Assembly: GCA_021805025.1 (NCBI GenBank)
Contig: JAJZGF010000004.1
Coordinates: 1-64,000 of the forward strand
Reading direction: 5' to 3'
From: Acidobacteriota bacterium
Lineage (GTDB): Bacteria; Acidobacteriota; Terriglobia; Terriglobales; Acidobacteriaceae
Length of the DNA: 64,000 bases
Within the stretch, counting starts at the first letter, position 1; each line of letters starts with the position of its first letter. Of this stretch, positions 1-64,000 are shown in pieces. The position numbers and the translations under genes were made by a program. The notes below the pieces were generated by a model. That model had not been told where the DNA came from and ran no database searches. It saw nothing but the letters and a program-made list of their open reading frames with translations.

Positions 1-1
1 G

Positions 2-109
2 CTCACATCGCTTGGATACGGCCTTCTTGGCTCCATCCTCCTCGATTACCGCACCGGAAATGCGGACGCATATGGCTCTCCGGATACCCTCGCCGCAACA
101 GGACCATAG
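2..109 (+). CDS. 3' end of an unrecognised, probably membrane-associated protein (partial)
   Basis: The frame is open from the window edge to a TAG at 107-109 and gives 35 residues, beginning with a short hydrophobic stretch (LTSLGYGLLGSILLDY) and ending polar. It could be the tail of a gene that starts outside the window. It is too short to assign, and chance openness cannot be excluded. Confidence 0.3.
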   Translation, partial: LTSLGYGLLGSILLDYRTGNADAYGSPDTLAATGP

Positions 110-228
110 ATCGTAAACAGGCTCTAACTGCACGACAAAGAATGCCCGTCCGCGCGCTGGCAGAAACCTTCCCACAAACGGGTTATTGCTTATAACTACT
201 TAGTGTCGTTCGATCTATGAAGTCTTGA

Positions 229-792
229 CTGGCAAGAAACCAAACGGCCAAAATCTCGAAAAGATGCAAGATTTTCTTCCTGCTTGGGGCCGGATTCTTG
301 TTGATGGAAACTCCGCTCGTAAGCCGCCTTGCCTTGTACTTCGGCACAACTTGGATCGTCAATAGCATCGCACTCACAGGAATTCTCACGGTCCTGCTTT
401 TCGCTAACATCTATGTCAGCTTCTACACGCCGTCCAAGCTGGCGCCTTATTACTGGCTCCTCTGCGCTTCTCTTCTGCTCAACTATCTTGTACCCTGGCA
501 CAGAATTCCTGGATCGGGCACGATGGTTGGAATTATCATCTGTGTTGCCTACTGTGTGCCGATCTTCTTCGCAGGAGTCATTTTTGCCGAAAGCTTCAGA
601 CGATTCAAGGGTAGCAGCGCTGCATTTGGCGCCAACATGCTGGGCGCTGTCGCGGGAGGACTCGCACAGAATCTTTCATTTCTTTTCGGCATGAAGGCAC
701 TGCTCCTGATCGCCGCCTTGCTTTACGCCAGCTCGGCGATTCTCCAGTGGAAGAAGCCGTTGCGCGTCATGCCTGCGTCTCTTACCTCATGA
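229..792 (+). pseudogene. C-terminal fragment of a polytopic membrane protein
   Basis: The frame is open from just after a TGA at 226-228 and encodes about six hydrophobic segments, with motifs GAGFLLMETPLV, FGTTWIVNS and FGANMLGAVAGG. This type of sequence is familiar from the membrane-embedded C-terminal half of large acidobacterial proteins, often annotated as spermidine-synthase-like; that link is from memory. The conserved GAGFLLME segment lies upstream of, or across, the only possible starts (TTG 298, ATG 304), so the N-terminal part is missing. I read it as a decayed remnant. A short expressed protein starting at 298 or 304 is possible but less likely. The stretch 110-228 upstream holds no gene I can see. 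Confidence 0.5.
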
Positions 793-880
793 AATGGCGC
801 CGGATGCGAGACGAACAACCCCGGTGCAGTCATCATGAGTGGCCTCCTGGCTTAAATCGAACCTTGCGGAGTATAGAACC

Positions 881-2206
881 TTGAACAAGACGCTCCGGTT
901 TCTTCGATCGCATCAGTCCGATGTGTCCCTTGTAATGATGTTTGCCGTGGGCCTGATCGGCCTGTCCTCGCAAAATCAACTTCCGGTAATGCCCGGAGCC
1001 GAGATGTGGATCCTTGCAAAGAACCTTGCAACTCGGGGCGCCTTTGCCAATCCATTCAGCACGCTCGCGACTGGGCCGACTGCAAACAACCCTCCGCTAT
1101 ACCCTTTAATCCTTGCCGGCCTGATGAAGGTGTTTCGAGTGCCGGGGCTCATCTACATCGCATCAGTGCTGTGCGCCATCATCGCAAACGCCTTCACCGC
1201 GGCATTGTTGCCGCGTGTTTCAATAATTTCTTTCGGCGATTCAGTCCCCGGCGTTTTTGCAGCGCTGCTTTGGCTGGGCGCCATGCAATCCATCCCAGGC
1301 TGGGATACCAATTTTACAGTCGCGGGAATCCTTCTGTTTTGCATCCTCACTGCTCCCGGACCGCTGGCTGAGCGCAATACGATGCGTAGAGCCGTCCTGA
1401 GCGGTACGATCGCTGGCCTGCTTTTTCTCTTAAACCCGTCCTCCGTCTTGATTATCGTGCCATGGATTGGGTTTCTGCTCCTAAAGTCCGGCCGGAACCG
1501 ATCAACCGCAATCAAGCAGGCTGTACTGGTATTGGGTCTTCTGGCAGCCTTCGGAATGGGATGGGCGATTAGGAACTACTTCGCGTTGGGAGCACTTGTC
1601 ACCAGAACGAATCTTGGAATAGCTCTCTATGTCTCCAATAATGACTGCGCGCAATCCAGTCTGATTCGCAATGAACTGAACAACTGCTACCAGACACACC
1701 ACCCAAACGTGAGCCTTGCAGAGGTGGAAGAGTTACATCGGCTCGGCGAGATCCAATACGATCGTACGCGCACCGCGGACGCAGAGGCTTGGGTCAGATC
1801 ACACGGCGCTCGGTTCGCACACCTCACGCTGATCCGAATCAAAGAGTTTTGGTTTCCTGCGACGGAAAATATTCCCGCCACGATTCAATTCGCAAATGCT
1901 TTTAGCGTTCCCCACTACTCGCAGATCTGGGCCCATCAACAGAATCGCATTGCGCGCGTCATGTGGCTCATCACCGCGCTCTCGCTGCCGGGACTGATCC
2001 TGATGGCAAGGCGGCGCGAAGCTGTCACCCTTTATATCCTGGCGGTGTCGACTATCTATCCTCTGATGTACTACGTGGTCGTTTCGGATATGCGCTACAG
2101 GTATCCCATCCTGTGGTTATCCCTGCTGCCGGCCGGCTATCTCCTGCGGGAGATCGCAGAGGGCAGAGTTTTCAGCTTCTTCAGGTCCTCTTCGCCAGAG
2201 CAGTGA
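881..2206 (+). CDS. Polytopic membrane protein, GT39/ArnT-like glycosyltransferase
   Basis: About 441 residues with roughly ten hydrophobic segments. An acidic loop follows the first membrane helix (PGAEMWILAKNLATRG ... NNPPLYPLILA), the layout of GT-C glycosyltransferases of the dolichyl-phosphate-mannose mannosyltransferase/ArnT kind, which transfer sugars from polyprenyl-phosphate carriers on the outer face of the inner membrane. A large soluble loop lies at about residues 210-310. I chose TTG 881 because GGAG at 868-871 sits 9 nt upstream; the frame also allows GTG 839, directly after an in-frame TGA, but without a ribosome-binding site. Family membership is inferred from topology and the first loop, so donor and acceptor are unknown. 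It stands alone, convergent with acs. Confidence 0.6.
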   Translation: MNKTLRFLRSHQSDVSLVMMFAVGLIGLSSQNQLPVMPGAEMWILAKNLATRGAFANPFSTLATGPTANNPPLYPLILAGLMKVFRVPGLIYIASVLCAIIANAFTAALLPRVSIISFGDSVPGVFAALLWLGAMQSIPGWDTNFTVAGILLFCILTAPGPLAERNTMRRAVLSGTIAGLLFLLNPSSVLIIVPWIGFLLLKSGRNRSTAIKQAVLVLGLLAAFGMGWAIRNYFALGALVTRTNLGIALYVSNNDCAQSSLIRNELNNCYQTHHPNVSLAEVEELHRLGEIQYDRTRTADAEAWVRSHGARFAHLTLIRIKEFWFPATENIPATIQFANAFSVPHYSQIWAHQQNRIARVMWLITALSLPGLILMARRREAVTLYILAVSTIYPLMYYVVVSDMRYRYPILWLSLLPAGYLLREIAEGRVFSFFRSSSPEQ

Positions 2207-2328
2207 TGCTGAGCCAGGCCACCCGCTCGCTCTTCGCGTGATAGCGCCGGTTGTCCCGCTGAACTAGTGGAAACGAACCTGCACCTCTGCCAGGCTGAAC
2301 GGGCTAGCCAACGGTGCAGCTCATTTCA

Positions 2329-4323
2329 CTATCCCTCATCCGCCTCCCGCAACTTGGCAATGACGGTGAAGTCTTCAAGCGTGGTGGTATCTCCCCTTAT
2401 TTCGCCGTGGGTTGCCAAGTCCCGCAGCAGCCGACGCATTATTTTTCCGCTTCGTGTCTTGGGCAAACCATCCGTAAAGCGGATGTCATCCGGCCGTGCC
2501 AATGCGCCGATTTCCTTGGTGACCCACTTACGCAATTCATCTTTAAGCGCGTCGGTTGGCTGGTTTCCACTTTCCAGCGTGACAAAAGCGGCGATGGCTT
2601 GTCCCTTTAGATCGTCCGGGCGCCCCACAACGGCTGCTTCCGCGACCTTCGGATGAGCGACCAGCGCCGACTCAACCTCCATGGTTCCAAGCCTGTGCCC
2701 ACTCACATTGATCACGTCATCCACGCGACCCATCAGCCAGAAATAGCCGTCCGCATCCCGGCGCGCTCCGTCTCCGGTAAAGTAGCAGCCCGGCACGTCG
2801 CTCCAGTATGTCTGCCGAAAGCGCTCAGGATCTCCATAGACCGTACGCGCCATCGACGGCCACGGCTTGCGCACCACAAGCAGACCACCGCTTCCGGCGG
2901 GCACCGGCTCGCCCGAGTGCGTCACCACATCTGCGTCAATACCGAAGAATGGCCGGGTCGCAGAGCCTGGCTTGGTGGCCACAGCGCCCGGAACCGGCGC
3001 AATCATGATGGCTCCAGTCTCCGTTTGCCACCATGTATCGACAACGGGACAGCGATTGTGGCCGATCTTCTCGCGATACCACATCCACGCTTCCGGATTG
3101 ATCGGCTCCCCAACCGTACCCAGCAGGCGCAGTGAGTCAAGCTTGTGCTTTTCTACATGCTCGTCGCCCCATTTGATGCAGGCTCGAATGGCTGTGGGCG
3201 CGGTGTAGAACACGGTCACCTTATGGTCATCCACAATCTTCCATAAACGCGAGAAATCCGGCCAGTTCGGCGCTCCTTCGTACATCAGCACAGTGGCGCC
3301 GTTTTGCAGAGGCCCGTAAACAACATAGGAGTGCCCTGTCACCCATCCGATATCCGCCGTGCACCAGTACACGTCATCCTCGTGCAAATCAAACACGTAC
3401 TTGGTGGTCAGGTAGGTTTGCACCGCGTAGCCGCCGGTGGTATGCACCAACCCTTTTGGCTTGCCGGTGGTGCCTGAGGTATAGAGGATATAGAGAGGAT
3501 CCTCGGAATCGAGCCACTCCGCCGGGCATTCCTGCGCCGCGTGTTCCACTAATTCGTGCCACCAGTGGTCACGGCCTGATTGCATCTGCACCGCGCAGCC
3601 GGTCCTTCGCAGCACGACGACGTGCTTCACCGTACGGCAAACCTGCATCGCCTCATCCACAGTCCTCTTCAAGGGCACTTCATTGCCACGACGATAGCTT
3701 GAGTCCTGCGTCAGAATCGCGATGCATCCGGCATCATTCACGCGATCTGCAATTGCCGCAGCAGCGAATCCGCCGAAGATGACCGAGTGAATCGCGCCGA
3801 TGCGGGCGCAGGCGAGCAGCGCAATGGCCAACTCGGGAGTCATACCCATATAGATGGCGACGCGGTCTCCCTTCTGAATACCCAGAGACTTCAAAGCACT
3901 CGCAACCTTCTGCACCTCTGCTAGTAACTCCGCGTAAGTCAGGCGTCTTACTTCACCCGGCTCACCTTCCCAGATCAGTGCAAGCTTGTCGCGATTTGGA
4001 CCGTCAACATGGCGATCCAGACAGTTATAACTTAGATTGATCTTGCCGCCCACGAACCACTTGGCCCATGGCAGATCCCATTCAAGGACCCTATCCCAGG
4101 TCTTAAACCAGTGCAGTTCCCTTGCTGCGCCTGCCCAGAAGGCTTCCGGATCCTGGATGGATTTCCTGTAGAGTTCCTCGTACTGTTCCAGACTTTGGAT
4201 ATGCGCCCGCTCGCGGAACTCCTGTGGCGGCGGGAAGAGACGATTTTCGCGCAAAACAGAATCGAGATCCTGTTGATGCGAACCTGCAGCAGAAGAGCCG
4301 GAGGATGGTCGCGTGGAAGACAT
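2329..4323 (-). CDS. acs: Acetyl-CoA synthetase (AMP-forming)
   Basis: Makes acetyl-CoA from acetate, CoA and ATP via acetyl-adenylate, the main cytosolic route for acetate assimilation. The 664-residue product has the usual Acs length. It shows the ANL-superfamily signature [15 protein letters not shown], the WWQTETG motif, the hinge and adenylate-binding region ([16 protein letters not shown]), and the C-terminal [10 protein letters not shown], whose lysine after SG is the residue acetylated in this family. The N-terminal DLHWFKTW-type region is complete. I chose ATG 4323, which has AGGA a few bases upstream; the frame stays open to 4413 but that extension is Arg-rich and not conserved. The gene is monocistronic. 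Confidence 0.95.
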
Positions 4324-4597
4324 CGGGGGATCCTTTTGAGAATTGAGTCCACGCAAGCCGCTTTGAAAGACCTCGGCAGCATCTCTCCGCCGCGCGTTGC
4401 GTCTCGGTGACACTCTACTGGCATAGACGTCAGGGAAGCAAGTAATGGATCAGGGATGCGAAAGGCGCAATAGAGTATGGCTGCTCGCTACTGTCGACAA
4501 CTCCCGGAACCGGCCTCTGACATTGGATTTTGCCTGCGTCCCCGCACGACTTTCAGGGCACGGGACAGACATGGCATCCTCTGCGGGAACAGAATGT

Positions 4598-5830
4598 CTA
4601 CACCTCATGCGGCCGCAGATCGCGATCGCGCACTCCCAGCAAATAGAGGAGCCCGTCCAGACCCAGGCAGGAAATGGACTGGTCGGCACTTTGCCGCACC
4701 AGAGGCTTGGCGCGGTACGCAATTCCCATGCCGGCCAGGTTCAGCATGGGAATATCGTTGGCTCCATCCCCGACGGCTACAACCTGTTCCAGCGAGATAC
4801 CTTCCCGCTCGGCGATCTCCGCCAGCAACGCAGCCTTTCGCGCTCCATTGATGATGGGGGGAATGACACGGCCGGTGACGACGCCATCCTGAATCTCCAA
4901 CTCGTTGGAATGGACATCATCGATGCCCAGACGCTGCTGCAGGGATCGGGCAAAGAAATTGAAGCCGCCGGAGAGAATGGCCGTCTTGTAACCCAGCAGC
5001 TTGAGCGTTCGAATCAACCGCTCGGCCCCGTCGGCCAATGGAATGGTGTGCAGGAGGCTATGCACCCTCTCCGCGGGCAGCCCTTTCAGCAGCCCCACGC
5101 GGCGCGTGAAGCTCTCATCAAACTTGAGCTCGCCACGCATGGCTGCCTCTGTGATGCGCGCAACCTCCTCACCGACCCCGGCCATCCTGGCCAACTCGTC
5201 GATCACCTCGCCCTGGATCAGCGTCGAATCCATGTCGAACACGAAGAGCCTGCGATTCCTGCGAAAGATGCTCTCTCGTTGAAAGGCGACATCAATCGAC
5301 AACTCCTGTGCAGTGCGCAGGAATTCGACGCGCATGTCTGCCTCCCGCGCACCGTCGCCGCAAACTGCCAGTTCAACGCATGCGTTCAATGGGACATCTC
5401 CTGGAGAGAGCTGCCGGGACAGACGATCGATCCGCTCGATATTCATCTCATGTGTGGAAATAATGGCGCTCACGCGCGCCAGTTGTTCAGCGGTGATAGC
5501 GCGACCCAGAAGAGTGATGATGAAGTGCTGCTGTCCCAACCCATGCAACCAGTGCTGCAATGCATTCTGCGCCACGGGTCGAAAACGCACATGCAAGTCC
5601 AACTGCGCCGCGCAGTTCTGAAGAGCTGTTTTGAGCCGGTTAAAGTCAAAGCCCGCCGGTAACTCCACAAGGATTCCGAGAGCAAGATTCTCATGGACGA
5701 CGGCCTGCCCGATATCCAAGACAGCGACCTCATGGCCGGCCAGGATGCTCGTCAGTTTTGCGGTAAGACCTGGCCTGTCCGGCCCGGAGAAATGAAGAAG
5801 AACCGCCTTGCTTCCTGCTGCTGATGTCAT
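4598..5830 (-). CDS. serB: Phosphoserine phosphatase with tandem ACT region
   Basis: Last step of serine biosynthesis: hydrolysis of phosphoserine. The 410-residue protein has an N-terminal pair of ACT-like regulatory domains (about residues 8-85 and 100-180) followed by a HAD hydrolase domain. The nucleophile motif is DMDSTL (Asp199 and Asp201), then GEVIDELA, the SGGFNFF loop and the motif IV sequence GDGANDIPML. The two-ACT arrangement matches the long SerB type known from mycobacteria, where the ACT part binds serine. The gap to acs (4324-4597) holds no gene. Confidence 0.93.
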   Translation of the reverse strand: MTSAAGSKAVLLHFSGPDRPGLTAKLTSILAGHEVAVLDIGQAVVHENLALGILVELPAGFDFNRLKTALQNCAAQLDLHVRFRPVAQNALQHWLHGLGQQHFIITLLGRAITAEQLARVSAIISTHEMNIERIDRLSRQLSPGDVPLNACVELAVCGDGAREADMRVEFLRTAQELSIDVAFQRESIFRRNRRLFVFDMDSTLIQGEVIDELARMAGVGEEVARITEAAMRGELKFDESFTRRVGLLKGLPAERVHSLLHTIPLADGAERLIRTLKLLGYKTAILSGGFNFFARSLQQRLGIDDVHSNELEIQDGVVTGRVIPPIINGARKAALLAEIAEREGISLEQVVAVGDGANDIPMLNLAGMGIAYRAKPLVRQSADQSISCLGLDGLLYLLGVRDRDLRPHEV

Positions 5831-5932
5831 GTCTGCATCTCACTATACCGGACTGAATTGATTCCGGTGCGCAGTTGCCCGCTCCCCGTGCATTGCTTTG
5901 AGTTGCACAATGATTCGACAACGGACGAGGAG

Positions 5933-8083
5933 CTAACGGACAGCGGCAGCACCGGCCTGCCGATCCGATGCAGCTTCCATCAACACGCGCGCCACCTCGC
6001 GAACATTCGGTTCCAGCAGCATATTCAGGTGATTCGCGGGTACATCGCGGATCTCCAGCTTCCCGCGCACAATTCCGCTCCAGCCAAGGGTAGGATCTTC
6101 CGCTTCGCTCAGGCTCACGACGCCCTCGTAGCCGCGGTTCATGGCCCGCAGCAGCATGATGTCCCCCGCATACGGCATGAAAGGGTGGCCTGCGAGCGCA
6201 CTCAGGTGGGCGGCTTCAATCTGCGCGTAACGAAGATTGGCCGGTAGAGAAGCGCCGCGCTTTCTGTAGCGCGAAGCCATCACCAATTGCGCCTGGTGAA
6301 CAATCTTCTTCGTCCAGTAAAGACGCTTCAATCGTGCCTTCCGCGACACATAGGCAACGCCTTGCCGGCGAAGATTCCCGGCAAGCGTTGCAGCCTGGGC
6401 CTGGGCGGCAACGTGCCGCGTGCTTCCGGGAAGCGAAGCATCCATGACCGCGACCAGAGCCGGCGGCACACCCTGGGCGGCGAGCTCGCGCGCCATCTCC
6501 AGTGCTACCAGACCTCCGTATGACAATCCGCCGATCAGGTAAGGGCCATGCGGCAGGAAGGTCCGTAATTCCTTCACAAATGCCGCGGCCATCTCTGCCA
6601 ATGTGGCACTGCTGCGATCTTCATGGGCCGCCAGGAATGGACGAAATCCATACACAGGCTGATCATTTCCAAGCGCACTCGCGAGTGGCTCGTAGAAGAG
6701 CACTTCCCCGCCAACCGCATGTACAAAGAACATCGGAATGCGCGACCCATTCGCCTGAATCGGTATCAGGTAGGACCACTTCTTCTGTTCAGTGCCGGAA
6801 GGCTGGGCCGACTTCTGGATCAGTGCTGCCAATTGGCGCACAGTGCGGGCCTCAAACAAGGTCGCCAACTCCAGATCCACTCCGTACATGTTCTTGATCT
6901 TGGCAAACAGGCGAATTCCAACCAGCGAATGACCGCCCAGTGCAAAAAAGTCGTCGTCCGGCTCTGCCTGCTCCACGCCAAGAAGCTCCTGAAACCAGCC
7001 GGCGAGTGTGCCTTCGATGCTTGAATCTGCGCCCTGTGCACCGGCAGCGTGCTTCGGAGACGGAGCCTGCTCTGCGTCCGGAATCGCCGCTCGCTCGGGG
7101 AGCACGTCCAGCGCACCAGGCGAGTCGCTCTGCAGGATGCGTGCCAGCAAGCGCACTCCATCCGCCGGCTTGATGCCGATTTCTCCCGTGGTGGCAAGAA
7201 GGTCCGCGGGACCCCTCTGCTCACTTGCCTGATTCCAATCCGTCTCCCACGCAGCCCGTGCGGCATTCTCAATACGACGCATGGCAAAGCTTTCAATCTC
7301 CGCAACCAGCCTTCCCTGCTCATCGCAAATCGTGATGTCAAACCGCTCAAATTCGCCGTGAACGATGTTCTCTTTTCGAGAGCGGATATGGCTGAAAACC
7401 TTGGCCGGCAAGTGTCGATACAGGCATATCTTCTTGTAGGAGACGGGGAAGTAGAGATCGCCTGAACCCTCATACCGATCCGTCAGGTAGAGGGAACAGC
7501 CCGTTGCCATATCCAGCAGTGCAGGATGCATGCGCAAGGCTGAGACTTCTTGCTCAAAAAGCGGGTCCAGCTGCAGTTCCGCCCATCCCTCAGAGCTGCC
7601 AATTCGGAGTCGCTTGAGCGATCGCCAGTGGCGGCCGAACTCGAAATACTCTTCCTGCTCGGTCCGGTGCTGCTCATCAAACACGAGTTCGCGCTGGTTG
7701 CATCGCGCGGCAATCGCCTGCATGTCAACGCGGGCCTCATCGCGCCGGATGCAGGGTGCAATACGACCGGTGCAGTGCTCTGTCCATTTCTGCCCGCTGG
7801 CAAGCACAGAGAACTCAAAGCCCCCGGCCTGGTGTTCAGCGTGTGCATCCTGCTTCAGTTGCACACGGATCTCCCTCGTCTCTGGGCCATCAAACGTGAG
7901 CGGCGCCAGGAAATACACATCCTGAAATTCCACCGGGCCTTTCATCGATCCCCGCGCGACGGCGCCGGCAACGAATTCAAGGTATCCCGTTCCCGGAATC
8001 AACGCCTTGCCGGATTTGAACCTGTGTTCGGCGACGAGAGACTGGCACAGATAACCTGAGCGGCTATCTCGGTCAAATGGACA
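5933..8083 (-). pseudogene. 5'-truncated polyketide synthase: DH-ACP-thioesterase remnant
   Basis: The frame is open from an in-frame TGA (8084-8086) to TAG 5933. It encodes a dehydratase (hot-dog) domain, a linker resembling the tail that normally follows a ketoreductase, an acyl-carrier domain with GGHSL (phosphopantetheine Ser359, counted from TTG 8002), and a type I thioesterase with GLSYGG (Ser494), Asp521 and His658. The dehydratase histidine lies in EHRFKSGKALIPG, encoded upstream of TTG 8002; its partner aspartate is in HPALLD (Asp164). No ATG, GTG or TTG precedes the histidine codon, and no ketosynthase, acyltransferase or ketoreductase is in the window. I infer that a multidomain synthase was deleted at its 5' side and probably internally. 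The remaining domains keep their catalytic residues, so decay looks recent or partial. Confidence 0.75.
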
Positions 8084-8409
8084 TCACGACGAACGGCATG
8101 TTCTGTATATCCAGGAAAATAAAGGAATTCATTGCGAGGGCAGCGCACTAACCAACCGAGCTGCGTCCCGAGGCTTCACCTGATTGGACAGATGTTGGGC
8201 CTGAATCATCAAACCTGCTCCTGGCTTCCTCGCAACCCCGGCTGTGCATCTTCGGTGGAGCTTGCACCAAGAAGGATGCATTGCGCTCGCACTTAAACCG
8301 AGCGCAAAAGAAATCAGCAGACTTTGGGGAGCGCGGGGCAGCCAAAATGCCCTGCAAATTCCTCGCCGAATGACTCTGCGAAAAACCTGGACCCGCCTCG
8401 AAGCGCGCC
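8084..8409. other. Intergenic stretch between iclR-family gene and polyketide synthase remnant
   Basis: This holds no convincing gene. Short frames on the minus strand show no family resemblance and no ribosome-binding site. It is presumably the scar of the event that removed the 5' part of the polyketide synthase, but no repeat or mobile-element end was seen. Confidence 0.5.
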
Positions 8410-9222
8410 TCAGCCCGTCCACGCTGCGCGGCTGTTGCGCGTGGTAGAAGTGAAGCCCATGTCATGGGCAATCCCACGGACGCAATGCAAAAGATGATTG
8501 GCGATCGCCGGAAGCTTTTGCGCGGTAACGCGGAAAGATGGACCGGAGACACTGACCGCTGCCACCGGCTGCTTCTGTGCATCCAGCAACGGGACCGCAA
8601 TGCACCGAAGGCCCTCCTCCAGTTCTTCATCGTCCACCGCATACCCGCGGCGGCGGGTCTTCTCAATCTCCGCGCGCAGCGCCTCAGGCGTGGCAATGGT
8701 ACGATGCGTGAACCGTTCAAACCGCGTGCGGCGAATGATGTCTGCAATGCGGTCTTCCGGAAGAAACGCTAGAATCGCCTTGCCCACTGAAGTGCAGTGC
8801 ACAGAGTTGCTGGACCCGATGCGCGTAATCATGCGCACGGAATGCGCTGGCTCTATCTTGTCGATGTAGATGACGCGAGCCTGCTCCAGAATGCAAAGGT
8901 GCGCGGTCTCCTCGGTCTCCGCAACAAGGCGGCGCAAATGAGGCTGCGCTCGCTCGCGGAGGTCATATTGCTCTATGGCGCGATTGCCGAAGTCAAAAAG
9001 TCGCAGGCCGAGACGAAACTTTCCGCTGCTGGTGCGCTCCACCATGTGATGCCGCTCGAGAACCATCAGAAACCGGTGTGCGGTGCTCTTGTGCAGTTGT
9101 AATGAAGATGCGACCTGGGCCAAGCCCAACGGTGTCTCACTCTCACCAAGCAGGTCAAGAACAGCAAAGGCCCTGTCAAGGGCTTGCACTTTGTAGATGC
9201 CTTGCGGAGCCGCGTCTCGCAT
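8410..9222 (-). CDS. IclR-family transcriptional regulator
   Basis: A 270-residue DNA-binding regulator. The N-terminal winged helix-turn-helix covers about residues 12-75 (LGLAQVASSLQLHKSTAHRF). The effector-binding domain (about 90-255) has the family signatures VHCTSVGKAILAFLP and a DEELEEGLRCIAVPL segment. IclR proteins usually control catabolic genes and themselves by binding a small acid. ATG 9222 has GGGGGA upstream. A short inverted repeat at 9261-9275 may be its own operator. The target is unknown; the neighbouring polyketide synthase remnant is a candidate by position only. Confidence 0.9.
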   Translation of the reverse strand: MRDAAPQGIYKVQALDRAFAVLDLLGESETPLGLAQVASSLQLHKSTAHRFLMVLERHHMVERTSSGKFRLGLRLFDFGNRAIEQYDLRERAQPHLRRLVAETEETAHLCILEQARVIYIDKIEPAHSVRMITRIGSSNSVHCTSVGKAILAFLPEDRIADIIRRTRFERFTHRTIATPEALRAEIEKTRRRGYAVDDEELEEGLRCIAVPLLDAQKQPVAAVSVSGPSFRVTAQKLPAIANHLLHCVRGIAHDMGFTSTTRNSRAAWTG

Positions 9223-9260
9223 TCTGGTCCCCCGTATTGCGTTCTAATTCAAAGACAGTC

Positions 9261-9275
9261 TCTCAAAATATGAGA
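9261..9275. promoter_or_regulatory. Candidate IclR autoregulatory operator
   Basis: Inverted repeat TCTCA-AAATA-TGAGA located 39 nt upstream of the iclR-family start codon. IclR regulators commonly bind palindromes of about this size near their own promoter. The assignment rests on symmetry and position only. Confidence 0.35.
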
Positions 9276-9405
9276 TGCCCGTCAAGCTTTGATACGATCG
9301 ATCACGGTATAAGACAGGCCGCTCTTCAAAAGCGGCTTCAACCAAGTCCTGGAATAGATTGCGCTGGTCCCTGGGTGCTGGTCGCGTCGGCACACCGGAT
9401 ACAAC

Positions 9406-11295
9406 TCAGGCGGGCACCACATCGCCTTCGCCGGGAGCTAGAAAAAGATTCGCTTCCAGGCCATGCTGACGCGTGTACAGGTCATAGTAGCGGCCGCCGA
9501 GTGCGTAGAGTTCCTGATGATTGCCGCGTTCAAGAATGCGTCCTCCTTCCACGACAAGAATCTGATCGGCGCGGCGAATCGTGGAAAGGCGGTGAGCGAT
9601 GACAAACGTAGTGCGGCCCTGCATCAGCTGCGCGAGTCCGGACTGGATCATGGCTTCCGACTCGGAGTCCAGCGAACTGGTCGCTTCGTCCAGAATCAGG
9701 ATGCGAGGCTCGGCCAGCAGCGCACGGGCAATGGAAAGCCGCTGGCGCTGACCGCCGGAGAGCTTGACGCCTCGCTCGCCAACGATGGTGTCGTAGGCCT
9801 CCGGAAACCGCTCGGCAAATTCATCTACACGTGCCGTTTTGCAGGCAAACAGAAACTGCTCTTCCGTCGCATCGGGACGGGAAAACATTACGTTCTCGCG
9901 AATCGTGCCATCAAACAGGAAAGAGTCCTGAAGCACCACGCCCAACTGCGAGCGAAAGGTATGCAGGTCCACGGTCGCGAGGTCCACACCATCCACCAGC
10001 ACACGGCCCTTGAGTGGGGTATGGAAGGCGCAGAGCAGGCTTATGATGGTCGATTTGCCCGACCCCGATGATCCAACCAGCGCAGTCACGGTGCCCGATG
10101 CAGCATTAAAGCTCACGCTGTGCAGCACCGGCTTTTCCGGCGTATACGCAAACTCCACGTTCTGAAACTGCACCGCGCCTTGAATCGGAGGCATCTTCAC
10201 CGTGCGCCCCGGCTCCTGATTCTCCTCCGGCTCCGCCAGAATTTCGTTAGTGCGATCCAGTCCGGCGAATGCCTCGGTCAATTGCGTCCCGACGTTGACG
10301 ATCTGAAACACCGGCGCCACCATCAGCGCGAGAAACATGTTGTATTGAAAGTAGGAACCGACTGTCCAGGTCCCCTTGAGCACCAGATGTCCGCCCAGCC
10401 ACATCACAAGTGCGGACACGATGCCCAGAACCGTGGTCGAGGCCGATCCAAGCACGCTGGTCATCGTCAGCGACTTCATCACGTTTTCCAGCAGCCGATC
10501 CACGCCGATGGAAAAGACCTTATGCTCACGCTCCTCGGCGTGGTAGCCCTTGATGACGCGCACTCCGCCCAGCGACTCCGTCAGCCGCCCAGTCACTTCC
10601 GCATTGATCTTGCCCCGTTCGCGGAAGATTGGGCGAATGACTTTGAAGCCATACTGCAGAATGAATACGAACGCTCCTACGACGGCGAAAACCGTGAGCG
10701 TCACGATGACACTTTGATATAAAAGAAAAAAGAAAACCAGCACGGCGGTCAGCATCCCGCCCACGAACTGCACCAGGCCAGTCCCAACCAGGTTGCGCAC
10801 GCCTTCGACGTCAGTCATGATGCGCGCAACCAGAGTTCCCGTGCGGTTCTCGTCGTAATAAGCCACTGAGAGCAGGCCCACGTGCCGTTGCACTTCCCGC
10901 CGCATTTCGGCAATCAGCCGCTGGCCGGCGACCGAGAGCAGCTGGGTGAGCGAGTAGGAGCTAATCGCCTGCACAATCGTTGCGCCCAGGACCAGCGCGA
11001 TAATGCGCACAAGGAGCGTCGGATGCGGGTGAAGGGGAGAAAGCACCGTGTCCAGCAGGGGCTTCGAGACCAGTGGCAGCGCCAAACCTGCCACGCGATT
11101 GATGGCCATCAAGACCATGCCCGCCACCAGCAGTCCCTTGCGCGGAGCCACCAGCGCCCAGATTTGCGGCCACAGTTTCTTCAAATCCGGCTTGCGCTTC
11201 GGCATGTCCGCCCGGCCACCCCGCGCACCCGGTCCGCGCGGCGTGCTTTCAGCCCGCATCCCCATGCCGATTCCTGCGCCGCGCATACCGCCCAT
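9406..11295 (-). CDS. ABC exporter, MsbA-like fused permease-ATPase
   Basis: A 629-residue half-transporter that should work as a homodimer in the inner membrane. Six transmembrane helices span about residues 50-335. The ATPase domain (about 370-600) has Walker A LVGSSGSGKST, signature LSGGQRQRLSIA, Walker B ILILDEATSSLDSE and the switch histidine in IAHRLST. The fold is that of lipid flippases such as MsbA and of drug exporters, and the substrate cannot be told apart from sequence. The N-terminus (about residues 1-35) is Gly/Arg/Met-rich and unusual, so a start further downstream, such as the Met before PKRKPDLKKL, is possible. It lies 3 nt after the stop of the small membrane protein gene at 11299-11679, suggesting one transcript. 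Confidence 0.88.
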   Translation of the reverse strand: MGGMRGAGIGMGMRAESTPRGPGARGGRADMPKRKPDLKKLWPQIWALVAPRKGLLVAGMVLMAINRVAGLALPLVSKPLLDTVLSPLHPHPTLLVRIIALVLGATIVQAISSYSLTQLLSVAGQRLIAEMRREVQRHVGLLSVAYYDENRTGTLVARIMTDVEGVRNLVGTGLVQFVGGMLTAVLVFFFLLYQSVIVTLTVFAVVGAFVFILQYGFKVIRPIFRERGKINAEVTGRLTESLGGVRVIKGYHAEEREHKVFSIGVDRLLENVMKSLTMTSVLGSASTTVLGIVSALVMWLGGHLVLKGTWTVGSYFQYNMFLALMVAPVFQIVNVGTQLTEAFAGLDRTNEILAEPEENQEPGRTVKMPPIQGAVQFQNVEFAYTPEKPVLHSVSFNAASGTVTALVGSSGSGKSTIISLLCAFHTPLKGRVLVDGVDLATVDLHTFRSQLGVVLQDSFLFDGTIRENVMFSRPDATEEQFLFACKTARVDEFAERFPEAYDTIVGERGVKLSGGQRQRLSIARALLAEPRILILDEATSSLDSESEAMIQSGLAQLMQGRTTFVIAHRLSTIRRADQILVVEGGRILERGNHQELYALGGRYYDLYTRQHGLEANLFLAPGEGDVVPA

Positions 11296-11298
11296 GCG

Positions 11299-11679
11299 CT
11301 AAACCTTTCCCGAGCGCCGTGCCGCGATAAAGGAACGCACGCACAGGATGACGTAGATCAGCATCAGGCCCGCCATGGTCAACTTCGAGGCAAGAGCAAC
11401 CATGTCGGGCTGCAGGCCTGCTGAAGAGGCATGCACGTAGCCGCGCACGCCCTCCGCCGCTCCGCCCAGGAAGGCAATAAGGCCGATGGTCACATTGACG
11501 TGCATGAAGAGCTTGCGCCGTGCCTCGCTGGGGCTGATGGCCAGCCCGCCGAAAATACCCAGCAAGACGCCGAAGCCTGCAGGAATCAGCGCCGTGGGAT
11601 GCTGGCTGCCCGTCCCCACATAGCCAACCAGCCCGAGCGCGATCAGCAATCCGGCAAAGATTAGAGTCACTTTTGCCAT
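11299..11679 (-). CDS. Small four-helix membrane protein, unknown function
   Basis: A 126-residue protein with four predicted membrane helices (about residues 5-22, 32-50, 60-78 and 98-118). ATG 11679 is preceded by AAGGGAA at good spacing; an upstream start at 11703 is possible. It is the first gene of a two-gene unit with the ABC exporter, so it may belong to the same envelope function. I do not recognise the family. The gap 11704-11857 upstream holds no gene. Confidence 0.65.
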   Translation of the reverse strand: MAKVTLIFAGLLIALGLVGYVGTGSQHPTALIPAGFGVLLGIFGGLAISPSEARRKLFMHVNVTIGLIAFLGGAAEGVRGYVHASSAGLQPDMVALASKLTMAGLMLIYVILCVRSFIAARRSGKV

Positions 11680-11857
11680 TCCGATTCCCTTCTCTCTTAA
11701 CAAACAACGATGCAGTAGTTTGGATGATCGTTCAGCCGAAGCGATGCACTATTCCCCGCCGGGACCGGCCTCGCGGTCGCCCTCGGGCTCCTGCCCAGCC
11801 GGCTGTTGGCCTCCCTGGCTAAAGGCACACCGTTCGGTAGGCGCTCGGCGAGATCTT

Positions 11858-12760
11858 TCACGCTCCGCCGGCCGCCATTTTTACATCGATAAACACCTGA
11901 TCCGGAGTCCACTCGTTCCCAGGGTAAAACTGCACAACCTTTCCGTCGCGCCCGATGAGCGTGGTAGACAGCGTGTGCGTGATGGAGCCGTCGCCGCCTG
12001 TAGTAATGCCCACATCAAAATATTTGGCCATGTTGTCCAGAACTGCCTTCTGCGGCACGGCAAAGTCCCAGTGCGCAAAAGCATCCTTTGTATCGCTGCC
12101 GATATACTCGGCGCCATAAGCACGCAGCCGCACCGGCGTGTCATGTTCGGGGTCAAAACTGATGCAGAGCAGATGCGTCTTGGCAAGCAGCGCAGGATTG
12201 GCGGCAAGCTGCCGCTCAATGACCGCAAAGTTGTGTGTCACGAGCGGGCAAAAATTGGGCAGAGGGCAACGCGTGTAGATGAACGTCAAAAGCAGCGCCC
12301 TGCTGCGAAATTGTCTGAGGTGAAGGACGCGCCCATCCTGATTGCGCAGCGCGAAGTCCGGCACCAGATCACCGGGCGCGGGAACATGGTAAACCGAGGT
12401 GGGCCGGTAGTCCGGCTTTCCCTGCGCCACCACCACAATGTGGTCCAGCAGTACATCGGCATCCGCATTCTGCGAAACCAGCACATCCGCCGTGATGACA
12501 TCGCCGGGATGCAATTCGCCCAGAATGCTGGGGTCCTTGAGCTTATAGGGCATGGTCATCGCGTCCATAAAGCCCGGGATGGCCTCGTGGTTCAGCGTTA
12601 CCTCGCCCGTCGAGGGGTTTGCCGCGACAACCTTGCCGCGCAGCTTATACACCTTATAAGAAGGACTGGCAGAAGCGGTCGGAGCAGCCTGCTGGCCAGA
12701 GCGGCATCCGCCCAAAGCAACGACAAGCAGCGCTGAAAGTGTGAGAATTCGGCGAATCAC
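11858..12760 (-). CDS. CusF-like/SCO1-SenC fusion lipoprotein (copper chaperone)
   Basis: A 300-residue lipoprotein with signal peptide and lipobox VALGGC (Cys19). Residues about 35-112 form a CusF-like small beta-barrel with candidate copper ligands His58, Met68 and Met70 (GFMDAMTMPY). Residues about 125-298 are an SCO1/SenC thioredoxin-fold domain. Its metal-binding cysteines are in TRCPLPNFCP (Cys165 and Cys171), a C-x5-C spacing rather than the usual C-x3-C, and the partner histidine lies in DGSITHTLS. SCO proteins deliver copper to cytochrome c oxidase. Here the fused CusF module may collect copper for the SCO domain. No oxidase genes are in the window. It is divergent from the AddB-like gene. 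Confidence 0.87.
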   Translation of the reverse strand: MIRRILTLSALLVVALGGCRSGQQAAPTASASPSYKVYKLRGKVVAANPSTGEVTLNHEAIPGFMDAMTMPYKLKDPSILGELHPGDVITADVLVSQNADADVLLDHIVVVAQGKPDYRPTSVYHVPAPGDLVPDFALRNQDGRVLHLRQFRSRALLLTFIYTRCPLPNFCPLVTHNFAVIERQLAANPALLAKTHLLCISFDPEHDTPVRLRAYGAEYIGSDTKDAFAHWDFAVPQKAVLDNMAKYFDVGITTGGDGSITHTLSTTLIGRDGKVVQFYPGNEWTPDQVFIDVKMAAGGA

Positions 12761-12775
12761 ACCTCAGTTTACTAT

Positions 12776-12813
12776 CCGCGGCGACCGTGAGCTGCAGGCA
12801 GTTGACGCCGCGG
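12776..12813. repeat. Inverted repeat between divergent SCO1 and addB-like genes
   Basis: Perfect 8-bp arms CCGCGGCG (12776-12783) and CGCCGCGG (12806-12813) separated by 22 nt, inside the 78-bp divergent promoter region. It could form a hairpin in the addB leader or be a regulator site. Its GC-rich composition makes chance plausible. Confidence 0.3.
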
Positions 12814-12838
12814 CGGAGGGACAGCGTATAACGCAGGA

Positions 12839-15517
12839 ATGAGTCCCGCGGACAATCCTGACATCCCTGACATCGACCTGTGGCTTCGCAATGGCGGATT
12901 GGTGGTCACAGGCAATGATCGTGCCGCGCGTGCTCTCCGCCAGGACTTCCATCGTCGCAGGCGCGCTGAGGGATTTACGGCATGGCAGGCACCACAGATT
13001 CAGGATTGGGCAAGCTTCGCACAGGCCGCATGGGAAGCACGCTCCGTCGATGGTCGGATGGTGTTGAATCCGGCGCTGGAGCAGGGCATCTGGGCCGGAA
13101 TCGTTGCACAGGAGGCGCATCTTGCCGCTCTGCTGCCCGGTCCACGCTACAGGTTGGCGAACCTGGTCATGCAAGGGTACGGGTTGCTGTGCGGCTACTC
13201 GCCGCGCCACCTGCAAACCATGGCGCGTAGCACTTGGAGCCTTGATCCAGGCATTTTTAGTGCATGGCTCACCACGTTTGAGGCCGAATGCCGCGCTCTG
13301 GATGTGCTCAGCGTCAGCCGCGTTGCGCTGGAGGCGATTCCGCTGCTTGAAGCGGATCACGCGCAACGTCCGCCGATCCTCACCGTGGGGTTCGACAGGA
13401 TGCAACCTGTGCAACATGCGTTTCTCACTGCCTGGGGCGCCTGGCAACCCGGCAAGGCCGGCGCGCCGGCGCAGCACGTCCAGCACCTTCATGCCGGCGA
13501 TCTGCAACAGGAACTGGATGCATGCGCCCATTGGTGCATGCAACTGCTCGGCGCCAATCCGGAGGCCCGCGTGCTGGTGATTTCGCGGGAGGTGGCCGAG
13601 CATCGCGGCGCCATCGAGCGGGCCTTCCTGCGCCATGCTCCTGCCTCAGCCGATCCGGTGTTTGAGTTCTCACTCGGCATCCCGCTGAGCCAGGCGATCG
13701 TGCCGCGCGCCTACCTGACAATGCTGCGCTGGCTTGATGGCGCACTGGAAGAGACAGCCGTCGACTGGCTGCTCGCGACGGGGTTTGCGGCACAGGATGC
13801 CGACGAATCGGCCGCATTGCAGGCCTGCATGCGCTGGCTGCGTCGGGCCGGTCTGCAGCGCCCCACGTGGACTCTGGATGCTTTTGCCCGCCAGCGTATC
13901 GGGGGCGGAACGCTTCCCGCCGCCTGGATCGAGCGCACGCTGGCAGCGCGGGAGCATCTGCTCGCCGCAGCGCATCCACCGCGCCATCCGCTCGAATGGG
14001 CAGCGCTGGTCCCTGAACTTCTAGACCGGATGCGCCTGACAGGCGAGCGCAGATTTTCAAGCGCAGACTACCAGGCCGCTCGCCGATGGGAGCAGGCGCT
14101 GGACACTTGCGGATCACTTGGCTTCAACGGACGCCATATCTCGTGGCAGGATTTTCTTGCGGCATTGGCCCGCATCGTAGAGGAGACTCTTTTCGCGCCT
14201 GAATCGAGCCATGCCCCCATCCAGATTACGGGACCGGTCGAGTCCGCAGGACTTGTCGCCGATGCAATCTGGTTTCTTGGCGCGGATGAAGATTCCTGGC
14301 CCGCCACCGGATCCGCACACCCATTGCTGCCCCTGCAGGTGCAATGCGACGCGGCCATGCCGCACGCCAGCCCGTTGCACGACTGGGAGTTGGCACAGAG
14401 CATCACCGAGCGGCTGCTGGCTTCCGCGCCCATCGTTCACTTCAGCTATGCTCTCCAAAAAAACACGATGGAGACGAGGCCGTCGCGCATCGTCATCAAG
14501 CTTGCCGGCCCATCTACGCCTTTGCCTGCATCGACAGTAGAGCCAATTCAGCCGCGCACCATCCGCTACCACGACACCTCCCGCATCCCCTTGCCGGAGC
14601 ATCGCGCGCATGGCGGGGCAAGCCTCTTGAGCGCGCAATCGCAGTGCCCGTTCAAGGCCTTTGCGACCACGCGGCTGAGCGCGCAGGATTGGGAGCCCGC
14701 CGAACCGGGATTGACTGCAATGCAGCGCGGGCAGCTTCTGCATCATGTGATGCGCGCAGTGTGGGGTGGACCGCCCCATGGACTCAGCAACCTTGACGAT
14801 CTGCATAGACGATCGGATTTGGCGGCGTTCGTTGCGCATCATGTGCGCAGAACAGTCGCAGAAAAGCTGCCCGACGGTGTGCGCGACCGAATGCCGCGCC
14901 GATACCTTGATCTGGAAGAGCAGCGGCTGGTCCAGTTGGTGACGGAGTGGCTCGGGTATGAAGCGACGCGCCTGTCGTTCCGTGTTGAGCAGGTCGAGGC
15001 GCCTGCTGTCGTGCAGATTGCCGGGCTTGCATTGAACCTGCGCATGGACCGCATTGACTGCCTCAACGACGGGAGCCTGCTGGTCATTGACTACAAGACG
15101 GGCAGTGTCTCCATCAGAGACTGGGAACTGCCGCGCCCACAAGACGTGCAGCTTCCACTCTATGCCACGGTTGCGCTTCCTGAACCGCACAAGGCCGGTG
15201 GACTGGTCTTGGCCCAGGTGCAGACCGGAAAGTCCCGCTTTGCCGGATGCGTCACCGATCCATCGACCACTCTGTTCGGAGGGCTCAAGGGCAGCAACCT
15301 TTTGATGAAGCACCGCCTGACGGATGACCAGCTCAGCGCGTGGCGGAAGACCATCGAGCAACTTGCACGAGACTATCTTGCAGGCGATGCCGCCGTGGAT
15401 CCGCGCAAATATCCTGAGACGTGCGTCGCGTGCGGACTCCAGACCTTGTGCCGCATCCAGGAGCAGCAGCCATTGGTCGTACTCGACGAAGAAGAGCCGG
15501 AGGCCGACGATGACTAA
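12839..15517 (+). CDS. addB: AddB-like nuclease subunit with Fe-S cysteine motif
   Basis: An 892-residue protein with an inactive-helicase-like N-terminal part and a C-terminal PD-(D/E)XK nuclease of the RecB family. Nuclease residues visible are the histidines in GQLLHHVM (635/636), Asp738 (RMDRID), Asp751 and Lys753 (LLVIDYKTG). Cys603 (SQCPFKAF) together with Cys862, Cys865 and Cys871 (CVACGLQTLC) reproduces the AddB arrangement of one distant cysteine plus C-x2-C-x5-C, which holds a 4Fe-4S cluster that staples the nuclease domain. AddAB resects double-strand breaks for recombination. AGGA precedes ATG 12839. The stop overlaps the start of the AddA-like gene by 8 nt, implying coupled translation. 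Confidence 0.85.
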   Translation: MSPADNPDIPDIDLWLRNGGLVVTGNDRAARALRQDFHRRRRAEGFTAWQAPQIQDWASFAQAAWEARSVDGRMVLNPALEQGIWAGIVAQEAHLAALLPGPRYRLANLVMQGYGLLCGYSPRHLQTMARSTWSLDPGIFSAWLTTFEAECRALDVLSVSRVALEAIPLLEADHAQRPPILTVGFDRMQPVQHAFLTAWGAWQPGKAGAPAQHVQHLHAGDLQQELDACAHWCMQLLGANPEARVLVISREVAEHRGAIERAFLRHAPASADPVFEFSLGIPLSQAIVPRAYLTMLRWLDGALEETAVDWLLATGFAAQDADESAALQACMRWLRRAGLQRPTWTLDAFARQRIGGGTLPAAWIERTLAAREHLLAAAHPPRHPLEWAALVPELLDRMRLTGERRFSSADYQAARRWEQALDTCGSLGFNGRHISWQDFLAALARIVEETLFAPESSHAPIQITGPVESAGLVADAIWFLGADEDSWPATGSAHPLLPLQVQCDAAMPHASPLHDWELAQSITERLLASAPIVHFSYALQKNTMETRPSRIVIKLAGPSTPLPASTVEPIQPRTIRYHDTSRIPLPEHRAHGGASLLSAQSQCPFKAFATTRLSAQDWEPAEPGLTAMQRGQLLHHVMRAVWGGPPHGLSNLDDLHRRSDLAAFVAHHVRRTVAEKLPDGVRDRMPRRYLDLEEQRLVQLVTEWLGYEATRLSFRVEQVEAPAVVQIAGLALNLRMDRIDCLNDGSLLVIDYKTGSVSIRDWELPRPQDVQLPLYATVALPEPHKAGGLVLAQVQTGKSRFAGCVTDPSTTLFGGLKGSNLLMKHRLTDDQLSAWRKTIEQLARDYLAGDAAVDPRKYPETCVACGLQTLCRIQEQQPLVVLDEEEPEADDD

Positions 15518-18500
15518 GCTCCCAAGCCGGCGTATGCCATCAGGCACTCTGCCGCCGGACCCTCTGCCACCGGATCATGATCAGCGCACCCGCGCGCTCG
15601 ATACGGGGCGATCCATTCTGGTGGAAGCGCCTGCAGGATCCGGAAAGACCGACCTGCTGACGCGCCGCTTTCTGCGCCTGCTGGCTGAAGTGGATGAACC
15701 CGGACAGATCGTTGCCATTACATTTACCAGGGCGGCCGCTGCCGAGATGCGCCACCGCATTCTTGCAGAGCTTGAGAAGGCTGAAGCGAACGGCGCACCC
15801 GGCCCCGATGCAGAAGCGGACGCAATGAAGTCCCTGGCGTGGAAAGCAACAGAACGAGCCCGGATGCGTAACTGGCAAATCAGCGATCTTCCCGCACAGT
15901 TGCGCATCTCCACCATCGACTCTTTTTGCCGCGATCTTGCGTTACAACAGCCATTCCTCTCCGGGCTGGGCGCTGATCTGAACATTTACGGGCAGCCGGC
16001 AGAGCTGTACCGGCGCGCCGCGCGGCGCACGCTGGAGAAAGTCGAGGCCGGCGACGCAAGACTGCGCACAGCCATTGAGGCGCTGCTGTCGTGGCGCGAC
16101 AACTATTGGATGGAGATGGAGGATCTGCTCGTCACAATGCTCGCCAGGCGCGACAGCTGGATGCACGGCTTTGTGCTGGAGCGAAATCAAGAAATGGATC
16201 TATTGCGCGCCCGGCTCGAGCAGCCATTTACGCATGCTATCCGTACTCATCTAAGCCGGATGCATGATTTGCTCGACCGCGTTCCCGGCGGCCATGACGA
16301 AATTCTTTCGCTTGCCCGCTTCGCCTGTGAGCAGATGAATCACACACTGCACAGGGATCTCGCGGAGCTGACGCAGATCCCGTCCGGCCCCTTTTCAGAC
16401 AGCACGATGTTGGACGACGCACGGTACGCATGGAATAGCGTTGCGGCGCTTTTACTCACGCAAGAGGGGAATCTTCGCCGGCGGATCGACAAGACGCTCG
16501 GGTTCCCCCAGGACGCCAAGCGCGAAAAGGAGCGGTTGGCTTCGCTGATTCAGAGCCTTCGCGGAGTCGAGGGCTTTGAGGCTGCGCTCGCGGCGGTCAC
16601 AGACCTGCCCTCCGCTACCTACTCCGAAGATGAGTGGAGGATTGTACAGGCATGCTTCACCGTGCTCAGTCAGGCCGCGGCGGAGCTGCGTGTGGTGTTC
16701 GCGGAAGCCGGAGCCATGGACTTTGTTGAAATCGCTCAGATTGCTCAGGGCGTTCTGCAGGAGGAGGATGGCACTCCGAGCGAGGCCGCAATCGCCGTCG
16801 CGGATGGAATTCATCACCTGCTAGTGGACGAGTTCCAGGATACAAGCCGCAGACAACATCGCCTTCTGGCCAGTCTTGTTGCCGCATGGCCGGGAACGGA
16901 GAATCGCAGCCTGTTCGTCGTAGGCGATCCGAAGCAATCTATCTATTTCTTCCGTGACGCGGATGCCGAGCTGTTTCCGCGTGTTGCTTCACTTGGGCTT
17001 GAGACACCCGCCGGCCCCGCCGTAGCGCTCGATCGCGTCTCGCTTACAGCGAACTTCCGCACAGATCCATCGCTGGTTGGTGCCGTGAATCAAATCTTCG
17101 AACCCATCTTTGCAGTGGATGACGGCAGTGGCGTCCGCTTTCTCGCTGCCGAGCCCGCGCGCAAACCTGGCTCCTCGACGGGCCCTCGTCTGCAGTTGCA
17201 CCTGGAGTTCATGCCCAGGACGCAGCAACGGCGCGGCAGTTTGGCGCAGTTTACGCAGCAGAACAACAAAGGCGAGGAGGCAAGAGAAGCTGCCCAGGCC
17301 GCTCACTTGCAAGAGATGGTCGCTCTCATCCGCAGTCACAGCGATCGCATCGAAAGGGCGCGCTCCAGCGGCGATAAATACAGAATCGCAGTGTTGGGCC
17401 GCACGCGCACGGCCCTCGCGCTGGTCGCGGATGCTCTCCACGAGGCCTCGATTCCCTTTCGTGCGGTGGAGCTTGAACAACTGAAAACCCGCCCTGAGAT
17501 TCTGGATGCCCTTGCGCTGGGGCGTGCGCTGCTCAATCCGCAGGACCGAGTGGCCTGGCTGGGTGTGTTGCGCGCGCCATGGTGCGGGCTGTCTCTGGAC
17601 GATCTTCACGTCATCGCCGGCACAGACGATTCCAAGCCACCGGAGCCTTCCATTCCTTCGCTGCTGCCCGAACGGCATCAAGCACTCAGCGATCACGGCC
17701 GTGCTGCCGTGGGCCGCATTATGACGGTGCTCGATGCATTGCCCGGCCTGCGCGGTTCCATGCCAACCGCAACGCTGGGTACTTGGCTCGAACAAGCATG
17801 GATAATGCTCGGCGGCGAGCTCTGCGTTGACTCTGCGGCACGAGCGAATCTAAATCTCCTGTGGAGTTGTCTGGACCAATTGCCCGATGGCGCGGAAGGT
17901 CTGTTGGGACCCGGCCTTGACTCCGCACTGAAAGAGCTGACTGCTCTGCCCGATCCCGCAGCGAGCAGCGACTGTGGCGTGCAGTTGATGACGATTCACA
18001 AGTCCAAAGGTCTGGAGTTTGAAGTGGTGATCGTGCCGGACCTTCAGGCTCGATCCGCAAGTACACATGGCAAGCTGCTCTCCTGGCTTGAGCGCGGGCT
18101 GCCAGAGCCGGACGAATCCGGCGAGATGACCGAGTTTCTCGTGGCGCCTCTTCAAACCAGGGGCGCGGATCGAGGGCAGGCAAAGCAGTGGGTCGATCGT
18201 GAATTCCGGAAGCGGGAGTTGCAGGAGATGCGGCGCATTCTCTATGTTGCCGCGACGCGCGCACGCGAAGAATTGCACTTGTTTGCACGGCCGACGTACA
18301 AGGAAGAGCAGGGCGAGCTGGTGCTGGCGACGCCCGCCGACTCGTTGCTCGCCACCGCATGGCCCGCATTGTGGCAGCCGGTCCAGGAGAGCTTTGATGC
18401 ATGGAAAACCGCACAGGCGCAGTCGCAGGATTCCGTCGGCGGCACCGTACAGTCGATTGCCGCATCAGAGGGAAGCAAGCTTCTGATGATGTCCTCGCCG

Positions 18501-19193
18501 GGTGCAGCTACAACTCTGCGTCGTCTGGCGCCAGACGACATCGCCGCAAACCTGGTGCTTCCTACCACGCATAGGCCGATAGATGAAGCCGCACAAAGCG
18601 AGACGAAACTCTACCAACGCCATGAAGGCGGCCGGCTTGCGCGCGCGCTTGGCACCGCTGTCCATGCACTGCTGGAACAGCTGGCCCGGCTGCGCGCCCG
18701 CGACGACTGGGATTCAGCACGCGCGGCACTGGCTGCGATGGAAGGCCGCATCATCGCTCAGGTGCGCGCCGCGGGAGCTGCTCCGTCTCATGCAGCATCC
18801 ATCGCCAAAGAGGCGGTGGGAATTGCGCTTGAGGCCTCCAACGAACCGGTGGGACAGTGGATTCTCTCTCCCCACACACAGGCTGCCAGCGAAGCTGCAT
18901 GGACCGGCGTCGTGAAGGGCGCACTGCGCACCGTGCGCGTGGACAGGGTCTATTGCGCTGGGCCCGAGCCATTGTCGGAAGGCGACTCCACCACGTGGCT
19001 TATCGATTACAAAACAACTCAGGTTGCAAGCGCAGATCCCGCTGAGTCCATTGCCGCATTGCGTGCCATGTTCGCGCCGCAGTTGAGCGCCTATGCCGCG
19101 GTGCTCGCCAACTTTGACCAGAAGGCAACCATCCACGCGGGGCTCTATTACCCGAGGATGCGCTTGTTCGATTGGTGGAGGGTCGAAGACTGA
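15510..19193 (+). CDS. addA: AddA-like UvrD-family helicase-nuclease
   Basis: A 1227-residue superfamily 1A helicase with a C-terminal nuclease, the partner of the preceding gene. Motifs in order: Walker A EAPAGSGKT (residues 39-47), ITFTRAAAAEM (Ia), DEFQDTSRRQ (II), GDPKQSIYFFRDAD (III), NFRTDP (IV), TIHKSKGLEF (V) and VAATRAREELHLF (VI). Near the C-terminus GTAVHALLE and LIDYKTT (Asp1166, Lys1168) form a PD-(D/E)XK nuclease site. I chose ATG 15510, which overlaps the addB stop (ATGACTAA) and has GGAGG 6 nt upstream; the frame runs open further upstream inside addB. It loads RecA after end resection in known systems. Confidence 0.88.
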   Translation: MTKLPSRRMPSGTLPPDPLPPDHDQRTRALDTGRSILVEAPAGSGKTDLLTRRFLRLLAEVDEPGQIVAITFTRAAAAEMRHRILAELEKAEANGAPGPDAEADAMKSLAWKATERARMRNWQISDLPAQLRISTIDSFCRDLALQQPFLSGLGADLNIYGQPAELYRRAARRTLEKVEAGDARLRTAIEALLSWRDNYWMEMEDLLVTMLARRDSWMHGFVLERNQEMDLLRARLEQPFTHAIRTHLSRMHDLLDRVPGGHDEILSLARFACEQMNHTLHRDLAELTQIPSGPFSDSTMLDDARYAWNSVAALLLTQEGNLRRRIDKTLGFPQDAKREKERLASLIQSLRGVEGFEAALAAVTDLPSATYSEDEWRIVQACFTVLSQAAAELRVVFAEAGAMDFVEIAQIAQGVLQEEDGTPSEAAIAVADGIHHLLVDEFQDTSRRQHRLLASLVAAWPGTENRSLFVVGDPKQSIYFFRDADAELFPRVASLGLETPAGPAVALDRVSLTANFRTDPSLVGAVNQIFEPIFAVDDGSGVRFLAAEPARKPGSSTGPRLQLHLEFMPRTQQRRGSLAQFTQQNNKGEEAREAAQAAHLQEMVALIRSHSDRIERARSSGDKYRIAVLGRTRTALALVADALHEASIPFRAVELEQLKTRPEILDALALGRALLNPQDRVAWLGVLRAPWCGLSLDDLHVIAGTDDSKPPEPSIPSLLPERHQALSDHGRAAVGRIMTVLDALPGLRGSMPTATLGTWLEQAWIMLGGELCVDSAARANLNLLWSCLDQLPDGAEGLLGPGLDSALKELTALPDPAASSDCGVQLMTIHKSKGLEFEVVIVPDLQARSASTHGKLLSWLERGLPEPDESGEMTEFLVAPLQTRGADRGQAKQWVDREFRKRELQEMRRILYVAATRAREELHLFARPTYKEEQGELVLATPADSLLATAWPALWQPVQESFDAWKTAQAQSQDSVGGTVQSIAASEGSKLLMMSSPGAATTLRRLAPDDIAANLVLPTTHRPIDEAAQSETKLYQRHEGGRLARALGTAVHALLEQLARLRARDDWDSARAALAAMEGRIIAQVRAAGAAPSHAASIAKEAVGIALEASNEPVGQWILSPHTQAASEAAWTGVVKGALRTVRVDRVYCAGPEPLSEGDSTTWLIDYKTTQVASADPAESIAALRAMFAPQLSAYAAVLANFDQKATIHAGLYYPRMRLFDWWRVED

Positions 19194-19200
19194 TCGGCCC

Positions 19201-19893
19201 TCAGCCGGTGCTTTTCTTTTCTTTCTGGGCTGCGAGGCTCTTGTGGTGCCGCACATCCGCGCCCTGCACCCAGAAGATCACGTCCTCTGCGATGTTGGTT
19301 GCATGGTCGGCAACACGCTCAAGAGCGCGGCAGATCATCAAGGCATTCAGCGCCTGCGGAGCAATCCGGCTCTGCTCCTCCATCACCTTGGTGAGCGCCT
19401 TGTAAGCGGCGCGATTCATAGCGTCCACCGCGTCGTCCATGGTCAGCACGGCGCGGGCAACTTCGGTATCGCCCTCGATGAACGACTGCAGACTCTTGCG
19501 AACCATTTCGGCGGCCAGTGTTGCCATGCGCGGAATATCCACGGGCAGTTCGGTCACCGGCATCTGCTCCATGTTGCGCACGCGGTCACTGATGCTTTTG
19601 GCGGCGTCGCCCACACGCTCAAGATCGGCGTTGATCTTGATCACGCTCAGTATGAAGCGCAGGTCGATGGCCATGGGTTGCTCCATCGCCAGCATGTCCA
19701 GCGCCGACTGGTCAATGTCGCGCTCCATGCGATTGATGGCATTTTCGCTGCGGCTGACCAGATCGCAGATGGACAGGTCGCGCACGCGATAGGCCTCAAT
19801 CGCGCGCTGAATGGCCTGCTCGGCCAATCCCGCCATCACCAGCAGGTTTTCCTTTAACTCATCCAGACTTTGTTGAAACCGAATGCGGGTCAT
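19201..19893 (-). CDS. phoU: Phosphate transport system regulator PhoU
   Basis: A 230-residue all-helical protein with two PhoU three-helix repeats, each carrying the metal-binding E/D-xxx-D pattern (for example [10 protein letters not shown] and [10 protein letters not shown]). PhoU keeps Pst transport and the PhoR kinase in check when phosphate is plentiful. Its ATG overlaps the pstB stop codon (ATGA). It is the last gene of the pst operon and converges on the AddA-like gene with only 7 nt between the stops. Confidence 0.95.
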
Positions 19894-20648
19894 CCGAACC
19901 TGCCTGTGATGTAGTCCTCAGTGCGTTTATCGCTGGGGTTGGTAAAGATCTTATGCGTCGAGTCGAACTCCACCATACGGCCATTCAGGAAGAAGCCTGT
20001 CTTCTCTGCCACGCGAGCCGCCTGCTGCATGTTGTGCGTCACAATCACGATAGTGTACTGCGATTTGAGCTGAAAGATGAGGTCTTCAATCTTTGATGTC
20101 GAAACCGGATCGAGCGCCGAAGCCGGCTCGTCCATGAGGAGCACTTCAGGATCCACCGCCAATGCGCGCGCGATACAGAGCCTTTGTTGCTGGCCGCCGG
20201 ACAAACTGGCGCCGGATTTCTTCTTCAGGTCGTCCTTCACTTCGTCCCACAGCGCGGAGTCCTTCAGAGACCGCTCGACGATCGCATCGAGCGCGTGGCG
20301 ATTCCGGAATCCATTCAATTTCAGGCCAGACGCCACGTTGTCATAGATGGACATTGTGGGAAAGGGATTGGGACGCTGAAAGACCATGCCGACACGCCGC
20401 CGGATCTCGACCGGCTTCGCGTCCTCATAGATATCGAGGTCGCCGATGCGCACAGTCCCCGTGACGCGCGCAATGGGATTGGTCTCATGCATCCGGTTCA
20501 AGCAGCGCACAAAGGTGCTCTTGCCGCAGCCCGACGGTCCTATCAGCGCCGTGGCATGATTGGCCGGGATGTTCAGATTGATGTCCTGCAGCGTGTGATT
20601 TGCGCCGTACCACGCATTCAGGTTGATTACCTCGATGCCAACGCCCAC
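19890..20648 (-). CDS. pstB: Phosphate ABC transporter ATPase PstB
   Basis: The 252-residue ATPase of the high-affinity phosphate importer. Walker A is [11 protein letters not shown], the signature [15 protein letters not shown], Walker [13 protein letters not shown] and the H-loop IVTHNMQQA. The [10 protein letters not shown]-like Q-loop segment ([10 protein letters not shown]) is diagnostic for PstB. The start is GTG 20648, placed directly after the pstA TAA, with a purine-rich AAGGGGG upstream. It overlaps phoU by 4 nt. Confidence 0.96.
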
Positions 20649-21539
20649 TTAGCTTGCCCCCTTCAAGACGCCGCGGCTGGTCACGTAACGCACCAGGGAT
20701 ACGGCGAGCACAATCAGCACAATCAGCACCAGCGCTCCTGCCCAGGCCAGCTTGTGCCACTCATCATACGGTGAGATGGCGTAGACATAAATCTGCAGCG
20801 GCAGCGCTGCGATGGGCTCATTCAAGCTGGTGCTCCAGAAGGAATTGCCCAGCGCCGTAAAGATCAGCGGCGCGGTCTCGCCGGCCACGCGCGCAAAGGC
20901 GAGCATGCAGCCCGTGATGATGCCCGGCGACGCCGTCCTGACCGTAATGGAAAGCACTGAGCGCCAGTTGGGCACACCCAGGCCGAGCGCGGCTTCACGC
21001 ACGGCATGGGGCACCATAAGCAGCATCTCTTCTGTCGTACGGCACACCGTGGGGATCATCATGATCCCCAGCGCCACGCCGCCGGAGAACGCTGAAAAGT
21101 GTCCGAGAATGGGCAGATAGCGGACGTGTGGGCTCACAATCAATGCGTACGCGGCCACGCCCATAACGATGGAAGGCACTCCATTAAGCACATCGGCGGT
21201 GAAGCGGATGCTGTTGGCAAGCTTAGTGCCGCGGCCGAACTCCGCCAGAAAGATGCCGCCGCCGATGCCAATCGGCACACCGATAACGCTAGCCAGCGCC
21301 AGCAGAATGCCGGAGCCCACGATGGCGTTGGCCATGCCGCCGCCCTTTTCACCCACCGGCTTGGGAATCCGGGTGAAAAAATCCAGGCTCAGCGAACTGT
21401 AGCCGCGGTAAATGAGATAAGCGAAGATGGCGACCAGCGGAGCAATCACAAGAACGGTGGCAAGCACGGCCAGCAGCGTCACCGCATTGTCGGTGATGGC
21501 TCTGAACCTGGCCCGCGTTGTGTTTGTCTCCAATTTCAC
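20649..21539 (-). CDS. pstA: Phosphate ABC transporter permease PstA
   Basis: A 296-residue inner-membrane permease with six helices and the binding-protein-dependent transport EAA-like loop (VREAALGLGVPNWRSVL). GTG 21539 is preceded by GAGGAT at proper distance. Forms the channel with PstC. It is followed without a gap by pstB. Confidence 0.94.
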   Translation of the reverse strand: MKLETNTTRARFRAITDNAVTLLAVLATVLVIAPLVAIFAYLIYRGYSSLSLDFFTRIPKPVGEKGGGMANAIVGSGILLALASVIGVPIGIGGGIFLAEFGRGTKLANSIRFTADVLNGVPSIVMGVAAYALIVSPHVRYLPILGHFSAFSGGVALGIMMIPTVCRTTEEMLLMVPHAVREAALGLGVPNWRSVLSITVRTASPGIITGCMLAFARVAGETAPLIFTALGNSFWSTSLNEPIAALPLQIYVYAISPYDEWHKLAWAGALVLIVLIVLAVSLVRYVTSRGVLKGAS

Positions 21540-21578
21540 TTTTGTATCCTCATACCCACGCCGTTCTCATCTGCCAGG

Positions 21579-22664
21579 CTAGCGGCTGCGCGCCGGCGCT
21601 CCACGCGTAACTGCCCACACCAGAAGGCGAGCCACGGCATTGACGAGGATGGTCACCACAAACAGCGCCAGCCCAATCACCGTGCGAGCGATACGATGCA
21701 GATTGCTGGTGGCCTCGGCATACTCATTGGCAATCACCGAAGCCATGGACGCTCCGTTGGCCAGCAGCGAGCGGTGAATCTCCGGCGTGTTACCAATCAC
21801 CATGGTGACCGCCATCGTCTCGCCCAGCGCGCGCCCCAGGCCCAGAATGACGGCGCCCACAATGCCGATGCGCGCGTTGCGCAGAACGCCCATGCGGATC
21901 ATCTCCCACCGCGTGGCGCCCAGCGCCAGAACTGCCTCACGCTGCGAGTGCGGCACAGCGATCATCACTTCTCGCGTGAGCGACGAGATGATTGGCAGAA
22001 TCATGATGGCCAGGATTACGGCAGCCGACACAAACCCCAGGCCGGTGGGATTATCGCCACTGAAAAGCCCCGTCCAGCCCAGACTCCCTGTCAGCAGGGG
22101 GTTTACATACACCCGCAGCAGCGGCACCAGTACAAAGACCGCCCAAAGACCATAAATAATGCTCGGGATGGCAGCCAGCAATTCCGTAAGGAAAGCCAGT
22201 GGGCCGCGCAAAACGCCAGGACACATCTCCGTCAGGAAAACGGCCACACCAATCGCAAGAGGAACCGCGATCAATAGCGACAGGAACGACGAAACCAGCG
22301 TGCCATAGACAAAGGGCAGCGCACTGAAGTGCCCGTTGACCGGATCCCAGTACATGGGCAGGTGAGTATTGGGATCGAAATAGGTCTTGAAGAAGAAATT
22401 GAAACCAAACTGACCCCATGAAAGGCTGGACCCGATCGTCAGTTCGCCTGCAATCAGCAATACAATGCCAAAAATGCTCAACGCACACAAAAGCATCAGC
22501 ACATGGAACCAGCGGTCCGCCAGAGCCGAGTTCCCGCGATGCAGGAGGAAGTTGCGGATTTCTGATGCCTTGGGAGACGCGGAGTCGATCTGCTGGGCGG
22601 CTGCAGACTGTAGTTCATGTCTTTGCTGAGGCGGGGAAATACGCGTCTCGGGCACTTGGATCAT
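21579..22664 (-). CDS. pstC: Phosphate ABC transporter permease PstC
   Basis: A 361-residue permease partner of PstA, with a cytoplasmic N-terminal tail of about 50 residues, six to seven helices and the loop SQREAVLALGATRWEM. ATG 22664 is taken as the start, with GTG 22667 the alternative; neither has a strong ribosome-binding site. It is the first gene of pstC-pstA-pstB-phoU. The usual first gene, pstS for the phosphate-binding protein, is absent: the next gene upstream is the divergent GH78 rhamnosidase. Confidence 0.94.
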   Translation of the reverse strand: MIQVPETRISPPQQRHELQSAAAQQIDSASPKASEIRNFLLHRGNSALADRWFHVLMLLCALSIFGIVLLIAGELTIGSSLSWGQFGFNFFFKTYFDPNTHLPMYWDPVNGHFSALPFVYGTLVSSFLSLLIAVPLAIGVAVFLTEMCPGVLRGPLAFLTELLAAIPSIIYGLWAVFVLVPLLRVYVNPLLTGSLGWTGLFSGDNPTGLGFVSAAVILAIMILPIISSLTREVMIAVPHSQREAVLALGATRWEMIRMGVLRNARIGIVGAVILGLGRALGETMAVTMVIGNTPEIHRSLLANGASMASVIANEYAEATSNLHRIARTVIGLALFVVTILVNAVARLLVWAVTRGAPARSR

Positions 22665-22918
22665 CACCAGTAACAGGCTAACCGTGGAATATGAACGGGA
22701 GGTTACAGCGCTGCAAAATCAATCTCATAGACTGCGAAAATCAGGTCAATTCCGCCCCGTGGCGTCTGTCGCGCTTCATGGGCGGCCCGGCCCAATTCCT
22801 TTAGGCGGCTCCCTTCTGCGCAGACAGAGCCTGCCTCTCGCGCATTCATAAATTTTTTCCCCATTGGTTTGCGAGAATCCGGTAAGCTGGAAAACTGACT
22901 GCGGACGGACCAAAAATC

Positions 22919-25309
22919 ATGCGCAAACTGCTCGTCTCCATCGCCCTTGTCGTTTCTTCTCTTTCGCTTCCGGCACAAAGCACCCAGGCACCGGACTCGC
23001 CGCAACGGGAATGGAAGGCCGCGTGGATCACCCATCCTACCGCCCCTTTGCGCGAGCCGTTGGTTCTGCACTTCCGGCGCACGCTTGACCTCGCCGCAGT
23101 TCCCCCAAGCTACATTGTTCGCGTGAGCGCCGACAATCGCTTCGTTCTTTTCGTCAACGGGTGCCGCGCGGGCGATGGACCGGCGCGCGGTGACCTGACC
23201 CACTGGCGCTATGAGCGTTTTGATCTTGCGCCGTTGCTCAAGGCCGGGCAGAACCTGATTACCGCAACCGTGTGGAACTGGGCCATCTACGCGCCCATCG
23301 CCCAGATGAGCGACCGGACCGCCTTTCTGCTGGAGAGTGAAGCCAGTGGGAACAGTTCCATCAGCACGCCGGAGGGCTGGCTCGTTGAACAGGACCCTGG
23401 ACAGCGCCCCCTCGGCCGTGACTCGGTCACGCTTAAGACGTACATGGCCGCGGGTCCGGGTGAAGTAATCGACGCAGCTCATTATGACTGGGCCTCCGGC
23501 GTGCCCGGCGCAAACGGGCCCGCCTGGGTTCCCGCTGCCTCGCCCATGCGCGACAGCATCTACGGCGATGCAAACCAGGCACACTCCGCGGAAGTGACCG
23601 GTGACAACCCCTGGGGCCTTGTGCCCGATATGTTGCCGCACATGGAGTACAGCCCCACCGATGCAGGCCGGGTTGTAAGGGCGAGCACCACCAGCCTGCA
23701 AATCTTCCCCGCCTCCGCCGTCACAGTTCCTGCCAGAAGCCATGTACACATTCTTCTGGATCGGGCGGCGCTCACTACCGGCTATCCGCAGCTCACCGTC
23801 TCCGGCGGCAAGGGCGCGCAGATATGGCTGACGTATTCTGAGGCACTCTACGACAAGGAAAAGCACAAGGGCGACCGCAACGAGGTGGGGGATCGCGACG
23901 CTCTCGGCCTGCGCGACGAATTCCTGCCCGACGGCGGAGCACATCGGACCTTTGAGCCGCTCTGGTGGCGCGCCTGGCGCTATCTCGACCTCGATATCCA
24001 GACCGGCGATTCTCCACTCACCCTCGAATCGCTCACCGCGCAGTTCTCCGCGTACCCCTTCGTTGAACGCGCCAGCTTCCGTGCGGGCGATGCCGACCTG
24101 GACCAGATATGGCAGATCAGTTGGCGCACGGCTCGCCTGGATGCCCATGAGACCTACATGGATACGTCCTACTACGAGCAACTGCAGTATGTCGGCGACA
24201 CGCGCATCCAGGCGCTCATCTCCTACGTCGTGGCCGGCGACGATCGCCTCGCCAGCCAGGCGCTCCGCGCCTTTGACGACTCTCGCATCCCGGAGGGGCT
24301 GACGCGCAGCCGCTATCCCAGTTCCCTGCCCCAAACCATCCCGCCGTTCTCCCTTCTTTGGATTGGCATGTTGCACGATGCCTGGATGTACCGTCCTGAC
24401 CCGGCGCCAGTGCGCGCCTCGCTACCCGGCAGCCGCGCGGTGCTGGGCTGGTTTGCAACCCATGAGCGACCGGACGGCCTGCTTGAAAAGCTGCCCTGGT
24501 GGAGCTTTATTGACTGGGTCTCTTCCGGCGAAATCCCCACCTATGACGCGCAGGGCGAGTCCTGCATGACCACGCTCGAATACCTGGGCGCTTTGAACGA
24601 CGCGGCCGACCTGGAGCAGAGCCTGGGCGATCCCGTCCTTGCCCAGCGCGACAGATCCCGCCTGGCGCATGTGCGCAGCGGAATCTATGACAGGTGCTGG
24701 AACCCGGCGCGGGGCCTCCTTGCCGACAATCCCGACCAGAAAATCTTCAGCCAGCAGGCCAATATTCTCGGCGTTCTCTACGACGTCATTCCCAAAGACC
24801 GTCAACCGGCAGTGCTGCGTCAGATGCTCGCGATCGAACCCGGCACCACTCCTGCCGGTGTGATGAGCGCCTCGTACTATTTCCGCTTCTATCTGGCGCG
24901 GGCCCTGGACCATGCCGGCATGGCGGACGAATACCTCGCCTCCATCGCACCATGGCGCAAACTGCTGCCGCTGCACTTCAGCACATGGCCTGAGGTTCCC
25001 GGCGACACGCGCTCGGATTCCCACGCATGGTCGGCACATCCCATCTACGACATGCTCACACTCGTCGCGGGCATCCAACCAGCCAGCCCCGGCTTTGCCA
25101 CCGTGCGCGTTGCTCCGCACCTGGGCTCGCTGCCGGCGCTCACGGCCGGCTTTCCGCACCCTGAAGGCATGATCGAGGTAGACTACAAGAAACACGCAAG
25201 CGACCTGGACGCGACCGTAACTCTGCCCGGCAGCCTGACGGGCACTTTCGTCTTTCAAGGGCAAAGCTGGCCGCTCAAGCCAGGAGTCAACCGCATCCGG
25301 GCCCGGTAG
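22919..25309 (+). CDS. Secreted alpha-L-rhamnosidase-like glycoside hydrolase (GH78)
   Basis: A 796-residue exported enzyme with a signal peptide (about residues 1-20), an N-terminal carbohydrate-binding beta-sandwich (about 30-150), further beta domains, and an (alpha/alpha)6 catalytic barrel from about residue 380 to 700. The barrel contains MDTSYYEQLQYVGDTR, the conserved GH78 region that carries catalytic-site acidic residues, and a small C-terminal beta domain follows. GH78 enzymes remove terminal alpha-L-rhamnose from plant polysaccharides, flavonoids or bacterial glycans. The LacI-family gene 127 bp downstream is a likely partner regulator. The substrate is not deducible. Confidence 0.83.
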   Translation: MRKLLVSIALVVSSLSLPAQSTQAPDSPQREWKAAWITHPTAPLREPLVLHFRRTLDLAAVPPSYIVRVSADNRFVLFVNGCRAGDGPARGDLTHWRYERFDLAPLLKAGQNLITATVWNWAIYAPIAQMSDRTAFLLESEASGNSSISTPEGWLVEQDPGQRPLGRDSVTLKTYMAAGPGEVIDAAHYDWASGVPGANGPAWVPAASPMRDSIYGDANQAHSAEVTGDNPWGLVPDMLPHMEYSPTDAGRVVRASTTSLQIFPASAVTVPARSHVHILLDRAALTTGYPQLTVSGGKGAQIWLTYSEALYDKEKHKGDRNEVGDRDALGLRDEFLPDGGAHRTFEPLWWRAWRYLDLDIQTGDSPLTLESLTAQFSAYPFVERASFRAGDADLDQIWQISWRTARLDAHETYMDTSYYEQLQYVGDTRIQALISYVVAGDDRLASQALRAFDDSRIPEGLTRSRYPSSLPQTIPPFSLLWIGMLHDAWMYRPDPAPVRASLPGSRAVLGWFATHERPDGLLEKLPWWSFIDWVSSGEIPTYDAQGESCMTTLEYLGALNDAADLEQSLGDPVLAQRDRSRLAHVRSGIYDRCWNPARGLLADNPDQKIFSQQANILGVLYDVIPKDRQPAVLRQMLAIEPGTTPAGVMSASYYFRFYLARALDHAGMADEYLASIAPWRKLLPLHFSTWPEVPGDTRSDSHAWSAHPIYDMLTLVAGIQPASPGFATVRVAPHLGSLPALTAGFPHPEGMIEVDYKKHASDLDATVTLPGSLTGTFVFQGQSWPLKPGVNRIRAR

Positions 25310-25435
25310 GGGTGCCCCGTTTCCGGGGCCGGCCAACAAGCCCCGTTCCGTTTCCCTCGCCGCGTTGGCAAATCGATGTATACCGCGGGAAAACCCTGTT
25401 TCCCGATCCCGGATAAACGTGTTACAACTCCAAGC

Positions 25436-26512
25436 ATGGCAAAGGGGAAGGGTTCGACGCCACCGGGACATGTCAACCTGAGAATACTGGCCGAGCATCT
25501 TGAGCTTTCGCAGACCACGGTGTCCCTGGTTCTGAACAACTCACCATCGGCCAAGTCCATACCGCAGGAGACGCGCAATCGCGTCATCGAGGCGGCGGCA
25601 CGGCTGAACTACCGGCCCAACTACTTTGCCCGCTCTCTTCGGCAGAGCCGCTCGATGAGCGTGGGCGTGCTGGCCCCGGATTTGAGCGAAGGCTACTTTA
25701 CCCGCGTGATGAGCGGCGTGGTGCAGGAGCTGAGCCGCGCGCACTACTTCTACTTCACCGCCTGCCACGAATGGAAGCGCGAGTTGATCGAGCAGTATCC
25801 ACGCATGTTGGTGGAGCGCGCCGTGGACGGTTTTCTGCTGCTGAATACTCCCGCCGACCAAATTGCCGTGCCGGTGCCCGTGGTGGCCATCTCAGCCCAC
25901 AGCGCGGCGGAGAATGTCACCAACATCGTGCTCGATCACCACAGTGCGGTGGAGCAGGCACTCAAGCACCTCTATCAGCTCGGCCACCGCCGTATCGCCT
26001 TCATGCGCGGACCGAAGGCGATTCCCGACTCGGACTACCGCTGGGAAAGCATTCAGCAGGTGGCGCGCGAGATGGGGCTGCGCATCGACACAGCGCATGT
26101 GACCCGCATTGATACGGCAAGCTGGTCTATGAAGGCCGGCTATCACCCCATGGCCCCTGAAATCGGCTACAAGTCGATGCAGGTGCTCCTCGAAAAGGCC
26201 CGCGACTTTACCGCCATCTTCTGCTTCAACGACATTGCCGCGATCGGCGCCATCCGCGCGCTCAAAGATGCCGGACTCTCGGTCCCCGGCGATGTCTCCG
26301 TTGTAGGTTTTGACGATATTCTTTCCGCGGCCTACTACACGCCTTCTCTCACCACCGTGCGACAGCCCTTGTTTGAAATGGGTCAGCGGGGTGCGCAGGT
26401 GCTGCTGGAGCGAATCAGCGGGCAAGCTGATGGGCACCCCGCGGAAGTCATGATGACGCCTGAGCTCGTCGTCCGCGAGTCGACCGGCCTCGCGCCGGCC
26501 GCCCGGAGCTAA
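25436..26512 (+). CDS. LacI-family transcriptional regulator
   Basis: A 358-residue repressor with an N-terminal LacI helix-turn-helix (about residues 10-65: LRILAEHLELSQTTVSLVLN followed by ARLNYRPN) and a periplasmic-binding-protein-like sugar domain with the GHRRIAFMRGP and VVGFDDI motifs. ATG 25436 is used; a 20-residue upstream extension is open but lacks the family pattern. Located just after the rhamnosidase gene, it probably senses a sugar released by that enzyme or by others elsewhere. Confidence 0.9.
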   Translation: MAKGKGSTPPGHVNLRILAEHLELSQTTVSLVLNNSPSAKSIPQETRNRVIEAAARLNYRPNYFARSLRQSRSMSVGVLAPDLSEGYFTRVMSGVVQELSRAHYFYFTACHEWKRELIEQYPRMLVERAVDGFLLLNTPADQIAVPVPVVAISAHSAAENVTNIVLDHHSAVEQALKHLYQLGHRRIAFMRGPKAIPDSDYRWESIQQVAREMGLRIDTAHVTRIDTASWSMKAGYHPMAPEIGYKSMQVLLEKARDFTAIFCFNDIAAIGAIRALKDAGLSVPGDVSVVGFDDILSAAYYTPSLTTVRQPLFEMGQRGAQVLLERISGQADGHPAEVMMTPELVVRESTGLAPAARS

Positions 26513-26521
26513 TGCGCCGCC

Positions 26522-26728
26522 TCAGCCGCAGTAGGACTGAAACCAGCGGCTGATGTAAACCTGAGCGTGCGCTTCGCCGCAGTAGTGGCGCGCCTGAGGA
26601 GCACCGGCGGCCTCTTTCGTCCACTTGTACACCGTCAACTGCGTGTTGCTGCAATGGATCACGATCCACCGCACGGGATCATCGCTCTCTTCACCGCAAA
26701 TCTCACACCGATAGATCGTATCTATCAC
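26522..26728 (-). CDS. Small Cys/His-rich protein, possible zinc ribbon
   Basis: A 68-residue protein with CEICGEE near the N-terminus, a central HCSNTQ, and HYCGEAHAQ near the C-terminus, giving two or three possible metal-binding pairs (CxxC and CxxxH). The start is GTG 26728, with a strong GGAGGT 6 nt upstream. It is 46 nt downstream of homoserine dehydrogenase in the same direction, so it may be co-transcribed. The family is not recognised. Confidence 0.6.
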   Translation of the reverse strand: MIDTIYRCEICGEESDDPVRWIVIHCSNTQLTVYKWTKEAAGAPQARHYCGEAHAQVYISRWFQSYCG

Positions 26729-26774
26729 CGATTGACCTCCGCATGCGCTTTCGCGCCTTGTCTGACCCGGCTTC

Positions 26775-28073
26775 CTATTCCAGCATTTGCAGATCCAGGG
26801 GCTGCTCCAGCAGGCAATCCATCTTCCCAATGCTGGCCAGCGCCCGCTTCAGCGCGGACGACTTGCACGGCTCCACGGTCACCACAAACGGCAATGCGCT
26901 TGCGGGATAGCCGGGCTTCTGCACAATGGCGCGAATGTTGATGCGCTCCCTGGCCAGCGCACCCGTAATCTCCGCCACAATACCTGGCCGGTCCGCCACC
27001 AGAAAGCGGATGTAATGCGGCACCTCGAACTCCGCGCCAACGCGCGCCGGAACTGAAGGGATGGCAACGCGGCGCGAACCGTGCGCCAGTGCCAGCAGGT
27101 CGCTGACCACGGCCACCGCGGTGGGATGCCCGCCGGCGCCGTGGCCGGACAACACCACGTCACCGCCGTAGTGCCCAGTGAGAATCACCATGTTCTCTGT
27201 GCCGCGCGACCACGCCAGCGGAGAACGCAGATCCACAAGCATGGGGCCTACCGTCGCCGCCACCACACCGCCTGTTTCCTCGGCACGCGCCACCTGGCGA
27301 ATCGTGCAACCCAGGTCGCGCGCGTAACTAAAGTCCACGGCCGCCACCGCCGTGATGGGTCTGGGCACAATCTCTTCGGGGTCCACCACCACGCGCATCG
27401 CCAGCCGCATGAGAATGGCCAGCTTGGCGCGCGCATCAAAACCGCCGACGTCCTCGGTCGGGTCAGCCTCCGCATAGCCCTTGGCCTGCGCAGTCGCCAG
27501 CACAGCGGCATACTCCGCGCCCTCTTCCATCCTGCTCAGAATGAAGTTGCAGGTGCCGTTCAGAATGCCTTCCATGCGCAGGATGCGGTCGCCGGCCAGG
27601 CCCTGCTCCAGGCCCGGAATCACCGGAATGCCGCCCGCCACAGCCGCGCCGTACTTCAGGTGGCCGCCCTGGGCTGCCGCCAGCCGCTCCAGCTCCACAC
27701 CGTGATAGGCAATGAGCTTTTTGTTGGCCGTGACGACGCTCTTTCCGGCTTCCAGAGCGCGGCGGACCCAGTCCCCTGCCGGGTCAAGGCCGCCGGCCAG
27801 TTCCACCACAACATCGGCGTCAGACGCCAGCACGGCATCGGCGTCTTCGCTCCAGTTGACAGAGGCGGGAACCCAGTCCACCCGCTTGCGCGCCACATCG
27901 CGGTTGAAGATGTGCGCAAGCTCAAGCCCGTCCGGCTTTGACTCGACAAGAATCTTCGCAACAGAACTGCCCACAGTACCAAATCCAAACAATGCAATCC
28001 GCAACGGCCGCTCCTGGCGAGCCTCCTGCGCAGTGATTTTCGTGGCCGCTGGGGAAACCTTCTCATCAAGCAC
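26775..28073 (-). CDS. hom: Homoserine dehydrogenase
   Basis: Reduces aspartate semialdehyde to homoserine, the branch point to threonine and methionine. The 432-residue protein has an N-terminal Rossmann motif (ALFGFGTVGSSVAKIL), the substrate region (LNGTCNFILSRM, the family signature GYAEADPTEDVGG) and a C-terminal ACT domain (about residues 355-430) for feedback control. I chose GTG 28073 with GAGGA 7 nt upstream; the frame is open further to 28169 without conservation. Confidence 0.94.
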   Translation of the reverse strand: MLDEKVSPAATKITAQEARQERPLRIALFGFGTVGSSVAKILVESKPDGLELAHIFNRDVARKRVDWVPASVNWSEDADAVLASDADVVVELAGGLDPAGDWVRRALEAGKSVVTANKKLIAYHGVELERLAAAQGGHLKYGAAVAGGIPVIPGLEQGLAGDRILRMEGILNGTCNFILSRMEEGAEYAAVLATAQAKGYAEADPTEDVGGFDARAKLAILMRLAMRVVVDPEEIVPRPITAVAAVDFSYARDLGCTIRQVARAEETGGVVAATVGPMLVDLRSPLAWSRGTENMVILTGHYGGDVVLSGHGAGGHPTAVAVVSDLLALAHGSRRVAIPSVPARVGAEFEVPHYIRFLVADRPGIVAEITGALARERINIRAIVQKPGYPASALPFVVTVEPCKSSALKRALASIGKMDCLLEQPLDLQMLE

Positions 28074-28189
28074 CGGGAGTTCCTCGTGTTTCAAGCTGGA
28101 TGCGTGCAATAACCCGATGATACCTGAAAGGCCGCGTGAAGACGGGCTGCGCGCATGTGCGCGGCGCACTCATGTAGCATCAAAACAGG

Positions 28190-28579
28190 ATGCGACGCAG
28201 CCTTGCCAGCCTGCTGATTCTCTTCTTTGGCCTGGGTCCGCTCACGGCGACCCTGCAGACCGGAGGAGAGTCGCGCTTGCCCGCCTGCTGTCGCCGCCAC
28301 GGTGCGCATCACTGCGCCATGTCGGACGCCATGCGGTCGCAGATGGCCGGGCCCGCATCGGACTCTACGCCGGCTTTCACCTCCCCGTCGCACTGCCCAA
28401 AGTATCCCGGCAGCGCCGTTGCAAGCCCTGGGTTAGGCCACGCACTTGCGGGCGCCGCACAGGCGTCGCCGAGTCCCGCGATGCAGACACTCTCCGCTCT
28501 TCCGCATCGCGCAGCGGCGCCCAGTCACGCCTTTGATTGCTGTGCCGGCCGCGGCCCTCCCGAACGCATCTCCCTCTGA
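28190..28579 (+). CDS. Small exported Cys/His-rich protein upstream of a TonB receptor
   Basis: A 129-residue protein with a signal peptide (MRRSLASLLILFFGLGPL) and a compact motif LPACCRRHGAHHC (two adjacent Cys, then His-His-Cys), plus a late CC pair (FDCCAGR). The middle is Pro/Ala/Ser-rich. The Cys/His pattern suggests metal binding in the periplasm. It lies 132 bp before, and in the same direction as, the TonB receptor, so a joint role in metal uptake or sensing is plausible. No family name is claimed. Confidence 0.6.
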   Translation: MRRSLASLLILFFGLGPLTATLQTGGESRLPACCRRHGAHHCAMSDAMRSQMAGPASDSTPAFTSPSHCPKYPGSAVASPGLGHALAGAAQASPSPAMQTLSALPHRAAAPSHAFDCCAGRGPPERISL

Positions 28580-28711
28580 AGTCCTGTAAAGACCGCGCCG
28601 TTCCTATGCCGGCGGCGCGACCCCTCTATTGCATTGCACAGATCGCTGCTGCCTGAGCCGGCGCGGCCTGCTGTGCACTCTTCACCTTTGCCATGTCTTG
28701 AAAAGGTATCG

Positions 28712-31009
28712 ATGCGTCACTTCCGATTGGCTTTCGCCTGCACGCTGTTCGTCTCGGCCGCCGCATGGGCCACCGTCTTCGCCACGGTGCATGGCGTCGT
28801 GCACGATCCCCAGCACCGTCCGATCACGGGCGCACAGGTTATGCTGCAGGCTGCCGATTCAGACTTCGCACTCCACGCCGTGACAGACACACGCGGCGAG
28901 TTTGACATGCCGCAGACGCCCATCGGCATCTATCGCCTGTACATCAAGGCTCCCGGCTTCGCAGACTCTTCCCAGCCAATCACCATCGCCTCCGGCACCA
29001 ACCCAGTGCTGCACATTCCGCTTGAGCTGGCCACAACCGCGGAATCCGTCATGGTGCAGGCCGCCGCAAACTCTATCGCCACCGATTCGGTCACGCCAAC
29101 CACGCTCATCAGCCGCCAGCAGATCGATCAAACACCCGGCGCCAACCGCACCATCGGCATGGAGATGATTACCGACTATGTGCCCGGCGCCTACATGACC
29201 CACAACATGCTCCATATGCGCGGCGGCCATCAGACCAGTTGGCTCATCGACGGTGTCTCCATCCCGAACACCAAAATCGACTCCAACGTCGGCCCGCAAA
29301 TCGACCCCAAAGACATTGACCAGCTGGAGACGCAGCGGGGCAGTTATGCGGCCGACATCGGCGACCGCACCTATGGCGCATTCAATGTGCTGCCGCGCAA
29401 CGGCTTTGAGCGCAACCGCGACGCGGAGCTGCTGCTGACCGGCGGCAACCTGTACTTCGGTGAGGCACAGCTCTCGCTCGGCGATCACTCCGCGCGCACA
29501 GCATGGTACGCCAGCCTCACCGGCTCGCGCTCCAACTACGGACTGGAAACGCCCATCGCCGCCATCGCCCACGACGCCACCAACTCCGAAAGTGGATTTC
29601 TTTCGCTCATCCGCAACCAGTCGCCCAAGGATCAGCTCAGGCTCGACGCGCAATTTCGCCAGGACTACTTTCAGGTTCCCTACGACCCCAATCCCAATGA
29701 CTGGGAGCAGACGTCGAACTACTACAACTCGTACGGCCTGCGCGATGGGCAAACGGAGCGTGACTCCTTCGTGATTGCCAACTGGGTGCGCACGCTCTCG
29801 CCCACGGCCCAGCTCCAGGTCGCGCCTTTCTACCACTTCAATCAGGCCGCATACGACGCATCGCCGGCCGACATGCCCGCTGCAACAACCTGGTACCAGT
29901 CGTCGAACTACGCAGGCGCACAGGCCGATCTCCACGCCGACGCCGGCCCCAACAGCTTTTCCGGCGGCCTCTATTCCTTTTTCCAGGCAGAGAATGACCT
30001 CTACGGCCTGCGCGTGAACAGCCGAAGCAGTTCTGCAGCAAGCGTGCCCAACACCTCCGCGAGTGCCAACGCGGGGTTGGTCGAGTTCCACTTCTCAGAT
30101 CACCTGCGTGTCAACCAGTTCATCACCCTGCTCGGCGGCATGCGCATCTCCAACTACCACGGCGGATACACGGAGAACGCAGCCTATCCGCGTATCGGCG
30201 CAACTGTTGAAATTCCGCGCCTCCACTGGGTTCTGCGCGGCTTCTACGGCCACTTCTTTCAGCCCGCGCCGGTCGAAACCGTCTCCAGCGCGTTCCTCAA
30301 CTACGTCACAATCCAGCCCGGTCAGAACACCTTCGTGCCGCTGCCTTCCGAACGCGACGAGGAGGACCAATTCGGCATACAGATCCCGTGGAAGGGTTGG
30401 ATGGTCGACATCGACACCTTCAAGAACCGCGTCAACAATTACCTTGACCACGCCGACGTCGGCGAGTCGAACATCTACTTCCCCATTGCCGTCGATGGGG
30501 CGCTGATTCGCGCCTGGGAGATGACGCTCAGCTCGCCGCAGTTGGGGCGTCTCGGCCAGTTCCATCTCGCCTACTCGAACCAGATTGCCGAGCAGCGCGG
30601 CAACGTGATCGGAGGTTTCGCCTGCAGCACTCCCAATGACCCGGCCTGCAATCTCGGCCCCAATTACATTCCGCTGGATCATGACCAGCGCAATACGCTC
30701 AACACGGGATTCACGGCCAACCTGCCGCTGCGAGCCTGGTTCGCGACCAACGTCTACTACGGCTCCGGCTTCGCAAATGGCCTGGCGGGCGCACATGTAG
30801 GGCCTTACAACGGGCCCTATCTCCCCGTCCACACCACTTTTGACGTATCGGCAGGGCGCAGCCTGGGCGAAAAGTGGAGGTTCTCAGCAAGCGCGATCAA
30901 TGTGACGAATCATCGCGTGCTGATGGACAACTCCATCACGCTGGGCGGCTTTCACTACAACGATCCGCGTATGTTCGTTGCAGAGGCGCGTTACCGGCTT
31001 CACTTCTGA
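28712..31009 (+). CDS. TonB-dependent outer-membrane receptor, with carboxypeptidase-regulatory domain
   Basis: A 765-residue outer-membrane receptor. It has a signal peptide (about 1-22), a carboxypeptidase-regulatory-like beta-sandwich (about 25-110: VHGVVHDPQHRPITGAQV), a plug domain (about 120-230 with MLHMRGGHQTSWLIDGVSI) and a beta-barrel ending in an aromatic residue (ARYRLHF), as expected for BAM-dependent insertion. ATG 28712 has AAAAGG upstream. The plug differs from polysaccharide receptors and is closer in size to metal or siderophore receptors. With the adjacent Cys/His-rich peptide a metal complex is a reasonable guess, not shown. Confidence 0.85.
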   Translation: MRHFRLAFACTLFVSAAAWATVFATVHGVVHDPQHRPITGAQVMLQAADSDFALHAVTDTRGEFDMPQTPIGIYRLYIKAPGFADSSQPITIASGTNPVLHIPLELATTAESVMVQAAANSIATDSVTPTTLISRQQIDQTPGANRTIGMEMITDYVPGAYMTHNMLHMRGGHQTSWLIDGVSIPNTKIDSNVGPQIDPKDIDQLETQRGSYAADIGDRTYGAFNVLPRNGFERNRDAELLLTGGNLYFGEAQLSLGDHSARTAWYASLTGSRSNYGLETPIAAIAHDATNSESGFLSLIRNQSPKDQLRLDAQFRQDYFQVPYDPNPNDWEQTSNYYNSYGLRDGQTERDSFVIANWVRTLSPTAQLQVAPFYHFNQAAYDASPADMPAATTWYQSSNYAGAQADLHADAGPNSFSGGLYSFFQAENDLYGLRVNSRSSSAASVPNTSASANAGLVEFHFSDHLRVNQFITLLGGMRISNYHGGYTENAAYPRIGATVEIPRLHWVLRGFYGHFFQPAPVETVSSAFLNYVTIQPGQNTFVPLPSERDEEDQFGIQIPWKGWMVDIDTFKNRVNNYLDHADVGESNIYFPIAVDGALIRAWEMTLSSPQLGRLGQFHLAYSNQIAEQRGNVIGGFACSTPNDPACNLGPNYIPLDHDQRNTLNTGFTANLPLRAWFATNVYYGSGFANGLAGAHVGPYNGPYLPVHTTFDVSAGRSLGEKWRFSASAINVTNHRVLMDNSITLGGFHYNDPRMFVAEARYRLHF

Positions 31010-31043
31010 AACATGCACTCGCGCTGGAGAGGTCAAACCCGGC

Positions 31044-31763
31044 TCAGGACGCGACCTCAAACAATCCCGGCATCACCGCGCCCGCCTTACCTTCCACCAC
31101 CTGTGTAAATGCCGAGGCGTTCAGCGGCGGTTCGGGGCCAATGTACACCGTGCGCGCGCCGTGCTGGCGCGCCCAGTGTACAAAGCTTGCAGCGGGATAC
31201 ACCGACCCCGATGTGCCCACGACGAGCATCAGCGTGGCCCGCGCAATCTCATCCTGAATGCGCTCCATTTCCAACGGGATCTCACCGAAGAAAACGATAT
31301 GCGGACGCAGCCTTCCGCCGCAGGCACAGCGGCCCACTTCGTCCAGGCTCTTGTAGAGGGCGTGATCCTCGACCGGCAGGCGCCCGCACTCCCGCTCGCA
31401 GCGCGACCTGGCCAACTCGCCATGCATGTGGACCAGGCGCACGGAACCTGCGCGTTCGTGCAGGTCGTCGACATTTTGCGTGCAGAGAAAGAAGCGGTCC
31501 CCAAGCTGAGCTTCGAGATCTGCCAGCGCAAGGTGCCCTGGATTGGGCTGGGCCTTTGCGCCGGCTGCGCGCCGCGTCGAATAGAACGCCCACACCTCAG
31601 CCGGGTTACGTCGCCACGCGTCCGGCGTGCAGACATCCTCCACGCGATAGCCGGCCCATAGGCCATCCTCCGCGCGAAAGGTGGGCAACCCGCTCTCCGC
31701 GCTGATGCCTGCGCCGGTCAAGACAAACACTTGATCGCTGGGTGCAATCAGAATCCCTGCCAC
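31044..31763 (-). CDS. cobB: Sir2-family NAD-dependent protein deacylase
   Basis: A 239-residue sirtuin that removes acyl groups from lysines using NAD. Seen are GAGISAESGLPTFR (NAD binding), TQNVDDLHERAG, catalytic His in HMHGE, and four zinc cysteines as C-x3-C (SRCEREC) and C-x1-C (RCAC). YSTRR carries the Tyr and Arg (YxxR) that mark class III sirtuins preferring succinyl/malonyl-lysine, as in human SIRT5. An Acs enzyme regulated by lysine acetylation in other bacteria is also encoded in the window. It converges on the TonB receptor. Confidence 0.9.
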   Translation of the reverse strand: MAGILIAPSDQVFVLTGAGISAESGLPTFRAEDGLWAGYRVEDVCTPDAWRRNPAEVWAFYSTRRAAGAKAQPNPGHLALADLEAQLGDRFFLCTQNVDDLHERAGSVRLVHMHGELARSRCERECGRLPVEDHALYKSLDEVGRCACGGRLRPHIVFFGEIPLEMERIQDEIARATLMLVVGTSGSVYPAASFVHWARQHGARTVYIGPEPPLNASAFTQVVEGKAGAVMPGLFEVAS

Positions 31764-31794
31764 GGCGCCGCTCCCTGATCTCCGATGCGCACTT

Positions 31795-32763
31795 TCACGG
31801 CTCCAGGAGAATCTTCCCTGTCGTCTTGCGGGCTTCCATATCGATCTGCGCCTGCGCCGCCTGAGCCAGCGGATACATGAATTCCGTGCGCAGCTTCAGC
31901 TCGCCGGTCGCAGCCCAGTCCAGCACTTTGCCCGCGCGCCATTCGAGCTCTGTCCGCGAGGCGATATAGTGCCAGAGCGTGGGCCGTGTGATGAACAACG
32001 AGCCCTTGCTGCTGAGGTGGATCAGATCAAAAGCCGGCACCGGCCCGCTGGAAGCGCCAAACAGCGCCAGCAGTCCGCGCGGACGCAGGCAGTTCAGGCT
32101 CTGGTCAAAGGTTGTCTTGCCCACAGAGTCGTACACCACATCCACACCTTTGCCGCCGGTCAGCCGCTTCACTTCCGTCTCAAAGTCCTGCTCGGCATAA
32201 AGAATCACATCGGAGGCGCCTGCCTCGCGCGAGAGCTCGGCCTTGTCCTTTGTGGATACCGTGGTGATGACGCGCGCGCCGAGCCGTGCCGCCATCTGCG
32301 TAAGCAGCAGGCCGACGCCGCCCGCCCCGGCATGAACCAGTGCCGTCTCGCCCGCCTTCAGCGGATACGTCGAATAGGCGAGGTAGTGCGCTGTCATGCC
32401 TTGCAGCATGGCTGCCGCTGCCTGCTCTGGAGCCAGTCGGGATGGAACCTTGACCAGCTGCGCCGCCGGGACCAGCGCGTACTCCGCATAACTTCCCTGC
32501 ACGCTCACAGAAGCTACGAGATCTCCTTCTTCAAAGCCGGTCACTCCGTGGCCCAGCTTCTCCACGGTGCCCGCGGCCTCGCTGCCGGGAATCAGCGGCA
32601 TCGTCGCCTTGTAGATTCCCTTGCGAAAATAAATCTCTATAAAGTTGACGCCGACGGCTTCTACGCGGATCAACACCTGCCCAGGTCCCGGCTCGGGAAT
32701 GGGCAACTCGGCCAATTGGAGAACTTCCGGCCCGCCTGTTGAGTGAATTTGAATGGCTTTCAT
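31795..32763 (-). CDS. NADPH:quinone oxidoreductase, zinc-independent MDR family
   Basis: A 322-residue medium-chain dehydrogenase/reductase of the quinone-oxidoreductase (QOR/zeta-crystallin) branch. It shows the N-terminal MKAIQIHSTGGPEVL, the PGSEAAGTVEKLG motif and the cofactor-binding HAGAGGVGLLLTQ. The zinc-ligand cysteines of alcohol dehydrogenases are absent. ATG 32763 is chosen; upstream frame openness adds 21 unconserved residues. Its probable role is single-flavin-free reduction of quinones or enones. The sirtuin gene follows in the same direction 31 bp downstream. Confidence 0.88.
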   Translation of the reverse strand: MKAIQIHSTGGPEVLQLAELPIPEPGPGQVLIRVEAVGVNFIEIYFRKGIYKATMPLIPGSEAAGTVEKLGHGVTGFEEGDLVASVSVQGSYAEYALVPAAQLVKVPSRLAPEQAAAAMLQGMTAHYLAYSTYPLKAGETALVHAGAGGVGLLLTQMAARLGARVITTVSTKDKAELSREAGASDVILYAEQDFETEVKRLTGGKGVDVVYDSVGKTTFDQSLNCLRPRGLLALFGASSGPVPAFDLIHLSSKGSLFITRPTLWHYIASRTELEWRAGKVLDWAATGELKLRTEFMYPLAQAAQAQIDMEARKTTGKILLEP

Positions 32764-32910
32764 ACCACGGCAAGGATGCACCCAAAGGCCGGGCGACCGC
32801 AAGGGAATGTGACAGCCGGGTTGCAAGGCAGTCTGAAGCGGAGCCGGCTGACGCTGGTTTGCACGGCCCTTGCGCCCAAACTCCGGGCCTGAAATGATGA
32901 TGGGAAGAGA

Positions 32911-33552
32911 ATGCCGGAACTGGTACAGATCGGTGTTCCGCCCCCGCAGCCTTCGGTCCCGCTTGCTGCCAGGCCTCGCGCCGTCGTCCTGTGGTTACAG
33001 GTGATCACCCTGGGATGGATGCTGGTGGAGTTCGGCATCTCCGCGTATGCGGCCGTGTCGGCGCACAGCCCGGCGATGCTGGCCTTCGGTTCCGACAGCC
33101 TGGTAGAGCTGCTATCCGCCGCCGTTGTGCTCCTGCAGTGGATCCCCAGCATACCCATCTCGGAAAAGAGGGCACACCGAACCGCCGGAGTTCTGCTTTG
33201 CGTGTTGGCCTGTGTGGTCGCGGGGATTGCCGCGGGCGCCATCGCTCTTCAAGTGCGACCTGAAACCAGCAGCGCTGGTATTGGCATTACGATCGCTGCG
33301 CTGATCGCAATGCCGGTCCTGGCCCATCTCAAGCGGCGGGAGGCTCGCCGCAGCAACAATGCAGCCCTGGCCGCCGATGCGGTGCAATCCGCCACCTGCG
33401 CTTACATTGCGCTCATCACGCTGGCCGGCCTCGCGGTCCGTGCAGCGTTCCATGTCGCATGGTTCGATCCGGTTGCCGCATTGGCGGCCACACCCATTCT
33501 CGTTCAAGAAGGCAAACGGGCCTGGCAGGGCCAAGGTTGCGGATGCTGCTGA
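32911..33552 (+). CDS. CDF-like cation-efflux membrane protein lacking the cytoplasmic domain
   Basis: A 213-residue membrane protein with about six helices. HSPAMLAFGSDSLVELLSA and NAALAADAVQSATCAY resemble helices 2 and 5 of cation diffusion facilitators, whose Asp/His residues bind Zn or Mn. The C-terminal cytoplasmic ferredoxin-like domain of the family is missing. Instead the protein ends in CGCC, a possible thiol metal ligand. A transport role is inferred by similarity of two helices only. It stands alone and converges on the GT2 gene. Confidence 0.65.
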   Translation: MPELVQIGVPPPQPSVPLAARPRAVVLWLQVITLGWMLVEFGISAYAAVSAHSPAMLAFGSDSLVELLSAAVVLLQWIPSIPISEKRAHRTAGVLLCVLACVVAGIAAGAIALQVRPETSSAGIGITIAALIAMPVLAHLKRREARRSNNAALAADAVQSATCAYIALITLAGLAVRAAFHVAWFDPVAALAATPILVQEGKRAWQGQGCGCC

Positions 33553-33623
33553 CGGCCTGATATTCAAACTGCGCCACAGCCCTGACCTGAGCCCGGGAGT
33601 GGTCTGCCGCGCGCGGCACTCGC

Positions 33624-33661
33624 AGAAACACAAACCCCGCCTGGACTCGTTCCAGACGGGG
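33624..33661 (-). terminator. Rho-independent terminator of the GT2 gene
   Basis: Arms 33635-33645 and 33651-33661 form an 11-bp stem around a 5-nt loop. Read on the minus strand the single mismatch becomes a G-U wobble, and the stem is followed by TTTGTGTTT. It lies 24 nt past the stop of the glycosyltransferase gene. Confidence 0.7.
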
Positions 33662-33684
33662 CTTGGAGCTTGCCGGGATGCGGG

Positions 33685-34686
33685 CTAGAAGCTGTCTTTG
33701 CCGCGCGACAGGATGCTCGGTTCTTCCGGCGCGCGCAGACGCACCAGCCTGTCAATGGTGTAGGGTGTGCGCTGCTGGCTGGTGAAGTAGTGCCGCACCT
33801 GCAACTCGCCGAGCAGGCCTATGGCCAGCATCTGGATGCCGGCAAGAATCAACACGCCTGCAATGACGAACAGCGGGCCGTGCTGGTCCATCACGCTCTG
33901 GTGCGGGTTCACAATCTTCATCGCAAGCAGGATCGCCGAGACCATGCTGCCGGAAAGAATGCCCAGCGCGCCAAAGGTGCCGAAGAAGTGAAGCGGCCTG
34001 CTCATGTACTTCAGCAGGAAGCGAATCGTGAGCAAGTCGAAGAAGACGCGGAACGTGCGCCCAATGCCGTAGTGGCTCTTGCCACGCTCGCGCATCACGT
34101 TCTTGATGGGAATCTCGCAGATGGATGCGCCATACCAACTGGCCAGCGCGGGGATGAAGCGATGCATCTCGCCGTAGAGCGGGATGTTTGTGATGACTTC
34201 GCGGCGATAGCCCTTGAATGTCGTCCCAAAGTCGTGAATGTCCACGTCGGAGAGCTTGGCCATCAGCCAGTTGGCGCAGCGCGACGGGATGCGGCGCATG
34301 ACGAAATTGTCGATGCGCTCTTTGCGCCAGCCCGAGACGACATCGTAGCCCTCTTCGAGCTTCTCAATGAAATTCGGGATTTCATTCGGGTCGTGCTGCA
34401 GGTCCCCGTCCATGGCGAAGATGAAGTCGCCCGAGGCGTGGTCAAAACCTGCTGCCAATGCTGAAGTCTGTCCAAAATTCCGGCGCAGCTTGATGACCAG
34501 AACGCGGCTGTCCACCGCGGCAATCTCTTCCAGCAGCTTGTAGGTGCGATCACTGGAGCCGTCGTCAACCAGCACCAGCTCAAAACTGTCACCCACCTGC
34601 TCCATCACCTGCTTCAGGCGAGCATACATCACGGTTACGTTTTCCTCTTCATTGTGAAAAGGAACAACGATGGAATACTTTGGCAT
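33685..34686 (-). CDS. GT2 polyprenyl-phosphate glycosyltransferase (DPM1/ArnC-like)
   Basis: A 333-residue membrane-anchored glycosyltransferase. The GT-A domain (about 1-230) starts YSIVVPFHNEEENV and carries the nucleotide-sugar motif LVDDGSSD and metal-binding FAMDGDLQHDP. Two helices at about 240-265 and 280-305 anchor it. Such enzymes load a sugar on undecaprenyl phosphate for cell-envelope glycans; the GT39-like protein at 881-2206 is the kind of enzyme that could use the product. ATG 34686 has no ribosome-binding site, but a perfect TATAAT ends 6 nt upstream, suggesting a leaderless mRNA. Confidence 0.9.
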   Translation of the reverse strand: MPKYSIVVPFHNEEENVTVMYARLKQVMEQVGDSFELVLVDDGSSDRTYKLLEEIAAVDSRVLVIKLRRNFGQTSALAAGFDHASGDFIFAMDGDLQHDPNEIPNFIEKLEEGYDVVSGWRKERIDNFVMRRIPSRCANWLMAKLSDVDIHDFGTTFKGYRREVITNIPLYGEMHRFIPALASWYGASICEIPIKNVMRERGKSHYGIGRTFRVFFDLLTIRFLLKYMSRPLHFFGTFGALGILSGSMVSAILLAMKIVNPHQSVMDQHGPLFVIAGVLILAGIQMLAIGLLGELQVRHYFTSQQRTPYTIDRLVRLRAPEEPSILSRGKDSF

Positions 34687-34692
34687 ACAGAT

Positions 34693-34698
34693 ATTATA
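34693..34698 (-). promoter_or_regulatory. Consensus -10 element of the GT2 gene
   Basis: Minus-strand TATAAT separated from the start codon by only ATCTGT. Transcription would then begin at or within a few bases of the A of ATG. No clear -35 box is seen. Confidence 0.55.
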
Positions 34699-34791
34699 GA
34701 CGCGGCCTAAATTAAAACGGCGCAAAACATGCGCAAAACAAGCGGCTTTGTCTTCTCGCGATCAACTGCAACGGCGTCAGTGTCCTGTTCG

Positions 34792-35103
34792 CTAGCGGTC
34801 CAGCTCGTCAAGCATGCCCTGCATCTCGCTGAGGGCATGGCGGTTGCCGGTACGGGCCGCACAAGCGATGCCAGCCTTGAGGCGCGCGATGGCTTCGGGG
34901 GTGCGCTGGGCGTTGGCCAGCGTCTGCGCGGCCATAAAGTAGCCCGCGGTGTAGTCGGGGTCATTGGTCAGCAGGGTGTCAAACTCCGCCACGGCGGCGT
35001 CCGTTTCACCGCTTCCGGCCAGTTCCATGGCCACGCCGTAACGCGCAAAGCTGTTCTTCGGGTCCAGGGCGAGAATCTCCTTCAGTCCAGCGAGCTTATC
35101 CAT
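34792..35103 (-). CDS. Small TPR-repeat protein
   Basis: A 103-residue protein made of about two and a half tetratricopeptide repeats (ALDPKNSFARYGVAMELA; LTNDPDYTAGYFMAAQTLA; AIARLKAGIACA), an alpha-helical scaffold for protein contacts. ATG 35103 is preceded by AGGAT. It lies upstream of the GT2 gene in the same direction, 105 bp away, and is divergent from the thioesterase gene. The partner is unknown. Confidence 0.8.
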   Translation of the reverse strand: MDKLAGLKEILALDPKNSFARYGVAMELAGSGETDAAVAEFDTLLTNDPDYTAGYFMAAQTLANAQRTPEAIARLKAGIACAARTGNRHALSEMQGMLDELDR

Positions 35104-35258
35104 TCCGTATCCTGAGAACGCCTCGCGGCGGCATTTGCGTAATTGGCGTGGATTGCCGAAACTGGAACTGGCGCTCCGCTGAGCCGTCAGACGCTCCTTC
35201 ATTGTAGCTGGCGGCAAGATCGTCCTGAAGAGCCGCCGAAGAATGGAGCAAGCACGCA

Positions 35259-35804
35259 ATGAGTTCCACTGAGACCAATCCCGCAGCACGCACCGTGGCC
35301 AGCACGCAGTCCGAGATGACAGAGATCATCCTGCCCAACGACGCCAACACACTGGGCAACCTGCTGGGCGGGCGGCTAATGCACTTCATTGACTTGACCG
35401 GCGCCATGGCGGCCTACCGGCACTCGCGCACACACGTGGTGACGGCGGCGATGGACCACATCGACTTCATTCAGCCGGTGCATGTGGGCGATCTGCTGAT
35501 TTTGAAGTCCAGCGTAAACCGCGCCTTCAACAGCTCACTCGAGGTGGGCGTCAAGGTGTGGGTGGAACATCCGCAGACCGGCACGCTGCTGCACGTGGCC
35601 AGCGCCTATCTGGTGTTTGTGGCCATTGACGAGCAGGGCCGCAAGCAGAGAATTCCCGCGCTGCTGCCGGAGACGCCGAATGAGGTACGGCGCTTCAACG
35701 ACGCGCTGCGCCGCCGCGAACATCGCGAGGCCGAGACGGCCCGCCGCATGCAGGAACGCCGCGCACAGACGGCCCGGCCCAATGAAACAGGCGCGCGCGC
35801 ATAA
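35259..35804 (+). CDS. Acyl-CoA thioesterase, hot-dog fold (YciA/BFIT type)
   Basis: A 181-residue thioesterase that hydrolyses acyl-CoA to free acid and CoA. The family signature is NTLGNLLGGRLMHFIDLTGA, with the catalytic Asp in FIDLTGA, then HIDFIQPVHVGDLL. The C-terminal 35 residues are charged and Arg/Glu-rich. It is followed 55 bp later by the Mrp ATPase gene in the same direction. Confidence 0.9.
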   Translation: MSSTETNPAARTVASTQSEMTEIILPNDANTLGNLLGGRLMHFIDLTGAMAAYRHSRTHVVTAAMDHIDFIQPVHVGDLLILKSSVNRAFNSSLEVGVKVWVEHPQTGTLLHVASAYLVFVAIDEQGRKQRIPALLPETPNEVRRFNDALRRREHREAETARRMQERRAQTARPNETGARA

Positions 35805-35859
35805 GGTTCAACAAAATGAATCTGCAACAATGGAATGGAAGAAGGAGTAATCAGACACA

Positions 35860-36690
35860 ATGGCTCATTCACCCGCCATGCCCTCGCCCGTCGCACTGCC
35901 GGGCGTTTCAAAAATCGTCGCAATCGGCTCCGGCAAGGGCGGAGTAGGCAAGACCACCGTCGCCGTCAACCTGGCCATTGCGCTATCGCGGCTGGGCCAG
36001 CGTGTAGGGCTCATTGACGCGGACATCTACGGCCCCAACGTGCCGCTGATGATGGGTTCGACGCAACAACCGCGCATCGGCCCGGACAATCAGATTCAGC
36101 CGAATGACACCCACGGCGTCAAGACGATCTCCATTGGCTACATCTCGCCGGGCGACAAGCCGCTGGTGATGCGCGGACCCATGTTGCATCAGATCATCCG
36201 GCAGTTTCTGCAACAGGTGAACTGGGGCGAACTCGACTACCTCATCGTCGATCTGCCGCCGGGAACAGGCGATGTGGTCATCTCGCTGGTGCAGACCGTG
36301 CCGCTGACGGGCGCGGTCGTTGTCTCCACGCCGAGCGATGTGAGCCTGCAGGACGCGCGCAAGGCGCTGGAGATGTTTGCACAGGTGAACGTCGAGGTGA
36401 TCGGCATTGTCGAGAATATGAGCCACTTCACCTGCCCGCACTGCCACGAGGTAATTGACATCTTCTCCAAGGGCGGCGCGGAGCGCACGGCGAAGCAGTT
36501 CAACATTCCCTTCCTCGGTTCGATTGAGCTGATCCCGGCCATTCGCGAGGGCGGCGACCGCGGCCTTCCCGTCTCTCTGGCTGGCCCCAAGAGCCCGCAG
36601 GCCGCGGAGTTCTTCACCGTGGCGCAGAAGCTGATGGAACGCGCCGAAGCTGCGGCTGCCGCGGCGAACGACGTACTCGAAATCAGCTAA
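35860..36690 (+). CDS. mrp: Mrp/ApbC-family Fe-S cluster carrier ATPase
   Basis: A 276-residue P-loop ATPase of the Mrp/NBP35 group that binds and transfers 4Fe-4S clusters. The deviant Walker A is GSGKGGVGKTT, followed by LIDADIYGPNVP and DLPPGTGD. The cluster-binding CPHC is at about residues 190-193. It lacks the N-terminal MIP18/DUF59 domain found in many homologs, so this is the short form. The start is ATG 35860. Confidence 0.92.
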   Translation: MAHSPAMPSPVALPGVSKIVAIGSGKGGVGKTTVAVNLAIALSRLGQRVGLIDADIYGPNVPLMMGSTQQPRIGPDNQIQPNDTHGVKTISIGYISPGDKPLVMRGPMLHQIIRQFLQQVNWGELDYLIVDLPPGTGDVVISLVQTVPLTGAVVVSTPSDVSLQDARKALEMFAQVNVEVIGIVENMSHFTCPHCHEVIDIFSKGGAERTAKQFNIPFLGSIELIPAIREGGDRGLPVSLAGPKSPQAAEFFTVAQKLMERAEAAAAAANDVLEIS

Positions 36691-36783
36691 GCCCTTCCGG
36701 CAAGAGCGATTCCCTTGAGCCTCCAGAGTGAGGCCCAAGGGAATGCAAAACAGGCTCCGCATGGCAGACCCGCGCGGACGAGG

Positions 36784-38811
36784 CTACTTCGTGGCCAGGG
36801 ACCACTCCTGCTCGCCGCGCTGCAGCAGGGACGCGCGATCTTCGGGCAGAATCCATCGCTGGGTGACCAATGCATCAACGGCACTTCCGTACTGGTTGAG
36901 ATAGTCCTCGCGGTCCCGGTAGCGCTCTGCAATGGACTTGCGCGGATCGCCTGTCTTCTCGCGATCCGCTGCCGTTTTGGGGAATGGAAGGTAGGAGCCT
37001 TCAAAAGAAACACGCTGATCGGGCGCGCCAATCGAGGGGTCACGCAGATTCCATCCGGTGTAGGTGGCCAGAGGAACAGAGACCGCAGGCAAACGCACGC
37101 CATCGCGGTCGTTCCCGTCCGCGTCCACCTGGGGCACAAGCACAGGGAAAAACCTGCCAATCTTCGGCGGCTGAATGTTGAGGATTCCCTGTCTCCAGTT
37201 CGGGCCGAAGTCCAGACGATACCCTTCGTTGGCCTCGTGCGGCTGATTCACGCCGGGGATGGATGGAAATGCATACTTGCTCAACGACACGAGGGTTCCG
37301 TCAGCGATCTTTGGATAGCTGCTCGGAGGCGGCAGCGTGTTGGTACGCACCCACGCATCCATGTTGGCAATCATCGCTCTCCAGAAGAACTGGATGGGCA
37401 GCGGCGACTCGGGCTCCTGCCCGATGAGATCCCGCGGTCCTTCAAGTCGAGGACGCGACGGAAACGGGCCTGTGCCGTGTTGAAGGCCGGTGAAGTGATA
37501 GATGCGAACGTTGTCCGAGATCGGCACGTCGCGCTTGCCGTCGGCGCTCACGTGAATCAACGCCGCCGCGCGGCCCCAATACTCATAGGAAGTGAGAGAA
37601 AGAAAGATTCTGGGTACAACCTTCTCCGCTGTGGACCGGTCGAGCAATCCGCCCGTTTCTCCTGTTACAGGGTCGTTCTCCGGCAGATCGGTGAAGGGAA
37701 AGATGTCTACCGGGAAAAGCACAGATGAGGTAGGCTGTGCGTCGCGCGAAGGCTGCGCAAAGCGATAGTTGAAGCTGCCCCGGCCCGCTCCCGCCACATG
37801 AGCAAGAACTCCGTCGAGCGCCATTCTGCCTTCTTCGTCGGCATTGAATCCCTCATAGAGCATGTCGCGCAGGAAACGCCCGTCTTGCGAGATGCCCTCG
37901 CCATAGACGCGCTTAACGGGCGTTACGGCAGCGGGATCGTGCTTGGCATACGAAGCAAAGTCCCGCATGGCGGCCAAGCCTCCGCCCGCGACCACAGGGT
38001 CGGCCACGACGTAGACGTATTCATAGATTTTGCCGGGCTGAAAGCCGCCGTTCAGGTGGATGAACCGATCGCTGGGTACGAGCTTGCCGTCCAGAGTATG
38101 CGCGAACTGCCACTCGGCGCGGGGGATCAGGGTCCGCTGCGCGTCGCGCGAATCTCGAACGGTGAGCACATTGCGCGGATCGTCGGGCGCGGCGACAGGA
38201 TATTCGCTCCCGCCAATACGGCCGACGATGAGGTGCCCCAGGGGAATCTCGGGCATCGGCTGCGCGGGCATCAGGTCGCCCCGCAGCAAGCCGGTGATGG
38301 TCTTGCCGTTCTCTTTCGCCACCGGCGCATAGAATCGCAATGCGCCGGGGCCGTCGGCGTCCCACTGCCACCCCAGGCTTACGATGGTGAAGCCGTTGCG
38401 CAGCAGCCAGCCGTCTCCCGCGTCCTTTGCAAGATCCCAGTCGCCGCCGTCTACCAGGGCAATGATGTGCCCGCGGCCCCGATTGGGAACCTCCAGAATC
38501 ATCGAGCCGTTGCCCTTCACTGCATCCTTCGGGCGCACCGCAATAAAGTCCGAAGAGAACTCGACTTCGCCGTTACGCAGGTTCACCGCGTTGCGAAGAT
38601 CGACGATGTTCCGGTTGTGCGGGTTGTCCACAGGGAGAGAGAAAATGACCCGCCCGGTGATGCGCTCATAGGCGCCTGCAGCGCCGAATGCCCTGCCGTT
38701 CAGCACATCGGTACGGGAAGCAATCTCGACGCGCACGACGCGCGCAGCAAGCGGCACGCTCGCGAAAGCGAGAGTCAGAAGGGAAAGACACGCAAAGGGT
38801 CGCACGCGCAT
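36784..38811 (-). CDS. Secreted PF20091-type alpha/beta-hydrolase domain protein
   Basis: A 675-residue exported protein with a signal peptide (about residues 1-23). The sequence after it (VVRVEIASRTDVLNGRAFG, then AYERITGRVIF) is characteristic of the alpha/beta-hydrolase-domain family common in Acidobacteria and Proteobacteria. The middle (about 270-480) carries the hydrolase-like core. The substrate is unknown and I cannot place the catalytic triad with confidence. It stands alone; the gap to glgE (38812-38962) holds no gene. Confidence 0.8.
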   Translation of the reverse strand: MRVRPFACLSLLTLAFASVPLAARVVRVEIASRTDVLNGRAFGAAGAYERITGRVIFSLPVDNPHNRNIVDLRNAVNLRNGEVEFSSDFIAVRPKDAVKGNGSMILEVPNRGRGHIIALVDGGDWDLAKDAGDGWLLRNGFTIVSLGWQWDADGPGALRFYAPVAKENGKTITGLLRGDLMPAQPMPEIPLGHLIVGRIGGSEYPVAAPDDPRNVLTVRDSRDAQRTLIPRAEWQFAHTLDGKLVPSDRFIHLNGGFQPGKIYEYVYVVADPVVAGGGLAAMRDFASYAKHDPAAVTPVKRVYGEGISQDGRFLRDMLYEGFNADEEGRMALDGVLAHVAGAGRGSFNYRFAQPSRDAQPTSSVLFPVDIFPFTDLPENDPVTGETGGLLDRSTAEKVVPRIFLSLTSYEYWGRAAALIHVSADGKRDVPISDNVRIYHFTGLQHGTGPFPSRPRLEGPRDLIGQEPESPLPIQFFWRAMIANMDAWVRTNTLPPPSSYPKIADGTLVSLSKYAFPSIPGVNQPHEANEGYRLDFGPNWRQGILNIQPPKIGRFFPVLVPQVDADGNDRDGVRLPAVSVPLATYTGWNLRDPSIGAPDQRVSFEGSYLPFPKTAADREKTGDPRKSIAERYRDREDYLNQYGSAVDALVTQRWILPEDRASLLQRGEQEWSLATK

Positions 38812-38962
38812 GGCTGGAAGAGTAGCACCCCGCGCAGACCGAAAGCGAAAGGATAGTGTGCGATCATGTGCGCGGGTTCAGCGTTGCGTCGTCCGCGTTC
38901 AGTGCGCAAGAGGGGGACGCACCTCCGGCCTCGCCCCTCCGGCTTTTGTCGCTCTGGGCCGC

Positions 38963-40960
38963 TTACAGGAAATACTCGAAGTCCGCTTCGACCTTCATGC
39001 GGCGGTGGATCTTGAAGATGTGCCCGGCCTGGCGCGATGGATTCAGCTCCACGTAGTTGCGCGGCCCGTGCCACAGGTAGCGCTCGCCGGTGAGCAGGTC
39101 CTCTGCCTCATAGCCGCGGTCATAGGGAATCTCGAGTTCGCCGAGCGGCAGAGAAACAAAGCCGGACTGCGTGTGGTGCGGGTCGAGGTTAACGACCATG
39201 AGCAGCAGGTTCGAGCGGTCCTCTGACTCCTTGGTGTAGCAGATGAGCTGATCGTTTTCCGTAAAGTGGAAGCGCAGTGACCAGTCTCCCTGCAGCGCCT
39301 CATTCCCGTTGCGAATTGCGTTCACGGTTGCAACGAGCGGCCTCAGGCTGTGCGGGCGGTCCAGGTCCCAGTGGCGGATCTCGTACTTCTCTGAGTCGAG
39401 ATACTCCTCACTCCCCTGGCGCACGGGCTTGTGCTCCATCAGTTCAAAAGCAGGTCCATAGATGCCGTAGTTCGCGCCGAGCGTAGCCGCGAGCAGCAGA
39501 CGAATCGAAAACGCAGCACGTCCGCCAATCTGCAAAAACTCAGTGAGAATGTCCGGCGTGTTCGGCCACTGGTTCGGGCGGAAGAACTCGCGCACCGGGG
39601 TTTGAGTCAGCTCGGTGAGATAGGCTGTCAATTCACCCTTTGCGTTGCGCCACGGGAAGTATGTATACGACTGGCTGAAGCCAAGCTTCGCGAGACGATA
39701 CATGATCTTGGGCCGCGTGAACGCCTCCGCCAAAAAGAGCACTTCCGGATGGTCCCGCTTGATCGCGGTGATGCACCACTCCCAGAAGGGAAAGGCTTTG
39801 GTGTGCGGGTTGTCGACGCGGAAGATGGTGACGCCTTGCGCAATCCAGTACTCAAATACGCCCTTCAGCTCCTGCCACATTCCCGTCCAGTCTTCGCTCT
39901 CAAAATCGAAGGGATAGATGTCCTGATATTTCTTCGGCGGATTCTCCGCATACTGAATCGTTCCATCGGGCCGCTTGCGAAACCAGTTCTCGTGCTCACT
40001 TACATATGGATGATCGGGCGCGGTCTGGAATGCGATGTCCATGGCGACAGAGAGATTGAGCTGCTGCGCCTTCGCAACAAAGCGCCGGAAGTCATCCAGT
40101 GTGCCCAGCGCAGGCAGGATGGACTTGTGGCCGCCTTCTGCCGATCCGATGGCCCACGGGCTGCCCTGATCGCCGGGCTTCGACTCGGGGTTGTTGTTGG
40201 GGCCTTTGCGAAAGGTGCGCCCGATGGGATGAATCGGCGGCATGTAAACAACGTTGAAGCCCATCTCCGCGATGTAGGGCAGCCGGCGCTCGCAGTCGGC
40301 AAAGGTGCCGTGCTGGCCTGGCTGCTGTGCCGTAGAGCGCGGAAAAAACTCATACCAGGAGCTGAACCGCGCGCGGACCGGCTCGACAACGATCTTCACT
40401 TCGCGGTCGGACTCGGTGGCGTAGCGCTTGTCGGGATAGCGCTGCACCAGCTCATGCAGTGTTTGGTCCGTCGCATGGATGCGCAGATCCTTTGCCGCCT
40501 TGCCTGACCGCAATACTTGCGCGCGCTCGCGCAGCCACATGGCGTCCGCTCCGGTAGCGCGATCCGCTGTTTCGCTGATGAGATCCGCCCCGATGAGATA
40601 GTCAACTGGCGCATCGGAGCCCGCCTTGATGCGCTTGAGCAGCGCCACGCGCCATGTCTCAAAGTGGTCCACCCAGCCCAGCACCTTGAAGCCGTAGCGG
40701 CCCAGCTCGCTCACGCGAAACGCAGCGGTCCAACGGTCGTTGACCAGAGGGCCCATGGGAATCTCGGTCCATTCGTCCGAGCCCTCGCGATGCGCCAGCA
40801 GCGACGCAGCAATCGAGTCATGCCCGTCGGTGAAGATGTCGGCCTCGACGCGCACCTGGTCGCCGACGGTGCGCTTGGCCGGAAAGCGTCCCGCGTCTAC
40901 CTCCGGAGAGATGGCTTCAATTACAACGCGCTTGCGTCCGTCTTTGGGAGTGTGGCTCAT
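38963..40960 (-). CDS. glgE: Maltosyltransferase GlgE
   Basis: Transfers maltosyl units from alpha-maltose-1-phosphate to alpha-1,4-glucan (GH13 subfamily 3). The 665-residue protein has an N-terminal domain, the GH13 barrel from about residue 200, and a C-terminal beta domain. FRVDNPHTK gives nucleophile Asp383, FLAEAFTRP gives acid/base Glu412, and NTPDILTEF gives Asp470. These sit within 11 residues of the characterised Streptomyces GlgE catalytic positions. ATG 40960 has AAGGA 8 nt upstream. It follows glgM by 86 bp, forming a two-gene alpha-glucan pathway. Confidence 0.95.
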   Translation of the reverse strand: MSHTPKDGRKRVVIEAISPEVDAGRFPAKRTVGDQVRVEADIFTDGHDSIAASLLAHREGSDEWTEIPMGPLVNDRWTAAFRVSELGRYGFKVLGWVDHFETWRVALLKRIKAGSDAPVDYLIGADLISETADRATGADAMWLRERAQVLRSGKAAKDLRIHATDQTLHELVQRYPDKRYATESDREVKIVVEPVRARFSSWYEFFPRSTAQQPGQHGTFADCERRLPYIAEMGFNVVYMPPIHPIGRTFRKGPNNNPESKPGDQGSPWAIGSAEGGHKSILPALGTLDDFRRFVAKAQQLNLSVAMDIAFQTAPDHPYVSEHENWFRKRPDGTIQYAENPPKKYQDIYPFDFESEDWTGMWQELKGVFEYWIAQGVTIFRVDNPHTKAFPFWEWCITAIKRDHPEVLFLAEAFTRPKIMYRLAKLGFSQSYTYFPWRNAKGELTAYLTELTQTPVREFFRPNQWPNTPDILTEFLQIGGRAAFSIRLLLAATLGANYGIYGPAFELMEHKPVRQGSEEYLDSEKYEIRHWDLDRPHSLRPLVATVNAIRNGNEALQGDWSLRFHFTENDQLICYTKESEDRSNLLLMVVNLDPHHTQSGFVSLPLGELEIPYDRGYEAEDLLTGERYLWHGPRNYVELNPSRQAGHIFKIHRRMKVEADFEYFL

Positions 40961-41046
40961 GGCGTTCGTTCGTCCTTCGTGTTTACAGGCTCTCAGGCAA
41001 TCGCATCGCAGCTCCGCGTGGCGCTTCGATGCGGAAAAGGTCTCTG

Positions 41047-42276
41047 TTACTTGTGCGCGCTCCGTTTGCGCTCTTCGATGAGCTGCGCATAGAGCGCGAT
41101 GGTCTGGTGTGCGATGGCAGTCCAACTGAAGGTCTCTTCCACCCGGCGGCGGCCCGCCTCGCCAAAACGACGGCACTTCTCCGGATCGACGAGCATCTGA
41201 TTGAGCCGCGCGGCCAGATCGCGCGCAAACTTCTCCGGATCGCGCGGAAAGCTGGTCACCGGATCGGCATCGAAAGGAACAAGATAGCCGGTTTCGCCCT
41301 CGACGACGACTTCCTTGATGCCGCCCGTGGCGCTGGCCACGACAGGCGCGCGGCAGGCCATGGCTTCAAGGTTGATGATGCCGAATGGCTCGTAGACCGA
41401 TGGGCAGCAGAAGACCCGTGCGTTCGAGTAGAGCTGAATCGCTTCCTGCTTGGTGACCATCTTCTCGATCCACACAATGCGCGGATGCGCCTTGCGCGCT
41501 TCTTCCACTTTGCCGCGCAGCTCGGCGGCAATCTCCGGCGTATCCGGCGCGCCCGCGCAGAGCACGACCTGAGTCTCCGGCGGCAGATAGCGGATAGCAT
41601 CGACCAGATGCGTCACGCCCTTTTGCCGCGTGATGCGCCCGACAAAGAGGATGTACGGCACTGCGGGATCGACGCCGTAATCGGTGAGCGCTTTCGTCTC
41701 GCTGGTCTTCTGATACTCGTTCAGATCGATGCCGTTGTAGATGACGTGAATGCGGGCCGGGTCCACATCGGGATACGCGCGTTGAATATCGGCCTTGGTT
41801 CCTTGCGAAACAGCAATAATGGCGTCAGCGTCCAGCATCGCGGTGCGTTCCATCCACGAGCTCATCGCGTAGCCGCTGCCAAGTTGCTCCGCCTTCCATG
41901 CGCGCAGCGGTTCCAGCGAGTGCGTGGTCAGCACGAACGGCACACTGTAGAGCTTCTTGGCAAGGAAGCCCGCCATAGAGACGTACCAGGTATGCGTGTG
42001 GACGACATCCACGCCTGCGAGCGCCTTCACCTGCGTGAGATTCAGGCTCAGCGCCTCGAGCGCGCCTTTGAATTTGCCTTCCGTCCCGTTGGTGATTTCA
42101 GGCCACGGCTCGGCGCCGCGCACATGCAGGTTGCCGTGGTCGCCGTGCTGCGGACCCCAGCAATGGACCTCAACTTCAATCTCTCTGGCGAGCTCGCGGC
42201 TCAGATAATCGACGTGCACTCCTGCGCCGCCATAGACCTGCGGCGGGTACTCGCGTGTGAACAGGCCTACTCGCAA
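41047..42276 (-). CDS. glgM: GT4 glycogen synthase / maltose-1-phosphate synthase GlgM
   Basis: A 409-residue GT-B glycosyltransferase of the actinobacterial 'glycogen synthase' type (GT4), which in mycobacteria makes alpha-maltose-1-phosphate from ADP-glucose and glucose-1-phosphate, the GlgE substrate. Motifs: FTREYPPQVYGGAGVHV (N-terminal glycine loop), VHTHTWYV, and the C-terminal E-x7-E segment YEPFGIINLEAMA. I chose TTG 42276, preceded by a strong GGGAGG with 7-nt spacing. The frame runs open to 42534, but that part is not GT-like and overlaps threonine aldolase. The GlgM activity is inferred from family plus the glgE neighbour. Confidence 0.9.
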   Translation of the reverse strand: MRVGLFTREYPPQVYGGAGVHVDYLSRELAREIEVEVHCWGPQHGDHGNLHVRGAEPWPEITNGTEGKFKGALEALSLNLTQVKALAGVDVVHTHTWYVSMAGFLAKKLYSVPFVLTTHSLEPLRAWKAEQLGSGYAMSSWMERTAMLDADAIIAVSQGTKADIQRAYPDVDPARIHVIYNGIDLNEYQKTSETKALTDYGVDPAVPYILFVGRITRQKGVTHLVDAIRYLPPETQVVLCAGAPDTPEIAAELRGKVEEARKAHPRIVWIEKMVTKQEAIQLYSNARVFCCPSVYEPFGIINLEAMACRAPVVASATGGIKEVVVEGETGYLVPFDADPVTSFPRDPEKFARDLAARLNQMLVDPEKCRRFGEAGRRRVEETFSWTAIAHQTIALYAQLIEERKRSAHK

Positions 42277-42430
42277 TTCTTTTCCTCCCGCCGGATCCGG
42301 CGCTACGGTCAGAGTGGCAAGCTCTGCTTCAGGTGCGCGCGGAGCCTGGGGTTGAGTCCGTCGGTGCAGCGCGTCGCGGATGAGTGTATTCCGTGGCGGC
42401 AGGAGGCGCAAGAGCCTCGCAGGCTTCCGT

Positions 42431-43480
42431 CTAGTGCGCCGGTACGCAGGCTTCCATCTCCTCGGTGAGCGCCTCGGCTGCCTTGATGCACGCTGCTCGG
42501 TCCACGTCATTGTGAGTGACCAGGCGAATGGCATCAGGACCGACGGCGCTGGCCAGAATGCCGCGGGCCTTGAGCCTTGCCACCAGCGCGGCGGCGGTGA
42601 GCTTGCCGGTGAGACGGAAGATGACGATGTTCGTCTCCACTGTCTTTGGATCGATGGTCACGCCCTCCATGTGCGCCAGCGCTTCAGCCAGCAGGCGCGC
42701 ATTGGCGTGGTCTTCGTGCAGGCGCGCGGGCATTTGCTCCAGCGCGATGAGTCCGGCGGCGGCCAGCACGCCGGCCTGCCTCATGCCACCGCCCAGAGCC
42801 TTGCGGTAGAGCCGTGCCCGTTCCATCAACTCCGCCGAGCCAACCAGCATCGATCCGACCGGCGCGCACAGTCCCTTTGACAGGCTAAACATCACCGTGT
42901 CAAAGCCCCGCGTCAAGGTCTTCACATCCACGCCAAGCGCCGTCGCGGCATTAAAGATGCGCGCCCCATCCAGATGCACGGGGAGCTTACGCTCCCTGGC
43001 CCCGTCCCATATCACCTCCATGGCGGCAAGCGGGGTGATACGGCCGCCTGCCATATTGGCGGTGTTCTCGATTTCAATGAGTCCCGTGGGAGCGCGGAAG
43101 GAACTGCGCCCGTAGATGACCGGCTCGATCTCCTGCCAGGTGAGCGTACCGCCCCTGGTCGTGACAGTGCGCAGCAAACAGCCGGAAAAGACTGCGGTCG
43201 TGGCCATCTCCCAGTCGAGGATGTGGGCACGCGACTCGCAGATGACCTCCTGGCCGGGCTGGGTGTGCAGGCGAATGGCGATCTGGTTGCCCATGGTGCC
43301 GGTGGGCACAAATAGGGCGGCCTCGCGGCCAAAGGTCTCCGCGGCACGCTTTTCCAGCAGGTTCACGGTGGGATCTTCGCCGTAGACATCGTCCCCCACC
43401 TCGGCCGCTGCCATGGCCGCGCGCATCTCGGGCGTGGGCCGCGTTACGGTATCGGATCGCAGGTCAATCAAGGTTTCCAA
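42431..43480 (-). CDS. ltaE: Low-specificity L-threonine aldolase
   Basis: A 349-residue PLP enzyme cleaving threonine or allo-threonine to glycine and acetaldehyde. [15 protein letters not shown] is the family N-terminus and [12 protein letters not shown] holds the PLP-contacting Asp. The Schiff-base Lys202 lies in [13 protein letters not shown]. It is upstream of glgM in the same direction with 154 bp between them, and co-transcription is uncertain. Confidence 0.94.
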
Positions 43481-43576
43481 GATGTTCTTCCTTCACACGG
43501 ATCAAAACAAATTCTCGATCAACGAATGGGCATGCAGAAAAATGCTCTTCAGTCCCTATTCCCCGGTCCCTGGCTT

Positions 43577-44566
43577 CTACGGTATCTGCGCCATCGGAAG
43601 CTCAATAATCGGAGTCGTAGTGCCGTTCACTTCCGCATAAGCCCAAAGACCGTGGAAGTTCTGCCGGAGGCCGGGATGCGACTTGAGCAGCGCGTGCATC
43701 ACGGCGATGGCCTCCGTGCGCTGCGCCGAAGGATCGGTGATGCCGATCGACTCATAGGTCACGCCGAGGTCTGCCTGGTGCAGCGACGTGTCAACTCGAA
43801 TGTCATTGATCTTCCAGATACGCGGCCCGTCTGTGAGCGAATAGGGGAAGGCGCTGGCGGGTGAGTTCGCGATGCGTCCCTGTTCCTGCACCAGCCGGTC
43901 CATGTTCGTGGAAGAAAGAAAGTCCACAGGCAGGAGGAGATAGCGCGCCATCTCGTAGGTGTACCAGGCGCTCCATGTGTTGCTGGTCGCGGCCAGCACC
44001 CGGGCGTGTGTCCAGAACCACACGCCATCGTGCCCGTCGATGACACCTTGCCGTACCGACAGCCCGCCGAGGCGCCAGGCGGGCGCAGCGCCGGTCGGAT
44101 CCCAGACAAGTACGAGGCCCATCTGGCCGCCCAGGGGAGCACCTGCTGCGTCTGCCAGCACCACCCCATAGCGGCCGGGCGGCAGTGAGCGCATGTTGAT
44201 GGTGACGGTGAGGGAGCCTGAGGTGTTCGAGCAGAAGAACTGCTCATCCATCGTAGCCTTGGCCGAGGAGTTGTCCAGCAGATAGATCGCGCGCAGTTGC
44301 GCCTGCCCGCCTTTCACCAGCGCGGCGCCATCTTCCACGGCGGACCTCATGCCGGGCCAGTCCTGTGCAATGGCGGGCAAAAGCGCCGCCTGCAGCGTGC
44401 TTTCATCCTGTCGCAGCACGGCCTCCGCCATGCGCGAGCCCATGGCGGCCAGCGCGTTGCGATCCTGCGCGGAGAGCGCAGCCTGTGTGGTGCAGCTTGC
44501 GGCCAGGCCCGCCGCAGGCGCCGCCACCAGCAGCGCCGCCATCCAACCTTTCCAGCAGAGACGCAT
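43577..44566 (-). CDS. Exported protein of unknown function
   Basis: About 329 residues with a signal peptide (WMAALLVAAPAAGLAA) and a mature part that looks mixed alpha/beta. Conserved-looking stretches are LPPGRYGVVLADAAGAPLGGQ and WSAWYTYEMARYLLLPVDF. I chose ATG 44566; GTG 44575 and TTG 44596 are possible. No family is recognised. It is divergent from the gene at 44700. Confidence 0.7.
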   Translation of the reverse strand: MRLCWKGWMAALLVAAPAAGLAASCTTQAALSAQDRNALAAMGSRMAEAVLRQDESTLQAALLPAIAQDWPGMRSAVEDGAALVKGGQAQLRAIYLLDNSSAKATMDEQFFCSNTSGSLTVTINMRSLPPGRYGVVLADAAGAPLGGQMGLVLVWDPTGAAPAWRLGGLSVRQGVIDGHDGVWFWTHARVLAATSNTWSAWYTYEMARYLLLPVDFLSSTNMDRLVQEQGRIANSPASAFPYSLTDGPRIWKINDIRVDTSLHQADLGVTYESIGITDPSAQRTEAIAVMHALLKSHPGLRQNFHGLWAYAEVNGTTTPIIELPMAQIP

Positions 44567-44699
44567 CCGTCGCACATCCCTCTCTGCCCTTCGCAACGCG
44601 TTTCAGCGAGCGTCCGTGGGCCACTGTTAGTCTAGTACAGTGATGCGCTGTGGATTGGCCACAGTCGCGGCCTTGAAGGGCTCAGGAGAGGCAGCTCCC

Positions 44700-45488
44700 A
44701 TGCACTCGTCTACTTGTTTTGAGATGTGCGCGCGGTGCAGCCAGGCGCGCAGCCGGCAGTGGAAGCGTGGTGCGCTTTCCGGGCTTGTCCTGATGGCCGC
44801 GGTCTGCCTCAGCGCGCAAACGCCTTCCGCCAATACCTCGAACTCATCCCCCAGCTCGCAAAAGGCCCCCGCGGCAGCGCACCCCCGGCATCACCGCGCT
44901 GCGCGGCCCGCGGCAGCAAAAGCAGAGGCTGCGACCGCTCCCGCCGCTCCGGCCCAGCCGCCCGCGCCGAAGTGGCCCGTGAATGACAAGCCCGTCCCCG
45001 CGGAGGTGAGCTGGGACAGCCACGGACTGCGCATTCACGCGGCCAATTCCAGCCTGGAGCAGATCCTCGGCGACGTCTCCACCGCGACCGGCACAAAGGT
45101 TGTTGGATTGGCGCATGATGAGCGAGTCTTCGGCGTCTACGGCCCGGGCGCTGCGCGCGATGTCCTCTCGCAGCTTCTGCAGGGATCCGGCTACAACATC
45201 GTGATGGTCGGCGGAGTGGCAGGGGGTGCGCCGCTACAGATTCTGCTGACCGCGCGCAGCGGGAGCACAGCTAGAGCAGGTGCCGCGATGGCGCAGAATA
45301 ACTCCATCAGCTCCGAAGAGGACAGTGAGCCCGAGCCCGAGACGCCCCAACCCCCTCCCGTGCCAGCCAACCCCGCGCCGCAGGGTTTGGGCCCCGCCAA
45401 CGGCGCACCGCTGTCGCCGCCCCAGATTCTGCAGCAGATGCGCGATCGCCAGCAACAGCAGGCTGCACCGCCTTCAACCAACCAATAA
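44700..45488 (+). CDS. Exported protein with STN-like (secretin/TonB short N-terminal) domain
   Basis: About 262 residues. A hydrophobic signal segment (GALSGLVLMAAVCLSAQ) is followed by an Ala/Pro/Lys-rich linker, then an STN-like module at about residues 100-175 (VSWDSHGLRIHAANSSLEQI followed by VVGLAHDERVFGVYGPGAA). The tail is low complexity and rich in Pro, Glu and Gln. STN domains occur in secretins and TonB receptors; alone in a soluble protein they may bridge envelope components. The start is uncertain, with ATG 44640 the alternative. Confidence 0.65.
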   Translation: MHSSTCFEMCARCSQARSRQWKRGALSGLVLMAAVCLSAQTPSANTSNSSPSSQKAPAAAHPRHHRAARPAAAKAEAATAPAAPAQPPAPKWPVNDKPVPAEVSWDSHGLRIHAANSSLEQILGDVSTATGTKVVGLAHDERVFGVYGPGAARDVLSQLLQGSGYNIVMVGGVAGGAPLQILLTARSGSTARAGAAMAQNNSISSEEDSEPEPETPQPPPVPANPAPQGLGPANGAPLSPPQILQQMRDRQQQQAAPPSTNQ

Positions 45489-45538
45489 TGGATCGAGTTG
45501 AGATCCGGCGCCTCGACGCTCCACCGCGGAGCGCACAA

Positions 45539-45556
45539 GCCCCTGAGAGAAGGGGC
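45539..45556. terminator. Hairpin between convergent genes
   Basis: Perfect 6-bp stem GCCCCT/AGGGGC around GAGAGA, lying between two gene ends. It lacks a T-run on either strand, so a terminator role is weakly supported. Confidence 0.3.
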
Positions 45557-45570
45557 GCGAGCGGGAGCGC

Positions 45571-45738
45571 CTAAACGACGTTGGCCGCCTCTTGCCCGGC
45601 CTTGAGAGGTGCGGCAGGCCGACGGGGACGCATCAGCGCGAAACCAACGCGGAACATCGCATACGCCGTCAGTACCCCGAATGCCATTGCGCCTACCGAT
45701 GCACAAACCAGCATCAAAACATTCAATAAATCTGCCAT
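45571..45738 (-). CDS. Short single-pass or double-pass membrane protein
   Basis: 55 residues: a hydrophobic block at about 3-30 (LLNVLMLVCASVGAMAFG), a short second block, then a basic Pro-rich tail (MRPRRPAAPLKA). It resembles short acidobacterial membrane proteins that I have seen without assigned function. ATG 45738 has AGGAG very close (2 nt), while GTG 45780 is an alternative start. It is divergent from uvrA. Confidence 0.55.
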   Translation of the reverse strand: MADLLNVLMLVCASVGAMAFGVLTAYAMFRVGFALMRPRRPAAPLKAGQEAANVV

Positions 45739-45873
45739 AACTCCTGCCTGAGCAAAAAATCCAAGGCGTTCCAAATCCACTTGCAGGCGGCTCTGCGGCC
45801 CTCTGGGGTTCCACTCCCTGCCGCAGAATCGTTGCTGCGATTCTCGCAGAAAATCCGGCGCATTGACCCCTAT

Positions 45874-45891
45874 TTCTATTGACCAATAGAA
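45874..45891. promoter_or_regulatory. 18-bp palindrome in the uvrA promoter region
   Basis: TTCTATTG-AC-CAATAGAA is a perfect inverted repeat with 8-bp arms, 82 nt upstream of uvrA and 135 nt upstream of the divergent small membrane gene. This is the size and symmetry of a dimeric repressor operator. An SOS (LexA) role would fit uvrA but the sequence matches no LexA consensus I know. Confidence 0.45.
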
Positions 45892-45973
45892 TACCTCCAG
45901 AGAGTCCCAATCCAGAAATGGGCATCACGCCTGATCTGGGAAGCGCCCGCCTCACCCACGTTCTCTGAAAAAT

Positions 45974-48933
<2,960 letters not shown>

Positions 48934-48937
<4 letters not shown>

Positions 48938-49905
48938 GCATGACGCCCGGGCAGTTCCCATTTGAGCCGGAGCCTGCGGCGCAGCAGCAGCCTGCGGAGA
49001 ACGAAGCCGCTGCCTTGGAGTCCAAGGCAGAACCGCCGACCACCGAGAGTGCGCCGCTGCTCTTTCGCCAGTTCATCGATCCGGAGATCGTCGAAGAACC
49101 GCGCATTCCGAACATGGGCCATGTGGGGATTCTGGCGTTGCTTGCGCTTTGCGGGCTGTTTGGAGCGAGCATGGCAGCTCGCGCCGCGCTGGAGTTTCAC
49201 CTCTTCGGAGTAACGACGCTGGCCCAGGCCGCGAACGATATTCACTACACGCTCGGCACGGAGGCCATCTTCTACCTGCTGACCTTTGCGGGCAGCATTC
49301 TGATCTTTCCGCTGCTGTGGCACAGGAGTTTCTTTGCCGGAATCCAGTGGCGTGGGCGCACCGCGCTGGTGCTGCGCGGCAGGTTGGTCAGCGCGGCGAT
49401 CCTCTGCTTCCTGCTTGCGCTGGCCAATGGGGTGCTGATTCCGGGGCCAACCGACGCGCCGATTGACCGCATCTTTCGTATGCCCGGCGCTGCCTGGCTG
49501 CTGTTTCTCTTCGGCGTGACGGCGGCGCCGTTCTTTGAGGAGCTGGCATTTCGCGGGTTTCTGCTGCCGGCCTTCTGCACGGCGTTTGACTGGGCGGCGG
49601 AGAAGATGAACGGCGCGCCGCGGCAGTTCGCGGATGAGAATGCGCATCCGCAGTGGTCGCGGCCGGCGATGGGCGTTGCCTCGGTTGCGACGAGCGTCCT
49701 GTTTGCGCTGCTGCATGGGGACCAGACGGGCTACGCCATGGGCCCGTTTCTGCTGCTGGTGTGCGTGAGCCTGGTGCTGAGCTGGGCGCGGCTGGGCACG
49801 CGGTCGCTGGCGGCCAGCGTGCTGGTCCATGCCAGCTACAACTTCATACTGTTTTCGTTCATGTTTCTCGGTACCAGCGGCTTTCGTCACCTGGACAAGA
49901 TGTAG
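48934..49905 (+). CDS. CPBP-family intramembrane glutamic protease
   Basis: A 323-residue membrane protein with about eight helices after an acidic, Pro/Glu-rich cytoplasmic N-terminus of about 60 residues. CPBP (Rce1-like) motifs are present: EELAFRG (Glu202, Glu203, Arg207), His261 in FALLHGD, and VHASYN (His299, Asn303). These proteases cut substrates within the membrane. GTG 48934 overlaps the uvrA stop (GTGA), so translation is probably coupled. ATG 48940 is an alternative start. Confidence 0.88.
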
Positions 49906-50018
49906 GTGGGCGCGGCGGGCAGGATGGGCGGAACTGCGCCCCTGTGAGCGCCGCATTTCCCTTCCGCGTCTATCCGTTGTAGGATTTTCTCGGATGGACT
50001 CAACAGGCGGTCCAACCC

Positions 50019-50564
50019 ATGAGGCTCGGGATTTCCATGAAGCGCAACCAAACTTTCCGCAACAACGGGCGCACGACGCCGGGGCCTAACGGCTTCACGC
50101 TGATGGAGTTGCTGATTGTCATCTCCATCATCCTGATCCTCATGCTGGTGGCGATTCCCACGGCAGGCAAGATTCGCAAGCATGCCAACGAGCTTTCCGC
50201 GCAGAAGTCGCTGCAGACGATTCAGGAAGCGGAGTCGATGTATGAGTCGACGTATCCGACCAGCGGGTACGCCTGCACTTTGCCGGCCCTGGCGGGCGAT
50301 CCGAACTCCGGGCCCCCGAGCCCGACCGCCGCGCAGGTGATCAACGGCGAGTTGGCCACGGGCATCAAGTCCGGCTACATCTTCAACATCACCAACTGCA
50401 CCAAGGTGAACATCAACAACACGGACCGCATCACGAGCTACACGGCCACGGCCGTGCCGGCCACGCTGGGCAAGACGGGCGACCGCGGGTTCTGCCTGGA
50501 CTCGGGCGGCGCGATGAAGGCTGACCCGGCGGGCGGCACCAACTGCACTCAGATGGTGCAATGA
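50019..50564 (+). CDS. Type IV pilin-like / pseudopilin protein
   Basis: About 181 residues. After a basic leader comes the prepilin peptidase site and hydrophobic helix (NG, cleavage, then FTLMELLIVISIILILMLVA). The expected Glu at mature position 5 is present. The globular part has four cysteines (CTLPAL, NCTK, GFCLD, NCTQ), probably two disulfides. It could be a pseudopilin of a type II secretion or pilus machine. ATG 50019 or 50037 are both usable. Its stop overlaps the LolA-like gene start (ATGA). Confidence 0.88.
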   Translation: MRLGISMKRNQTFRNNGRTTPGPNGFTLMELLIVISIILILMLVAIPTAGKIRKHANELSAQKSLQTIQEAESMYESTYPTSGYACTLPALAGDPNSGPPSPTAAQVINGELATGIKSGYIFNITNCTKVNINNTDRITSYTATAVPATLGKTGDRGFCLDSGGAMKADPAGGTNCTQMVQ

Positions 50565-51229
50565 CCGCGCGGGCGATTGCACGGCGCGGCGCTTTACTGG
50601 CGGCCGCGGCGATGTTTTCCGTATGCCTCCATGCACAGCAGCACGCGCTTTCCGCGCAGGAGTTGGCGTTGCGCGTGGACCGGCACTATAACCAGCTGCA
50701 CTCGCTGCGCACCCATTTTATCGAGAGCTACGAGGGCATGGGCATGAGCCGCACGGAGAGCGGCACTCTGCTGCTGCTGAAGCCGGGACGTATGCGCTGG
50801 GATTACACCTCGCCGGCGGGCAAGCTGTTTCTGCTCGACGGCAAGTTTGCCTGGTTCTACACCCGCGGGGATCCGCAGGTGCAGCGGATCGGCGCCAGCA
50901 AGCTGGACGACCTGCGCTCTCCGCTTCGCTTTCTGCTGGGTCACACGCAACTGGCGAAAGAGATGGACAATCTCGTGCTGGCCCCCGCGCCCGGAGGCGC
51001 GTTCATGCTGACGGGCCAGCCGAAGGGGCAGGAAAAGCGGGTGCGGCGCGTAACGCTGACGGTGACGGCGGACGGATCCATCACCGGCATTGAAGTGGAA
51101 GAGATCGACGGCGCGCTTACGCGGTTCTCGTTTACCGATGAGCAGACCAATGCGCCGGTTGCGGCGGATATGTTCCAGTTCAAACCACCGGCGGGTGTGC
51201 CGGTGGTGGATGCGCTGCCGCCGGTTTAG
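50561..51229 (+). CDS. lolA: LolA-like outer-membrane lipoprotein carrier protein
   Basis: A 222-residue periplasmic protein with a signal peptide (about residues 1-24), then LRVDRHYNQLHSLRTHFIES, GTLLLLKPGRMRWDY and LFLLDGKFAWFYT, which are the beta-barrel half-sheet pattern of LolA. LolA ferries lipoproteins from LolCDE to the outer membrane. The start overlaps the pseudopilin stop by 4 nt. Confidence 0.85.
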   Translation: MTARAIARRGALLAAAAMFSVCLHAQQHALSAQELALRVDRHYNQLHSLRTHFIESYEGMGMSRTESGTLLLLKPGRMRWDYTSPAGKLFLLDGKFAWFYTRGDPQVQRIGASKLDDLRSPLRFLLGHTQLAKEMDNLVLAPAPGGAFMLTGQPKGQEKRVRRVTLTVTADGSITGIEVEEIDGALTRFSFTDEQTNAPVAADMFQFKPPAGVPVVDALPPV

Positions 51230-51277
51230 ACCCCTCCGGTCTTCCGTTCGCTTGCTATTCTGCGCGTGCAGTTCGCA

Positions 51278-53392
51278 TCAGGACTGCGCAGCACGGACCA
51301 GCCCCAGTTCGCGCAAAAGAAATGCGTAGTCGAGGGCAATCTCCTTCAGATAGTCGTAGCGGCCGCTGGCGCCGCCATGGCCGGCCTGCATGTTGGTGAC
51401 GAGCAGCAGCGGATTGCTGTCAGCCTTGAGCGTGCGGAGCTTGGCCACATACTTGGCCGGCTCCCAATACATGACCTGGCTGTCAAAGAGCGACGTTTTG
51501 ACTAACATAGCCGGATAACTAGCCGCTTTCAGGTTGTCATAGGGCGAGTAACTTAGCATGTACTTGAAATAGGTCTCCTCGTTGGGATTGCCCCACTCCT
51601 CGTACTCAGGTACGGTGAGGGGCAGCGAGGCGTCGAGCATGGTGTTCATCACGTCGACGAAGGGGACGTGGGAGAGGACGGCGCGGAAGAGGTCGGGACG
51701 CAGGTTGGTGACCGCTCCCATCAGCAAGCCGCCCGCGGATCCGCCCTCGATGGCTACGCGCGCGGGGTCGCCGTAGCCTGCGCCGACGAGGTGCTCGACC
51801 GCAGCAACGAAGTCAGTGAAGGTGTTGCGCTTGGCGAGCATCTTGCCGGCGTCGTGCCAGGGCTTGCCCAGGTCGCCGCCGCCGCGGATGTGGGCATAGG
51901 CGAGGACGACGCCGCGGTCGAGCAGAGAGAGCCGGTTGGAGCTGAAGCCGAGCGGAAGCGAATACCCGTAAGAGCCGTAGCCGTAAACGTAGAGGGGATT
52001 GCGTCCGGGGACGCGCTTGTCCTTGCGGTAGACCAGTGAGACGGGCACCTGAACGCCGTCGGAGGCGGTAGTGCCGTCGCCTCCGGGCACCGGGACCAGG
52101 ATGCGTTCGCTATGGTAGAGCGCGCGATCGAAGCCGCCGGGAATCTCAAGCTGCTTGAGGAGGGTGGATGCGCCGGTGGCGACATCGTACTCATAGACAG
52201 AGCTGGGCGTGACGAGGGACTGATAGGCATAGCGGAAGGTGGTCGTGTCAAAGATGCGATTGATGTGGGAGCTGGCGCTGTAGGCGGGCTCAGGGAAGGC
52301 AATCTCCCCGGCGGGTTCGGCGTGGGGTCCGTCGCCGGTGAAGCGCCATAGGCGCAGGCGCGGCAGGCCGGCCTCGCGCTCGCAGGCAATGAAGAAGCCG
52401 GCGAAGAGGTCCGCGTCCTCAAGCATGACCTGTTTGCGGTGGGGCAGCAGCTCCGTCCAGTTGGCCTCGCCGGGAGCTTCGGCGGGCGCGGTAACGAGGC
52501 GGCAGTTGCGGCCCTTGTCGTTGGTGCGGATGTACCAGAGGCCGTTGCGATGATCGACGGAGTATTCGTGGTCGTCGCGGCGCGGGCTGATGAGTCTCCA
52601 TGTGCCCTGGGGCTCCGCGGCGAGCAGGACCTGGGCCTCGGTGGCGATGTGGCTCGCGGACTCAAGGATGAGATATTGGCCGTCACGGGTGCGACCCAAG
52701 CCAACGTTGAAGCGCTCGTCGTCGTCCTGGTAGATGAGGGCATCCTGCGTGTGCGGCGTGCCCAGGGAGTGGCGCCAGAGCTGGTACTGGCGTTTCTGCT
52801 CCTCATCCTCGACGGTGTAGAAGAGGGTGCAATTGTCAGCGGCCCAAACGGCGGAGCCGACACGCTCGACTACGCCGGGGAGGGTTTCGCCGGTCTGCAT
52901 GTCTTTGATGTGGAGGGTGTACTGGCGAAAGCCCGTGGTGTCAGTGGCGTAGGCGACCCAGCGGCCGTCATCTGTGATGGCAACCTCTCCGATGGCGAAG
53001 AAGGCGTGGCCTTGGGCGAGCTGGTTGCCATCGAGAACGACCTCTTCCGGGGCGTCGTCCCCGGGCGCTTTGAGGGAGCCGCGACGGCGGCAGTGGATGC
53101 CGTACTGCAGGCCCTCCTGCGTGCGGGTGAGGTACCAATAGCCGTCGTCGAAGTAGGGGACAGAGACGTCGGTCTGCTGGATGTGGCTGAGCATCTCGCG
53201 GTATAGGTCTTCGCGTAGCGATGCGAGCGGAGCGAGGTTGGCCTCGGCGTAGGCGTTTTCCGCCTCCAGGTAGGCGATGACATCGGGGTCATCTTTCTGG
53301 CGGAGCCAGGCGTAATCGTCGGTGAGGGTGATGCCGTGGAGTGTGGTCTGAGTGCGCTGCCTGCGTGCGATGGGGGGATTGAAATGGGACAT
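51278..53392 (-). CDS. ptrB: Oligopeptidase B (S9 prolyl-oligopeptidase family)
   Basis: A 704-residue serine peptidase cutting short peptides after Arg or Lys. The N-terminal beta-propeller (about 70-400) precedes the hydrolase domain with nucleophile Ser552 (GGSAGG), Asp637 (FDSQV) and His672 (AGHGGASGR). These lie exactly 20 residues after the E. coli PtrB triad positions. Met 53392 (MSHFNPPIARR) has GGAGA upstream and is the correct start; the frame stays open to 53626 without conservation. Confidence 0.93.
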   Translation of the reverse strand: MSHFNPPIARRQRTQTTLHGITLTDDYAWLRQKDDPDVIAYLEAENAYAEANLAPLASLREDLYREMLSHIQQTDVSVPYFDDGYWYLTRTQEGLQYGIHCRRRGSLKAPGDDAPEEVVLDGNQLAQGHAFFAIGEVAITDDGRWVAYATDTTGFRQYTLHIKDMQTGETLPGVVERVGSAVWAADNCTLFYTVEDEEQKRQYQLWRHSLGTPHTQDALIYQDDDERFNVGLGRTRDGQYLILESASHIATEAQVLLAAEPQGTWRLISPRRDDHEYSVDHRNGLWYIRTNDKGRNCRLVTAPAEAPGEANWTELLPHRKQVMLEDADLFAGFFIACEREAGLPRLRLWRFTGDGPHAEPAGEIAFPEPAYSASSHINRIFDTTTFRYAYQSLVTPSSVYEYDVATGASTLLKQLEIPGGFDRALYHSERILVPVPGGDGTTASDGVQVPVSLVYRKDKRVPGRNPLYVYGYGSYGYSLPLGFSSNRLSLLDRGVVLAYAHIRGGGDLGKPWHDAGKMLAKRNTFTDFVAAVEHLVGAGYGDPARVAIEGGSAGGLLMGAVTNLRPDLFRAVLSHVPFVDVMNTMLDASLPLTVPEYEEWGNPNEETYFKYMLSYSPYDNLKAASYPAMLVKTSLFDSQVMYWEPAKYVAKLRTLKADSNPLLLVTNMQAGHGGASGRYDYLKEIALDYAFLLRELGLVRAAQS

Positions 53393-53717
53393 GACTTCTC
53401 CAGTGTAGAGGCTGGGCCGGCACAGGTCCGACCCTTGAAAAGCGACGATTAGGCGAAGGTTAGATTGAGATTTTGTGCGAGCTTTCGGTAGAAAAGAAAG
53501 ATATTGTAGGGGGGTATAAACTGGCGGGATGTCCGACGAAATAGACCGGGCGCATGTCTGACAGATTGGGCCGCGGGTTGGACGCCTTGATTTCATTCTG
53601 GTTCTATTGTGCGCTTCGGGAGGCAAATGATCTGCAAAACGGCGTCAGGCTTTTTATGAATGGAATGAGGAGGATAGAGAAAATGTTGGGCCAAGGGGTG
53701 TTGACGGCCGCGCGTGC
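53393..53717. other. 325-bp intergenic stretch between ptrB and mntH
   Basis: No gene is supported. It contains a direct repeat ATGTC(C/T)GAC at 53529-53537 and 53554-53562 (25-bp spacing) and an AT-rich tract, and should carry the ptrB promoter on the minus strand. Frames on the plus strand that begin here and run into mntH are antisense shadows. Confidence 0.4.
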
Positions 53718-55049
53718 TCAGCGGCCCATGGCGGTTTGGATGAGGAGCCAGGCGTTGAGGGCGGCGATGAGGATGGCGGTGGCCCAGGCCAGCGTCTGCA
53801 ACCAGCGGCCGTTGACAAACTCGCCCATGCGCTTGCGGCTGCCGGTGAAGAGCACCAGCGGGATGACGGCAAAGCTGAGCTGCAGGGAGAGAATGACCTG
53901 GCTGAGGATGAGCAGCTTTTCAGTTCCCTGCTCGCCGGTGACCGCAACGACGATCACGGTAGGGATGATGGCCAGGCCGCGAGTGATGAGGCGGCGGAGC
54001 CACGGCGAGACGCGGATGTGGATGAAGCCCTCCATCACGATCTGGCCGGCGAGGGTTCCGGTGATGGAGGAGTTCTGCCCGGAGGCGAGCAGCGCGACGG
54101 CAAAGAGGGTGCTGGCGCCAGCGGCGCCGACGAGCGGGCTGAGGAGTTTGTAGGCGTCCTGGATGGCGGCGACATCAAAGTGACCGCTGCGATGGAAGAC
54201 GGCGGCGGCCACGACGAGGATGGCGGCGTTGACGAAGAGGGCAAGCGTGAGGGCCAGGGCGGAGTCGACGTTGGCGAGATGGATGGCTTCACGCTTGCCG
54301 GATGGCGTGCGCGGGTAGCGGCGGCTCTGCACGATGGACGAATGCAGATAGAGATTGTGGGGCATGACGGTTGCGCCCAACATGCCGATGGCGATGTAGA
54401 GCATGGCGGGGTCGGTAAGGATGGACGACGAGGGAAGGATGAGGTGGTGCAGGGCGGGCCAGTAGTCAGGCCGCGAGAGGAACATCTGCACGCCGAACAT
54501 CGCCAGGATGGTTCCGATGAGCGCGATGACCAGCGCCTCGATATAGCGGAAACCCCAACGCTGGAGGAGCAGGATGATCAGGACATCGAGGCCTGTGATG
54601 AGCACGCCGTAGAAGAGTGGAATATGGAAGAGCAGCTCGAGCGCGATGGCCGAGCCAATGACCTCGGCCAGGTCGCAGGCAGCGATGGCGATTTCGGCCA
54701 TGACCCAGAGGACAAAGCTGACCTTGGGGCCGTAACTCTCATGGCAGAGCTGGGCGAGGTCGCGCTCAGTGGCTACGCCGAGCTTGAGTGAGAGGCTCTG
54801 GAGCAGGATGGCCATGAGATTGGAGGCCATGATGACGAAGAGCAAGGTGTAGCCGAAACGCGAGCCTCCGGCGATGTCAGTGGCCCAGTTGCCGGGGTCC
54901 ATATAGCCGACGGAGATGAGAAAACCGGGGCCAAGGAAGCCGAGGAGCCTGCGCCAGTAAAAGGGTGAGCGGGAGACGCTGACGGTGGAGAAGACCTCCG
55001 GGAGGGAGGGCTCGGGAAGCGCGACCCGGGATGAAGTTTCTGTGGCCAT
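53718..55049 (-). CDS. mntH: NRAMP-type divalent metal transporter (Mn2+/H+)
   Basis: A 443-residue transporter with eleven helices. NRAMP signatures are DPGNW (Asp51, Asn54) in helix 1 and VMPHNLYLHSS in helix 6, which together bind Mn or Fe. It imports Mn2+ with protons. ATG 55049 fits the family; a TTG 55103 start would add 18 residues. It is downstream of mntR in the same direction, and the 97-bp gap holds tandem 10-bp repeats that may be the MntR site. Confidence 0.95.
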   Translation of the reverse strand: MATETSSRVALPEPSLPEVFSTVSVSRSPFYWRRLLGFLGPGFLISVGYMDPGNWATDIAGGSRFGYTLLFVIMASNLMAILLQSLSLKLGVATERDLAQLCHESYGPKVSFVLWVMAEIAIAACDLAEVIGSAIALELLFHIPLFYGVLITGLDVLIILLLQRWGFRYIEALVIALIGTILAMFGVQMFLSRPDYWPALHHLILPSSSILTDPAMLYIAIGMLGATVMPHNLYLHSSIVQSRRYPRTPSGKREAIHLANVDSALALTLALFVNAAILVVAAAVFHRSGHFDVAAIQDAYKLLSPLVGAAGASTLFAVALLASGQNSSITGTLAGQIVMEGFIHIRVSPWLRRLITRGLAIIPTVIVVAVTGEQGTEKLLILSQVILSLQLSFAVIPLVLFTGSRKRMGEFVNGRWLQTLAWATAILIAALNAWLLIQTAMGR

Positions 55050-55104
55050 GAAAAAGAGCTGAAGATGGTGGTGCTGATCTGTGACAATCTCAGTATGCCA
55101 CAAA

Positions 55105-55128
55105 CAGTTAATTGCAGTTAATTAATTA
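55105..55128. promoter_or_regulatory. Tandem repeats in mntH promoter, candidate MntR operator
   Basis: CAGTTAATTG and CAGTTAATTA are tandem 10-bp units (one helical turn) followed by more TTAAT sequence, immediately upstream of a plausible -10 CATACT on the minus strand. DtxR/MntR proteins bind AT-rich symmetric or phased sites near their targets. Position and phasing support this; identity is inferred. Confidence 0.45.
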
Positions 55129-55146
55129 ATCTTACTTTTAATTACA

Positions 55147-55812
55147 TTAAAACTCCGGCCGGAGCCAGACAGCTTCAGCGGCGGGGCGGCCAAGGATCGA
55201 AATGCCTGTAGGTAATTCAATGGAAACGGTTTGGTCGTAGTTCTGACTGAGGATGCGGAGGCTGCGGCTGGGACCGATGCCGGCGCCGTGGAGGAAGAGC
55301 AGGAGCTTGTGGTCGCGCTCATGGAGACTGACGACGGTGTAGCTTCGCCCTGGGACGGCCTCGGAGAGGGGCAGTTCTCCACGCTGTTTGCGCTGGGCGG
55401 GACTCTCGGGCAGGACGGAGTTGCCGTGCGGGCAGGCACCGGCTTCACCGAGTTTCTCTTTGAGCTTGGTTTCGAAGGCGGGCGAAACGGCGTGTTCGAG
55501 GCGCTCGGCTTCTTCGTGGATCTCATACCACTCCATGCCGAAGACCTCACTCAACATGCGCTCGATAAGGTGGTGGCGGAGGGCGGTGCGGTAGGCGGTT
55601 TCTCGGCCGGCTGGGGTGAGGCGGACGATACCGTCGGGGCCGACCTCGACGAGGCCGTCGCGCTTGAGGCGCTTGAGGGCCATGGTGACGGCGGGCGCGG
55701 AGACCTCGAGCCAGTGGGCGAGCGTGGCGGGGATGACCTGGTGGCCTTCGGCCTCAGCTTCGAGGATGGCCTTGAGGTAGTTCTCTTTGGAAACGTGGAT
55801 CGAGTCTTTCAT
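55147..55812 (-). CDS. mntR: DtxR/MntR-family manganese-responsive regulator
   Basis: A 221-residue metal-dependent repressor. Its N-terminal winged helix (about 1-65: IPATLAHWLEVSAPAVTMAL) is followed by a dimerisation and metal-binding helical domain (EVFGMEWYEIHEEAERLEH) and a C-terminal FeoA/SH3-like domain (about 145-221), as in long DtxR proteins. It directly precedes mntH, so it most likely represses it when manganese is sufficient. The first 40 codons and the promoter recur at 59474-59701. Confidence 0.92.
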   Translation of the reverse strand: MKDSIHVSKENYLKAILEAEAEGHQVIPATLAHWLEVSAPAVTMALKRLKRDGLVEVGPDGIVRLTPAGRETAYRTALRHHLIERMLSEVFGMEWYEIHEEAERLEHAVSPAFETKLKEKLGEAGACPHGNSVLPESPAQRKQRGELPLSEAVPGRSYTVVSLHERDHKLLLFLHGAGIGPSRSLRILSQNYDQTVSIELPTGISILGRPAAEAVWLRPEF

Positions 55813-55922
55813 GGCTACGCTGCCAGACTAGTCTATACGCGGGTGTGGGACGGAGGATTTCGAGAGAGGTGGAGGATGCAGATTGCGGACAAGTGAACCT
55901 GCACGGGTCAATGGGCGGGTTG
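55693..55922. repeat. Direct repeat copy A: mntR promoter plus first 40 codons
   Basis: This block recurs as copy B at 59474-59701 in the same orientation. The first 120 bp (mntR codons 1-40) differ at two positions, both synonymous. The 110-bp upstream part differs at about 20 positions with small indels. The leader includes the palindrome AGACTAGTCT (55825-55834), AGACCAGTCT in copy B. Confidence 0.9.
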
Positions 55923-55998
55923 CCCTGTTAACCATCTAACTGAGTGTGGCCGTCTTCGGAACGGGCCAAATCTACCGAATACCTCATGCGACGGTTGT

Positions 55999-58890
55999 TC
56001 AATATTCATAATCCAGGGAAAACTGAATGCGCCGCGCATCCGATTCCTGGAGAGGCGTGCCTAAATTCGGCGTCGCAGGCGCATTCGATCCGTACACCGG
56101 ATTCAGGAGATCCACGTTCTGCCGGTTCAACAGATTAAATGACTCGGCTACAATGTCGAGATGTCCGCGCCAGATAGGAAGCATCCTCAGCACGCGAAGA
56201 TCAAACTGCAACTGCGGGGGAGTCTGCAAACTATTGCGTCCGTAGCCAAGCGGCCTGGCCTCGAAAGGATAGCTGTGCTCGCGATTGCTGTCCACGCCAG
56301 TCAACGCATTATCGCGGAAGCCGCTGCTCGCCTGGAGAATCGGAGCAAATTCCAAGCCATACACGATCTTCTGGAACGCGTTGGGTTTTGCCGCGCGGGC
56401 AGCGTCCTCGGGGTCGTCGAGGTCGGGACCGATTACCCAGAGACCGCTCATCACGAATCGATGGCGCTGATCGTCCAGTGACGGAGAGCGCTCCTGCGCG
56501 AGCGCATAGGGATTCTGCGGCTGCTCGGCATCGATGGAAGCGTCATCGACGGTTTTGGAGAAGGTGTAGCCGGCCATCAGCTCGAACTCCTCAGTGAATT
56601 GCCGGTTCACGGTCAGTGTTGCACCGTTGTAGTCAGAGCTGGCTTCGGTCTGAAACTGGTTGATAGCGTCATATGCCGGGTTGAGGCGCTGTGGGGAAAA
56701 GACTAAACGGCCAAGCTGCTGCGGTGTGGGCGTGGGAATGTCGAGACTGGACGCGTTTTGAGCGGTGAGGAGGACAGGAGGCGTGAGGTTGCTGTTGATG
56801 GTGCGCCCAAGCTTTACACCACGAACGAAGCGATACTCGGCACTGACGGTCCATTGTGCGGGCAGTTGATGCTCAATGCCGAGCGATGCTGTTTCGGCGT
56901 ATGGATTTGCCAGGCCACGCTGCGCCTGCCAAACGCTCGGCGCAATGCCGGGAAGAGGTGCGGTGAAAGTCTGCCCGGACTGGTAGAGAGAGGCAGCTTC
57001 GGTGCCGTCGACAATCTGCTGCTGGGCGCGCACACCGTTGAACTCCTCGATGCGATTGACGGTGGAGAGCAGGTAACGATCGAAGAAGATGCCGAAGCCT
57101 CCGCGCACGACCCAGGGTCTCGACGGCGACCAGGCGAAGCCGAAGCGGGGACTGAAATTGAACGGGTGCTTCGGGAACGAAGAGGGTAAGCGGTTGTCTT
57201 CGTAGCGCAAGCCGTAATCCAGTGCGAGGCGGGACGACGGGGTCCAGTGATCCTGCAGCCATGCCGACGTGCGCAACTCGCTGAAGTTGGTATCGGGATC
57301 GCCGAAGTTCTGGGTGTAGAAATCGGGTTGCGCAGCCGCCAGGGCGGCCAGGGAAGGAAAGACATACAGGCCCTGGAAGCCGCCGAGATCAGCAGAGCGC
57401 AAAGCGATGTGGCTGGCAGCGATGCCGGCCTGGACGAGGTGTTTACCGTGCTGCCGGATGACGATGTTGCCAAGGTCGATGTGGGTTTCGTAGCGGCGGC
57501 TGTTCCCATCCCAGGGCGTGCCGAACTGCGCGATACCAGCGACAACGATGCCGGGCTCCTGGGTGACTGCTGTGCGCAGAGCAACTCGCCGCTGTGCGAC
57601 CTCGAAGTCGAGCTGGTTAAGCAACCGGGGCGAGAGCGTCCAACTCCAGGCGCCGTTGATGCTGTTGTCGTTGTAGAATGCCGACCCGCGTGTGCTCAGG
57701 TCGGAGAGATCGCCGGTATGGAAGGCGTCGTTGACGGAACGATTGTTGGTAAGCGCATAGCGAAGCATCATGCTCTGGGTCGCGGAGTCGCGGTCCAGCC
57801 GCCCGGAAAGCTCGATCTCCTCATTTGTGGTCGGGAAGAATCCCTGCTGCAAGCGAAAGCCGCGGAGAGCACCTGCCTGATTCATGGCTCCATCGATGGT
57901 GGCAGCAAGCGCTGGACCGAAGTCGCTCGCGTCTTCGCCACGCGCCAACTCCTGCTCGCCGGCGAGGTAATAGAAGAGGCGGTTTCTTTCGATGCGGCCT
58001 CCGGTGGAGAGCCCGGCGCGCAGACGACTCTCGTCGGGCTTGCGGGGGACGACTTCCAGAGCCGGTGTGCCGTTCAGAGCGCCGTTCTGCACGAAGAGAA
58101 ATGCATCGCCATGCTGGAGGTTTCCGCCCGAGCGCGTCTCTACGTTCACCGAGCCTCCCGCCGACCCGCCGGACTGTGCGGCATATCCGTGGTTTACGAT
58201 CTGGAAATCGCTAATGGCTTCCGGCGAAAGCTCCGTTCGGCTCAGGCCCGTGTATTCATCGTTATCGTCGGTGCCGTCAATGTAGAGTGCGTTGCTCGTG
58301 GGACGCAGGCCGCCGGCACTGAAGCCGCTGGCCTCGATTCCTGGAGTTTGCTGCGCGAGTGCCGGATTGGCCGCGGCGATTGCCGGAGCAAGCAGCGCGA
58401 AATTGAGATAATTGCGACTGGGGATAGGGAGTTCCTCGATGCGGTCTCGGTCGATGTTCGCCACCGGAGAAGTCTGGGAGGTGTCTAGTGCCTCTGTTTG
58501 CGAATGAACGGTGACCTGTTGTGTGGCGCGTGCTGGAGCCAGCCGCACGGTGATGCTGGTGTTCCGCCCAACTGCGACGGCGACGGAGGGATTTCGCCAG
58601 ACGGCAAAGCCAGTGGCTGAGACCGCAAGCTGATAACTTTGACTTGGTAGGTTGAGTAAGACAAACGTGCCATCGGCGCTGGTAATCGCGTCGCGCCGGA
58701 CCGCGTTATCCAGCGAGGAGGCTGCGACGTGAGCTCCGGAAACGACGGCTCCAGATGTGTCCGTGACCGTACCGGACAGGCCGCCGAAGGTCACGCCAGA
58801 CTGAGCCGACGCATACGGATAGAAAAGAACGAGAAGAAAGACCGAGGGGACAAATTGCCGCAGGAACACGGCCAACTGGGAACGATGCAT
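55999..58890 (-). CDS. TonB-dependent receptor, Oar-like with carboxypeptidase-regulatory domain
   Basis: A 963-residue outer-membrane protein. Signal peptide (about 1-30), carboxypeptidase-regulatory-like domain (about 37-125: GLSGTVTDTSGAVVSGAHV), plug (about 145-260: ELPIPSRNYLNF...NALYIDGTDDNDE) and a large barrel ending FSLDYEY. This Oar type is greatly expanded in Acidobacteria and is often assumed to import glycans or other large ligands. ATG 58890 has GAGAGG 7 nt upstream. It sits between the intact mntR and the mntR fragment, in the same direction. Confidence 0.9.
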   Translation of the reverse strand: MHRSQLAVFLRQFVPSVFLLVLFYPYASAQSGVTFGGLSGTVTDTSGAVVSGAHVAASSLDNAVRRDAITSADGTFVLLNLPSQSYQLAVSATGFAVWRNPSVAVAVGRNTSITVRLAPARATQQVTVHSQTEALDTSQTSPVANIDRDRIEELPIPSRNYLNFALLAPAIAAANPALAQQTPGIEASGFSAGGLRPTSNALYIDGTDDNDEYTGLSRTELSPEAISDFQIVNHGYAAQSGGSAGGSVNVETRSGGNLQHGDAFLFVQNGALNGTPALEVVPRKPDESRLRAGLSTGGRIERNRLFYYLAGEQELARGEDASDFGPALAATIDGAMNQAGALRGFRLQQGFFPTTNEEIELSGRLDRDSATQSMMLRYALTNNRSVNDAFHTGDLSDLSTRGSAFYNDNSINGAWSWTLSPRLLNQLDFEVAQRRVALRTAVTQEPGIVVAGIAQFGTPWDGNSRRYETHIDLGNIVIRQHGKHLVQAGIAASHIALRSADLGGFQGLYVFPSLAALAAAQPDFYTQNFGDPDTNFSELRTSAWLQDHWTPSSRLALDYGLRYEDNRLPSSFPKHPFNFSPRFGFAWSPSRPWVVRGGFGIFFDRYLLSTVNRIEEFNGVRAQQQIVDGTEAASLYQSGQTFTAPLPGIAPSVWQAQRGLANPYAETASLGIEHQLPAQWTVSAEYRFVRGVKLGRTINSNLTPPVLLTAQNASSLDIPTPTPQQLGRLVFSPQRLNPAYDAINQFQTEASSDYNGATLTVNRQFTEEFELMAGYTFSKTVDDASIDAEQPQNPYALAQERSPSLDDQRHRFVMSGLWVIGPDLDDPEDAARAAKPNAFQKIVYGLEFAPILQASSGFRDNALTGVDSNREHSYPFEARPLGYGRNSLQTPPQLQFDLRVLRMLPIWRGHLDIVAESFNLLNRQNVDLLNPVYGSNAPATPNLGTPLQESDARRIQFSLDYEY

Positions 58891-58990
58891 CAAATAACCT
58901 CTCAATTGAGTGCGCGCGAGTTATGGGGGACAGCAGGCGCACGAAAGCGCACCGGAGCTGTCGTTTCCAGCGGGTCTCACAAGAGAGAAA

Positions 58991-59356
58991 TCAGATTCTG
59001 AGGGCTACGACAGGGGGACTGCTGGTCGGTTCGGCATATTTATCGCAGGCTGGGGAAGAGAAGGTGGGGATTTGCCGAGGGCAATCGACGCGCTTCACGC
59101 CACCTGTGAAAGCCGGGATGTAACGCATCAATTTCGCCATCACCAGCACAAAACCGGCGCCAACCACCCAGGCAGTCAAATGGAGTTCAGTGTCGTTGAC
59201 TGGAGCGGCGGCTGGACCCTTGTCCCAGGTATCGAAGTAATTCGCCAGCGGTGTCATTGCCCCAAGGAAGACAACTAGAGCTACGACGATTTGGAAGATT
59301 CGCTTCGACACTTGGCAAGGATAAATGAGAAGGCGGGCGACTTGCCAGTTTCGCAT
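58991..59356 (-). CDS. Small two-helix membrane protein, possibly expressed as a DtxR-fragment chimera
   Basis: A 121-residue protein with two membrane helices (about 22-40: IVVALVVFLGAMTPLANYF, and about 58-78: VVGAGFVLVMAKLM) flanking the segment APVNDTELHL. It resembles short acidobacterial membrane proteins of unknown role. ATG 59356 has no strong ribosome-binding site. The same frame is open upstream through the 115-bp repeat into the mntR fragment, so a 200-residue fusion from ATG 59593 is an alternative product. It precedes the TonB receptor by 100 bp. Confidence 0.55.
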   Translation of the reverse strand: MRNWQVARLLIYPCQVSKRIFQIVVALVVFLGAMTPLANYFDTWDKGPAAAPVNDTELHLTAWVVGAGFVLVMAKLMRYIPAFTGGVKRVDCPRQIPTFSSPACDKYAEPTSSPPVVALRI

Positions 59357-59357
59357 A

Positions 59358-59472
59358 ATCGCCGAGTCACTCGTGGACTGGCAGGCTGGTCTCGATGGAT
59401 TGACACAGCACAACCAGGAACCCACAGACATCCGATGCAGGAATACATGGGGTTTGCTGGGCGGGAGAACTG
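59358..59472. repeat. 115-bp direct repeat, copy 1
   Basis: Matches 61853-61967 over all 115 bp without gaps and with about 14 mismatches, in the same orientation. Both copies keep the palindrome GAGTCACTC near one end and ATCCGATGCAGGAATACATG near the other. Copy 1 ends right where the mntR fragment begins and starts 1 nt before the ATG of the small membrane protein. No transposase or terminal repeats are seen. Confidence 0.85.
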
Positions 59473-59473
59473 G

Positions 59474-59593
59474 GGGCGCGGAGACCTCTAGCCAGTGGGC
59501 GAGCGTGGCGGGGATGACCTGGTGGCCTTCGGCCTCGGCTTCGAGGATGGCCTTGAGGTAGTTCTCTTTGGAAACGTGGATCGAGTCTTTCAT
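59474..59593 (-). pseudogene. Truncated mntR copy (40 codons)
   Basis: Identical in protein to the first 40 residues of the intact MntR (to LEVSAP). It lacks the recognition helix, metal sites, dimer interface and FeoA-like domain. The frame does not stop but continues into the repeat and the small membrane protein gene. Confidence 0.8.
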
Positions 59594-59701
59594 GGCTGCG
59601 CTGCCAGACCAGTCTATACGCAGCGGGGACGGAGGACTCTGATGGGTGGGGAGGATGGATGTTGCGGACAAGCCGACGGCGATGGGTCAATGAGCGGGTT
59701 G
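59474..59701. repeat. Direct repeat copy B: duplicated mntR promoter and N-terminus
   Basis: Second copy of the block at 55693-55922. It contains the mntR leader, ATG 59593 and codons 1-40, then switches at 59473 to the 115-bp repeat. Only the first two helices and part of the winged helix survive, so it cannot act as a normal metal-dependent repressor. Confidence 0.9.
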
Positions 59702-59755
59702 GCTTGTTGTCGCGGAATGAGCACCGGATTGGTAGACGGACGCGGAATATTTCGT

Positions 59756-60196
59756 ATGGTTAACTCATTTGGGGGCAACAGAGTGATCGACTGCAGAGCC
59801 GCTACGAAGAGTTATGCCTCTCAGCCTGTTCTCCGAGGCGTAGACCTGGTCGTTGAACCGGGCATTTGTGCCTTACTGGGGGCTAACAGTGCTGGCAAGT
59901 CCACGCTGCTGCGCTTGCTCTCCGGGCTCGAAGAGCCAGACAGTGGTTCTGTGTCCATCGGCGGACTGGGTTTCCGAGATCATGGAGTTGAAATCCGGCG
60001 GAATCTAGGTGTACTGCCCGAGGAGCTCGGGTTGTTCGAGTCTTTGACCATCATCGAAAACCTGATGGCAATTGGACCTATTTACGGACTCACGAGACGC
60101 GAGACAGAAGCACGAGCAACGAGCCTACTAGAGTTACCTGTTATTCACGAGCCGGGACTGATCGCTTCAATGGGAAGCGAGCGGCTAGCGGACTAA
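59756..60196 (+). pseudogene. 3'-truncated ABC transporter ATPase
   Basis: An ABC-2 type ATPase fragment of at most 146 residues. It has the N-terminal VIDCRAATKSYASQPVLRGV, Walker A GANSAGKST and the Q-loop region (NLGVLPEELGLFESLTIIEN). It stops at ERLAD, where the signature LSGGQ should begin, so Walker B and the H-loop are missing and ATP hydrolysis is impossible. Starts at ATG 59756 or GTG 59783. Its end overlaps the 3' end of the marR gene by 12 bp, suggesting that the junction created the stop. Confidence 0.8.
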
Positions 60197-60646
60197 CGGG
60201 CTCTCCCAGACGCGGAAAAGCAACTCCTTGAGTTGTGAGAAATCCTTTGGGCCAAGCTCTGCACGCCATTCGCGCTCGATTTCGCGGAGCACTTCCAGCG
60301 CCTTGGCCCACGCGGCGTGTCCGCGCTTTGTAAAGCGGACAATTCGTGCGCGGCCCTCATCCGGCGCGTCGGATCGGACCAAATATCCCAGATTTTCGAG
60401 ACTCCCGAGCAGGCGATTCATTGCCTGTTTGCTCATTCCAGCGCGCTCGGCAAGAACGCCGGGGCGGAAACCGTCGGGGCCGGGAAACCGGAAGAGTGCC
60501 ATGTGCGGCGGACTGAGTTCCGTAAAGCCCGCTGTATTCAGATCGCGGAGGATACGCCGGTGAATGGCCTCGGCCGGAACACGCAGCAGCGCGCCGATGA
60601 GCATGTCCTTGGTTTTGATAGGCGAATTTTCCTTAAATAAACTCAT
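60185..60646 (-). CDS. MarR-family transcriptional regulator
   Basis: A 153-residue winged-helix regulator: LAERAGMSKQAMNRLLGSLE is the recognition helix region and DEGRARIVRFTKRG the wing. ATG 60646 is the start; a -10-like TACTAT lies 8 nt upstream, so the mRNA may be nearly leaderless. It is divergent from the cupin gene at 60718, and a perfect palindrome between them probably serves as a shared operator. The ligand is unknown. Confidence 0.9.
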   Translation of the reverse strand: MSLFKENSPIKTKDMLIGALLRVPAEAIHRRILRDLNTAGFTELSPPHMALFRFPGPDGFRPGVLAERAGMSKQAMNRLLGSLENLGYLVRSDAPDEGRARIVRFTKRGHAAWAKALEVLREIEREWRAELGPKDFSQLKELLFRVWESPLVR

Positions 60647-60674
60647 TGACAATGATAGTAAACGATGTTTACTT
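60646..60674 (+). promoter_or_regulatory. Cupin gene promoter with MarR-type operator
   Basis: TTGACA (60646-60651) and a -10-like TTTACT (from 60668) flank the perfect palindrome GTAAAC-GAT-GTTTAC (60658-60672), which overlaps the -10. On the minus strand the same palindrome overlaps a -35/-10 pair (TTTACA and TACTAT) for marR. Binding here would shut both promoters. Confidence 0.7.
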
Positions 60675-60717
60675 TCTATGTAAAGGTCAACAGAGTTTAC
60701 CGCATGGAGAGACCAGA

Positions 60718-61245
60718 ATGGCAATATTGAAGCACAGCAACGAAGGGAATGGATCAGCAACTCTGTCGCAGAGCAACCGAGTGATGCATGTCCCTCGGGG
60801 AAGCGGCGCGGCCTACTGGGGCCCCGGCGAGTTAATGACGTTTCTCATTACGGGCAAAGAGACAGACGGCGCATTCTTTCTGGCGGAGGTATCTGTCGTC
60901 CCCGGCGGAGGCAAACCGCCGCACGTTCACCATCGCGAAGATGAGTCGTTCCACATTCTCGAGGGCACTCTGACAATGCGGGTGGGCGAGGATACAATCA
61001 CGGCATCGGCTGGAGACTTCGCATTTCTTCCCCGCGGAATCCCTCATTCATTTCGAAACGCAGGTGACAGCCAGGCAAGGGCTCTGGTGTTAACCACTCC
61101 GGGAGGCCTTGAAGGCTTCTTTACTGAAGTGTTCGAGCCTGCCATGGACCGTTCAGCGACGCCGCCTTCTTCAAGCAAAGAACTGATCGGCCGGGCGCTC
61201 GCGGCCGTCCCCAGGTATGGGCTGGAACTTCTGCCACCTGCATAA
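60718..61245 (+). CDS. Cupin-domain protein
   Basis: A 175-residue single-cupin protein. Metal-binding motif 1 is PHVHHREDESFHILEGTL (His-x-His, Glu/His set) and motif 2 is PRGIPHSFRN. Similar proteins include quercetinase-like and unknown oxygenase or isomerase enzymes. ATG 60718 has GGAGAG upstream. It is probably regulated by the divergent MarR protein, and followed 44 bp later by another cupin gene. Confidence 0.85.
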   Translation: MAILKHSNEGNGSATLSQSNRVMHVPRGSGAAYWGPGELMTFLITGKETDGAFFLAEVSVVPGGGKPPHVHHREDESFHILEGTLTMRVGEDTITASAGDFAFLPRGIPHSFRNAGDSQARALVLTTPGGLEGFFTEVFEPAMDRSATPPSSSKELIGRALAAVPRYGLELLPPA

Positions 61246-61289
61246 GGAACGACGCAAAGTCGAATAAGCATTAAGAGACGGACGTCTCA

Positions 61290-61772
61290 ATGCCAATGGA
61301 TACTATCAATCCATGTGTAAATCCTGCCGACGAAACGATCCGCCTGGGGTCGCTCGCCGTGCGCTTTCTAGTGACAGGCGAGAACTCGTCCGGCACAGTC
61401 GCAGTCTTTGAGGTCCTTATCCCCGCAGGGCAGCGTTTGATTGCGCCTGCGCACAGCCACGACCATTACGAGGAGACAGTCTACGGCGTTGAGGGTGTGT
61501 TGACCTGGACCGTGGACGGCAAGCCGGTCGACGTGGGCCCGGGCCAGGCACTCTGCATTCCGCGGGGCTCCGTTCACCGGTTCGATAACAACGGCACGGA
61601 AGACGCGAAGACGCTGACCATTGTCACACCCGCGGCGATCGGCCCGCAGTTCTTCCGGGAGTGTGCCGAAGTAATCAATGCGGCGGTGGGTGGTCCGCCT
61701 GATCGCGCGAAGATGGCGGAGATCATGTACCGCCATGGGTTGACTCCGACTCCCCCTGCGCCTCAGGCGTAG
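61290..61772 (+). CDS. Cupin-domain protein (second of pair)
   Basis: A 160-residue cupin with motif 1 APAHSHDHYEETVYGVEGVL (His, His, Glu ligands) and motif 2 PRGSVHRFDN. It differs clearly from the first cupin, so this is a pair rather than a recent duplication. Likely co-transcribed with the preceding gene. The substrate is unknown. Confidence 0.85.
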   Translation: MPMDTINPCVNPADETIRLGSLAVRFLVTGENSSGTVAVFEVLIPAGQRLIAPAHSHDHYEETVYGVEGVLTWTVDGKPVDVGPGQALCIPRGSVHRFDNNGTEDAKTLTIVTPAAIGPQFFRECAEVINAAVGGPPDRAKMAEIMYRHGLTPTPPAPQA

Positions 61773-61852
61773 ACTGACACGCATCGAGCCAACGATTACC
61801 CTTCATTAGCGAACTAGAGCTGGAAGTCGCCGCAATCCTTGGTTTGTGCAAG

Positions 61853-61967
61853 ATCGCCGAGTCACTCGCTGACTTGCAGGCTGGGCTCGATGGATTAACA
61901 TAGCACGACTAAAAATGCACGGACATCCGATGCAGGAATACATGGGGCTTGCTGGGCGGGAGAGCTG
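61853..61967. repeat. 115-bp direct repeat, copy 2
   Basis: Second copy of the element at 59358-59472. Here it lies alone in the 259-bp gap between the second cupin gene and the lipoprotein gene and has no gene attached at either end. Confidence 0.85.
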
Positions 61968-62031
61968 CGGGGTGCGTGGCGCTCCGGGGAGGAGCGCCAC
62001 GCATTGATTGCGAGGTTGGTGCGGGTTGGGG

Positions 62032-63471
62032 TCAGTTGCCTTCCGGAGTTTCAGGGGTTTCCGGCTGGGCGATCTCAGAGGCGGTCAGCAGGTAGTTGCC
62101 GCTTTGATCGACAAGCAGATAGCCGTGGACCTGGATGGGGGTGTTAGCAGCCAGCGAGGTGAAGCTGGAAGCGGTGAGGCCGTTGCCGTATTGGGTGTTG
62201 GGCCCTGCGACGGCGTTGAGCGTGACGAGCTTCTCATAGCTGCTGAGGAAGGACGGCACGGGGAGAGCGAGTGAGAAGTCGAGGTTGGAGCCGGAGGCCT
62301 GCGGGGCCGCGGCGAGGACGCCCGCAACGTTCTCACCGCCAAGGGTGATTTGCGTGGCGCCGAGGTTGCCGCTGGAATCCATGGCGCCGCCGACCATCAC
62401 GGCCTGGCCGGGGAAGATCTCCGAGGCGTTGAACATGGAAGCGCTGAGGCCGAGCTGGGTTGCATCCTCATTGATGCCGTAGGTGGTGGAAGAGGCGACG
62501 AGCACGTTGAGGGTCATCGCAGACGGCATCATGGAGCCGAAGTCTTCCTGCGGGACCATGGTGAAGCTGGTGAGGTTGCCTGCTGTATTACGCGCCACCA
62601 TCACGACGATGCCCTTGGCACCCTCTTCCTGCTGGCCGGAGCCCATCATTCCGGCGACAAGCGGGGTGATGGACAGGGCGAGGAGTGTTCCGTCGCTTTG
62701 CGTCTGGCCCTTAACCTGGACAATGGAGTTCTGGGCAATGGTGGCGGGGGTTACGCCGGACGGGAAAAGGGTGGAGCCGTTGATGGCGAAGGTGAACTGC
62801 TGGCCGGAGTCTCCCGATTGCACGGTGATGCTGGTGGAGCTGATGGCGACAACCATGCCGGTGACTTCGACTTCGCGGTCGGTGTTATTTTCATTCTCGA
62901 CCTGAGCGGCGGAGGTGCTGATCGCCGGAGTGAAGGTGACGGTGGAGCCGGAAATCGCGAAGGACTGCGCGAGGTTGAAGGCGAGGTGGAGATCGACCTC
63001 ACTGGTGGTGGTGAAGCTGAGAGCGGGATTGAGGGCCACAGTGACGGAGGGCGAGCTGAGCGTGGCGCTGGCCGTGACAGGCTGACCGGTGGTGGGGTCG
63101 AGATAGGTGACCTGCGCGGCAGAGACCGTGACGGTGACGGAGTTGTATGTGCCGGGCGCAAGGCTGGTGAGCTCGATGGGCTCCTGCATGGCGCCGAGGC
63201 CGGAAAGCTCGACGGTCTCGGGGTTCGAGAGCACACTGACCGGCGATCCGCCGGTGGGAGCCACGGCAATGGCGGAGAGGGTGATTTTGGCGGACAGGAT
63301 ATTGCCCAGGGGCGCATCACTCACGGTGATGACCATGGGTGCGGAGCCTGGCTGGTTAGCCGTGGTTCCGCCTGCCGCGGTGGACATGGAACTGCAGCCC
63401 GCGAGGAAAAAGAGTCCTGTGAAAGCGGTTGCGCCGAGGATACAGAGTTTCCAATTTGATGCCATCTTCAT
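62032..63471 (-). CDS. DUF4382/DUF5666-type exported lipoprotein
   Basis: A 479-residue lipoprotein with lipobox FFLAGC, then a DUF4382-like beta domain (about 45-195: VITVSDAPLGNILSAKITLS) and repeated DUF5666-like OB-fold segments (about 200-470, for example VTGMVVAISSTSITVQSG and VQVKGQTQSDGTLLAL). Such proteins are common and abundant in Acidobacteria, and their function is unknown. ATG 63471 has GGAGGT 8 nt upstream. Confidence 0.85.
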   Translation of the reverse strand: MKMASNWKLCILGATAFTGLFFLAGCSSMSTAAGGTTANQPGSAPMVITVSDAPLGNILSAKITLSAIAVAPTGGSPVSVLSNPETVELSGLGAMQEPIELTSLAPGTYNSVTVTVSAAQVTYLDPTTGQPVTASATLSSPSVTVALNPALSFTTTSEVDLHLAFNLAQSFAISGSTVTFTPAISTSAAQVENENNTDREVEVTGMVVAISSTSITVQSGDSGQQFTFAINGSTLFPSGVTPATIAQNSIVQVKGQTQSDGTLLALSITPLVAGMMGSGQQEEGAKGIVVMVARNTAGNLTSFTMVPQEDFGSMMPSAMTLNVLVASSTTYGINEDATQLGLSASMFNASEIFPGQAVMVGGAMDSSGNLGATQITLGGENVAGVLAAAPQASGSNLDFSLALPVPSFLSSYEKLVTLNAVAGPNTQYGNGLTASSFTSLAANTPIQVHGYLLVDQSGNYLLTASEIAQPETPETPEGN

Positions 63472-64000
63472 GGTGCTATACCTCCAAATCGATCTGCCGG
63501 AACCTGCGGCTGGCGATTGCGCGGTCCTGGGTGATGAAGCCGTCCGATGCCGCGGTGAGATTGCAGCGAGGCACCGCAAGAAGCTCCGTTCAAAACATGG
63601 GCCGATGGCTTGTGCCTGGGCAGTCGGGATTCCCGCCGCCTCTTGGACATATGGGTGCCGGCCGATGCATTTAACCATCGGCGTCGATCCGGGGTGAGAG
63701 AGGGCTGGCGGCGCGGATATTGAGCCCGGACCGGCAGAGAAAATAAAATGCGTATCATAGCGATATAAAACGAGTTACCTTCAATATCGTTCATCCGGCG
63801 GTGGCGCTTGGAGAACAAGGCTACCCTCCACGACCAAGGCAGGATCGAAAAACCGCGAACCGAGTCGGCGAAGAGACGGCCCGACGGGCAGCGAAAGTAT
63901 TCCAATTACAATAGGGCGCCGGCGCAAAGCAAAAATATAGGGGTAAGATGAATTCTTTCCGGGGCCGCGCGTTTTGTCAGACGAAGCTGTGACAAAAAGG
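63472..64000. other. Right-edge region without a recognised gene
   Basis: No coding frame is convincing. On the minus strand a weak promoter for the lipoprotein gene may lie at TTGAAG (63779-63784) and TATGAT (63754-63759), but the spacing is 19 nt, longer than usual. A long leader of about 280 nt would result. Plus-strand ATG 63949 has GGGG before it but stops after 14 codons. A gene may begin at GTG 63988 at the edge. Confidence 0.35.

Follow-up and report, generated by a model that had tools for sequence, protein, structure and literature searches.

At the locus studied here, the start of mntR runs in frame into a small membrane protein, which raises the question of whether the joined frame encodes a new membrane-tethered regulator or is a trace of recombination. 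We favour the second answer, at a probability of roughly 0.78: the chimeric frame would be a recombination seam at a cassette-exchange locus, with the fusion a by-product and not a new membrane-tethered regulator. The window, meaning the whole stretch of DNA analysed, comprises 64,000 nucleotides from an Acidobacteriota genome (G000) that was compared with 79 other genomes of its genus.

The reading frame and its surroundings

Positions 59593–58991 on the minus strand hold an open frame of 200 codons plus a stop, leading from an MntR start through a repeat into a two-helix protein. This confirms the arrangement described in a sequence-only reading of the window, in which a second mntR leader and codons 1–40 continue in frame through a repeat into a membrane protein to give 200 residues. 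The first part of the frame (59474–59593) is a truncated copy of mntR codons 1–40 that differs from the intact gene at 2 of 119 nucleotides (GCT/GCC and CTC/CTA), both synonymous, and the near-identity of the coding parts reported earlier thus stands; the duplication is well past chance (E=3e-77). Joined to mntR codon 40, with an overlap of a few bases, is repeat A (59353–59476, minus strand), a copy of the 3′ flank of a gene to which we give the working name secr. Repeat A is followed after 41 bp by the small membrane protein, SMP (58991–59311, minus strand), and hydropathy places two hydrophobic stretches in the C-terminal part of the 200-residue frame. The repeat had been given as 115 bp; it is present, at a length of about 120 bp (59353–59476 and 61848–61971). 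Openness of the frame through the repeat is not beyond chance, as 993 of 5,000 dinucleotide shuffles of the 162-bp linker were also open.

As a regulator, the fusion is incomplete. It scores 18.4 bits against the DNA-binding profile PF01325, under the 26-bit cut-off, and covers positions 5–39 of the 60 in that profile only. PF02742, the metal-binding and dimerisation domain, is undetected in the fusion at E-values up to 1 and is present in the intact gene (55147–55812, minus strand), a member of the DtxR/MntR family with a FeoA domain (PF01325, PF02742 and PF04023). Codons 1–40 of the fusion therefore correspond to the N terminus of MntR, but the end of the DNA-binding domain, the metal-binding and dimerisation domain and the FeoA domain are all missing.

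From secr onwards, the window reads secr, repeat B, cupin genes, a MarR gene and an ABC remnant, the resident leader with mntR codons 1–40, repeat A, SMP, a TonB-dependent receptor, a second leader, intact mntR and mntH. The border gene secr (62032–63678, minus strand) has DUF4382/DUF5666 domains (PF18914, PF14321), and repeat B (61848–61971, minus strand) lies directly 3′ of it. The resident-side cargo consists of two cupin genes (61290–61772 and 60718–61245, plus strand, both PF07883), a MarR-type regulator (60185–60634, minus strand, PF12802) and a truncated ABC ATPase (59783–60196, plus strand), which matches positions 2–90 of 137 in PF00005 only and has as its best NCBIfam match drrA, far under that model's cut-off. 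Downstream of SMP is the TonB-dependent receptor (55999–58905, minus strand, Pfam CarboxypepD_reg and OMP_b-brl_4), which we take to be Oar-like. The Nramp-family gene mntH (53718–55103, minus strand, PF01566) is 88% identical to the gene that follows mntR in genome G083. The ABC ATPase, which retains the first two thirds of its domain and adjoins the resident mntR leader, is a second broken gene at the site. Base composition was rejected as a mark of foreign DNA, GC content being 0.54–0.66 over 53–64 kb with no clear step.

The repeat and gene order in related genomes

Repeats A and B are 85–86% identical, and the repeat has matches in 5 of the 79 other genomes (E≤0.001), three near full length and two over 29 and 36 bp. 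All four other near-full copies (repeat B and those in G026, G083 and G091) directly follow secr, each with a different right neighbour, and the similarity of all five copies breaks off at roughly one point past the repeat. Repeat A is followed by SMP, repeat B by the cupin genes, the G083 copy by a MarR gene and the G091 copy by a reading frame that by eye resembles leucine-rich-repeat proteins; just past the repeat in G026 stand a tyrosine integrase and an IS91-type transposase (L055, 7599–9676). When followed through the four other copies, the frame of the fusion stays open in G083 alone; the remaining three (repeat B, G026 and G091) each interrupt it with a stop.

The nature of the repeat was considered separately. 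A coding role was rejected: beside the stops in the fusion frame, a further frame that stays open in A, B, G026 and G091 is stopped in G083. A known structured RNA and a tRNA were likewise rejected, as a search of 58800–62200 against Rfam gave nothing up to E=1 and the window contains no tRNA.

The G026 element begins about 70 bp after the repeat, and one-ended transposition of the IS91 type, as an alternative to exchange between homologous loci, could in principle have relocated the secr 3′ flank. We regard this as quite improbable, given that such an element occurs in one of the four other repeat contexts, that no transposase was recognised by eye in the list of open reading frames for 54000–64000, and that transposition leaves the mntR duplication unexplained.

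Five other genomes carry secr at ≥70% identity, and in two of them, G083 and G080, mntR follows. The G083 order is secr, repeat, MarR gene, a gene for 109 amino acids, leader, mntR and mntH; in G080, secr and mntR are about 6 kb apart with other cargo between them, and no match to the repeat was detected there. Among the remaining secr-bearing genomes, G026 and G091 have no mntR match, and in G018 the two genes are on different contigs. Because secr, cargo and mntR follow in this order in G083 and G080, it is the fragment that stands at the position mntR occupies there, and the intact gene of the window lies behind the TonB receptor. Taken together, the repeat borders and the differing cargo indicate that the window holds two tandem units, each made up of repeat, cargo and an mntR leader in that order, with the apparent chimera as the seam between them.

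Cargo between secr and mntR differs among G000, G080 and G083, and the right border of the repeat differs in G026 and G091. The region 3′ of secr is thus a possible cassette-exchange spot, and the stretch from secr to mntR a place where the genus may exchange gene cargo. Ranking the genomes by secr identity gives G026 (95%), G091 (84%) and G083 (82%). The use of rpoB as a species yardstick led to no conclusion, as its ranking (G091 97.8%, G083 92.3%, G026 89.4%; 12 of 18 genomes matched, the G000 copy lying at a contig end) conflicts with that of secr.

Origin of the two mntR starts

The two copies of codons 1–40 are preceded by different leaders. The leader ahead of the fragment (59594–59708, minus strand) is of the resident type: it is 87% identical to the G083 mntR leader over 121 bp and, in a 117-bp alignment, 75% identical to its counterpart ahead of the intact gene. 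Its 30 bases closest to the ATG equal those of the G083 leader. The leader ahead of the intact gene (55813–55929, minus strand) is of another type, with 77% identity to G083 over 120 bp and 75% to the fragment leader. When the four leaders were aligned, clear homology was confined to the last 120–125 bases or so of each. From these comparisons the fragment looks like the start of the resident mntR, and the two leaders appear to differ by origin.

Divergence of the leaders, earlier put at about 20 of 110 bases, is real and had been understated: 33 of 121 aligned positions differ, in addition to indels, made up of 6 among the 35 positions nearest the ATG and 27 among the 86 further upstream. Across the coding part, synonymous differences between fragment and intact gene occur in 2 of 38 eligible codons, as against those 33 of 121 leader sites (p=0.003). 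The contrast had been read as the product of selection on the encoded peptide or of gene conversion, the assumption being that even drift is what a dead fragment would show. That assumption does not hold here, since the two leaders seem to stem from separate lineages, and the contrast between coding part and leader needs no selection on the chimera. Selection on a peptide cannot make synonymous sites alike, and of the two proposed causes only recombination or conversion is upheld, by homogenised synonymous codons and by site patterns that switch at the start codon.

These patterns come from a three-way alignment of intact gene, fragment and G083. At variable leader sites, the fragment agreed with G083 in 22 cases, the intact gene with the fragment in 6 and the intact gene with G083 in 7, with all three different in 6; the corresponding counts at variable coding sites were 0, 5, 1 and 1. 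The difference between leader and coding part is significant on the first two classes (Fisher p=0.0019) and with the third pooled into the second (p=0.0060). Expressed over two-way sites, the fragment matches G083 in 22 of 35 leader positions and the intact gene in 5 of 6 coding positions, the test thus resting on six coding sites. The change-over lies in the interval from −5 to the 12th coding base, which points to recombination or conversion close to the start codon.

A lower rate of synonymous change at the start of the gene (codons 1–40) was ruled out as the cause of the likeness. Among pairs drawn from 40 mntR loci, pairs that are not independent of one another, synonymous change was 0.495 in codons 1–40 and 0.501 in codons 42–215; the loci were those for which leader and gene were retrieved, out of 71 genomes with an mntR match. 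Between the intact gene and G083, synonymous differences affect 6 of 38 codons in 1–40 and 53 of 147 in 42–219, with 26 codons showing amino-acid changes set aside (p=0.019). The low divergence of the intact gene over codons 1–40 is consistent with conversion that made its start more like the resident type.

Phylogenies temper how far the intact gene can be called foreign. In the first tree part, fragment and intact gene fall with G083; in the second, G083 falls with G080 and the intact gene outside them (support 0.74–0.91). This topology agrees in direction with the site patterns, but in neither part does the intact gene move far from G083 and G080, and since the tree of mntR nucleotides 121–654 groups it with these two (support 0.74), the case for the rest of mntR being foreign is weak.

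We infer the following donor and order of events. Incoming DNA would have come from a related strain carrying repeat A, SMP, the TonB receptor, a leader and mntR. At one end it would have been joined illegitimately to the resident mntR at codon 40, and at the other end, as the site patterns suggest, exchanged homologously within mntR. This exchange, or later gene conversion, would have made the two copies of codons 1–40 alike, and the upstream open frame into SMP would be accidental. Unequal exchange between two alleles would lead to the same product. The order presumed for the donor was not found in any genome seen: a search with the second leader returned only G083 (77%), G080 (74%) and a 51-bp match in G091 to the end of the TonB receptor gene, and mntR matches were absent from the 12 SMP neighbourhoods retrieved.

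The junction at mntR codon 40 is non-homologous, and in a draft assembly split into 320 contigs two strain variants might have been joined by mistake. The number of contigs and the strain-like divergence of the duplicates speak for such an artefact. With repeat B as the guide, only a handful of bases are common to both sides of the junction, an overlap too short for a graph join of the ordinary sort, and the junction lies within an 88.8-kb contig; we therefore hold an assembly error to be very improbable.

The proposed recombination seam resembles known processes. Homology-facilitated illegitimate recombination is described in one source for Streptococcus pneumoniae, Acinetobacter baylyi, Pseudomonas stutzeri and conjugation in Escherichia coli (PMC3240628), and would share with our case one homologous end, here mntR, and one illegitimate join; in contrast to what that source reports, the process here is deduced from one draft genome, and the search for a donor found none. 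The same mechanism has been put forward for Vibrio cholerae, where gene arrays are stacked (PMC5361080). The type VI secretion immunity-gene arrays treated there are alike in that a cassette is added at a constant border and a remnant of the older arrangement persists, whereas the cargo here is not effector or immunity genes, only two cassettes are present and it is the border gene whose 5′ end persists. A fusion-like frame with a conserved coding part and a diverged leader can thus arise without selection on the fusion, where leaders differ in origin and the coding part is homogenised.

The small membrane protein and the fusion

SMP has relatives in 14 of the 79 other genomes (E≤0.001), and the starts of all 14, as read, align with the GTG at 59311 and not with the MntR ATG. 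Six nucleotides before this GTG is TATCCT (59318–59323, minus strand), a putative −10 box. The pattern TANNNT occurs 6–7 nt upstream of all 15 SMP starts (the window's own and those of the 14 relatives), with its first T some 12 bp ahead of the start codon, although motif and spacing were set after viewing these upstream sequences and several of the relatives are close kin and not independent. Its background was 2.4% in shuffled upstream sequences and 1 of 41 among mntR starts used as a control. A clear −35 element is absent from the window's copy. TANNNT is known as a signal of leaderless genes in bacteria, found in three of three Acidobacteria genomes at a mean of 13.3% of genes according to one survey (PMC3160421); SMP begins 6–7 nt past such a motif, as those genes do, and is a candidate leaderless gene. 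We infer that SMP is probably expressed from its own GTG, near its own −10-like box, and that the fusion lacks a function.

A functional chimera, in which the N terminus of MntR is tethered to the membrane, made, and kept by selection on the peptide, draws on the 200-codon open frame and on the synonymous nature of both coding differences. Translation from 59593 is possible, and because the resident start and the near leader match G083, the 200-residue product may still be made. Against its being selected are the synonymous sites, whose homogenisation is beyond the reach of peptide selection, and the identity of the 40 encoded residues in fragment, intact mntR and G083, which makes their conservation nothing peculiar to the fusion. 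The fragment also stops at position 39 of the 60-position DNA-binding profile, without PF02742. A search of relatives for the same fusion, suggested earlier, found none inside a contig in the 79 other genomes, and G000 alone among the 80 has a truncated mntR start inside a contig; mntR matches occur in 70 of the 79 others, and two N-terminal pieces (G023 and G076) lie at contig ends. A degenerate pattern of the junction, covering only the codons written into it, had no exact match in the GTDB genome collection, which may omit this genome, and no MntR membrane fusion was named in the titles and abstract openings of the literature searched.

A half winged-helix tethered to the membrane, the new arrangement that had been suggested, is therefore unsupported: the truncated mntR start is seen inside a contig in one of 80 genomes, the fusion frame is interrupted in three of the four other repeat copies, and SMP has its own start and box. 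We consider it extremely unlikely that selection maintains such a protein, and equally so that ribosomes beginning at the resident MntR start read across the seam, producing a membrane-tethered MntR N-terminal peptide of 200 residues that serves the cell, for instance by placing the TonB receptor under manganese-linked control.

Compatible with a recombination seam is the idea that the resident mntR promoter also drives SMP and the TonB receptor, bringing them under manganese control. The resident leader lies upstream of the SMP–TonB pair on the same strand, and the two terminator-like sites in 58900–60300 are both on the other strand. A consensus scan of that same interval found no sigma-70-like promoter, and SMP has a conserved −10-like box of its own, and we judge such control unlikely.

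SMP itself is unmatched in Pfam and NCBIfam up to E=1, and the family members tested (from the window and L029–L042) have none above cut-off; they are two-helix proteins of about 100 amino acids, most of them ending in PPxxxxLRI or near that. The pair of SMP and a TonB receptor is found in the window and in 4 of the 12 retrieved neighbourhoods (G079, G080, G083 and G091). No TonB receptor stands beside SMP in G026, which has the best SMP match, and L052 gave only weak hits several kb off. A GH127 gene lies beside the pair in G080 and G083, with a GH42 gene further on in G080. In G025 (L053, 2142–3530), about 150 bp separate an Nramp-family gene, 28% identical to mntH, from an SMP relative downstream of it, an arrangement that would leave room for a link between SMP and metal uptake.
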